The translations under genes were made by a program, and so were the position numbers. Shown piece after piece: positions 1-34,441 of a stretch of 34,441 nt of DNA. Position 1 is the stretch's first letter; the number at the start of each line of letters is the position of its first letter. The DNA comes from a virus, in the IMG/VR virus record IMGVR_UViG_3300033144_002094, positions 1 through 34,441 of that record; one strand, 5' to 3'. The notes under the pieces were generated by a model. That model saw only the letters and a program-made list of their open reading frames with translations, ran no database searches and was not told where the DNA came from.

Positions 1-106
1 AAAATGGGACGATAGTACCGGAAAAGGAGGGGATGATGGACGAGCGAGTACAGTTCGTGATGAACGTCTGTGAGGCTCACGACGACCGACACCGTAACGC
101 ACCCGA
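1..106. repeat. Direct terminal repeat, left copy (circular contig overlap)
   Basis: Bases 1-106 are identical to 34336-34441. The repeat begins in an untranslated leader and ends inside a coding sequence. This is what an assembler leaves when it closes a circular or circularly permuted genome, and is less like a physical terminal redundancy. Joining the copies restores one leader-gene unit. Confidence 0.9.
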
Positions 107-314
107 ACCGCCACGGTCACAGGAGGCGTTCGCCGAGTATTGCGCCTACGTCGAGAAGCTAGAGCGCGTAGTAAGACGCCAACAGGATGTACTCGTTGAT
201 GTTGGCGGAACGCTGCGACACCTAACCCACATAGGTATCGAGAGTATGTTGGCCGAAGTGAGCAAGGTTATAGAGGAACAACGCAAGGCCGAACAGCAAG
301 CCGAGGAGGGATGA
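36..314 (+). CDS. Hypothetical early protein, MDER family, crossing the contig join
   Basis: A 92-residue hydrophilic protein of unknown function, rich in Glu, Arg and Gln, with a probable helical or coiled-coil second half. ATG codons lie at 33 and 36; the second is better spaced (5 nt) from GGAGG. The N-terminus MDER, an internal KLER segment and an EEG C-terminus are shared in the same order with the protein at 33678-33974, suggesting distant paralogues. Its leader is the duplicated element described at 34279. The stop overlaps the next start, so the two are probably translationally coupled. The beginning of this gene is repeated at the right end of the contig. Confidence 0.75.
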   Translation: MDERVQFVMNVCEAHDDRHRNAPEPPRSQEAFAEYCAYVEKLERVVRRQQDVLVDVGGTLRHLTHIGIESMLAEVSKVIEEQRKAEQQAEEG

Positions 315-559
315 TGAGCACACCACTCTGGCGTGTCCGTCATTCGTATGCAGTCGATAAGTCGGGCATGTGCCGTCATCTAGGCCGCTACTGGTTCGAT
401 GACACAGCCGCACACGCACGAAGGCTCGCGTTCGATCAGGGTGCGGTTAGGATACGCGAGTGCTTCTTGGACGAGAACGTTCCGGATGAGGTATGGATAC
501 GCGATACTGCTTCTGATATAATCATGCACACGGAGGGAGGTGACGAATGTACCGTTTGA
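314..559 (+). CDS. Hypothetical early protein
   Basis: An 81-residue soluble protein not recognised as any family. ATG codons at 311 and 314 both follow a GGAGG; the ATG at 314 gives the better spacing and overlaps the upstream TGA. The sequence has several Arg, His and acidic residues and no membrane segment. Its 3' end carries a good extended -10 promoter element (TG-A-TATAAT at 514-522), and the following gene starts inside it, so it may also act as a promoter-bearing spacer for the next gene. Confidence 0.7.
   Translation: MSTPLWRVRHSYAVDKSGMCRHLGRYWFDDTAAHARRLAFDQGAVRIRECFLDENVPDEVWIRDTASDIIMHTEGGDECTV
514..522 (+). promoter_or_regulatory. Extended -10 promoter element inside a coding sequence
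   Basis: TG-A-TATAAT is a perfect extended -10 hexamer, 25 bases before the start at 547. No good -35 is visible (TGGATA at 494-499), which is tolerated for extended -10 promoters. The longer string GATATAATCATG recurs at the early promoter at 32234. Confidence 0.5.
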
Positions 560-771
560 TCTCACAGACCGCAGCCGCACGCTATCTCGGGAAAGCGAAC
601 GCGAGTAATCTCATACGCGACCTCGGTGACGTATTACCGCCGTTCGACGTGATGACGCTCGGTTCCAAAGACGCACCCGAAGATGGCGTCGGCTACTGGT
701 TCGAAAGCACATTCGCAGAGTGGATCACGGACAGGGGAGAGTCATACGATAGGCGCAAGTCACTACGGTAG
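547..771 (+). CDS. Small possible helix-turn-helix DNA-binding protein
   Basis: A 74-residue protein whose N-terminus (residues 2-25, ISQTAAARYLGKANASN) looks like the winged-helix/excisionase-type HTH opening of AlpA/MerR-like phage regulators: a short strand, then Ala-rich helix and turn. The family assignment is tentative and based on this pattern only. GGAGG lies 6-10 bases before the ATG, and the gene is preceded by the extended -10 element at 514-522. Its position at the front of the early operon would fit a regulator or excisionase-like role, but no integrase is present. Confidence 0.65.
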   Translation: MYRLISQTAAARYLGKANASNLIRDLGDVLPPFDVMTLGSKDAPEDGVGYWFESTFAEWITDRGESYDRRKSLR

Positions 772-781
772 GGAGGGTGAT

Positions 782-1000
782 ATGAAATCGGATTGGGATG
801 ACGCACGAGCGGCGATTGCGGTATTTGACGGGTGCCCAGACTTCGATGCTGCGGACGGATGCACGTGTGAGAGGTGTCCTCTCGAAGACAAGTGTGCAAA
901 GTGGGAGCATATTCATCTGACGAGTGCGGGGTCGGTCGCCGGGATGCTGACCACCATCATCCGTGACATGCTCGAAGAGTTGGACGACTGCGATGCCTGA
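782..1000 (+). CDS. Small Cys-rich protein with CxxCPLxDxC motif
   Basis: A 72-residue acidic protein. It contains CTCERCPLEDKC, a compact four-cysteine arrangement that could bind one zinc ion. A longer reading frame begins at 683, but the ATG at 782 has a well-placed GGAGGG and starts clear of the upstream gene. The same CPLxDxC core appears in the protein at 33974-34195, which is also a short acidic early protein, so the two look like diverged copies. Function unknown; a nucleic-acid or protein adaptor role is only inference. The next gene's ATG overlaps this stop. Confidence 0.75.
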   Translation: MKSDWDDARAAIAVFDGCPDFDAADGCTCERCPLEDKCAKWEHIHLTSAGSVAGMLTTIIRDMLEELDDCDA

Positions 1001-1787
1001 CTCATTCGCGGATTACCGAGCGATCGAGGCCGTCAACTGGTCCACACTCAAGGAGATGGGCAAGTCTCCGGCGCATTACCAGCATCGACTGACACATCCG
1101 CTCATGGACACACCGCGACTCCTGCTAGGTCGAGCCGTACACACCGCCGTACTTGAACCGGACATGTTCGCGCTCCAATACACGGTCTACGACGGTAAGA
1201 CGCGATATGGCAAGGAGTGGGATGCGTTCAGGGCCGCGAACGCGGACAAGGGCATCCTCAAGTTCGACGAGTATCGCACATGCTTGAACATCCGCGATGC
1301 CGTCTATGCGAACAAGACCGCAGCCGCATTACTGACCGGCGGCGAATCCGAGGTCACGGTCGAATGGGTCGACAAGGGTACCGGCATCAAATGTAAAGGC
1401 AGACTCGACTATTTGCACACAGGCGGATTTCTCGACCTGAAGACAACTGGTGATGTGGATGCGTGGGCGTTCACGGGACTGTCAGCGAGGATGATGTACC
1501 ACGCACAACTAGCGTTCTATGCACGGGGCGCGGGAATGACGTTAGAACGCCGCATAATCGCCGTGGAAGCGAAACCGCCGCATGATGTGGCAGTGTTCCG
1601 GCTGAACGGAGATGCGGTGGTCACGGGTGATCAGAAGGTCACGGAGCTTATGAGTAAGCTGTCCGTATGTCTAAAGCGGGATGAGTGGCCGGGACAATGT
1701 GCGGATGAGCAAGAGATGGGTATACCGTCATGGATGGCGGAGGAACCGAACGCGTTTGGGTTCACAATGGGAGGAGAGAGCGTATGA
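993..1787 (+). CDS. PD-(D/E)XK exonuclease, RecB/Exo VIII-like
   Basis: A 264-residue nuclease of the PDDEXK_1/RecE C-terminal type, which degrades linear dsDNA to make single strands for recombination. An early NWSTLKEMGKSPAHYQ segment and the LLGRAVHTAVLEPD motif are typical of the family's N-terminus. The catalytic core is D139 (in GRLDYL) followed by D148-L-K150 (in FLDLKTT). The length matches standalone phage exonucleases. The frame is open from 963, but the ATG at 993 overlaps the previous stop in the usual coupled manner. The next gene is a probable ssDNA-binding partner, giving an exonuclease-plus-binding-protein recombination or replication pair. Confidence 0.9.
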   Translation: MPDSFADYRAIEAVNWSTLKEMGKSPAHYQHRLTHPLMDTPRLLLGRAVHTAVLEPDMFALQYTVYDGKTRYGKEWDAFRAANADKGILKFDEYRTCLNIRDAVYANKTAAALLTGGESEVTVEWVDKGTGIKCKGRLDYLHTGGFLDLKTTGDVDAWAFTGLSARMMYHAQLAFYARGAGMTLERRIIAVEAKPPHDVAVFRLNGDAVVTGDQKVTELMSKLSVCLKRDEWPGQCADEQEMGIPSWMAEEPNAFGFTMGGESV

Positions 1788-2272
1788 ACTACGATCAGAT
1801 GTTTCCAGGGAGGTTCGCAAAGGCGGGCATGTTTGAGGGCAAGGATGTCACGCTGACGATCGACACCGTGTACATGGAACGGCTCGATGGCGACGACGGT
1901 GACGCAAGCCCCATCGTGAGATTCAAGGAATCGAGCAAGGGTACGGATAAGCAGATCGAGGTAGTCATCAACAAGACGAATGTGCGTTGCATCATGGCCA
2001 TGTTCGGTGACGAATCCGACAACTGGTCCGGTAAGCGTGTGACGCTGTTCCCGGAGAAGGATACGAGCGGAATGAGCGACAGCGGATTCTGTATCCGTGT
2101 CAAAGGTTCACCGGATATTAAGAAGGCCGTGGATGCAATTATTCCCGCGACACGGTTCCGTAAGGCGGTCACGCGCAAGATGGTGAACACGGGTAAGAAT
2201 AAGGCCGCGGATGCGGGGTCGTTCGATTCATCGCAACCGCTACCGGGCGATCCGACGGACTTGGGGATATAG
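1784..2272 (+). CDS. Probable ssDNA-binding/OB-fold recombination partner
   Basis: A 162-residue protein with a beta-rich central part and the segment GKRVTLFPEKD after a conserved-looking Trp (NWSGKRV). This pattern is common in phage OB-fold proteins encoded next to RecB-like exonucleases. The C-terminus is low-complexity, acidic and Pro-rich, as in single-strand-binding proteins that recruit partners by their tails. ATG overlaps the exonuclease stop by four bases, after a GGAGGAGAG ribosome binding site. I infer DNA binding from context and pattern, not from a specific family match; other DNA metabolism roles remain possible. Confidence 0.7.
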   Translation: MNYDQMFPGRFAKAGMFEGKDVTLTIDTVYMERLDGDDGDASPIVRFKESSKGTDKQIEVVINKTNVRCIMAMFGDESDNWSGKRVTLFPEKDTSGMSDSGFCIRVKGSPDIKKAVDAIIPATRFRKAVTRKMVNTGKNKAADAGSFDSSQPLPGDPTDLGI

Positions 2273-2281
2273 GAGGGGATG

Positions 2282-2599
2282 ATGGACGAGCGGCTAAAAG
2301 GCGAGGGCGAGACTAGGATGCAGGTGCGAGTCAGGCGCGAGTGTTGCTCCTGCAAAGAACCAGCAACACGCCGAGTGTCTTACTTGCTAGAAAATGCGAG
2401 GTCGAATCCGAGATCAAGTGGCTATCGCAAAGACAATATCGCATGGTGTTCGGATGAGGAATCATTCGCATGTGAGGAACATGTCGGTACGGTTGAACGA
2501 GATGCCCCGCCCGGCATGAAGTGGGGTTCCACATTCGACATCAAAAAGTTCCAGCACATGGGCCTATACTGGCGCGTATCGGAGGAGGTAACGCCATGA
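2282..2599 (+). CDS. Cys-rich zinc-binding-like hypothetical protein
   Basis: A 105-residue protein with the start cassette GGAGGGGATGATGGACGAGC that is used four times in this genome. Cysteines occur as CCSC near residue 20 and then as single Cys residues at WCSDE and ACEEHV, so a CxxC-Cx(n)C zinc site is plausible: the architecture resembles small treble-clef or zinc-ribbon proteins. No catalytic motif is visible and the function is unknown. The stop overlaps the next ATG. Confidence 0.7.
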   Translation: MDERLKGEGETRMQVRVRRECCSCKEPATRRVSYLLENARSNPRSSGYRKDNIAWCSDEESFACEEHVGTVERDAPPGMKWGSTFDIKKFQHMGLYWRVSEEVTP

Positions 2600-2931
2600 G
2601 ATATTGGATAGAAGATATTTTAGGGGTTTTGGGAATCGTCATTCTTATCATGATAGGTTGTACAACACTCGTACTAGGATTCATAACCATAGGTCTCCAC
2701 GCTGAATTTCCCGGCGATGTCGCGGCAATCGAACAGGTCAGATCCGATGTCCAAGTACCTGGGATCGGCCAGAACGAAGATGTCGTGGGTCGTGCTGCTA
2801 CGTGGAACGAGAAGATAGCCAGATTCCAGCGATACAACAAATTGTGGTACGCGGCCCCGTGTATTCCTAATGGGATTGACGATATCGAGTTAATCGCATT
2901 ACCTGAATCATCAGAGGAGGTGACACAGTGA
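2596..2931 (+). CDS. Small single-pass membrane protein
   Basis: A 111-residue protein with a strongly hydrophobic N-terminal segment at about residues 8-34, followed by a hydrophilic domain of about 75 residues. This arrangement suggests a signal-anchored envelope protein with its C-terminal domain outside the membrane, though orientation cannot be fixed. Cys22 sits within the membrane segment but there is no convincing lipobox. The ATG overlaps the previous stop, and an AGGAGG lies just upstream. Its place in the early block raises the possibility of a superinfection-exclusion or host-takeover function, which is only inference. Confidence 0.7.
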   Translation: MRYWIEDILGVLGIVILIMIGCTTLVLGFITIGLHAEFPGDVAAIEQVRSDVQVPGIGQNEDVVGRAATWNEKIARFQRYNKLWYAAPCIPNGIDDIELIALPESSEEVTQ

Positions 2932-3065
2932 GTGTATGTAGTACGTGTCCCGAGTGTGGACAATGTGACTATTACGACGAGGAGACAGGCGAGACTGACG
3001 TAGAAGCCTGTGCAGCGGATAAGAACGATGCAGCGTGTGAGCGCGTAGAGGGGATGAGAGAATGA
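2928..3065 (+). CDS. 45-residue Cys-rich microprotein, GTG start
   Basis: The GTG start overlaps the previous stop as GTGA, and the stop overlaps the next ATG, so the frame is exactly fitted between two coupled genes. The product has the pattern C4-x2-C7-x2-C10-x2-C13, then C28 and C37: a compact zinc-knuckle-like N-terminus followed by an acidic tail. No family is recognised. It was called from its fit and Cys spacing despite its small size. Confidence 0.65.
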   Translation: MSVCSTCPECGQCDYYDEETGETDVEACAADKNDAACERVEGMRE

Positions 3066-3370
3066 AGGAGTTCAAGCCGGGCGACAGGGTATGGTTCAGG
3101 ACGCGGAGTGCAGCCGCATGGCAAAAAGGCCGCTATCTTTGCTGTGGCGAGCGTCGGCATGCAGTCGAGAAATATGATGGGTCTATCTATGGCGTCATAG
3201 ACGGCGACATCCGTCTCGCTCGTCGTACGATAGATGAGATAGTCGCAGACACGAATGGCCCCAGTGCGCCTGGCGGCACTTATTGGAATCCCGAGATTGA
3301 AAGGTTCGCCGCAAAGTGTGTTCGTATAGCCTTCAAGGAATACGGCGTGGAGATCGACGATGAGGAGTGA
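3062..3370 (+). CDS. Hypothetical protein with SH3-like N-terminus
   Basis: A 102-residue protein. It opens with FKPGDRVWFR, a strand-turn pattern found in small SH3-like barrels, and has two adjacent cysteines near residue 27. The second half is helical and acidic. ATG overlaps the stop of the preceding microprotein, with GGGGATGAGAG upstream. The 3' end overlaps the resolvase gene by 11 bases. No specific function can be assigned. Confidence 0.7.
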   Translation: MKEFKPGDRVWFRTRSAAAWQKGRYLCCGERRHAVEKYDGSIYGVIDGDIRLARRTIDEIVADTNGPSAPGGTYWNPEIERFAAKCVRIAFKEYGVEIDDEE

Positions 3371-3728
3371 AGCGTTCACAATCCTGGGTCGACTGCCTGG
3401 ATTGAACGACTACACATCCGCATGTAGGGCGAATCGCCATGTCGGTGCGAACATGAAGAAGGCCACGGAAAAACTCGTAGGCTATCACATCGTCGATGCA
3501 CATATGGCATGGTTTGATAAGCCGGTCACGGTCGAGTTCGCGTGGTTCGAGCCGAACATGCGGCGTGACAAGGATAATATCGCGTTCGCGAAGAAGTTCA
3601 TTCTCGATGCGTTGGTATCACAAGGTATCATCGCCGGAGATGGCTGGAAACACGTCGTCGGATTCACCGACACATTCGCAGTCGATAAGGATGATCCGCG
3701 CATCGTAGTGACTCTCACGGAGGGGTAA
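3360..3728 (+). CDS. rusA: RusA-family Holliday junction resolvase
   Basis: A 122-residue protein, the usual length for RusA. The family signature RRDKDNIAFAKKFILDAL places the metal-binding aspartates at D70, D72 and D83, and the later segment IIAGDGWKHV followed by a DPRIVVTL C-terminus is also typical. RusA proteins resolve four-way junctions symmetrically; in phages they clear recombination intermediates before packaging. The gene follows the exonuclease and candidate binding protein, and precedes the replication initiator, giving a coherent replication-recombination block. The ATG lies inside the preceding gene (11-base overlap). Confidence 0.92.
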   Translation: MRSEAFTILGRLPGLNDYTSACRANRHVGANMKKATEKLVGYHIVDAHMAWFDKPVTVEFAWFEPNMRRDKDNIAFAKKFILDALVSQGIIAGDGWKHVVGFTDTFAVDKDDPRIVVTLTEG

Positions 3729-3732
3729 TGCT

Positions 3733-4536
3733 GTGGCAGATATATATGTCCGAATCGACGTGAATCTACCGGATCATCCGAAGCTGAAAGCGGTCCCGAA
3801 ACGGTACCGATCGGCGGCGTTAGCGGCCTACGTTTCAGCCCTCTGTTATTGCGCCAGATTGCTTACAGACGGTGTTGTGCCTATGGACGCGATGCTTACG
3901 TACGCCACACGTAAGGTGCTTGTGACCCTCACAGACGTTGGATTAATCCGCAACCAGGGTACCTGTTACTTGATACCCGATTATCTCGAATGGAACCGCT
4001 CCAGAGATGAAGTCAACGCCATTAAGCAGCGGAGACGTGACGCAGGACGCATCGGTGGAACCGTTATGAAGCAACGTAGAAAAGCGGCAAGTGCCACGGC
4101 ATGTGCCGGTTTTGGAAAAGTGGCAAATGCTAACGTGGTGCCAGTGCCCAAAGCATTAACAGAGACAGATAAGACATTGGTTACAACCTTGCCTGTGGAT
4201 AACTCTGTGGATAACTTCGGCACATTCTGGTCCGCATACCCGAAGCCGGTCGACCGAGATAAGGCGTTAGCATCATACGCAGAAGCAATCCAATGCGGCT
4301 ATTCGCCCGAGACTATAACCGTCGCCGCTGAGGTGTACGCACATGAAGGCAAACCGCTCAACTGGATTCGCAAGCCACACAACTGGCTCAAGGATGATAT
4401 CGAAGCATATTCGCGTAAGGCCAAGAAGGTGATTCGTTCACGACGCATCGACGGATGTTCGTTATGTGATTCTGGCGGACACGTGTTGGACGAGGACGGC
4501 AATGCACATGTGTGCGATCACGGAGGAGGGAAATGA
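3733..4536 (+). CDS. Replication initiator / replisome organiser-like protein
   Basis: A 267-residue protein resembling phage replisome organisers (DnaD/GntR-like N-terminal winged helix, C-terminal partner-binding region). The N-terminus RIDVNLPDHPKLKAVPKRYR and the LIPDYLEWNRSRDEV segment are typical of this group. Residues about 105-160 are a low-complexity linker that includes PVDNSVDNF, encoded by two DnaA boxes. The C-terminus contains CSLCDSGGH and a later CDH, a possible zinc site for helicase or primase contact. The GTG start is chosen because GGAGGGG lies 7 bases upstream; the nearer ATG at 3728 is in another frame. Confidence 0.82.
   Translation: MADIYVRIDVNLPDHPKLKAVPKRYRSAALAAYVSALCYCARLLTDGVVPMDAMLTYATRKVLVTLTDVGLIRNQGTCYLIPDYLEWNRSRDEVNAIKQRRRDAGRIGGTVMKQRRKAASATACAGFGKVANANVVPVPKALTETDKTLVTTLPVDNSVDNFGTFWSAYPKPVDRDKALASYAEAIQCGYSPETITVAAEVYAHEGKPLNWIRKPHNWLKDDIEAYSRKAKKVIRSRRIDGCSLCDSGGHVLDEDGNAHVCDHGGGK
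4081..4135 (+). repeat. Imperfect iteron-like repeats inside the initiator gene
   Basis: Two 19-base segments (4081-4099 and 4117-4135) share an AAAG-N-GGCAA-N-TGC core and start 36 bases apart. They lie in the linker-coding part of the initiator gene, about 60 bases before the DnaA boxes. Iterons within the initiator gene are known from lambda-like origins; the match here is only moderate. Confidence 0.4.
4194..4214 (+). other. Probable replication origin: two perfect DnaA boxes
   Basis: TGTGGATAA, the reverse complement of the consensus DnaA box TTATCCACA, occurs at 4194-4202 and again at 4206-4214, separated by three bases. A third perfect copy is at 5323-5331. Paired boxes inside a replication-initiator gene are the classic location of a phage origin. 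The encoded peptide PVDNSVDNF is shaped by the repeat. Confidence 0.65.
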
Positions 4537-4868
4537 ACTTGTTGGCTAAAATTATCAAAGACGCCACGCCGGGACCGTGGGTTGTACGCGGATGTGTTGT
4601 GGCGGACGAGGCCGTTGACTTTTGTTTCAGTGGTGGTCGAACGCCGGTGTGTGTGACACATGAAAACCCAAGAACCCCAGCAAAAGCAAACGCAGCATTT
4701 ATCGCAACCTTTGATCCCGAACACATTGCGTTGATGAACTCGTTCGTGGATAGTTTTCAATATGCGCTAGACAATCCAGAACGAGACAGCGATGCTCCAT
4801 ATCTAGCACATGAGGCTCTTATGGATTATCGCAAAGAATGCGGTCTGGAGGTAAATACCGATGCGTGA
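4533..4868 (+). CDS. Ead/Ea22-like hypothetical protein
   Basis: A 111-residue protein whose opening, KIIKDATPGPWVV, and the later NAAFIATFDPEHIALM match the pattern of phage Ead/Ea22-like proteins (an ATPGPW motif near the start, then an AxFIAxxxP segment). The function of that group is unknown. A longer frame begins at 4512, but the ATG at 4533 overlaps the initiator stop by four bases and has GGAGGAGGG before it. No catalytic or membrane features were seen. Confidence 0.75.
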   Translation: MNLLAKIIKDATPGPWVVRGCVVADEAVDFCFSGGRTPVCVTHENPRTPAKANAAFIATFDPEHIALMNSFVDSFQYALDNPERDSDAPYLAHEALMDYRKECGLEVNTDA

Positions 4869-5256
4869 GCGACAGGTCGACCGTATCCAGCAGGCACTCA
4901 AGTCCGGCAAGTGGACCGGCTGCGAAGTGTTCCGCGACAAGCTACATATCGGAGACTATCGAAAACGACTGTGCGAGCTGAACGAGAAGTATCCGGGGCG
5001 ATATGTGTCACGGTCACGCACTCGCAAGAATCCCGATGGATCGCCGAAGTATCGGATGAACGACTGGCGTGACACGTTCAAGGATGCGACACTGAGAGCG
5101 GACATCCTGACGGACATATCCGAGGCACGCGTCGGTCACAAACCGCTCATGCGATATGGGATGTACATATCCGAAGATGCGGTGCTGCGTGAGTCGGTGG
5201 AAATGTTGACGGAGATGCTGTTCGAGGCCGCGACGGACTCGTATGGGGAGGAGTGA
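4861..5256 (+). CDS. Hypothetical basic protein
   Basis: A 131-residue protein. The first 45 residues (VDRIQQALKSGKWTGCEVFRDKLHIGDYRKRLCELNEKY) look like a helix-turn-helix: such openings occur in phage helix-turn-helix proteins that sense a prior sequence and then a basic loop. The rest is helical, ending acidic. It overlaps the Ead-like gene by eight bases and its last base is shared with the next ATG. Possibly DNA-binding; not recognised. Confidence 0.7.
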   Translation: MRERQVDRIQQALKSGKWTGCEVFRDKLHIGDYRKRLCELNEKYPGRYVSRSRTRKNPDGSPKYRMNDWRDTFKDATLRADILTDISEARVGHKPLMRYGMYISEDAVLRESVEMLTEMLFEAATDSYGEE

Positions 5257-5408
5257 TGGATAAGTGCGACACAAACGGCGTTGTGTTGGATAAGTGCGAG
5301 ACATGCAACGGAACCGGCAAGGTGTGGATAACCGTGGAAGGGATCGGTCGCGTGGACGTACCATGCGAGGATTGCCGACCGGAGGAATACGAGGAGGAGG
5401 AAGGATGA
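5256..5408 (+). CDS. 50-residue DnaJ-type zinc-finger-like microprotein
   Basis: The frame starts in a TGATG overlap and ends with a TGA inside the next gene's ATG run. It encodes KCETCNGTGKVW, the CxxCxGxG half-site of DnaJ-like zinc fingers, followed by a second pair, PCEDCRPE, and an acidic tail. Two Cys pairs would complete a single zinc site. Such stand-alone fingers are common in actinophage and Gram-positive phage early regions; partner unknown. A perfect DnaA box at 5323-5331 lies within the gene. Confidence 0.75.
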   Translation: MDKCDTNGVVLDKCETCNGTGKVWITVEGIGRVDVPCEDCRPEEYEEEEG

Positions 5409-5800
5409 TGATGAAAAGAACGGGTAAGATGATGGCAATCAATGGCGAGACGCTCGGTATGGCAACTTCCGTACGTTGGACATATGACGTACCGCTCAAG
5501 AAGGGCGACCGTGTACGCATCAAGGAGGGATACCACGATTACCTCAACGCCGATTGCTATTTCTACATCGGCAAGAACGTAGAGACGGCTAATCTCGTCT
5601 CTATCGCGTACACCGAGGATATGGCGATTACTGGGGAGCCTTCGCGTCTAGTTCTCGCAGAAGCCATCGAGCCGTATCCGTACACTCGTGAGGAACGCAT
5701 CGAACGTGTGATAGAGGATTACTGCGATGCGCGGCATGTGATAAGCCTTGCAGACGACGACCACGCCATACTGTTCGCAATCTTGGATGCAGGTGTGTGA
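5405..5800 (+). CDS. Hypothetical protein with KOW/SH3-like segment
   Basis: A 131-residue protein if the first of three consecutive ATGs (5405, 5408, 5411) is used; the third is best spaced from the GGAGGAGGAAGG upstream. The segment LKKGDRVRIKEGY is KOW/SH3-like. The second half is acidic and helical, with several Asp residues. The frame is open further upstream (to 5294), but that region is the zinc-finger gene in another frame. Function unknown. Confidence 0.7.
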   Translation: MMMKRTGKMMAINGETLGMATSVRWTYDVPLKKGDRVRIKEGYHDYLNADCYFYIGKNVETANLVSIAYTEDMAITGEPSRLVLAEAIEPYPYTREERIERVIEDYCDARHVISLADDDHAILFAILDAGV

Positions 5801-5958
5801 TGTGGGAAATCGCCAAGCTATATATCGTTCGTCGTCGCATCAAGTATGCAGCGCGAACCATCCATCACTGCTTGGCGCAGTTGCCCCGTCATGAGCGTAG
5901 ACAGACGATCCGTGAAATCGCCAAGGGACGATACGGATTCCTAGAGGTCGTCGAGTGA
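5800..5958 (+). CDS. 52-residue basic hypothetical protein
   Basis: A short frame fitted between a TGATG overlap at its start and a GTGA overlap at its end. The product is basic, with clusters such as VRRRIK and RHERRQ and the repeated phrase EIAK. It could bind nucleic acid, but no motif confirms this. Its coupling to both neighbours and lack of alternative frames support it as real. Confidence 0.6.
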   Translation: MWEIAKLYIVRRRIKYAARTIHHCLAQLPRHERRQTIREIAKGRYGFLEVVE

Positions 5959-6227
5959 GCACCGGTGTTCGTAGCAGCGCAAGCGGATTCTCGCTATCGG
6001 GACATCTAGCGATTAGTCAACAGCCCGCACAAGTCGTCCGAACGTACAAGAAGTGCCACTTCCTCGTCTGCGTGACAGACAGCGGATATGGCGGTGGTCG
6101 GATATGTACGCATCCCGATATCCCGACTGACGAACGGATGATAGTCTGCGGGTACTCGGGTGTGAAGTTGGTACGCGGTGCATGCAAGGATTGTCCCAGG
6201 TACACGCCCGGTTTCGCCCATAACTAA
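5955..6227 (+). CDS. Cys-rich hypothetical protein, GTG start
   Basis: A 90-residue protein with a Ser-rich first third and then single and paired cysteines (CHFLVC, RICTH, VCGYS, ACKDCPRY) that could form one or two zinc sites. The GTG overlaps the previous stop. It is the last gene of this early run: after its TAA there are about 160 non-coding bases before the glycosyltransferase. Family not recognised. Confidence 0.65.
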   Translation: MSTGVRSSASGFSLSGHLAISQQPAQVVRTYKKCHFLVCVTDSGYGGGRICTHPDIPTDERMIVCGYSGVKLVRGACKDCPRYTPGFAHN

Positions 6228-6386
6228 GTGACCGCCAAAAAAGCCTGTATACTAGTGGTAGACGAAAGGGGATCGAGTGCGGAATCTCACCTTATCGACA
6301 GACCCTCCGGGTAGTGGCGTAGCCCCTCCCCTCTGCGCCGCTGGGGGTGTGGCCGTACTCCATGCGGTCGCACCCTCGCACCTAGC
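6228..6386 (+). promoter_or_regulatory. Intergenic region with possible promoter before the glycosyltransferase
   Basis: This 159-base gap contains TGTATACT at 6245-6252, a fair -10 hexamer (TATACT) with no clear -35. Downstream is a C-rich then G-rich stretch at about 6326-6352 that could form a loose hairpin. No convincing ribosome binding site precedes the ATG at 6387, so translation of that gene may depend on a structured leader. Confidence 0.35.
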
Positions 6387-7322
6387 ATGACCTGCGCAAT
6401 CGTCAAATACATCGGTGGCGGTCGGCAACCTAGTCGCACCGACGTTCCGTGGGGAGGGACGACTGCGACCAATGCCGCGCTACTTGCCGCGTTCAGGGGC
6501 GATGACGAGTTCCGTATCGAGGCCAAGTTCCGCAAGGAGTTCACGAGTTCGCGGGATACTCTGGGTGCGATCAAGGAACATCTCGACGGTGCGGACATCA
6601 CGCATGTCGACGACACCACCATCATCGGTATCCTGTTCGAGGCCGGTATCATCCCCGATGTCATGGGGCCGATCGTCCGTTCGCCGGTCAAGGACTACAG
6701 CGGTTGGAAGTGTCCGTATGGTCACATGATCGACGAGTTCTACGGCGCACATGTCATACGGCTGGGGTTCGGTGAAGAGAAGGAGTTGCCCGACCGTGTG
6801 ACGCTGATACGTCACGGCATCGACACGGAGAAGATACGGCCAGTGACCGATACCGAGCGCATACACGTGCTATGGGCCGGAGACTCGACACGGTTCGCGA
6901 AGAACTTCCCGGTGTGGGAGCGCATCATCGAGACTCCGTTGCCGGAGCCGTACGAATGGCGCACACTGAGTCGCTATAACGTCGAGGACTATTGGGAAGC
7001 ACTCAAGACTGCGGCTATCGTCGTCAACACATCACGGTTCGAGTCGTTCTGTTGCGCGATGGCGGAGGCGCGTGCGAGTGGAGTCCCGGTCATCTACCGC
7101 GAGTGTCTACATGGGCCGGGCGTGCAGCGTGACGGTGAGTATCAGGTGCAGTATGATGCGAATAGCTACCTGAGTGCGATACTGGGGCTACTCGATGACT
7201 CGGGAGAACTAGCGGCTGCGGGCGTGCGTTCGCGGCAGTATGCGGAGGAGAACATGAGCCTGGATGCCATGCGGGAGGATGTGGCGGCAGTGTATCGGGA
7301 CGTGTTAAAGGAGGAGGAGTGA
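6387..7322 (+). CDS. GT-B glycosyltransferase, GT4-like
   Basis: A 311-residue glycosyltransferase of the group-1/GT4 type, which moves a sugar from a nucleotide donor. Evidence is the C-terminal donor site with an EX7E pair (E219 and E227 in FESFCCAMAEARASGVPVI) and the upstream IRHGIDTEKIRPV segment, standard for the family. The N-terminal half is compact, as in other phage versions. There is no good Shine-Dalgarno at the ATG, the only obvious start before the first domain. A methyltransferase two genes on and a second glycosyltransferase beside the capsid gene suggest modification of virion proteins or phage DNA; the acceptor is unknown. Confidence 0.88.
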   Translation: MTCAIVKYIGGGRQPSRTDVPWGGTTATNAALLAAFRGDDEFRIEAKFRKEFTSSRDTLGAIKEHLDGADITHVDDTTIIGILFEAGIIPDVMGPIVRSPVKDYSGWKCPYGHMIDEFYGAHVIRLGFGEEKELPDRVTLIRHGIDTEKIRPVTDTERIHVLWAGDSTRFAKNFPVWERIIETPLPEPYEWRTLSRYNVEDYWEALKTAAIVVNTSRFESFCCAMAEARASGVPVIYRECLHGPGVQRDGEYQVQYDANSYLSAILGLLDDSGELAAAGVRSRQYAEENMSLDAMREDVAAVYRDVLKEEE

Positions 7323-7798
7323 TGAGCGGAATAACGGCGTATGTCGTGACAAAGGGTGAGTATTCGGACTATCGAATCAAGCGGGTGTTCCTGAGCAAGC
7401 CGGACGCCGAGAGATATCTAGCAGTCGAGACAGAGAACGGGGCCAAGTACGACTACTGGGTCATGGAGGAGTTCGACATCACAGACCTGGAAGAACCCAC
7501 CATCCTTTATAAGACAACGTGCCATATAACATCTGGCGAGTCGGCTAAGATATGGTCGTCAAGAGAGGTTATATGGGGGCCGCTTCCAAAAGACCTCAAG
7601 CTAGGGCTTGGTCCACTTCATGCCGTGGGCGAGTATGTCTGGGAGCGTGGGCCACAACGATACCCCAACAGGATACACTTTGACGTCACCGAGCTTGACG
7701 AGAAGCGGGCCACGAAGATCGCCACAGACATGGCTATCCAGGTTGGTCTGGAGTTCGACGCGACATGGCAGAGGCTCGTCAAGGAGCGCGATGGTTAA
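7322..7798 (+). CDS. Hypothetical protein
   Basis: A 158-residue soluble protein. It opens with TAYVVTKGEYSDYRIKRVFLSKPDAERY, a pattern seen in small uncharacterised phage and bacterial proteins with alternating strands, and contains several Trp residues. A GTG at 7319 is also in frame, but the ATG at 7322 overlaps the previous stop as TGATG and has GGAGGAG before it. It sits between the glycosyltransferase and the methyltransferase. Role unknown. Confidence 0.7.
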   Translation: MSGITAYVVTKGEYSDYRIKRVFLSKPDAERYLAVETENGAKYDYWVMEEFDITDLEEPTILYKTTCHITSGESAKIWSSREVIWGPLPKDLKLGLGPLHAVGEYVWERGPQRYPNRIHFDVTELDEKRATKIATDMAIQVGLEFDATWQRLVKERDG

Positions 7799-7799
7799 T

Positions 7800-7865
7800 A
7801 TGAAACTACTAGCGTTCATAGTCGGACTCATAGCGGGCTTCCTGTGGATGAGCGCGAGAGCCTAG
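7800..7865 (+). CDS. 21-residue hydrophobic peptide (possible)
   Basis: A short frame that begins MKLLAFIVGLIAGFLWM and stops at TAG. It is nearly all one hydrophobic helix with a Lys at the front and Arg at the end, enough for a single membrane pass or a bare signal sequence. The nearest GGAG is 13 bases upstream, so translation may be weak. Its size makes the call uncertain. Confidence 0.35.
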   Translation: MKLLAFIVGLIAGFLWMSARA

Positions 7866-7895
7866 GACGTGGGCGCAACTGCACACGCGATCAGC

Positions 7896-7928
7896 AACTA
7901 TAGTTACCATTTGCAAACCATAGTTACG
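7896..7928 (+). repeat. Two 13-base direct repeats 20 bp apart, possible operator
   Basis: AACTATAGTTACC (7896-7908) and AACCATAGTTACG (7916-7928) differ at two positions and start exactly 20 bases apart, about two helical turns. The first contains the perfect palindrome AACTATAGTT. They lie in the short gap just before the methyltransferase, so a protein-binding site is plausible but not demonstrated. Confidence 0.4.
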
Positions 7929-7947
7929 TTCGATGACAGGAGCAGCC

Positions 7948-8523
7948 ATGAGATCGTTCGTCCGTGAATACTTCGACGACAAGCCGCTGAATGGTCCACG
8001 CTCACTCAAGGCATCCATCACGCCTGACTGGTCGGACGCGAACGCGGAGAATCACCTTGCGCTTATCGGTGTGCCGGACGATGCCGAGCGCGTATACGAG
8101 ATCGGTGCGGGGATAGGTCGGCTATTGTCGCGGCTCAAGGACACGCACATGGTCGCCGGATGCGATGCGTCACCGTCGATGGTGCGCGAACAGATAGACG
8201 GCTGCAACATCATCGAGTGCGATGGCGATGGCAGTGTGCCGATCGTGAGACTGCATGACTTCGTATTCTCGATAGTCTGCTTCCAACACATCCCCGATAC
8301 CGCGACCGTGAAGCGATACATCGCTGAGGCATATGCGATACTGCGGCCTGGCGGGTCATTCGCGTTCCAGGTGCTAGCCGATGACGTGCATCCCGGTCGT
8401 GAACTGTGGACATATCACGACTTGGGTGAACTGCTGAAATGTATGGATTCGGTAGGCTTCCTGGATGGCGGTATCGAGATCGTCGGCGTGTGGGCGGTCA
8501 TACGCGGTGACAAGCCGGAGTAG
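7948..8523 (+). CDS. Class I SAM-dependent methyltransferase
   Basis: A 191-residue Rossmann-fold methyltransferase. Motif I is EIGAGIGR at residues 51-58, followed by an acidic residue after strand 2 (AGCDASPSM), the FVFSIVCFQHIPD segment (motif IV) and LRPGGSF (post-motif). These define Methyltransf_11/25-type enzymes, which use varied small-molecule or sugar acceptors and lack DNA-methylase motifs such as DPPY. The ATG at 7948 is preferred over the one at 7933 because AGGAG lies six bases before it. Its neighbourhood suggests methylation of a glycan or virion component; this is inference. Confidence 0.85.
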   Translation: MRSFVREYFDDKPLNGPRSLKASITPDWSDANAENHLALIGVPDDAERVYEIGAGIGRLLSRLKDTHMVAGCDASPSMVREQIDGCNIIECDGDGSVPIVRLHDFVFSIVCFQHIPDTATVKRYIAEAYAILRPGGSFAFQVLADDVHPGRELWTYHDLGELLKCMDSVGFLDGGIEIVGVWAVIRGDKPE

Positions 8524-8534
8524 ATACCGTTGCG

Positions 8535-8543
8535 TGGTAGTAT
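8535..8543 (+). promoter_or_regulatory. Candidate extended -10 element before TerS
   Basis: TG-G-TAGTAT fits an extended -10. No strong -35 lies 16-18 bases upstream. It marks the likely start of the packaging and structural operon and belongs to a set of similar TG-N-TANNNT elements in front of structural genes. Confidence 0.35.
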
Positions 8544-8563
8544 TGTGATGGAGGTGTATATCC

Positions 8564-9055
8564 ATCGGAGCACCGTCACGATACGAACCCAACAACCACC
8601 CGCAGCGCGTCTACGAGCTTGCGCTTGCGGGCTATACCAATACGCAGATAGCCAAAGCACTCGGCATATCCCTCACCGCCCTCAAAAACTGGCGTGATGC
8701 TAAGTCGAAGCAGTATCAGGCCGATTTCGACCTCGCATACACTCAGGGCCGCGATGACATGCTCGACAACATGGAGCCGTCGTGTTATCGCATGGCAACC
8801 GGCTACGAGTACGAGGAGTCCGAGGAACGGTACAAGGCCGTAGTCGATAAGGACAAGAATCCCGTCTACGGTGACGATGGCGAGCCGCTGTTCGTCCTCA
8901 CGGGCAAGGTCGTCAAGAAGCGGTGGCAGGCTGGGAACATGGCTGCGATGGCGTTCGCGCTATGCAACCGCAGGCCCGAGCAGTGGAAGCATGTAAACAG
9001 CATCAAGGATAGTGCGCTGAGGGATGCCATCGTTCGGATCATTGATGACGTCTAA
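8564..9055 (+). CDS. terS: Terminase small subunit, apparently with a non-AUG start
   Basis: The frame encodes a terminase small subunit of about 163 residues. SRYEPNNHPQRVYELALAGYTNTQ and IAKALGISLTALKNW form the usual N-terminal helix-turn-helix that recognises the packaging site. The frame opens after a TGA at 8546-8548 but contains no ATG, GTG or TTG before the HTH; the first ATG (8759) would delete the DNA-binding domain. A good GGAGG at 8550-8554 is nine bases before ATC at 8564, which would give the expected short N-terminus (MGAPSRYEP). A rare AUC start is my best reading; a sequencing error at that base is the alternative. The terminase large subunit gene overlaps the 3' end. Confidence 0.75.
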   Translation: MGAPSRYEPNNHPQRVYELALAGYTNTQIAKALGISLTALKNWRDAKSKQYQADFDLAYTQGRDDMLDNMEPSCYRMATGYEYEESEERYKAVVDKDKNPVYGDDGEPLFVLTGKVVKKRWQAGNMAAMAFALCNRRPEQWKHVNSIKDSALRDAIVRIIDDV

Positions 9056-10343
9056 GCAATCAACTGTCGACATCCGGCTCGGTGACATCCTCGCACCATC
9101 ATTCCATGACGTACATCGCGCCATTAAGAATCACGAATACATCCACTATTGGCTCAAGGGCGGGCGCGGTTCTACGAAGTCTAGCTTCGCGGCGATCGAA
9201 GTCATATTGTCGCTGATGCGTGACCCGGATATCAACGCGGTGGTTCTGCGTAAGGTCGGCAACACCATGCGCGATTCCGTATACGCTCAGATAATGTGGG
9301 CCGTCGACATACTCGGAGCGTCAGCAGACTTCCACGGTCGTCTGAATCCGATGGAGATAATCTACCGTCCGACGGGTCAGCGCATCCTGTTCCGTGGTGC
9401 CGACAAGCCCGAGAAGTTGAAGTCACTCAAGACGCAGACCGGCTATATCGGCGTTGTGTGGGTCGAAGAACTCGATCAGTTCTACGGCATGTCCGAGATA
9501 CGGAACATCCTGCAATCGCTTATGCGCGGCGGCGAACACTTCACGGTCATGTACAGCTACAACCCCCCGAAGTCGCGTGATTCGTGGGCAAACAAGGAGT
9601 CGATGCACGGGCGTGATGACAGGCTCGTTCACACGTCAACATACCTCGAAGTCCCGCGCAAGTGGCTCGGTGAGACGTTCATAGCCGAGGCCGAGGAGTT
9701 GAAGTCACACAAGCCGGATGCGTACGCGCATGAATACATGGGCGACGTGACCGGGACCGGCGGGGCAGTGTTCGAGAACCTTACCATACGCGAGATAACG
9801 GACGAGGAGGTGTCGCAGTTCGACCGCATCCACAACGGAGTCGACTGGGGATACTTCCCCGATCCGTGGGTGTTCGGACGGATGCACTTCGACGCAGGAC
9901 GAAAGACGCTGTACCTGTTCGATGAGGCCGCTACTGTGCGGATGGGCAATACGGAGACTGCAAATATCGTCAAGGAACACTTGACGTATGTGGGCACCCA
10001 GCCGAACTACAAAGCCGGCACACCGAAACCGTCATACCATCGTGAACTCGTCATATGCGACAGCGCGGAACCGAAGTCGATAGCCGACTATCGCAGACTG
10101 GACGTGGATGCGAGGCCAGCGCGTAAGGGTCCGGGGTCGGTCGAGCATGGCATGAAGTGGTTACAGTCGCTAGATGAGATAGTTGTAGACCCGAAGCGTT
10201 GCCCGTTAGCGTCGCAAGAGTTCAGCCTGTACGAGTATGAGCGCAATCGTGAGGGTGAGTATGTCAGCGGCTTCCCCGACTCGAACAACCACTGGATCGA
10301 CCTATGCCGCTACGCCATGTCACCGGCGATTCGGCGAGTGTAA
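9045..10343 (+). CDS. terL: Terminase large subunit
   Basis: A 432-residue packaging motor of the PBSX/SPP1 type. The ATPase domain has Walker A GGRGSTKS at residues 39-46 and Walker B VVWVEELD, with E141/E142 as catalytic glutamates. The nuclease domain shows the expected RNase H-like aspartates: D267 (VDWGYFPDP), D339 (VICDSAEPKS) and D419 (HWIDLCRYA). The protein pumps DNA into the procapsid and cuts the concatemer. The ATG at 9045 overlaps the TerS gene by 11 bases; an in-frame start at 9024 is also possible. No intein or frameshift is visible. Confidence 0.97.
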   Translation: MTSKQSTVDIRLGDILAPSFHDVHRAIKNHEYIHYWLKGGRGSTKSSFAAIEVILSLMRDPDINAVVLRKVGNTMRDSVYAQIMWAVDILGASADFHGRLNPMEIIYRPTGQRILFRGADKPEKLKSLKTQTGYIGVVWVEELDQFYGMSEIRNILQSLMRGGEHFTVMYSYNPPKSRDSWANKESMHGRDDRLVHTSTYLEVPRKWLGETFIAEAEELKSHKPDAYAHEYMGDVTGTGGAVFENLTIREITDEEVSQFDRIHNGVDWGYFPDPWVFGRMHFDAGRKTLYLFDEAATVRMGNTETANIVKEHLTYVGTQPNYKAGTPKPSYHRELVICDSAEPKSIADYRRLDVDARPARKGPGSVEHGMKWLQSLDEIVVDPKRCPLASQEFSLYEYERNREGEYVSGFPDSNNHWIDLCRYAMSPAIRRV

Positions 10344-10345
10344 GG

Positions 10346-10354
10346 TGATATTCT
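10346..10354 (+). promoter_or_regulatory. Candidate extended -10 element before the portal gene
   Basis: TG-A-TATTCT lies in the 49-base gap between TerL and portal, 39 bases before the portal ATG. There is no clear -35. It is one of several such elements upstream of structural genes. Confidence 0.35.
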
Positions 10355-10392
10355 ATCGGTAGTATGCGCGGTCACGGAAGGAAGGTCGCATC

Positions 10393-11805
10393 ATGGCGAC
10401 AGCCACCATCGAGCAAGTCGTAAAAGCTATCGGCGCACCGAAGGCTGCGACCGACTGGAACGATAACCTGACGCGATGGGATGACTTGTATGCGTGCAAG
10501 CGCCTAGAGACATCGCTTGAGCTTATCGACGGTACGCACAAACGTCGTCGTCGGTCCCTGGGGATGGCGAAGCGCGTCTGTGAGGATTGGGCATCGCTAC
10601 TGTGGACCGAGGCCGCTGGCGTGTCCGTACCCGAGGATGCCACCGCTGAGGCTGACTGGTTGAAGCTGATATTCGACAGACGTTTCGCGGTCGACTTCTC
10701 GGCACATCTCGAACGCTCATTTGCACTCGGAACAGGTGCGGTCGAGGTGCTTATCGACGGCCTGACCGTGAATGAGGCCGGAGTCATCCAGCCGACGTCC
10801 ACCGTCACCGTGAGATTCGGGTATAACCAGGCATCGTCCATCATCCCGCTCTCGTGGCACGGTGACACCATCAACGAAGTCGCGTTCGTGTCGTGGGGCG
10901 ATGACTATATCAGCGTCCGTGAACATCGACTTGAGGGTACGACTCGCGTCATCCGCAATAAGCGATTCAAGGTTCAGGGTACGGATGCGGCGTTAGCCCC
11001 GGTCGATCTGCCGGAAGGTGTGGCGGAAGAGATACGGCTACCGGACGCGCCGCCGCTGTTCGCCATGAGCCGCCCCGAGATAGTCAACAACCTCGATTCC
11101 GAGAGTCCGTTCGGCGTGTCGGTGTTTGCGAACGCGGAGGATCACCTTGACGCGGTGGATACCGTATTCGACAACTTCGCCGAGGACTTCTTCCTGGGCG
11201 GCAAGATGGTGTTCCTGGCCGATACGCTGCTGCGTAAGGCGTCTGGCACCGACAAGATAATCCCGCCGCAGAAGGACAGGGCGAATCTGTTCGTTGCGCT
11301 TGAGTCCTCAACCGGCGATGAGACGATGAAGACAGGCATCTATGAGCATAATCCGTCGCTACGAGCCGAAGAGAACCTGAACGGACTCAACGGCGCACTC
11401 GGATTGCTTGCGGCTGCGACTGGTTTCGGTGAGAGTCGATATCACTACAACGAGGGACAAGTCAAGACCGCCGCTGAGATCGTTTCGCAGAACTCGGACC
11501 TATTCCGCAACCGTCGCCGCCATCTGCTTGGCGTGTTCTCCACCGTCGAAGCATTGTCGCTCGCGGTGCTGTGGGTAGCACGTAACCTGGTCGGCCTCAT
11601 GGTCGATCCCGATACGAATGTCACGGTCCATGCGGATGACAGCGTGATTGAGGACGACGGCACCCGCATCGCTCGAGGGATCGCTAAGGTGCAGGCCGGT
11701 GTGATGAGTGTCGAACGATACCTCATCGAATACGAGGGCATGACGCCTGAGGATGCTGCGGAGGAGGCGGCGAAACTCACTCCGACGATGCCGCCGATGT
11801 TCTAG
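10393..11805 (+). CDS. Portal protein, SPP1 gp6-like
   Basis: A 470-residue portal of the Phage_prot_Gp6 group, forming the dodecameric DNA gate at one capsid vertex. Supporting segments are the early RRSLGMAKRVCEDWASLLWTE, the central NNLDSESPFGVSVFANAED preceding the stem and the C-terminal HYNEGQVKTAAEIVSQNSDL, followed by a long helix: all are typical of this family in Gram-positive phages. Length is standard. AAGGAAGG precedes the ATG, and the gene stops immediately before the minor head protein with no gap, so both are probably made together and meet at the portal vertex. Confidence 0.95.
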   Translation: MATATIEQVVKAIGAPKAATDWNDNLTRWDDLYACKRLETSLELIDGTHKRRRRSLGMAKRVCEDWASLLWTEAAGVSVPEDATAEADWLKLIFDRRFAVDFSAHLERSFALGTGAVEVLIDGLTVNEAGVIQPTSTVTVRFGYNQASSIIPLSWHGDTINEVAFVSWGDDYISVREHRLEGTTRVIRNKRFKVQGTDAALAPVDLPEGVAEEIRLPDAPPLFAMSRPEIVNNLDSESPFGVSVFANAEDHLDAVDTVFDNFAEDFFLGGKMVFLADTLLRKASGTDKIIPPQKDRANLFVALESSTGDETMKTGIYEHNPSLRAEENLNGLNGALGLLAAATGFGESRYHYNEGQVKTAAEIVSQNSDLFRNRRRHLLGVFSTVEALSLAVLWVARNLVGLMVDPDTNVTVHADDSVIEDDGTRIARGIAKVQAGVMSVERYLIEYEGMTPEDAAEEAAKLTPTMPPMF

Positions 11806-13851
11806 ATGCTCACGCCGGATGAAGTCGAACGGATAGCAGACGCAACGCTCAAGGCGTTCACGCTGCTAGAGTCCGGCCTACGTTCGGATGCGGCTGTGGC
11901 GTTGACCGACCCGCTGCATGTCGATCGTGCCAACCTTCTCGACAAGTTGACTCGTACCGCACACGCTAACGCCGGTGCTATCGAGCAGTCCGTGATAGAC
12001 GCTATGACCGATGCCGCACACACATCGCTCCTCACAGACGAGCAGATATACGGTGCCGCACGCACCGCCGGACTCGTACGCGAATACGTACCGCTCGCAC
12101 AGTCGGTCACGCTAGACCAAGTGCTGCGTGATGGCATAGCGACCGCCACGAACATGACGAACATCGTCGGCACGTCTGCGGTACAGGCTGTCAATGCGGA
12201 GTTCACTGCGGCACTCGACAAGGCGTTGATATCGACCGTCACCGGGTCGCAGTCGATGGATGCAGCCATCCGTGAGGCCGTCAAGTCGATCGCTACCAAA
12301 CAGACTGATGTGACATACGTCACATCCGATGGCGTGCTCGTCAAGCAGAACATCTATTCTGCCGTTCGTCGGGCCGTAGTGACCGCTAGTAATCAGACGA
12401 CGTTACGGATGCAGGAAGCGCGTCTGGGTGAGGTCGGAGCAAACTATGTCGAGGTCACGGCACACGCTGGAGCGAGGCCCGAGCACGCAGCATGGCAGGG
12501 GCAAGTCTATCTGTTCAGCGACCTTGGAGAAGCGACCGGATATGGGTCCGGCGACGGGCTAGGAGGCTGGAACTGCGTTGTCGGAGATACGCTAGTCTCT
12601 GGACCGCCGCCTTGTACCGCGTACAGGCGTGAGTATTCCGGCGAACTCGTCATCCTCACGACCGCCAGCGGTAAGAAACTCACCGTCACCCCTAATCACC
12701 CAATACTTACCACGGAGGGATGGGTCGCTGCTGGCCTTCTCGACGAGGGAAGCTATGTAATCTGCCGCAGCACCAACAACGGGACATCTTACACCAGCCC
12801 ACACGACAACGAGAACCCAACCAGAATCGAGGACGTATTTAGTGCGCTCGCGGTACGCGGCGATGTCCTGCGGTTTCCGATGTCGTCCACAGACTTCCAC
12901 GGCGACGGGACCGACGGCGAAGTCGAGATTGTACTTGCCAATAGCCTTCTGGATGATGGGGTCGAGTCCTCTGTATCTGAGCAAACCACACAAGGCGGCC
13001 TCGGAGTCACTACCGAATCTTGCAGTACGCTCTCTGCCAATCGCCCTCTTGCACAGGTCGGCGTTGGTGCGTTTCGTTCCCCTAACGGCATCATGGGCGG
13101 GCTTCGTGAGCGCATCACGTTCTTCCTGAGTCATGCGAGAGAGTCTTGTGCGCAACGCCTCGGATCGGTTAACGGCGGTCGGATAGCCCAGCCCAGCGAG
13201 CCGATTTCCGATAGTGGCGGCCCCGACTCCAAGTCGCCTAGCGATAGCCTTCTTAGTAACGCCGCTCTCGTAGAGCCTGACAATCTCGTCCTCATCAAGC
13301 GGAAGTGGATAGTTGCCAACCTTGCCACGCGGAAAGCCGAGCCTGACGAAGTGATTGCTGATAGCGTGGCTTCCGCATCCGAAGTGTTCTCCAAGCTGCG
13401 CGTGGGTAAGCCCGGTGGCCCTAAGCCTGAGAAGCTCGTCGGTATCGATAGGGAATGGCGATCTACCCATGTTTACAACCTCCGCACAATAGATAACTGG
13501 TATTACGCTGGGGATATCGTAACACATAACTGCCGACATTCGTGGATGCCCTTCTTCCCAGGGATCATGGAACAGACTGACCATAGTTACCTCGACGGCC
13601 GCGACTCCGAACTCGACTACGAACTCAGTCAGCGGCAACGACTCGCCGAGCGCAACATCCGCGAATATCAAGGCCGCGCCAATGCCTACTCCGCCGCTGC
13701 TCGCGCAAGTGGCGATGCTACGCTCAAGGCTGAGGCTGCGAGGAATAGTGCGCTTGCTACCAAATGGCGGTCAGAGGCAGATAGGGTGTCGATAGCGCGT
13801 GGTGGTGCGCGTAGACGTGCGCGTGAAGCTGCCACACCGACGTTCAAGTAA
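11806..13851 (+). CDS. Minor head protein (Phage_min_cap2/MuF-like) containing an intein
   Basis: A 681-residue precursor. Residues 1-256 and 576-681 together make a 362-residue minor head protein of the SPP1 gp7/Phage_min_cap2 type, which binds the portal and aids DNA entry. The junction rebuilds the hallmark motif GLGGWN-CRHSWMPFFPG, so the insertion lies exactly in the most conserved part of the family. Residues 257-575 are a class 1 intein: C257, block B TPNH at 295-298, block F HVYNLRT...GDIVTHN ending at H574-N575, then C576 as the +1 nucleophile. The C-terminal extein is a basic, Ala/Arg-rich tail. The opposite strand of the intein encodes a separate endonuclease. Confidence 0.93.
   Translation: MLTPDEVERIADATLKAFTLLESGLRSDAAVALTDPLHVDRANLLDKLTRTAHANAGAIEQSVIDAMTDAAHTSLLTDEQIYGAARTAGLVREYVPLAQSVTLDQVLRDGIATATNMTNIVGTSAVQAVNAEFTAALDKALISTVTGSQSMDAAIREAVKSIATKQTDVTYVTSDGVLVKQNIYSAVRRAVVTASNQTTLRMQEARLGEVGANYVEVTAHAGARPEHAAWQGQVYLFSDLGEATGYGSGDGLGGWNCVVGDTLVSGPPPCTAYRREYSGELVILTTASGKKLTVTPNHPILTTEGWVAAGLLDEGSYVICRSTNNGTSYTSPHDNENPTRIEDVFSALAVRGDVLRFPMSSTDFHGDGTDGEVEIVLANSLLDDGVESSVSEQTTQGGLGVTTESCSTLSANRPLAQVGVGAFRSPNGIMGGLRERITFFLSHARESCAQRLGSVNGGRIAQPSEPISDSGGPDSKSPSDSLLSNAALVEPDNLVLIKRKWIVANLATRKAEPDEVIADSVASASEVFSKLRVGKPGGPKPEKLVGIDREWRSTHVYNLRTIDNWYYAGDIVTHNCRHSWMPFFPGIMEQTDHSYLDGRDSELDYELSQRQRLAERNIREYQGRANAYSAAARASGDATLKAEAARNSALATKWRSEADRVSIARGGARRRAREAATPTFK
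12592..13470 (-). CDS. Antisense homing endonuclease, EDxHD/Vsr-like, nested inside the intein
   Basis: A 292-residue protein read on the - strand, wholly within the intein. Residues 11-46 and 61-96 are two related helix-turn-helix units (TGLTHAQLGEHFGCGSHAI and SGVTKKAIARRLGVGAATIG). Residues about 100-145 form a basic linker with MTQEERDAL...AVRG, usual in phage homing enzymes. Residues 155-226 match the Vsr-like fold of EDxHD/PD-(D/E)XK homing endonucleases: E157, Q174, D183 (YNLDFA), E192 (VAVEVCG), H197, then a GWVLVVVWAG strand. A family-like GKYWVIRGDGE follows at 254-264. GGAGG lies eight bases before the ATG. The frame opens further to 13671, but the first 67 residues there are antisense to the extein. 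AGG and AGA arginine codons, rare in neighbouring genes, suggest recent acquisition. Cleavage would promote intein homing. Confidence 0.88.
   Translation of the reverse strand: MGRSPFPIDTDELLRLRATGLTHAQLGEHFGCGSHAISNHFVRLGFPRGKVGNYPLPLDEDEIVRLYESGVTKKAIARRLGVGAATIGNRLAGLGYPTAVNRSEALRTRLSRMTQEERDALTKPAHDAVRGTKRTNADLCKRAIGRERTARFGSDSEAALCGLLRYRGLDPIIQKAIGKYNLDFAVGPVAVEVCGRHRKPQDIAAYRERTKYVLDSGWVLVVVWAGVRCPVVGAAADYIASLVEKASSDPSLRGKYWVIRGDGEFLTAGGREDDEFAGILTPVRGTRRRSRD
13479..13483 (-). promoter_or_regulatory. Ribosome binding site of the antisense endonuclease
   Basis: On the - strand GGAGG stands eight bases before ATG (13470-13468). On the + strand the same bases encode the block F residues N-L-R of HVYNLRT. 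This site decides the start of the endonuclease at 13470 and excludes the upstream in-frame ATGs. No convincing promoter for this strand was seen. Confidence 0.7.
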
Positions 13852-13859
13852 GGAGTGTG

Positions 13860-14267
13860 ATGGTCATGTCTGACGATATCGATTGGGATGACACCGCTGA
13901 CCCTGACGATTCCGGCGACGAGGAATACGGTCAGTCCGTGCAGGAGCTTGTGCGGATGCGGATTGCTGGCGAGGACGCGAGCGGGAACAAGGTCTATCCG
14001 CCAGCGCAAGTGTTCGGTGACAAGGATGGAACACCGACGGTGCTGTTGTTCGATCCGACTAGCGGCGTGCTGTTGGTGGATGCAAGCGGAACCACAGTTC
14101 CCGTGGATGCGAGTGGTGCCACGGTTCCTGTAGCCGAAACAGACAAGACCGGCTACGAAGTCAATCTTGTAGCGAGTTCGCTCCTGGAGCTGGACAACTA
14201 CGGCGGTCTGTACGTCGTCAGGACTGACGGCTACCAACTTCATATGGGCAACTACTTCAACACTTGA
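13860..14267 (+). CDS. Putative head decoration protein, N-terminal part up to in-frame TGA
   Basis: About 135 residues: an acidic N-terminus (DDIDWDDTADPDDSGDEEYG), two near-repeats of VDASG-TTVPVDASGATVPV, then a beta-rich segment ending MGNYFNT before TGA. The start could be 13860 or 13866, both after AGGAG. The same frame continues after the TGA without a break for 142 further residues that read as the rest of the same beta domain (next entry), so this is probably one gene split by a stop codon. The pattern resembles phage structural accessory proteins found between the minor head and scaffold genes. Capsid decoration is inferred from position. Confidence 0.7.
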   Translation: MVMSDDIDWDDTADPDDSGDEEYGQSVQELVRMRIAGEDASGNKVYPPAQVFGDKDGTPTVLLFDPTSGVLLVDASGTTVPVDASGATVPVAETDKTGYEVNLVASSLLELDNYGGLYVVRTDGYQLHMGNYFNT

Positions 14268-14318
14268 CACCTGTTCACTGGCGTAGCGAAAGACGCTTAC
14301 GTTTACATACTCGTCCGT

Positions 14319-14696
14319 GTGACGAGTGGACATGAATGGCATTTGACACCGAAGCTAGTGGTGGACGGCAAGGCCGTGATGACCGTCTACGACGGCCCGG
14401 AGACATCGGCTGACGGGACGTCGATAACGCTCAAAAACCGCAACCGTGGAGCGGCTAACCTGACGACCACAGACGCGCTTGTATTCCACACACCGACCGT
14501 CACCACGAACGGTACGGAGTTCTGCAAGACGTACGTTCCGGCCGGAGAGAAGAACGCCGCAGTCGGTGGCGAGGATGAAGCCGCGAACAGGATGATATTC
14601 GACGCTGGCGACTACCTCTTTGCCGCACAGAATCTCAAGGACGATGCCGGAGACATCTTCATACGGCTGTCTGGTCACGTCATAGAGACACCGTAG
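14319..14696 (+). CDS. C-terminal part of the putative decoration protein, downstream of the in-frame TGA
   Basis: The frame is open from 14268, directly after the TGA, and is in register with the previous gene: HLFTGVAKDAYVYILVRVTSG then leads into this stretch. The only start here is GTG at 14319, in the middle of a strand, with no ribosome binding site. LVVDGKAVMTVYDGP, SADGTSITLKNRNR and the closing DIFIRLSGHVIETP have the layout of a phage beta-sandwich structural protein, where KNRNR-like motifs are common. Either UGA is read through at low level, giving an extended minor form, or the gene is freshly interrupted. Confidence 0.55.
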   Translation: MTSGHEWHLTPKLVVDGKAVMTVYDGPETSADGTSITLKNRNRGAANLTTTDALVFHTPTVTTNGTEFCKTYVPAGEKNAAVGGEDEAANRMIFDAGDYLFAAQNLKDDAGDIFIRLSGHVIETP

Positions 14697-14702
14697 AGCT
14701 GC

Positions 14703-14747
14703 AATGTTTCAGTAGGAATCCCATTTTGGGATTCTGACTGCAACATT
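14703..14747 (+). terminator. Long symmetrical hairpin between decoration and scaffold genes
   Basis: AATGTT/AACATT, cAGT/ACTg and gGAATCCCA/TGGGATTCt stack into a 21-position stem with two single mismatches (T opposite C, A opposite G) and a TTT loop. A short T-run follows (ATTTTAG). It probably acts as a terminator, attenuator or mRNA-stability element, with a new candidate promoter downstream. The arms also make a 17-base direct repeat (14699-14715 and 14738-14754). Confidence 0.6.
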
Positions 14748-14796
14748 TTAGTAGACGAAAACACTTGCTGCAATGTGCAATCGGACACGTTTCGGG

Positions 14797-14805
14797 TGAT
14801 ATGCT
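14797..14805 (+). promoter_or_regulatory. Candidate extended -10 element before scaffold
   Basis: TG-A-TATGCT, with no strong -35, about 108 bases before the scaffold ATG and just after the hairpin. Together they would separate transcription of the scaffold and capsid genes from that of the upstream genes. Confidence 0.4.
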
Positions 14806-14912
14806 AAGGATGGTCTACGGCAGACCACTAAAGCCGTGCGCGTCGTCGTGGTGGGAGCAGCCCACCTTGAATCAAAGCTATCGACGCGGTAGGCAGGCAG
14901 AAAGGAATAGTC

Positions 14913-15515
14913 ATGGATTGGGCCAAGCTGTTCGACGGCAAAGAGCACATGACGCTCGATGAGTTCAAGGCTGCGCTCGACAAGAGTGGTGCCAAACTCG
15001 CCGACCTGAACGATGGCGAGTATGTCGGTAAGGCGAAGTTCGACGACCAGGTGAAGCGTCACAAGAAAGCCCTGGGTGATGTGACGGCAGAACGCGACAA
15101 GCTCAAGAAGGCGGTCGACGAAGCCGACACGGACGACGGCGACGAACTGGCGAAGCAGCTCAAGGACATGCAAGACAAGCTCGATGCCACGGCCAAGGAC
15201 ATCGAAGCGGAGAAGGCCAAGTCGCTAAGGCTAGAACGCGAGAAGGTCGTATCCGCGAAGGTGAAGGATGCCCGATTCGCCAGACTTGCGATGATAGATG
15301 CTGTCGCGGGGATGGACGATGACAAAGACTTCGAGATATCGCTTGAGGATGTGTTGAAGGCGAATCCCGATTATGCCCCCGCCGAAGACGATGATGACGA
15401 CGAGCCTGTACCGACTGTCAGGACCGGCGATCCCGTGAAGGGTAAGCCGAAGCAGCAGGAGAAGATGCTGGACAGTTTCGCGGAGACTCTCGGAGTCGAA
15501 GCAGACGACGAGTAA
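14913..15515 (+). CDS. Scaffolding protein, GP20-like
   Basis: A 200-residue acidic, almost entirely helical protein. Residues about 40-115 form a strong coiled coil rich in Lys, Asp and Glu, the C-terminal third is highly acidic (EDDDDDEP) and a short basic patch (KGKPKQQEK) precedes the end. This layout and its place right before the major capsid gene match the phage minor structural GP20/scaffold group. It would guide capsid assembly and leave before DNA packaging. AAAGGAAT stands before the ATG, chosen because it opens the coiled-coil domain cleanly. Confidence 0.88.
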   Translation: MDWAKLFDGKEHMTLDEFKAALDKSGAKLADLNDGEYVGKAKFDDQVKRHKKALGDVTAERDKLKKAVDEADTDDGDELAKQLKDMQDKLDATAKDIEAEKAKSLRLEREKVVSAKVKDARFARLAMIDAVAGMDDDKDFEISLEDVLKANPDYAPAEDDDDDEPVPTVRTGDPVKGKPKQQEKMLDSFAETLGVEADDE

Positions 15516-15525
15516 GGAGACTTAG

Positions 15526-16392
15526 ATGGCTAACAACATCGGCCGTGCGAGCAAGTATATCAAGCTGCTCGACAAGGTGTACAAAAGGGGTTCGCTCACG
15601 TCCGTGTTGGACGTAGCGCCCGCTCTCGTGAAGGCTGCGGAGGAGGCTGGTACGTTCTACGTCCAGACACTCGCTCTTGTCGGTCTTGGCGACTACAGCA
15701 AGACCAATGGTCCGCCCGCCGGTGACGTGACTGCCGCATGGGTAGCACACACCTACGACGAGGATCGCGGACGTAAGTTCACCGTGGACGCTGCTAACGA
15801 TCTTGAGGCCATGGGCGTGTTCGGGAACATCGCCGGAGAGTTCTTGCGCCGGTATGTCACCCCCGAGATCGACGCTTATCGTATGGCGACGATCGCTACT
15901 GCGGCTGGTACGGATGTCGCCGCAGATTTGTCGACGGCTGCTGACTGGGTATCGGCACTCAACACCGGCATGAACACGCTGGATGAGGCCGAGGTTCCCG
16001 ACGGTAACAAGGTGCTATTCATTACCCCGACGGGTTCGCGCCTTATCCGTAATGCGGCCACGACTGCGGCCACCACGGACGCTCTCGACCGTTGCCAGGT
16101 AGTCGAGATCCCGCAGGCCAGGTTCTACACGGCCATCGATCTCAACGCTGGCGCTACTGGTTCGGCTGGTGGATACACCAAGAACTCACTCGCGGAGAAT
16201 ATCAACTTCATGATCATGGACAAGGGTTCATGCTTCGCGGATGCCAAGCACACGAGCATCAAGACCATCACGCCCGAAGTGAACCAGACTTCGGATTCGT
16301 ACGTGTATCACTATCGCATCTACCATGATGCGTTCGTGTACGGCCAGAGGGTAGACGGAATCTACGTTCACACTTCTGCCGAAGTCAGCTAG
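15526..16392 (+). CDS. Major capsid protein, HK97 fold
   Basis: A 288-residue capsid protein. The first 45 residues include NIGRASKYIKLLDKVYKRGSLTSVLD, a helix followed by a loop, as in related Gram-positive phage capsid proteins. The P-domain helix and strand pattern (AWVAHTYDEDRGRKFTVDAANDLEAMG), KVLFITPTGSRLIRNA, and the closing VYHYRIYHDAFVYGQRVDGIYVH are typical of the group. A protease is not encoded nearby, so no cleavage is predicted. It follows scaffold by ten bases with AAGGAGAC before the ATG. The downstream hairpin may protect the abundant mRNA. Confidence 0.95.
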   Translation: MANNIGRASKYIKLLDKVYKRGSLTSVLDVAPALVKAAEEAGTFYVQTLALVGLGDYSKTNGPPAGDVTAAWVAHTYDEDRGRKFTVDAANDLEAMGVFGNIAGEFLRRYVTPEIDAYRMATIATAAGTDVAADLSTAADWVSALNTGMNTLDEAEVPDGNKVLFITPTGSRLIRNAATTAATTDALDRCQVVEIPQARFYTAIDLNAGATGSAGGYTKNSLAENINFMIMDKGSCFADAKHTSIKTITPEVNQTSDSYVYHYRIYHDAFVYGQRVDGIYVHTSAEVS

Positions 16393-16415
16393 ACAGAGTT
16401 GACCGAAGTGAGTAG

Positions 16416-16446
16416 GGGGGTGGCACTCGATATGAGTGTCGCCCCC
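16416..16446 (+). terminator. GC-rich hairpin after the major capsid gene
   Basis: GGGGGTGGCACTC (16416-16428) pairs with GAGTGTCGCCCCC (16434-16446) over 13 positions, two of them G-U, around a GATAT loop. There is no T-tract. It is likely a partial terminator or 3' mRNA-stabilising element that raises capsid expression relative to the next gene. Confidence 0.65.
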
Positions 16447-16472
16447 GACCATTACGAGTCCCAGGAGGCCAC

Positions 16473-17522
16473 ATGGTTGAGGGGAAGCGCACCATCGGGC
16501 GCGTGAAGCACCGGATGATCCTTGAGAATCACAAACGTAATCGGGCGGCAACCGATCCGGACGAGTCTCCGAAAAGATGTCTGTACATGACGAGACTCCC
16601 CGAGGGTGGTAGCCGATACAAGTTCCGCCGCATGTTCGAGCGAATCTTCGACCTCGACGTGCAGAGCGGTTCCGTGCGTGCGAACGGTCAGAAGTTCGCC
16701 ATCGTGTTCGGTGACGTGTATCGGGACTACCAGGTTCCGCTCAAGGCCGGGATACCGTATCTGCTCATCGAACATGACTTGGCGACGATGCGATCTGGTA
16801 AGGAATCGGAAGCGGAGCGTGAGATGGTCGAGAACGCCGCCGCGCTCATAGTCACTTCCGAAGGATACCTGCCTCATCTTGCAAAGCGATACACGCTTCC
16901 AAAGGCTACTGGTGTTGTGCATCTTCGACCAGTCATGCGCGACCTAGACTTCGAGCCACTACCGAAGTTGGAAGGTCAGCACATCGCATACGCTGGCGGT
17001 ATCATGTCCGAGAACAAGGCCGATACACCGATGGGATATCGCGTCCTGTTCGAGCCGTTCCAGGCGTTGATAGACGAAGGCTGGACCGTACACATCTATC
17101 CGGCTGGCAAATGTACTCCGTACGCTAAGGATTACGAGTCTATTGGGTGCGTGGTACACAAGCAGGTGCCGCCAGGTGCGCTCTACCGCGAGTTGTCGCA
17201 GTATCAGGCAGGGTTCCATGGATGGGGCCGCACCGGAGCGCAGGAGTTCGTACATGCCTGTGTTCCTAACAAGTGGTACATGTATCTCGGGGCCGGGATA
17301 CCGACACTCGGATTCAACGTCGGCGACCGTGTTCCGTATGACGGCAAGTGGGGCTGCGTCCACAAACGTTCGTGGGCGGCCACCACGCGAAGGATATTGA
17401 ACATGGACATCGACCCGCATACGAGGATCCGGCAAGTAATGGAATCCGACTGGCCGACGTTCATTGAGGTTTCGCAAGCACTACTAGACGCATCGGAGGC
17501 AGGAACATGCAAGCAGGGGTGA
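16473..17522 (+). CDS. Glycosyltransferase, GT-B-like, adjacent to the capsid gene
   Basis: A 349-residue protein with the features of phage structural-region glycosyltransferases: a first domain ending IPYLLIEHDLATM then AALIVTSEGYLPHLAKRY, and a donor-binding domain with HIAYAGGIMSENK, WTVHIYPAG and the KWYMYLGAGIPTLGF segment that precedes the nucleotide site. No EX7E pair is as clear as in the protein at 6387. GGAGG stands before the ATG. The gene between the capsid and neck genes makes virion proteins the most likely acceptor; virion glycosylation is known from some actinobacteriophages. The acceptor here is inference. Confidence 0.8.
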   Translation: MVEGKRTIGRVKHRMILENHKRNRAATDPDESPKRCLYMTRLPEGGSRYKFRRMFERIFDLDVQSGSVRANGQKFAIVFGDVYRDYQVPLKAGIPYLLIEHDLATMRSGKESEAEREMVENAAALIVTSEGYLPHLAKRYTLPKATGVVHLRPVMRDLDFEPLPKLEGQHIAYAGGIMSENKADTPMGYRVLFEPFQALIDEGWTVHIYPAGKCTPYAKDYESIGCVVHKQVPPGALYRELSQYQAGFHGWGRTGAQEFVHACVPNKWYMYLGAGIPTLGFNVGDRVPYDGKWGCVHKRSWAATTRRILNMDIDPHTRIRQVMESDWPTFIEVSQALLDASEAGTCKQG

Positions 17523-17665
17523 AGATGACGACTAGTGTTCGCGCCGTTGTCGGATATCCAGACGGCACGAAGTACGACCACGGGATAATCAGCGGCGGCG
17601 GCATCAAGGGTAAGCTGTCGCGGCTCAGGGTCCGCATGTTCGGGCCGAGGATAGTGAAGGAGTAA
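17507..17665 (+). CDS. 52-residue basic hypothetical protein
   Basis: Starts inside the glycosyltransferase gene in another frame, with GGAGG seven bases before the ATG, and ends three bases before the next gene. The product has a short beta-like start (TTSVRAVVGYPDGTKYDHG), a GGG turn, then a basic tail (KGKLSRLRVRMFGPRIVKE). Basic small proteins here can be head accessory factors, but no family is recognised. Support comes from its ribosome binding site and tight fit. Confidence 0.6.
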   Translation: MQAGVKMTTSVRAVVGYPDGTKYDHGIISGGGIKGKLSRLRVRMFGPRIVKE

Positions 17666-17668
17666 CAA

Positions 17669-18037
17669 ATGGCAAGCGATCTTGTAGTCACTGACGGACT
17701 TGAGCGTGTAATCGACGCCGTGGATACCGTCACTTGGTACATCCAGAGCGGCATCGGTACGACTGGTGCGGCTGCTGGCGATACCGGGCTAGAGACTATC
17801 GGCGGCAGTCCGTCGCCGGAGGAGTCTACCGACACGCAGCCGACCGCCCTCACGCATCGCAAGGTGGCGACGGTGACGTATGCGTCCACGTTGGCTATCA
17901 CGGAGGTTGCAGTGTTCGACGGCGCGACCGGAAGTGGTACAGACGTGATGCTACAGCGGCACACGTTCGATGCGCTGAACGTCGTATCGGGCATGACAAT
18001 CACATTCACGATTGACACAACTGCCGCTGCTGCGTAG
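17669..18037 (+). CDS. Small beta-rich head/tail accessory protein
   Basis: A 122-residue protein with low charge and many Thr, Val and Ala residues. TALTHRKVATVTYASTLAITEVAVFDGATGSG and the following MLQRHTFDALNVVSGMTITFTI have the pattern of short phage structural beta proteins also found as N-terminal attachment domains of fibres. AAGGAG precedes the ATG by eight bases. It is followed by a small gene and then the LamG/repeat protein, so it may anchor that fibre to the virion. Function remains unproven. Confidence 0.7.
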   Translation: MASDLVVTDGLERVIDAVDTVTWYIQSGIGTTGAAAGDTGLETIGGSPSPEESTDTQPTALTHRKVATVTYASTLAITEVAVFDGATGSGTDVMLQRHTFDALNVVSGMTITFTIDTTAAAA

Positions 18038-18045
18038 TAGTGTGC

Positions 18046-18369
18046 ATGAAACACATGCTACAGATAGAGGTGCGCGGACTCTCTCAGTCTGATGCTGAGA
18101 GTTTCCGTGACTACCTTGCAGATACGGCAGCACCTCATCCCACATGGGGCGAGAAGTCTTTCTCTGCGTCCCGCGATATTGACGATGAGATAGTCCTGTC
18201 TGCCTCGGTACGTTTCGATTCCCCGGTCGGCATGGGCATCTTACGCGGTAAGGCTATTGCTTGGCTTGCCCAGCATCGTGAGGCGTCGGGTCATATCCAC
18301 TATCACCAATGTCGGCATGACGAGGAGCCACCAACCCCTTGTGTGGACATCGTGAAGGAGTGGGGATAG
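18046..18369 (+). CDS. Hypothetical protein
   Basis: A 107-residue protein starting KHMLQIEVRGLSQSDAESFRDYL, probably an alpha/beta fold with a helix after the first strand, then DDEIVLSASVRFDSP as later strands. His and Cys residues cluster near the end (HIHYHQCRHDEE). A GTG at 18040 is also in frame; neither has a strong ribosome binding site, so translation may couple to the upstream stop. The stop abuts the ATG of the next gene. No family recognised. Confidence 0.65.
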   Translation: MKHMLQIEVRGLSQSDAESFRDYLADTAAPHPTWGEKSFSASRDIDDEIVLSASVRFDSPVGMGILRGKAIAWLAQHREASGHIHYHQCRHDEEPPTPCVDIVKEWG

Positions 18370-20370
18370 ATGGCCTACACCCTCTCCGATAGTTCCGTCT
18401 GGAACAAACGCCACAAGATAGCCAAGTCCACGGACACCTACATCTCCGGCAACCTCACTGACTTCACGCTCCTTGTGAAGATAGACTCGAACGCCCGCTG
18501 GAATGACTTCTGGGCGAACGTTGACAGTACCGAAGGCTATGTGCAGTTCACCGACTCCGGTGGCGAGACTGTCCAGAAGTTTGAGATAGAGGACTGGGAC
18601 ACTACCAATACCGAGGCTATCTTCTGGGTGAAGGCATCCTCGGCACTCGCCGCAGCCGATACCGAACTCTACCTCTACTTCGACTATGTATCAGGTGGCT
18701 CTGCTCCGTTCGATGACAAAGAGAACGCCTGGGACGCTACACACATAAGCGTCTGGCACATGAACGAGGACAAAGCCGAAGGTGCGTTCGATGATTCGAC
18801 CTCGAACAACCACGATTTGACGAACTCAGGTACCACAAGCATTGTGGGTGAGGTCGGCAAGGGTCTTGATTTTGATGGCACTGATGACTTTGTTTCTGCC
18901 GCCGACCACGCCGACTGGATACTCGGCAACGACTTTGCAATCAGTCTGTGGTGTGACACGACCGATATTAATACCAGCGAAAGAAGTCACCTATTCGCTC
19001 AGTTTGATGACACCGACAACTACTGGAGATTCGGGCTATATGACATCCCCTCAAGCCCGGCCTTCTCCGTCACAGTCAAATCTAGCGGGTCGATACTGGT
19101 CAATGAAGTTCCGGCCTGGGCCGGATATACGGATGCGGTTCACTATGTTGTGCTGCGGCGAATCTCTACTGACTGGTACGTGTATGTTGATAGTGTGCTT
19201 AAGGCCACAATAACGGATAGCGTAGCCGTACCCGATATCGCTGCCGTGGTCATGCTCGGCGCGATAATCCCAGCCGCGCCAGTCGAAGAACTTGATGGGA
19301 TGCTTGACGAATATCGCGTCCACAGTACATCTCGGACAGTCGAGTGGTTCGACCTCTCATATCACGACATAAACAACGCAGACGACTGGACTACATACCA
19401 GACGCTAAGTGCTATGGAGGGCGCACTCGAAAAAGCCGTCACCGCCGGTATCACGCTCGCGGCCTCGCTTGCGCGTTCGGTATCGAAGCCACTCACGGCT
19501 GGACTCACACTAGCGGCTGCATCCGCGAAGTCCGTCACACGATCTGTCACGGCTGGACTCACGCTAGCGGCTGCAAAGTCGGTTGCGGTCACTAAGTCGG
19601 TGACGGCGGGATTGACATTAGCCGCATCCATATCGCGTGCCGTAGCCAAGTCTGTGACCGCCGGACTCACGTTAGCGGCCACGAGTTCGCGTGCAGCAGC
19701 AAAGTCGCTCACGGCGGGCCTGACGCTCTCGGGGACGGTATCTCGCTCGGTCGCGGTCACAAAGACGGCGGGCTTCACGCTAGCGGCATCGGTGGGACGT
19801 GCGGTCACGAAACCGCTCACCGCTGGCTTCACACTAGCCGCGACTGCGTATCGTGGATTCAACAAGGCAGTCACGGCGGGACTCACGCTAGCCGCCACCA
19901 CTGCCATGTCGGTAACCAAGTCCGTATCCGCTGGCTTCACACTTACGGCAGCAGCGATTCGGGGCTTCAATAAGAACGTATCCGCTGGCTTCACACTGGC
20001 GGGTACCCAGGCGATGGCGGTCACGAAGTCGCTCGCCGCAGGACTCACGTTAGCAGGCGTAAAGTCAGTGGCGGTAGGAAAGCGCATGTCGGCAGGATTC
20101 ACACTCGCGGCGTCCACGACCCGTGCAGTCGGCGCATCATTCACCGCAGGATTCACGCTAGCAGCTTCACTCCTGCGTGGTGTCGCCGTCACGCTCACGG
20201 CAGGATTCACGCTGCTGGCTAGTTTCACGTCAATCGTACAACGGCGAATCATACGCCCCTTGAGCGGTACAATGGGATCAGGAAGGCCGCGCCGCGTAGA
20301 CGTGGATACATCGCGTCCGGATGTGGCTGACATGACGTCAAGTCGCCCACGTCGCGGCAAGATAGAATAG
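18370..20370 (+). CDS. Putative neck/head fibre: DUF2341 + LamG + 18-residue tandem repeats
   Basis: A 666-residue protein. Residues about 5-110 resemble DUF2341 (WNKRHKIAKS...DFTLLVKI...FEIEDWD), about 115-340 are a LamG/concanavalin-like lectin domain (SVWHMNE, GKGLDFDGTDDFV, FAISLW), and about 356-622 hold fifteen 18-residue repeats of TAG(L/F)TLAAxxxRxVxKxV form. The C-terminus is short and basic. DUF2341-LamG pairs are known in phage and surface proteins that bind glycans. Its gene lies between capsid and head-tail connectors, not among tail fibres, so a head- or neck-attached adhesin is my inference. Confidence 0.75.
   Translation: MAYTLSDSSVWNKRHKIAKSTDTYISGNLTDFTLLVKIDSNARWNDFWANVDSTEGYVQFTDSGGETVQKFEIEDWDTTNTEAIFWVKASSALAAADTELYLYFDYVSGGSAPFDDKENAWDATHISVWHMNEDKAEGAFDDSTSNNHDLTNSGTTSIVGEVGKGLDFDGTDDFVSAADHADWILGNDFAISLWCDTTDINTSERSHLFAQFDDTDNYWRFGLYDIPSSPAFSVTVKSSGSILVNEVPAWAGYTDAVHYVVLRRISTDWYVYVDSVLKATITDSVAVPDIAAVVMLGAIIPAAPVEELDGMLDEYRVHSTSRTVEWFDLSYHDINNADDWTTYQTLSAMEGALEKAVTAGITLAASLARSVSKPLTAGLTLAAASAKSVTRSVTAGLTLAAAKSVAVTKSVTAGLTLAASISRAVAKSVTAGLTLAATSSRAAAKSLTAGLTLSGTVSRSVAVTKTAGFTLAASVGRAVTKPLTAGFTLAATAYRGFNKAVTAGLTLAATTAMSVTKSVSAGFTLTAAAIRGFNKNVSAGFTLAGTQAMAVTKSLAAGLTLAGVKSVAVGKRMSAGFTLAASTTRAVGASFTAGFTLAASLLRGVAVTLTAGFTLLASFTSIVQRRIIRPLSGTMGSGRPRRVDVDTSRPDVADMTSSRPRRGKIE
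19431..20238 (+). repeat. Tandem 54-bp coding repeats, about 15 units
   Basis: The period is 54 bp (18 residues), with the core ACGGCxGGACTCACGCTAGC-like phrase recurring in variable form. The encoded TAGLTL/TAGFTL core is conserved while the linker half varies. Diverged copies suggest old expansion, and such arrays can change copy number by slippage. Confidence 0.9.
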
Positions 20371-20381
20371 CAGGAGGCACC

Positions 20382-21080
20382 ATGACCGAGCGCATATACA
20401 TAGGTGAAACCGTCACGCTACCGATCGACCTCGACACATCGTTGACCGATAGCGATTACAATCTCTCGGAAATAACCGTCATCTTCCGCATCGCGCCAGT
20501 CGGTACGGATGTCGCAGCCGTTCAGGTGACGTGCGATGTCACCGGCGAGACGACTGGGCATGTCGATGTCGACCTAGCGACAGCGGACACGGCAAAACTC
20601 GACCCCGGCAAACACTCCTGGCAGCTAATCGACTCCACGAACACTCTAGTTCTAGCTGAGGGTACGATACAGGTCAGTACGATGCTCGCGGCAGTCGGCA
20701 CACAGACGACGGCTGGCGACCTCGACCTGACGTGGGAACAGTATCAGGACCGTGGCTATGGTCCGATTCCAGAGCGTGACTGGTTGCGATACCGATACGA
20801 AGCACAAAGGCTCCTGTATGACGTGACCATCGGCAAGAGCGATGACCCGGCTGACACAATCACGGATGCAACGCGACTTGCTGCGGCGAAGGAGCGTCTG
20901 AAAGAGGCTCTATGCCGTTGTGCGGACGTTCTATACTTCGTGATGACCGGCGTATCCAGCGAGAGTTTCCACAGCTACAGCGTGAGTTACGGTGAGCCAA
21001 AGACGCGAGCGGATGCGGAAGCACTTGCCATACTGACGCTGAGCAACACCGGCCTATGCTATCGGGGGATTCAACAGTGA
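20382..21080 (+). CDS. Head-tail adaptor fused to a BppU-like N-terminal domain
   Basis: A 232-residue protein with two parts. Residues about 1-105 form an Ig-like beta domain of the BppU N-terminal type (IYIGETVTLPIDLDTSL, SEITVIFRIAP, DPGKHSWQLIDS). Residues about 115-232 are helical, resembling the SPP1 gp15/HK97 gp6 head completion adaptor that docks under the portal. Ordinary adaptors are only about 100 residues, so the beta domain is an addition. AGGAGG stands seven bases before the ATG. In lactococcal phages BppU-like domains attach fibres, so this part could anchor the upstream LamG protein; that is inference. Confidence 0.65.
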   Translation: MTERIYIGETVTLPIDLDTSLTDSDYNLSEITVIFRIAPVGTDVAAVQVTCDVTGETTGHVDVDLATADTAKLDPGKHSWQLIDSTNTLVLAEGTIQVSTMLAAVGTQTTAGDLDLTWEQYQDRGYGPIPERDWLRYRYEAQRLLYDVTIGKSDDPADTITDATRLAAAKERLKEALCRCADVLYFVMTGVSSESFHSYSVSYGEPKTRADAEALAILTLSNTGLCYRGIQQ

Positions 21081-21436
21081 GCATCATAGACACATCTGAT
21101 TACGACGTGACCATCTACGAAGTCACCGGCGAGGACGCGAACGGCAGTGCTATCGAACGCGTAACCACATGGCCGTGTGCGTTCCTGACCGTGACCATGG
21201 CCGAGCGCAGAGCCGCAGACGGGCCGACCAGCGCGGATGCGTGTCATATCGTCATAAGCGACTGCGATGCGCTTGACACATACCGTGTCGAATGGGACTT
21301 GAAGCCAGGCACGAAGCTGACCATACGCGGCAACAAGTCGACCGTGAATGACCGTGATGTGTTCGTGAACACCGTCGTTGCCGCAGAGAATCCGAGGACG
21401 GGCATCCTGAACCATATCGAGGTGGACTGTGGCTAG
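21077..21436 (+). CDS. Head closure protein (Hc-like)
   Basis: A 119-residue beta-rich protein in the position of the SPP1 gp16-type stopper. It has VTIYEVTGEDANGSAIERV at the start and GTKLTIRGNKSTVNDRDVFVNTVV near the end, fitting a small barrel. The start is GTG overlapping the adaptor stop as GTGA; a frame open from 21056 would add seven residues. Assignment rests mostly on gene order (adaptor, closure, neck, tail completion, tail tube). Confidence 0.65.
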   Translation: MSIIDTSDYDVTIYEVTGEDANGSAIERVTTWPCAFLTVTMAERRAADGPTSADACHIVISDCDALDTYRVEWDLKPGTKLTIRGNKSTVNDRDVFVNTVVAAENPRTGILNHIEVDCG

Positions 21437-21779
21437 GCGCGATCCGCTGCGTATAGACGTGGACTGGCACAGGCTAGAACGCGAACTTCTGGACGGTGTG
21501 GACAAGGGACAGAAGATACTTGACATGCAGGTGCTCAAGGATACGGAACCGTATGTACCTCGTGACGACGGCAAACTCGTGGGTTCGGGCGTACGCGGAA
21601 CGAAGATAGGCAGCGGCGAGGTCGTCTATGACTCACCGTATGCGAAGAAGCAATACTACACGATGCGGAACAAGGCGCGTGACGTGCATCCGCTGGCGAC
21701 TATGCGCTGGTTCGAGTCCGCGAAGAGTACCCGGAAGCAAGTGTGGCTGAGGCTCATCAAGAGGACGGCGGGGCGATGA
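21429..21779 (+). CDS. Neck/minor capsid protein, Minor_capsid_2-like
   Basis: A 116-residue protein with GTG start, eight-base overlap with the previous gene. The middle contains KILDMQVLKDTEPYVPRDDGKLVGSG, VVYDSPYAKKQYY and the closing HPLATMRWFESAKSTRK: this 'PYVPxxxGxL...YAxxxYY...WF' layout is the signature of Minor_capsid_2/HK97 gp10-like neck proteins. It links the head stopper to the tail completion protein. The stop overlaps the next ATG. Confidence 0.88.
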   Translation: MARRDPLRIDVDWHRLERELLDGVDKGQKILDMQVLKDTEPYVPRDDGKLVGSGVRGTKIGSGEVVYDSPYAKKQYYTMRNKARDVHPLATMRWFESAKSTRKQVWLRLIKRTAGR

Positions 21780-22204
21780 CTGACGCAGAGACATACGCAT
21801 GGATACGAACGACCGTCAATGCTAGCGGCTCGCTGGTCGATGAGAACGGCGATGCAATAACGGCTGCGCTAGACTATCTCGACAGTGATGCGCCAGCCGC
21901 AAGCATCCAGCAACAGGGTGGATCACGTCTGACACGCCGCTACATAAACGGGGGCGGCACCGCTGAACTACCGTTCGCGGTCTTGCTCCGCACTAAGGGG
22001 ATAGACACGGCTGGTCGCACATCAGCGTTCGCGTCTTTGATGGGGCTAGCGACATATCTAGGCGCACTCGAACGCGACGACCTAGTGAGTGGCATACAGG
22101 CCATCCGTGGCGAGGACACACCAACACTGATAGAGCGCGGTGAAGATGGCTCCGAGGTTTGGCGTGCTACTTACATGGTAGAATCAACGCGATCGGGCAA
22201 CTAG
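21776..22204 (+). CDS. Tail completion/minor capsid protein
   Basis: A 142-residue protein in the Minor_capsid_3/tail-terminator slot. Features are a helical start (AETYAWIRTTVNAS), a GLMGLATYLGA helix, and a final strand EVWRATYMVESTRSGN usual for tail completion proteins, whose ring caps the tail at its head end. ATG overlaps the preceding stop by four bases. The 3' end contains a candidate promoter element before the tail tube gene. Confidence 0.78.
   Translation: MTDAETYAWIRTTVNASGSLVDENGDAITAALDYLDSDAPAASIQQQGGSRLTRRYINGGGTAELPFAVLLRTKGIDTAGRTSAFASLMGLATYLGALERDDLVSGIQAIRGEDTPTLIERGEDGSEVWRATYMVESTRSGN
22176..22184 (+). promoter_or_regulatory. Candidate extended -10 element before the major tail protein
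   Basis: TG-G-TAGAAT inside the end of the tail completion gene, 48 bases before the major tail ATG. The identical nine bases recur at 23840-23848 before the tape measure gene. No -35 box is clear. Confidence 0.4.
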
Positions 22205-22231
22205 CTCGAGAGCACATAGGAAGGAGTAGTA

Positions 22232-22723
22232 ATGGGCGAAGTCAGACTGGCATATGAGCGTGTCGCCATGCTCAATACCGGAACGTCTGCCGCGCCGACA
22301 TGGACGATGATGGGTACGGGCTTCAACAGCTTGGACGAGTCATTGAATCCAGACATGTCGGAGAAGCAGTACATCTCGGACGAGAACGCGACAAAGACGC
22401 TCACGGCGTATTCGCCAGAGTGGAGCTTCGACTGTGACGTTATCGACGATGACGGTGCGATCGACTTCATACGCGCTATCGCTGTTGCAAATGCCGTCGG
22501 TGCCGATGCCGAGGCAGAGATCGTTCTGTACGACCTGTGGGATGTCGACGAGGGCGACGGTACTGTGAGCGCAATCAAGTTCACAGTCATAGTCGCCGTG
22601 GATTCGTCAGGTTCGATGACTGGCGGCGAAGAGTTGTCGCTGACCGGCACACTGCACGCATCCGGCGACCCAACCGAAGGCACGTACGACACGAGCGATG
22701 ATTCATGGACGGACGCCTCGTAG
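22232..22723 (+). CDS. Major tail (tube) protein
   Basis: A 163-residue protein of the short phage tail tube type. It starts with VRLAYERVAMLNTG, has TWTMMGTGFNSLDESLNPDMSEKQYI typical of Gram-positive siphophage tubes, EWSFDCDVIDDDGAIDFIR, and ends with SMTGGEELSLTGTLHASGDPTEGTYD, the last usual in the family. It polymerises into the tube around the tape measure. AAGGAGTA lies before the ATG. Next come two assembly proteins and the tape measure, the expected order. Confidence 0.92.
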   Translation: MGEVRLAYERVAMLNTGTSAAPTWTMMGTGFNSLDESLNPDMSEKQYISDENATKTLTAYSPEWSFDCDVIDDDGAIDFIRAIAVANAVGADAEAEIVLYDLWDVDEGDGTVSAIKFTVIVAVDSSGSMTGGEELSLTGTLHASGDPTEGTYDTSDDSWTDAS

Positions 22724-22748
22724 ACGAGGCCGAACAGAAGGAGAGCCG

Positions 22749-23111
22749 ATGAGCCACGAGATCAAAACGCTGTCCGATGGTGCGCGTAGCGTCACCGTAG
22801 ACGGTCACGAGTTTGATGTAGACTTCGATGACGAAGCCGTTATCGAGAACATCCTGATGATGGATGAGCGTATCCGCACCGTGACATGCGACGTAGACAA
22901 GACCGACCCGCGTTCGGTATTGGCGATGTTGAAAGACATGCTTTCCGATGCCGTTGAGACTGTCGAACTCGTACTCGGAGAAGGTTCGTATGTTGAGATA
23001 TTCGGTCGCAAGCGTCCAGTGATGCGAACCATGACGCTCATAGCACTTCTCGCCATCCACGCCGGTGATGTCTACAAGGAGACATACAAAGACTACGTGC
23101 CGGGAGATTAG
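22749..23111 (+). CDS. Tail assembly chaperone-like protein
   Basis: A 120-residue protein between the tail tube and tape measure genes, where siphophages encode a gpG-like chaperone. The sequence is acidic at first (DGHEFDVDFDDEAVIENI) and helical after. The start at 22749 is supported by AAGGAG seven bases upstream; the frame is open to 22698. The next gene begins two bases after the stop in another frame. I saw no obvious slippery heptamer for the usual -1 frameshift at the end, so the two proteins may be made separately. Confidence 0.7.
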   Translation: MSHEIKTLSDGARSVTVDGHEFDVDFDDEAVIENILMMDERIRTVTCDVDKTDPRSVLAMLKDMLSDAVETVELVLGEGSYVEIFGRKRPVMRTMTLIALLAIHAGDVYKETYKDYVPGD

Positions 23112-23113
23112 CC

Positions 23114-23731
23114 GTGGCATCTCCACTCTTGGGTACTAACACGCTACCGACTACGGTTGACGTTGGCGGGATAGAAGTACCGATAGAGTATGACTACCGT
23201 GCAGGGATACGCTTCGAGTCGCTGATATTCGACCGGAGCGTTCCAGAGCATCGTAAGGTCGCGCTGGCACTCGGTATCTGGTATCCGCTCGGGCTTAATG
23301 GCGCGGACATCGGCAAGGCCATCCATGCGATGCTGGACTTCTATCGGTGCGGCAAGACGGATGTTGACCGTGGCGAGAGTATGAAGCAGCTTTACAGCTA
23401 CGACGCCGACTACGACACCATATACGCTGGCTTCCTACAGTCGTATGGCATCGACCTATTCGATACCGAGCGTCTGCATTGGTGGAGGTTCCGCGCCATG
23501 ATGACTGCGTTGCCATCCGATTGTCAGTTCATGCGTGTGGTCGGGTATCGTGGCGCGAAGATCGAACGCGACATGAGCAAGGAACAGAAGGCCCACATCC
23601 GCAAGATGAAGGCGATATATGCGCTTCCACACGATAGCGGCTCACATCCCAAGCGACTCAGAAGCCGCGCCGAGTACGAGGAAGCACTAGCAGCCGTTCT
23701 TGCGGCTAAGCGTGAGGGGCTACCATGCTAA
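23114..23731 (+). CDS. Gp15-type tail assembly protein
   Basis: A 205-residue protein matching the Bacteriophage Gp15 pattern: IPIEYDYRAGIRFESLIFD near the start, a central helical stretch with AIHAMLDFYRCGK, the hallmark SYDADYDTIYAGFLQSYGIDL, WWRFRAMMTALPSDCQFMRVVGYR and the basic C-terminus. This group accompanies the chaperone before tape measure genes in SPP1- and P335-like phages. It starts at GTG two bases after the previous stop. The stop overlaps the next gene's start by seven bases. Confidence 0.9.
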   Translation: MASPLLGTNTLPTTVDVGGIEVPIEYDYRAGIRFESLIFDRSVPEHRKVALALGIWYPLGLNGADIGKAIHAMLDFYRCGKTDVDRGESMKQLYSYDADYDTIYAGFLQSYGIDLFDTERLHWWRFRAMMTALPSDCQFMRVVGYRGAKIERDMSKEQKAHIRKMKAIYALPHDSGSHPKRLRSRAEYEEALAAVLAAKREGLPC

Positions 23732-23850
23732 GGCTCGTATGTCCCGTGTGCGGCAAGCTACTCGGTCTAGCGTCGAACAAGAAGATCGCCGTAGACCTTC
23801 GCCTGTGGTGTAGGAGGTGCAAGGCAGAGGTTACTCCGGTGGTAGAATGA
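23725..23850 (+). CDS. Com-like zinc-ribbon microprotein
   Basis: A 41-residue protein: CPVCGKLLG (C6, C9) and LWCRRCKAEV (C29, C32) form one four-Cys zinc site in the Com pattern. In phage Mu, Com binds mRNA to permit translation of mom. No mom gene is visible here, so the target could be another transcript, maybe the tape measure mRNA that follows. The ATG overlaps the Gp15 stop by seven bases. The 3' end holds a TG-G-TAGAAT element. Confidence 0.75.
   Translation: MLRLVCPVCGKLLGLASNKKIAVDLRLWCRRCKAEVTPVVE
23840..23848 (+). promoter_or_regulatory. Candidate extended -10 element before the tape measure gene
   Basis: TG-G-TAGAAT, identical to the element at 22176-22184, is 60 bases before the tape measure ATG and overlaps the end of the Com-like gene. 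No -35 is visible. Confidence 0.4.
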
Positions 23851-23907
23851 CTGCATAGACGATACCGACCGTGAGCCTTGAGCCGGTGGTCAGACCAGGA
23901 GCATTAG

Positions 23908-26019
23908 ATGGCTCGCTCTGACGGCTCGATAATCATAGACACCAAGATAGTCGACAAGGGATTCCGCTCTGGTATCAGTGGTCTGCGTAGCGGGATTTCT
24001 GGACTCGCCAAGTTCACAGCAGTGGGCATGGCCGGGATGATAGCCGGTATTGCAGCCGCCGGTGCCGCGTTCTCCGGTCTTATCAAAGCTGGTGAGGCGT
24101 CTGCCAGTGCTAATGCTGGTATCGTCAGCGTTGCAGAGTCAATGGGTACATTCGGCAAGGAAACAGGGGAAGTCACAGATCGAATCATAGACTTTGCCGA
24201 AGAACATGCACGACTCACCGGCGTGGAAACCAACACCATCAAGGAGACACAGGCGATACTGCTTACATTCGCCGCACTTGCAGAATCAGCAGATGAGGTC
24301 GGCGGTGCGTTTGACAGAACTACGAAGTTGGCCGTGGATATGGCCTCGGCCGGAATGGGCGAAGCGTCCAGTAATGCCATACAGCTAGGAAAGGCGTTGC
24401 AAGACCCGATAGGGCAGATGACTGCGCTAAATAGAACTGGCGCACTAACGAAGGACCAGCAGGAGGCGATCTCCGAGGAGTTCAAGCGCACCGGCGATAT
24501 TGCCACCGCCCAAGAGAGCATACTGGAGGCACTCGAGGCACAGGTTGGTGGACACGCAGAAGCAACTGCCGACGCTAGCGATCAGATCAAAGTAGCCTTT
24601 TCACAGTTGACCGAGGGTCTTGGCGAGAAGTTGCTACCGGTGTTCGGAGAAGCTGTTGAGGGACTACTAGGATGGCTTGATGAGATGAGTCCCGCACTCG
24701 ATATGATCGGCGATGGACTAGCGGCAATCTTCGCCGGTGACGATGCCGGATTCGACCAGCTTGCGGACGGCATAGCAATCATCGGCGAATCACTCGTTGA
24801 GGGCATCGGGCGCATATTGCCCGGACTCATCCGTGGGCTATCACAAGTGCTCGTCACGTTGGCGCAGGCGATTCCGCCACTACTCCCGCCGATAGCTGAG
24901 GCGCTGATCGGTGGCTTGCTCATCATGGCCGAGGCGTTGCCGGAGATACTTCCTCCACTACTTGATGCGTTGTCGAACATCATAATCTCTGTAGCCGAAG
25001 CGTTGCCGGAGATGATTCCGCTGCTGGTCGAAGCGTTGGCCGATATCTTCATAGCGGCAGTGGAGCTATTGCCGACACTATTGCCGCTTCTCGTAGAGGC
25101 AATAACTACGCTGCTGACATCGGTGATGGATCAACTGCCGACGATACTGCCGATATTGGCCCTCGCATTGATGGACCTGCTGATTGCGCTTGCTGAGACT
25201 CTACCGGAAGCGCAGGTGCAGTTCTTCGAGGCGTTCGCGGTACTGATCGAGGAACTGGCGGAGATGCTGCCCGACCTGTTGCCAGAACTGCTAGAAGGAC
25301 TCGTCGAACTCATAACGCTGTCTGCGGAAGCGTTGCCGCTCGTGCTTCCGGCCTTCATTGAGGCTATGACTACCATCATGGAGGCTCTTGCCGACGTGCT
25401 GCCGGAGATAGTCCCGCCACTGGCCGAGGCCATGGTCGAACTCGCGCCGGTGATGGTCGAATCACTGATGACTGTCATGGATGAACTCATCTTAGCCGTC
25501 ATAGAAACCGCACCGGACTTCATAGCGGCAGCAGTAACGCTGGTCGCGGCCATCACCCAAACATTTGCCGAGCAGATAGTCGGTGCTGGTGCGTCACTAG
25601 TAACGGGGCTTTGGGAGGGCATAGACGAGAAGCGGCAGTGGCTTGAGGACAAGGTTCGCGGATTCGCCGGAGGCGTCGTTGGCGGCATCAAGGATTTTCT
25701 CGGGATACATTCACCGTCGAAGTTGCTTGAGCGCGAGGTTGGCGTGAATATGGCACTCGGTATCGGTGCCGGACTAGATAGCAAGCTGAATGGCATCATG
25801 CGCGGAATAAGTGCGACAGTGAGCGGCGAGGTAACTCGATTCTCTGGCGCGTTGGCTGGCGGCGGAGGTATGTCCGGTGCCGTCTCCATATCCGTCGATG
25901 CTCGCGGAGCAACAGACCCGTCGGCTGTACGCGCACAGGCACAGCTTGGCGTAGAGGAAGCACTGTCGCGCATCGTTGGTTCAGCGCGACTCAAGGCTCG
26001 TATGATAGGAGATGCGTAG
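23908..26019 (+). CDS. Tape measure protein
   Basis: A 703-residue tape measure. It starts with GSIIIDTKIVDKGFRSGISGL, then AGMAAFSGLIKAG, and contains EETQ-rich segments in FAEEHARLTGVETNTIKE, where phage tail tape domains lie (residues about 60-200). The central part about residues 300-540 is a series of amphipathic leucine-rich repeats of LPxLLPxLxEAL form, spaced about 15-25 residues. Near the end FLGIHSPSKLLEREVGVNMALGIG is a classic motif of such proteins. Its length predicts a tail of roughly 100 nm by the usual 0.15 nm per residue. AGGAGC stands eight bases before the ATG. Confidence 0.96.
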   Translation: MARSDGSIIIDTKIVDKGFRSGISGLRSGISGLAKFTAVGMAGMIAGIAAAGAAFSGLIKAGEASASANAGIVSVAESMGTFGKETGEVTDRIIDFAEEHARLTGVETNTIKETQAILLTFAALAESADEVGGAFDRTTKLAVDMASAGMGEASSNAIQLGKALQDPIGQMTALNRTGALTKDQQEAISEEFKRTGDIATAQESILEALEAQVGGHAEATADASDQIKVAFSQLTEGLGEKLLPVFGEAVEGLLGWLDEMSPALDMIGDGLAAIFAGDDAGFDQLADGIAIIGESLVEGIGRILPGLIRGLSQVLVTLAQAIPPLLPPIAEALIGGLLIMAEALPEILPPLLDALSNIIISVAEALPEMIPLLVEALADIFIAAVELLPTLLPLLVEAITTLLTSVMDQLPTILPILALALMDLLIALAETLPEAQVQFFEAFAVLIEELAEMLPDLLPELLEGLVELITLSAEALPLVLPAFIEAMTTIMEALADVLPEIVPPLAEAMVELAPVMVESLMTVMDELILAVIETAPDFIAAAVTLVAAITQTFAEQIVGAGASLVTGLWEGIDEKRQWLEDKVRGFAGGVVGGIKDFLGIHSPSKLLEREVGVNMALGIGAGLDSKLNGIMRGISATVSGEVTRFSGALAGGGGMSGAVSISVDARGATDPSAVRAQAQLGVEEALSRIVGSARLKARMIGDA

Positions 26020-28203
26020 ATGCCGTATCTGGCGATCCATACAGATGTTGACCAGTTGCAACTTGGAACGGGCTGGACAACTTATCGGGCGCATGACATA
26101 CGCCTACCTGCTCCGCGCTATCGAACCGATGCTGAGATGGCACTGCGGTGGGGCGCAGAAGTCACTGGTCGCAGCCACGAACTCGCAGAGCGATATATCC
26201 CGCTCGACATCATGGCGGATGATGAGGAGGCTGCTGAGACTGCGCTTATCGCGCTACAAAATGCGGTCAGTCAGCACCGCGCACGGATTGTGTGGCAATC
26301 CGCGTCAGATCGTCCGATGATATACACGACGATCCGTGTTGCCCACCTATCCGAGCCACGGCATAGCCAACTTCGCGCAGACGGGAAGATATCCGTAGTC
26401 CTTGAGTGCCTGACCGACTCATGTTGGACGGATACCGAGGGTATTGACCACGCACCTCTCGGATTCACGCTCCCGCATGTCATGGAGCTTGTATCGACGA
26501 AGGGTGATCTACCAGCGCGGGCGCGGATAAAGTTCACGACGAGTTCAGCAAACACGCTGCTGGGACTTGGCATCGAGCTTGACCCAGCCGACGACTATGA
26601 TGCGATCGACACATATACGCCAAGTGCTGAGACTTTGACGAGTGACTATGCGTCGATAATCACGCCTGCGACCTTCGATGCAAACGCGAATCGCGGACCA
26701 TGCGTATTGGTGACTGAGTTCGCAACCAACGCTGTCGCTCCGTCGAATACGCGAGTTCGAGCAGTCGGAACGGTTACTGGTAGCGGCGTGTCAGACGTAT
26801 CCGAGGCCGAATTCGATTCGATTGCCGCGGCCGCGGCCGGTCCAGTGTGGTTAGCGTTGCCGTCTACTGTGTACATGCCACCTGGCGGTACGCCTGGCGT
26901 TGATATGTCTAGTGGGTATGGCTCCGAGGGCGACAGGATAGACTCATCGACTGGTGTGACCCAATCCCCGATACTCGATGGGTTCTATCAGACGTTTGAG
27001 ACAGCGACCTTGTTTAGGCACACGTCTTGCATCTTGAAGTTCAAGGAGTCTGGCGTGGTTCCACGTCAGGTAAAGGTCGAGTTACGAAACGTGTCCGGCG
27101 GGAGTCCGGGCAGTACCGTCTATGCCTCGGCCACTGAGACGGTTAGTGCGACCTTCGACGGTGAAGTGACGTTCACATACGACTCGCCATATGTGTTGCC
27201 AGCCGGGACGTATGCGATATGCGCAACATTAGAAGATGCCACGGATAACACGACGCTGTTTGTGTACTGCGACACCTACGCTGGATATGCTGACGGAGCT
27301 GGTGGGATTATCGACGGTGGATATTTCGCTGGCGCGTGGATGCCATATGCGGAGTTGGTGTCGCATAGGAGTGGTGCCAGCCTGACACCGACCATAAACT
27401 GGTATCCCGATCCCGAGCTGGCGCATACCGAGGGGCAGACGTTCACCCTCACCGAGAAGAGCCGCATCGATAGCGTGATAATCAAGAGCGACGGGACCGG
27501 ATCAGCAAAAATCCAGCTCGAAGTGTGGTCGGGCGGAACGCCTGGGGCTGGTTCGGAACTGGTCAGAGGCGTTGCCGAGACTCAGGCTGCGGCGGAGGCG
27601 GAGGCATCATTTGCGCTTACCGGCATGGACGCCGGTCAATACTGGCTACACATGAATGCGGCAGGGCCAGCACCGGCTGGGAAAATCTACTACAACCCGT
27701 CTGGCACATATGATGGCGGAGATCGCTACATCTGTGACGCTGGCTCATGGACGGTAAAGACTGGCGAAGATCTATTCTTTGCGGTCAGCGGCTATGAGAT
27801 CGACAAGACTGTCGACTTCTACTTCAAGATACGTGGAGAACTTCCCCTCGGATTCGACGCCACCATCGACATCGAGGCCAAGTGTTCCGAGTCGTCCAAG
27901 ACCGGCACCGTGAGCGAGGTCGTGCGCGTTCCCGCATCACACTTTGCGGTGGTCATACCGGCAAGCTACGATGTTAGCGACGGATTCCTGATAGATGCTG
28001 TTGACCCACTGGTACCACCGGCTGCGTATTCTACGACATCTACCACCGGCACCGCTGGACCGGCATTATCTCCGTCGGTGTGGCATGGCATCCCCGCGAT
28101 ATGGCCCGGAACGAACAGGTTAGTGCTCTTCGGGAATGGGACATCTAAGATACAGATCACATACTATCCCTGCTATAGCCACGCCGCAGCAGGAGAACTC
28201 TAG
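26020..28203 (+). CDS. Distal tail protein with carbohydrate-binding-like insertions
   Basis: A 727-residue protein. Residues 1-150 look like the Dit N-terminal belt domain (AIHTDVDQLQLGTGW, YRTDAEMALRWGAEVTGR, VLECLTDSCW), and the C-terminal 100 residues return to Dit-like beta strands ending IQITYYPCYSHA. The middle, about 290-620, holds two beta-sandwich modules (QTFETATLFRHTSCILKF and FTLTEKSRIDSVIIK each begin one) not found in classical Dits of about 250 residues. Such 'evolved' Dits use the modules to bind cell-wall sugars. ATG follows the tape measure stop directly. Confidence 0.8.
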   Translation: MPYLAIHTDVDQLQLGTGWTTYRAHDIRLPAPRYRTDAEMALRWGAEVTGRSHELAERYIPLDIMADDEEAAETALIALQNAVSQHRARIVWQSASDRPMIYTTIRVAHLSEPRHSQLRADGKISVVLECLTDSCWTDTEGIDHAPLGFTLPHVMELVSTKGDLPARARIKFTTSSANTLLGLGIELDPADDYDAIDTYTPSAETLTSDYASIITPATFDANANRGPCVLVTEFATNAVAPSNTRVRAVGTVTGSGVSDVSEAEFDSIAAAAAGPVWLALPSTVYMPPGGTPGVDMSSGYGSEGDRIDSSTGVTQSPILDGFYQTFETATLFRHTSCILKFKESGVVPRQVKVELRNVSGGSPGSTVYASATETVSATFDGEVTFTYDSPYVLPAGTYAICATLEDATDNTTLFVYCDTYAGYADGAGGIIDGGYFAGAWMPYAELVSHRSGASLTPTINWYPDPELAHTEGQTFTLTEKSRIDSVIIKSDGTGSAKIQLEVWSGGTPGAGSELVRGVAETQAAAEAEASFALTGMDAGQYWLHMNAAGPAPAGKIYYNPSGTYDGGDRYICDAGSWTVKTGEDLFFAVSGYEIDKTVDFYFKIRGELPLGFDATIDIEAKCSESSKTGTVSEVVRVPASHFAVVIPASYDVSDGFLIDAVDPLVPPAAYSTTSTTGTAGPALSPSVWHGIPAIWPGTNRLVLFGNGTSKIQITYYPCYSHAAAGEL

Positions 28204-29729
28204 TGGAGTGCTCCGTATTCATAGACCCACCCGGACGCGACAAACAAGAGTTGATGCTTACCGATGAGCCGCAGTATTCCGAGTCGCCATCTGGTGCCAC
28301 GACAGCATCCATACCATGTCGGCTTCCGTTGCGTGACCGTGACCGGCTGATAGACGCCGCCGTTGAGATATATCCTCCGCGTGGTGTCCCGTGGCTGGGA
28401 CGTGTCGCGTATGTGCATCAAGACGGCGATATCGGCACGTTGGAGTGCGTCGGGAAAGGATACGACTTATCGCGTGTGGTGGCCGGACCATTATGGTACT
28501 GCCACACGAAGACGGACGACTGGGTTCCGTGCGAATCAAACCAGATGAACAACGACATCACTACCGTTATCGCCGGTGGCACACTGCGCTTCAATGTGAG
28601 TTCCGGCATAGCGATCCCGGCTCTGGGGAGAAACCAGTTCTACATCGTCATACCGGAGACTGGTGCTAGTCGCATAACGTTCTCGTGGTATCGACCAAAT
28701 GGCAAATACCGACTCCGGCTCTATGCTGGAACGTATGCGGTACAGTCTGCTAGCGGCGCACCAGAAACGGGTTCGTCTATCGAGTGGTCTGAGGCCGAGA
28801 CTGCGAGCGGCTCACCGGATGGGGGTGCTACTGATGTTAACATCACCGGCACAGTACACAACCTGCTGCTGTTCGATGTGACTTGCGTCGACGGATACAC
28901 GCCGTCTGCGGACGAGAGTGTGTACTTCTATGACATCGCGATATACGGCGTTGGCGGCGTGACTACCGTGACCGCCCCTAACGTCATAAACCATGTATGT
29001 GACTTGCTGCCGTCATGGATACTTCCGTCTGGTGACGAATATCGGGCGTGGATAGATGCGGGTGATACGACCGAGATCGAACCGCTCGTATTCGATACGG
29101 TCGCAACCGCCGCATCCGTGTTCGAGGAGTTGAAGCAATACCGTGACTACGAGCTTGGTATGCGTCCGCACATGGTCGATGGCGTGTATATCGACGTTCT
29201 AGATTACGAAGAGCGTGATGATACGCCGTCGTATCAGGTATTCATGGACTCAGGCTGCGTGAGTGGACGTGTGGGCGGAGATGGTATCGCTTCGATGGCA
29301 GACTCTGTACGAGTGCCATACGAAGGCGAGACGGGCGCCGAATACGTCGATGTATCAGACACCAGTGATGACAACTATCTCGTCACCATCGACCAGGGCA
29401 AGCAAGATATCATGCCGCGCATCGCTACTGCGTCGAGTGCGACCGCGACATTGAAGGGCGAGAAGTATCTTGCGCTGAGTCGGAAAGAGCAGGTGTCCGG
29501 CTCACTCCTAATAGATGGGCCGATAGTCGATTTACAACATGCCGAGGTGCTTCCATGCGAGATACATGCGGGTAAGTATATCCGCGTCCACGGCACGCCA
29601 TTGGGCACGATAGATGCGCGAATCACGGACGTTATCAAGCAGGGTGGATATAGTGCTGCAATCGCGCTAGACAACACTCCGACAAGTTTGGATGTAGAAC
29701 TAGCTATACTAAGAAAGAGACAGACGTAG
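28203..29729 (+). CDS. Tail hub/Tal-like baseplate protein
   Basis: A 508-residue protein that follows Dit, the normal place for the tail-associated hub (gp27-like). An early domain has LPLRDRDRLIDAAVEIYPPRGVPWLGRVAYV, the OB/hub pattern; residues about 105-250 are an inserted beta module, and the C-terminal half returns to hub folds, ending in DARITDVIKQGGYSAAIALDN. It is short and no separate receptor-binding fibre follows, so host recognition may be shared between this protein, Dit and the LamG protein. GTG start overlaps the Dit stop by one base. Confidence 0.75.
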   Translation: MECSVFIDPPGRDKQELMLTDEPQYSESPSGATTASIPCRLPLRDRDRLIDAAVEIYPPRGVPWLGRVAYVHQDGDIGTLECVGKGYDLSRVVAGPLWYCHTKTDDWVPCESNQMNNDITTVIAGGTLRFNVSSGIAIPALGRNQFYIVIPETGASRITFSWYRPNGKYRLRLYAGTYAVQSASGAPETGSSIEWSEAETASGSPDGGATDVNITGTVHNLLLFDVTCVDGYTPSADESVYFYDIAIYGVGGVTTVTAPNVINHVCDLLPSWILPSGDEYRAWIDAGDTTEIEPLVFDTVATAASVFEELKQYRDYELGMRPHMVDGVYIDVLDYEERDDTPSYQVFMDSGCVSGRVGGDGIASMADSVRVPYEGETGAEYVDVSDTSDDNYLVTIDQGKQDIMPRIATASSATATLKGEKYLALSRKEQVSGSLLIDGPIVDLQHAEVLPCEIHAGKYIRVHGTPLGTIDARITDVIKQGGYSAAIALDNTPTSLDVELAILRKRQT

Positions 29730-29737
29730 GAGGTCAC

Positions 29738-30016
29738 ATGCCAGTCGATGCGCCACGAGGAAACGGTGACGTAGTTCACACACGAGAACTATTCGAGATG
29801 GAGCGTCGGCTGAAAGCACACACTGACATGTGCTTTGACAAGCTAGATGAGAAGTACGTCTTACGTGCGGCGTGTAGGGAGCGACACAAGGATGATGACG
29901 CGTTGAGCAAGAAGGTCGATGGACTTATGTGGCGTGCTGCGTTGGGTGCGGGTGGAGTCGCTTCAATACCGCTCATCCTAGGAATCCTCATCTATCTAAG
30001 TGCGCCGCCGCTATGA
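29738..30016 (+). CDS. XhlA-like small membrane protein (possible holin partner)
   Basis: A 92-residue protein with a charged coiled-coil-like N-terminal part (residues 12-65) and one hydrophobic segment near the C-terminus (about 67-90, LGAGGVASIPLILGILIYL). This is the arrangement of XhlA/haemolysin-type lysis accessory proteins encoded before amidases in Gram-positive phages. AGGAGG stands eight bases before the ATG. The stop overlaps the next start by four bases. Two Cys residues in the soluble part are uncommon for the family. Confidence 0.75.
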   Translation: MPVDAPRGNGDVVHTRELFEMERRLKAHTDMCFDKLDEKYVLRAACRERHKDDDALSKKVDGLMWRAALGAGGVASIPLILGILIYLSAPPL

Positions 30017-30090
30017 CGTGTGAGATTTGCGGGACCGAAACCGACGACGAGACATGTCCGACGTGTGGAACACCTACGTGTAAGAGTTGA
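30013..30090 (+). CDS. 25-residue zinc-ribbon peptide
   Basis: ATGA overlap with the upstream gene. It encodes MTCEICGTETDDETCPTCG followed by a short tail: two CxxC pairs twelve residues apart, the minimum for a zinc ribbon. The strict Cys pattern in so short a frame argues that it is real, though expression is unproven. Possibly a remnant of a larger protein. Confidence 0.55.
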   Translation: MTCEICGTETDDETCPTCGTPTCKS

Positions 30091-30146
30091 GGGTAGGTGC
30101 GCGGCTAGTTAGCTGCATGTAATACTGTCCACCGAGAGGGGACGAT
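30091..30146 (+). promoter_or_regulatory. Short intergenic gap with weak promoter-like sequence
   Basis: This gap contains GCTAGTTAGC, a 4-bp inverted repeat with a two-base loop, then TGTAATACT resembling an extended -10. The match is poor and there is no good -35. GAGAGGGG before the GTG at 30147 serves as ribosome binding site. Confidence 0.3.
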
Positions 30147-30968
30147 GTGCGACTGGTAGAGCGTCGAATCAAATGTGCATCACGCACAGACGGCTTCACT
30201 CTCTACAACCTGTCGGATATACACAGAGGCGCGAGAGCGCACGACGAGAAGATGCTTCTGCGGGACGTGGCAATCATCCGTGACGACCCCAACGCGCTCT
30301 GGGCGAGTCCTGGTGACTTCATAGATGGCATCCTGCCGGGTGATAAGCGGTGGCGTGCTTGTGAGACTTCCAAGAAGAACCTGCTTGACCCCGAGAACTA
30401 TCTACGTGGCGAGACTAACGACCTCTGCGAGATACTTGGGCCGATAGCTGACAAGTGCATCGGTATCGTGCGCGGCAACCACGAGAACACGATAGCCAAG
30501 CGTTACTACTACTCCGTATGTGATGCACTCCAAGACCGTATCGGATTACCGTATCTGGGCGGCAAGGGATTCATACGCCTGGTGTTCACGCGAGGTCGAG
30601 CGTCCAACGTGTTCACCGTACACCTCGCACACGGAACCGGCGGTGGTACATCCCCGACCGCTTCGCTCAATATGCTATCCAAGCAGATGCTACGCTTCGG
30701 CTCTGACATAACGCTCATGGGGCACACTCACGCTAAGGCCGTGTGGACTCCAGAGTTCATGGACGTGTCGAGGCGCGAGAGCCTGAAAACGATACGCAAC
30801 AAGCGCGTCGGCACCGTCGCAGGAAGCTACCTGTTGGGATTCGCAGACGGTGAAGATACGTATGCCGACGATGCTGGCTTCCAGCCGACCGATCAGGGAA
30901 TGACGAGGGTACACATCCGACCGTGGGTGCAACACGACCCATCGAAGATACTCACATGTAGCCTGTAA
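30147..30968 (+). CDS. Calcineurin-like metallophosphoesterase
   Basis: A 273-residue metallophosphoesterase. All signature motifs are present: D24-x-H26 (SDIHRG), G56-D57 (SPGDFID), G110-N-H112-E (RGNHEN), H162 (HLAHGTGGG) and G192-H-T-H195 (MGHTHAK), binding two metal ions. Substrate unknown; phage versions include nucleases and phosphatases. The GTG start at 30147 follows a purine-rich GAGAGGGG; an ATG at 30145 is in a different frame that stops at once. Location within the lysis module is unusual and may reflect insertion. Confidence 0.9.
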   Translation: MRLVERRIKCASRTDGFTLYNLSDIHRGARAHDEKMLLRDVAIIRDDPNALWASPGDFIDGILPGDKRWRACETSKKNLLDPENYLRGETNDLCEILGPIADKCIGIVRGNHENTIAKRYYYSVCDALQDRIGLPYLGGKGFIRLVFTRGRASNVFTVHLAHGTGGGTSPTASLNMLSKQMLRFGSDITLMGHTHAKAVWTPEFMDVSRRESLKTIRNKRVGTVAGSYLLGFADGEDTYADDAGFQPTDQGMTRVHIRPWVQHDPSKILTCSL

Positions 30969-30979
30969 GGAGTATGTTA

Positions 30980-31741
30980 ATGCCTATCATCCTCACACAT
31001 CCAAAGACCGGCAGCGAGTTCTGGCTTGACCGCGAATACGAATACTCGAATGTGTACAACGGCGGTCGACGCATGGACCCGAAACAGCGCGTAGCGATAG
31101 TCGTACATCACACAGCGGGATCGACCGCTGGCGACTTGCGTGTGCTATCCGGCTACACGGCCGCACACGTATCCGTCAAGTATCTGGTCGCGGACCCGTC
31201 TGATGGCGATTATCGTGACAAGGATGGGCGACTCACTATCTGGCAACTGTTACCGGATGACATCATAGGCTGGTCGATCGGTAACTCGACCGGCGAATGG
31301 TCACACATCCGTAACTGGAACTCGGATAGTATCGAGATATCGAACCTCGGGAATGGTGCGGACGTGTTCGAGGAGGACCAGCGCGAAGCCGTAGAAACGC
31401 TTATCGCATATGAGGAGAACAGGCTCGGACAGGAGTTGCTTGTGCTGGGGCATCGGGAAACGTCACCTGGTCGGAAGCCGGACCCGCATCGTGACTTCCG
31501 ACTAGATGAGGTGAAGGACTTTGCTGAGTGGCATCATGTTGGAATGGATACGGAGGACGGAGGTGACGCGGTGACAGATGACAGACGATTCGATGCGCTC
31601 ATGCTTCACTACGACCCAGACGCAAAGAATGCCGAGGAGATACGGACGGAGTTCAAGCGGCTCGGGCTAAAGTTTGAGAAGGCGGTCGGTAGGCAGATCA
31701 CACGCAAGGACAGTTGGCTTTATTGGGAAAAGGTCGAATAG
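30980..31741 (+). CDS. N-acetylmuramoyl-L-alanine amidase endolysin (Amidase_2)
   Basis: A 253-residue endolysin that cuts the amide bond between muramic acid and the stem peptide. Zinc and catalytic residues visible: H43 (VVHHTAGS), H158 (LGHRE) and D168/H170 (RKPDPHRDF), with E119 in DSIEISNLG. Residues about 30-180 are the Amidase_2 domain, the rest an acidic helical tail of about 60 residues that may bind the wall. AAGGAG is best spaced for the ATG at 30980, not the one at 30974. No signal peptide, so it needs the holin for release. Confidence 0.92.
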   Translation: MPIILTHPKTGSEFWLDREYEYSNVYNGGRRMDPKQRVAIVVHHTAGSTAGDLRVLSGYTAAHVSVKYLVADPSDGDYRDKDGRLTIWQLLPDDIIGWSIGNSTGEWSHIRNWNSDSIEISNLGNGADVFEEDQREAVETLIAYEENRLGQELLVLGHRETSPGRKPDPHRDFRLDEVKDFAEWHHVGMDTEDGGDAVTDDRRFDALMLHYDPDAKNAEEIRTEFKRLGLKFEKAVGRQITRKDSWLYWEKVE

Positions 31742-31753
31742 GAGGTTGGAGTG

Positions 31754-31903
31754 ATGGGAAACAGAATCCGTTGGGCAACCAAGCAGATTCTTCCGCTGTC
31801 GTATGTATCTGAATACGGCGTCGAGGGCGAACGTCGTTTGTCCATATGGCGCATGTGGATGGGGAGATGCTTCAACGTGCGCGAGTATACGCTGAAGGGA
31901 TGA
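31754..31903 (+). CDS. 49-residue basic hypothetical protein
   Basis: Frame from ATG at 31754 (a GTG at 31751 is also possible) to TGA at 31903, with GGAGG seven to ten bases before it. The product is basic and aromatic-rich (SIWRMWMGRCF), with no clear hydrophobic segment long enough for the membrane. It lies between the endolysin and the holin, with its stop overlapping a holin start candidate, so it is probably co-translated. Function unknown. Confidence 0.6.
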   Translation: MGNRIRWATKQILPLSYVSEYGVEGERRLSIWRMWMGRCFNVREYTLKG

Positions 31904-31908
31904 TGGAT

Positions 31909-32091
31909 ATGAATTGGAAGAACATCGCGGAACGTGCCGCGTGGACATTCGTTCAAGGCGCGTTGTCGGTAGTGGCGTTGGAAATGCTCGCGTCCGGTGA
32001 CGTGAACGCACTCAAAGCCGCTGCGATAGGCGGAGTGGCAGCGTTACTGTCACTCGTCAAGACTATTGCTCAGGAGAAGTTGGCGGCTTAG
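31909..32091 (+). CDS. Holin, phage_r1t type
   Basis: A 60-residue holin. NWKNIAERAAWTFVQGALSVVALEMLA is the classic start of r1t holins, common in Gram-positive and especially actinobacterial phages. Two membrane helices are predicted at about residues 10-28 and 35-53, with a short Gly-Asp turn between. The ATG at 31909 is well spaced from AAGGGA; the one at 31903 would add two residues. It makes lesions that release the amidase. The terminator hairpin follows 30 bases after the stop. Confidence 0.9.
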   Translation: MNWKNIAERAAWTFVQGALSVVALEMLASGDVNALKAAAIGGVAALLSLVKTIAQEKLAA

Positions 32092-32121
32092 TACTGTCGG
32101 CAGGTCCGAATACGAAGAGTA

Positions 32122-32153
32122 AAACGCCCCCGGTCAATCGGCCAGGGGCGTTT
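32122..32153 (+). terminator. Strong hairpin terminating the late operon
   Basis: AAACGCCCC (32122-32130) pairs perfectly with GGGGCGTTT (32145-32153), with a 14-base loop that can form a small inner stem. The GC core flanked by A and T runs is a standard intrinsic terminator, and can work in either direction. It separates the structural/lysis genes from the next promoter. Confidence 0.85.
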
Positions 32154-32211
32154 CCTCATGCTCATCATGTGTGGACCGCAGACGACTACCGCAAATATTC
32201 CTCCTCCCATG

Positions 32212-32239
32212 TTGCAATCTACAATGATTAGGATATAAT
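32212..32239 (+). promoter_or_regulatory. Sigma-70 type promoter TTGCAA-N16-TATAAT
   Basis: TTGCAA at 32212-32217 and a perfect TATAAT at 32234-32239 are 16 bases apart, the best promoter in the window. Transcription should start near 32246, so the in-frame ATG at 32241 is upstream of the transcript. The bases GATATAATCATG also occur at 516. This probably drives the early operon through the contig join. Confidence 0.8.
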
Positions 32240-32279
32240 CATGGCAGAGGGTATGTCAAACAGGAGGGATGGGGACGAC

Positions 32280-32471
32280 GTGGCGAAGTACAAGGTGACC
32301 GGATGGGCCAAACTGCCGTTTGTCCAATACGCGAATAAGCGCGGGGATATGTTCGAGGCGGTCGTGGAAGCGGCTTCGCCGGAACGGGCGAAGGCAGATG
32401 TATACACCGACCTTGAACATTACCGGCTCTCTTGGGAATCGGTTGAATGTTTAGATGGTGGCGTGACATGA
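32280..32471 (+). CDS. Small hypothetical protein, first gene of the early operon
   Basis: A 63-residue protein that starts at GTG 32280, after AGGAGG. The upstream ATGs in frame (32241, 32253) lie on or just after the predicted transcription start, so they are less likely. The sequence YKVTGWAKLPFVQYANKRGDMFEAVVEAASPERAKADVY has the pattern of small phage proteins with an alpha/beta fold and an ASPEEA-like helix. The stop overlaps the next ATG. Confidence 0.65.
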   Translation: MAKYKVTGWAKLPFVQYANKRGDMFEAVVEAASPERAKADVYTDLEHYRLSWESVECLDGGVT

Positions 32472-32689
32472 CCATGACCAAACTCGCACTCGCAGCCGCG
32501 TCAGGCGACCGTTACGCATACGGCGTGCTGTACGCGCCGGAGTTCGTACCCACAGACGCGGAGTGGGTTGGACATGCACGACGCCGATTGCGACCATGTA
32601 CGGGACCGATGGGATGCGCGAGAGAGTTCCCAGATGCGTGTCCGACGTGTGAACGACGCAATATCAGGCTATCCATGGAGGCAACATGA
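32468..32689 (+). CDS. Small Cys-containing hypothetical protein
   Basis: A 73-residue protein. The second half carries CTGPMGC and CPTCERR, a possible four-Cys zinc site. The first half (TKLALAAASGDRYAYGVLYAPE) looks helical. The ATG overlaps the preceding stop as ATGA, and its stop overlaps the next ATG the same way. Not recognised; one of many Cys-rich small proteins in this genome. Confidence 0.65.
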   Translation: MTMTKLALAAASGDRYAYGVLYAPEFVPTDAEWVGHARRRLRPCTGPMGCAREFPDACPTCERRNIRLSMEAT

Positions 32690-33327
32690 AGCGTTCGATA
32701 ACCATGCTCGTATGCGCGGCCATGTTAGCAGCACTAGCCGTGTACGCGGTCGAGGTGCGGGACACATTTATTACCGAACGACAGGCCGAATACGACACCC
32801 TCAAGCTCGAACTCCAGTCTGAGATCGACGCATTAGCCGCTGACAATGCGCGGATGGAGTCGTTGCTTGACATGCACTCGGAGGAGATGTCGGCGACGAT
32901 AGCGCAGACGGCAGCGGTGATAGATGCGATCGAGGCGACGGGCAAGTATTACGTCGAGATTGCGGGCGAGGATGTGAGTCTCACGTCGAGGGGATCGGCG
33001 AGAACGACGCGTGATGTCCCGGCCAACGATGTGACTGCGGCGATTCGTGCGGCCTGCCCCGAGTACACCTGGTCAGACGATGCGAACATGAACGCGGCTG
33101 TGTGGATATGTGATGCTGAGTCGGACTCCCGCGTGGGCATACCGTGTGCGGATCCAAACAGTAGCGCGATGGGACTCGGACAACTCACGCTAGGCAACCG
33201 CACGAAATATGGAGTCGTCAACGGCGATATGATGAGTGAGATACACGGGATGCTCAGCTACATCCGTGACAGGTACGGAAGTCCGGTGAACGCGTGGGCG
33301 TTCTGGCTCATTAACGAGTGGTACTAG
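32686..33327 (+). CDS. Secreted transglycosylase-like protein
   Basis: A 213-residue protein. Residues 5-22 are a hydrophobic signal/anchor, residues about 26-80 a coiled coil, and residues about 110-213 an SLT-like lysozyme domain: AVWICDAESDSRV with E145 as the likely catalytic acid, NSSAMGLGQL, and the terminal YIRDRYGSPVNAWAFW typical of actinobacterial and actinophage transglycosylase domains. It would cut glycan strands outside the membrane. Its position directly after the early promoter, not in the lysis cassette, suggests a role at infection onset or a wall-remodelling function. Confidence 0.82.
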   Translation: MKRSITMLVCAAMLAALAVYAVEVRDTFITERQAEYDTLKLELQSEIDALAADNARMESLLDMHSEEMSATIAQTAAVIDAIEATGKYYVEIAGEDVSLTSRGSARTTRDVPANDVTAAIRAACPEYTWSDDANMNAAVWICDAESDSRVGIPCADPNSSAMGLGQLTLGNRTKYGVVNGDMMSEIHGMLSYIRDRYGSPVNAWAFWLINEWY

Positions 33328-33328
33328 C

Positions 33329-33425
33329 CCTAACCACGACGGAAACGTAGTTAGGTTTAGCGAAGGAGGGGAACGAGATACCACAAAAACGGGACGATAG
33401 TACCGGAAAAGGAGGGGATGATGGA
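33329..33425 (+). promoter_or_regulatory. Repeated leader element, copy A
   Basis: About 97 bases that match copy B (34279-34375) with around ten substitutions. It starts with CCTAAC...GTTAGG, a 6-bp stem with 15-base loop, and ends in the cassette GGAGGGGATGATGGAC. In copy B the stem changes C-G to U-G, preserving pairing. Present before two early genes, it is likely a translational or transcriptional control leader. The promoter within it is unclear. Confidence 0.6.
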
Positions 33426-33678
33426 CTCACTACCAGAAGGCGCGAAGGTGTGTGAAGCGTGTGGCGGAGAACCAGAAGGCGCGGGTGGCTTTGACCGGAA
33501 CGGTTCTCATAACGCAGGACACCTGGTCGAGTATGATTGCCCCGCCTGCAACGGTTACGGTCACGTATGTGCCGTATGCGGTGGGAGCGTGGAGGAGCCG
33601 AAAACCAAGCGACACGGTATTGGTGATGGCTGGGTCACGTTTGAATGTGACTCCAAGTACCACGACAGGAGGGGATGA
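33421..33678 (+). CDS. Zinc-finger protein with several CxxC pairs
   Basis: An 85-residue protein with CEACGGEPEG, CPACNGYG, CAVCGG and a final single Cys. CxxCxGxG patterns as in DnaJ fingers appear twice, so at least one and perhaps two zinc sites form. It begins with the recurrent GGAGGGGATGATGGAC start cassette and is preceded by leader copy A. Stop and next ATG overlap. The same style of finger occurs at 5256-5408. Function unknown. Confidence 0.75.
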   Translation: MDSLPEGAKVCEACGGEPEGAGGFDRNGSHNAGHLVEYDCPACNGYGHVCAVCGGSVEEPKTKRHGIGDGWVTFECDSKYHDRRG

Positions 33679-33974
33679 TGGACGAGCGAATGAGTGACGA
33701 TAAGGTGGAGCATTTCCTACGCCAACTAGCTCTGGAACGGTTTAATAACGAGCCGCCCTATCTGTTTCACAACCAACGAACGCTATGGTTGTTGGACGCT
33801 CTTGATGCCGAACGCGCACACGTCAAGAAGCTAGAGCGCATGGTGGATGTGCTGGAAGATGAACACAAAAATGGGTGTCGCACGGTTCGCTTCATCGGCT
33901 TCGATGGCAGCTACAACGAGTACCCAATAAAGACACTTTTGGGGTTGTCCGAACAGAAAACCGAGGAGGGATGA
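33678..33974 (+). CDS. Hypothetical early protein, MDER family
   Basis: A 98-residue hydrophilic protein with MDER at the N-terminus, HVKKLERMVDVLEDE in the middle and EEG at the end, in the same order as in the protein at 36-314. The middle is probably coiled coil. Start at the second ATG of the GGAGGGGATGATGGACGAGC cassette, overlapping the previous stop. The paralogy with the gene at 36 together with their similar leaders suggests duplication of a leader-gene unit. Confidence 0.72.
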   Translation: MDERMSDDKVEHFLRQLALERFNNEPPYLFHNQRTLWLLDALDAERAHVKKLERMVDVLEDEHKNGCRTVRFIGFDGSYNEYPIKTLLGLSEQKTEEG

Positions 33975-34195
33975 TGGCGAAACTTGAAGGCGCGTCCATA
34001 TCAGACTGCCGGAGTGACTTCGGGAGGATGATGGAGGACATCGACCACTGTGGCGACTGCCCCCTACTTGATGAATGTATAGTGACCCCACTTGACGAGG
34101 TGCATTTCCGAAATACCCAGCTCGACTACTTCTATGACAAGCACTTCAGGCCGCTGCACGAGTGTATTGGGAGGGCACTGGAGGAAGACAAGTAA
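33974..34195 (+). CDS. Small Cys-rich protein with CxxCPLxDxC motif
   Basis: A 73-residue protein. HCGDCPLLDECIV is nearly the same motif as ERCPLEDKCAKW in the gene at 782-1000; both are about the same size and acidic, so they look like diverged copies. The motif offers three cysteines (CxxC...C); a fourth ligand may be the nearby His or a later Cys (HECIG). The frame is open upstream to 33875, but the ATG at 33974 follows GGAGGG and overlaps the prior stop. Confidence 0.7.
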   Translation: MAKLEGASISDCRSDFGRMMEDIDHCGDCPLLDECIVTPLDEVHFRNTQLDYFYDKHFRPLHECIGRALEEDK

Positions 34196-34335
34196 ATGTA
34201 TTGGTTCAGCACATGGATGATGGGCCAGATTTGATCATTGACTGGTGCGAAGGAATGCCTGGATGTACTAGCCGTAGTCCTAATCATGACAGAAACGTAG
34301 TTAGGCTTAGTAAAGGCAGAGAACGAGATACCACA
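34196..34335. other. Non-coding stretch before leader copy B
   Basis: After the TAA ending at 34195 no supported gene is seen until the ATG at 34371. The first 80 bases hold only a 12-codon frame (34196) with no useful ribosome binding site. The rest is the 5' part of leader copy B. A frame at 34162-34350 overlaps the previous gene and has no start signal. Confidence 0.6.
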
Positions 34336-34375
34336 AAAATGGGACGATAGTACCGGAAAAGGAGGGGATGATGGA
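34279..34375 (+). promoter_or_regulatory. Repeated leader element, copy B
   Basis: Counterpart of copy A at 33329. CCTAAT (34279-34284) pairs with GTTAGG (34300-34305) using a U-G wobble. It precedes the gene that runs across the contig join (bases 34371 onward equal 36 onward). The last 60 bases are almost identical to copy A, including GGGACGATAGTACCGG and the ribosome binding site. Confidence 0.6.
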
Positions 34376-34441
34376 CGAGCGAGTACAGTTCGTGATGAAC
34401 GTCTGTGAGGCTCACGACGACCGACACCGTAACGCACCCGA
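34336..34441. repeat. Direct terminal repeat, right copy; contains the 5' end of the first gene
   Basis: Identical to bases 1-106. The coding part from 34371 to the end repeats the first 71 bases of the gene at 36-314 and should not be counted as a separate gene. Confidence 0.9.

Follow-up and report, generated by a model that had tools for sequence, protein, structure and literature searches.

The usual description of an intein is that of a single polypeptide whose splicing and endonuclease activities are encoded in the same reading frame; in canonical members, a LAGLIDADG or HNH endonuclease is fused in frame to the HINT domain. In fractured genes, the endonuclease gene is reported to lie between the halves of a split intein (Dassa et al., 2009). 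The ShiLan domain, a hidden HNH endonuclease found in a phage methylase, is encoded on the same strand but out of frame; it lacks splicing motifs, was explicitly judged not to be an intein, and no ribosome site was found for it (Arsenault et al., 2025; PMC11855218). The same paper cites, with regard to overlapping reading frames in actinobacteriophages, a preprint on inteins of these phages with a "non-canonical architecture" (Gosselin, Arsenault and Gogarten, bioRxiv 2025, 10.1101/2025.01.02.630785), which might already report the Gordonia cases discussed below. Among group I introns, some are known whose homing gene runs antisense. In the literature searched, which did not cover this preprint, no description of an antisense endonuclease gene in an intein was found, and the passages located in papers on carrier phages (Salmonella UPWr phages, E. 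coli vKMB36) refer to the intein without naming an antisense gene. The embedded promoter and start logic and the family-wide scope are likely the parts least apt to have been described already.

The window analyzed here, a stretch of 34,441 nucleotides derived from a 34.4-kb virus record, contains a minor head protein gene interrupted by an intein (Table 1). We consider it very likely that this intein is a mobile element whose homing endonuclease is a separate antisense gene, its expression, cleavage activity, splicing and homing being inferred. As in canonical inteins, class 1 residues, a conserved site and exact presence/absence are found, but here the endonuclease is separate, lies on the opposite strand and overlaps even the splicing blocks. 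Unlike the fractured genes of Dassa et al., the host gene and intein are unbroken, with the nuclease gene antisense within them; no split host gene of that type was seen, the codon-aligned sense frame being open across the whole endonuclease match in 104 of the 105 related loci examined. Compared with I-Bth0305I and other EDxHD endonucleases, the broad class of the predicted nuclease fold and the association with inteins are the same, and sequence similarity to I-Bth0305I is marginal (E 0.03). With ShiLan, the locus has in common that an in-frame insertion conceals an endonuclease ORF in a different frame, that free-standing relatives exist and that the distribution is patchy, but the window gene is on the opposite strand, is Vsr-like and coexists with splicing blocks, and thus does not fit the ShiLan type. 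Finally, as in the group I introns mentioned above, the homing gene is oriented against its host gene within an element that splices itself; those introns splice as RNA and need no open frame, whereas here the whole element must be translated in the sense frame.

Table 1. Features of the intein-interrupted head gene and of the gene antisense to it (positions in the window).
Feature	Position	Strand	Details or basis
Minor head protein gene (SPP1 gp7/MuF type)	11806..13851	+	681 aa, intein-interrupted
Exteins of the minor head protein	11806-12573 and 13531-13848	+	
Class 1 intein (splicing inferred)	12574..13530	+	319 aa, Cys257 to Asn575, +1 Cys
Intein block B, TPNH	12688..12699	+	Sequence; column conserved in family alignment
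Intein block F, HVYNL	13468..13482	+	Sequence
Predicted antisense homing endonuclease gene	12592..13470	-	292 aa; ATG 13470-13468, stop TAG 12594-12592
Two helix-turn-helix units, residues ~10-43 and ~60-93	13189..13443	-	Pfam and model
Vsr/DUF559-like nuclease domain, residues ~148-246 (E157, D183, E192)	12733..13029	-	Profile matches
Shine-Dalgarno GGAGG of the antisense gene	13479..13483	-	Sequence, 8 nt before ATG
-10-like box TGT-TACGAT, in intein block G	13516..13524	-	Family-wide codon bias

The product of the interrupted gene matches Phage_min_cap2 (Pfam, E 2.5e-47) and a minor head protein in PHROG, and terminase and portal genes lie upstream of it (Pfam/PHROG). The intein fulfills the class 1 residue criteria (C257, encoded at 12574-12576; TPNH; HN at 574-575, the codon of N575 being 13528-13530; a Cys at +1). 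It scores over the cut-off of NCBIfam intein_Nterm and under that of Pfam Intein_splicing (8e-6), and its blocks can be aligned across the whole intein family. An intein-free relative, L224, reads TGYGSGAGLGGWN followed directly by CRHSFYP, where the window reads TGYGSGDGLGGWN, then the intein, then CRHSWMP; since this site is continuous where the window holds the intein, the borders are exact. L224 is an in-frame, intact empty site for the window's protein, but a distant relative. By its residues and empty alleles, the element is a class 1 (HINT) intein, although splicing itself is inferred. No match to the nuclease family was found in the sense linker of the intein, either with Pfam or in the family scan; a canonical intein with an in-frame endonuclease was excluded, the nuclease family being on the opposite strand.

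Each antisense codon is the exact reverse complement of a sense codon, and the stop of the antisense ORF falls within the intein, the gene being nested wholly inside the intein borders. HTH_7 and HTH_23 score over their Pfam cut-offs in the second helix-turn-helix (HTH) unit, and the predicted model contains three-helix units in the HTH region. Taken alone, the protein yielded little: single-sequence AlphaFold2 gave a pLDDT of 47 and no usable fold, and a single-sequence search of the PDB returned weak matches only, mostly of HTH type. With 67 family members as alignment, the AlphaFold2 model reached a pLDDT of 90 (pTM 0.69) and comprises the two HTH units, a helical linker and an alpha/beta domain. 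MTES_1575, a restriction-type nuclease family of Pfam, was matched in 51 of the 67 members and DUF559 in six of the 67, and Pfam HTH families in many of them. A profile search of the PDB retrieved 3HRL, a DUF559-like protein (2.3e-6), and 3R3P, the catalytic domain of I-Bth0305I (0.03); Foldseek matched the latter with a probability of 0.99 and a TM score of 0.61 on the target, but an E-value of only 0.03, the best E-values against solved structures being weak (0.02-0.03). Residues E157, Y180, N181, D183, E192 and R209 are invariant or nearly so in the family, and the wording GGxWH is also frequent. As far as can be inferred from sequence alone, these residues are compatible with a Vsr/PD-(D/E)xK active site. 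The antisense product is thus predicted by the model, in the absence of cleavage data, to have a nuclease-type fold of this class, and is best classed as Vsr/DUF559/MTES_1575-like, strict membership in the EDxHD family being unresolved. The initial annotation had described a complete class 1 intein on the + strand (C257, TxxH, HN at 574-575, +1 Cys) and, fully inside its borders, a 292-residue antisense ORF with two HTH units; all of this held, including the coordinates and residues of the intein. Its assignment of an EDxHD/Vsr-like nuclease held for the Vsr-like part, the EDxHD part being unresolved, and the lack of a nuclease fold, which it had named as a refutation, was checked and did not hold given the model and matches above.

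The codon-aligned antisense register is expected to produce long shadow ORFs at high GC content. A 332-aa antisense ORF at 19362-20360 (-), inside a gene at 18370-20370 (+), has no Pfam match; it looks like a pure shadow ORF, most likely, and serves as a caution. ORF length was accordingly discarded as evidence for the antisense gene, such a long ORF without family match being present in the window. Because shadow ORFs are expected and an example is at hand, the case rests on homology and selection. One rival reading holds that the antisense ORF of the intein is also a shadow, its conservation merely mirroring that of the sense linker; the apparently meaningless second ORF speaks for it, as does the register, which is the one favoring shadow ORFs. 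We regard this reading as all but excluded: nuclease and HTH families are matched on the antisense strand only, the sense frames opposite a free-standing relative from Acinetobacter phages are full of stops, the arrangement recurs in Firmicutes and Gammaproteobacteria contigs, and substitutions in the core track the antisense protein.

The last point comes from a comparison of silent changes. As the codons of the two strands coincide, each antisense third position is the first position of a sense codon, and single-base differences between codon pairs were counted as silent only in the sense or only in the antisense protein, with the expectation taken from the same codons. In Guernseyvirinae, sense-silent changes outnumber antisense-silent ones in the exteins (1157 vs 76), the N-splicing region (87 vs 35) and the C-splicing region (63 vs 13), where about equal numbers were expected, whereas the core shows 342 antisense-silent vs 60 sense-silent changes (expected 122:117). 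In the window's own group, the sense-silent to antisense-silent counts are 417:74 in the exteins and 62:287 in the core. In all nine groups, the core has a negative log2 ratio (-0.35 to -2.43) and the exteins a positive one, the weakest core signal being that of the group L002/L006 (-0.35, second test). Codon pairs within a group are not independent; the sign is nevertheless repeated across lineages, a pattern that a shadow ORF would not produce. Selection therefore switches strand along the element: exteins and splicing blocks keep the sense protein, and the core keeps the antisense protein. Spearman correlations between distance matrices computed for the endonuclease core, the splicing domain and the extein, all short saturated sequences, were uninformative (0.32, 0.32 and 0.02). 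As a natural example of overlapping protein genes, the locus is unusually clean, the switch of selection between the two being visible along the DNA.

The arrangement is not confined to the window. Searches with the antisense protein (tblastn) revealed relatives in 134 phage records, at ~26-48% identity and in many cases nearly full length, a few of these matches being to the HTH part only; the hosts of the carriers include Gordonia, Salmonella, Klebsiella, Pseudomonas, Escherichia, Vibrio, Idiomarinaceae, Mycobacterium and Acinetobacter. Alignment-based scans found relatives in 285 viral contigs and 14 bacterial genome contigs, the latter including Chloroflexi, Firmicutes, Actinomycetes and Gammaproteobacteria. 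A total of 105 distinct loci were examined, a 106th (L047), a lone HTH protein, being excluded. With one free-standing exception, the relatives in these loci lie antisense, codon for codon, within an intein. Nearly all occupy one position in the head protein, the N/C junction of a motif of (HP)NCRC type, and have intact intein blocks. The antisense match is free of stops in 97 of the 105 loci; since it holds one stop in the other eight with the sense frame open, some endonucleases have likely decayed while the splicing frame persists. Given that these loci had been found through the antisense protein, a second sample was gathered with no query other than the C-terminal splicing block of the sense protein; of its 80 loci, 78 carry the endonuclease family, all antisense and codon-aligned. 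The two exceptions are L221, on a contig ending 18 residues upstream, and L192, a mini-intein that occupies a head-gene site of this kind and lacks the endonuclease region; a short stretch of L192, SFHGDGHG, resembles a remnant of the overlapped core. In this large intein family, the antisense arrangement is thus the rule. The initial annotation, which knew of no described intein with its homing gene on the opposite strand, is corrected in that the arrangement is not unique to the window; its second potential refutation, an antisense frame routinely broken in homologs, was checked and did not hold, that frame being open in most loci and its core under selection.

The cassette is also found outside minor head genes. 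By PHROG, the exteins belong to a terminase large subunit in L215 and to a head maturation protease in L216, and L170 carries an intein with antisense endonuclease in a phage protein of unknown function; the presence of the cassette in these host genes indicates that it has moved between genes. The PHROG family phrog_15127, labeled "head protein", matches through the intein: among its hits are cassette-bearing proteins that are a terminase, a head maturation protease or of unknown function, and annotations based on it may therefore be wrong. In the intein loci inspected with their annotation, the depositors' gene call is the sense gene, the antisense endonuclease gene being almost always left unannotated; for the free-standing copy in Acinetobacter, the record lists a hypothetical protein. 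These observations reveal an endonuclease family mostly missed by annotators and explain misleading "head protein" profiles.

Signals for expression of the antisense gene coincide with the splicing motifs. The His codon of block F (CAT, 13468-13470) is the reverse complement of the antisense ATG, and the GGAGG motif overlaps the Asn-Leu codons of the same block on the opposite strand. Across the family, this His is encoded by CAT (giving ATG) in 88 of 112 loci against a background of 33%, and the Leu by CTC (giving GAG) in 92 of 112 against 25%. Block G (e.g., Ile-Ile-Thr-His-Asn) can be encoded so that its reverse complement reads TGnTATAAT. The third base is A in 79 of 159 loci at codon -4 (expected 23.9, z 13) and in 97 of 159 at codon -3 (expected 22.4, z 18), with little or no such bias at neighboring codons and a weak enrichment at codon -6 (z 3.8). 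The exact TATAAT hexamer occurs in 38 of 160 loci, and the position of the hexamer is 45 nt before the antisense start in 107 of 112. In the window the box is weak (4/6 match). A generic sigma-70 scan reported no promoter, the window box included, and the promoter case is for that reason built on family-wide codon bias. As a control, 36 canonical bacterial inteins show no enrichment at the equivalent codons (z -0.6 and -0.2), no TATAAT and no antisense endonuclease. The z-values ignore relatedness, and the contrast between family and control is large. Codon choice in the splicing motifs is therefore strongly biased towards an antisense start, ribosome site and -10 box, with transcription remaining an inference. 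A promoter-like box in block G would also yield an antisense transcript if only the RNA mattered, for example by silencing the head gene, and no protein were made; this alternative is all but excluded by the selection on antisense codon positions and by the favored ribosome site and start codon. On the preferred reading, that of a translated antisense gene, expression of the endonuclease would be uncoupled from that of the structural gene, and mutations on either strand would be constrained by the other. The locus shows how a homing gene could be expressed apart from the structural gene around it.

Evidence for mobility comes from relatives and none from the window's phage, for which only the distant empty site L224 is available. 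Gordonia phages Vivi2 and Brandonk123 differ by exactly 948 nt, corresponding to an intein of 316 codons, between flanks that are ~96% identical, and Escherichia phages Snoke and fFiEco03 by exactly 816 nt, an intein of 272 codons; both joins are in frame, at N/C. In Gordonia phages Nordenberg, Lennon and Sitar, the flanks of Vivi2 are matched and the head gene holds a divergent insert of different length, which suggests that this site has been invaded, or its insert replaced, more than once. An HNH endonuclease is annotated in the head-gene region of two related Escherichia phages, Schulenburg and fFiEco02, and is possibly another mobile element of that locus.

Acinetobacter phage P1068 and two others carry a member of the family as a stand-alone gene, which directly follows a head gene without intein and has the reverse orientation, and thus proteins of the antisense family exist without any intein. 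The free-standing L042 protein alone has no Pfam match, and so its assignment relies on homology to the family. The full query was covered in three of 82 related Acinetobacter records, the other listed records being ~877-890 bp shorter over the same span. The end of the carrier's head gene is replaced, LZ35 having INCRCRKKLIIEIP and P1068 PMCKCRAKLIIEIP, and the two are near-identical further out on both sides. This replacement looks like target-site co-conversion during homing, although this is inferred. Empty sites, exact presence/absence, the free-standing copy and the mini-intein together fit a homing cycle, homing itself being an inference.

In the proposed mechanism, the sense strand would be translated with the head protein, from which the intein would splice itself out. 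The antisense gene would be transcribed from within block G and translated into an HTH protein with a Vsr-like nuclease domain, which in a mixed infection would cut intein-free minor head genes at the conserved N/C site of the (HP)NCRC-type motif; repair of the cut allele would then copy the whole cassette. Since each strand encodes a protein that is needed, many mutations that break the antisense frame would impair splicing as well, and selection on the head protein would be expected to remove them. We think it likely that the window represents a large, mostly unannotated class of tailed-phage inteins that encode splicing and homing on opposite strands and whose splicing motifs have been shaped into a promoter (block G) and into a ribosome site and start codon (block F). 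The idea advanced at the outset, that one mobile cassette separates splicing from endonuclease expression, fits these data, with expression, cleavage and homing still to be regarded as inferred. A direct test of homing is feasible, since some carriers are coliphages and Gordonia phages that grow readily and have sister phages without the intein.

Two further readings accept the antisense gene. First, it could be real and selected while its product acts as a DNA-binding regulator or as a restriction or defense nuclease. In favor of this, the tandem HTH units are regulator-like, several of the best PHROG matches of the protein are transcription regulators, MTES_1575 is a restriction-type family, and there are no cleavage data. 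We nevertheless hold it to be very unlikely, given that the host intein is precisely inserted and patchily distributed, that the flank of the target site is replaced beside the free-standing copy, that the nuclease part is similar to I-Bth0305I and that loss of the endonuclease in the mini-intein fits homing. Second, the endonuclease of the window's phage could be inactive, splicing alone being maintained and the open frame being a remnant of recent activity. The relatives with an antisense stop and an open sense frame support this view, as do the weak -10-like box and the absence from the window copy of the family wording GGxWH around H197. It appears unlikely, as the window copy is full length and keeps E157, D183, E192, H197 and R209, and as the core of its own group is under antisense selection. 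The reading as an antisense homing gene is the one we favor. Elsewhere in the window, a 349-aa ORF at 16473-17522 (+), just downstream of the ORF at 15526-16392, looks glycosyltransferase-like by eye only.
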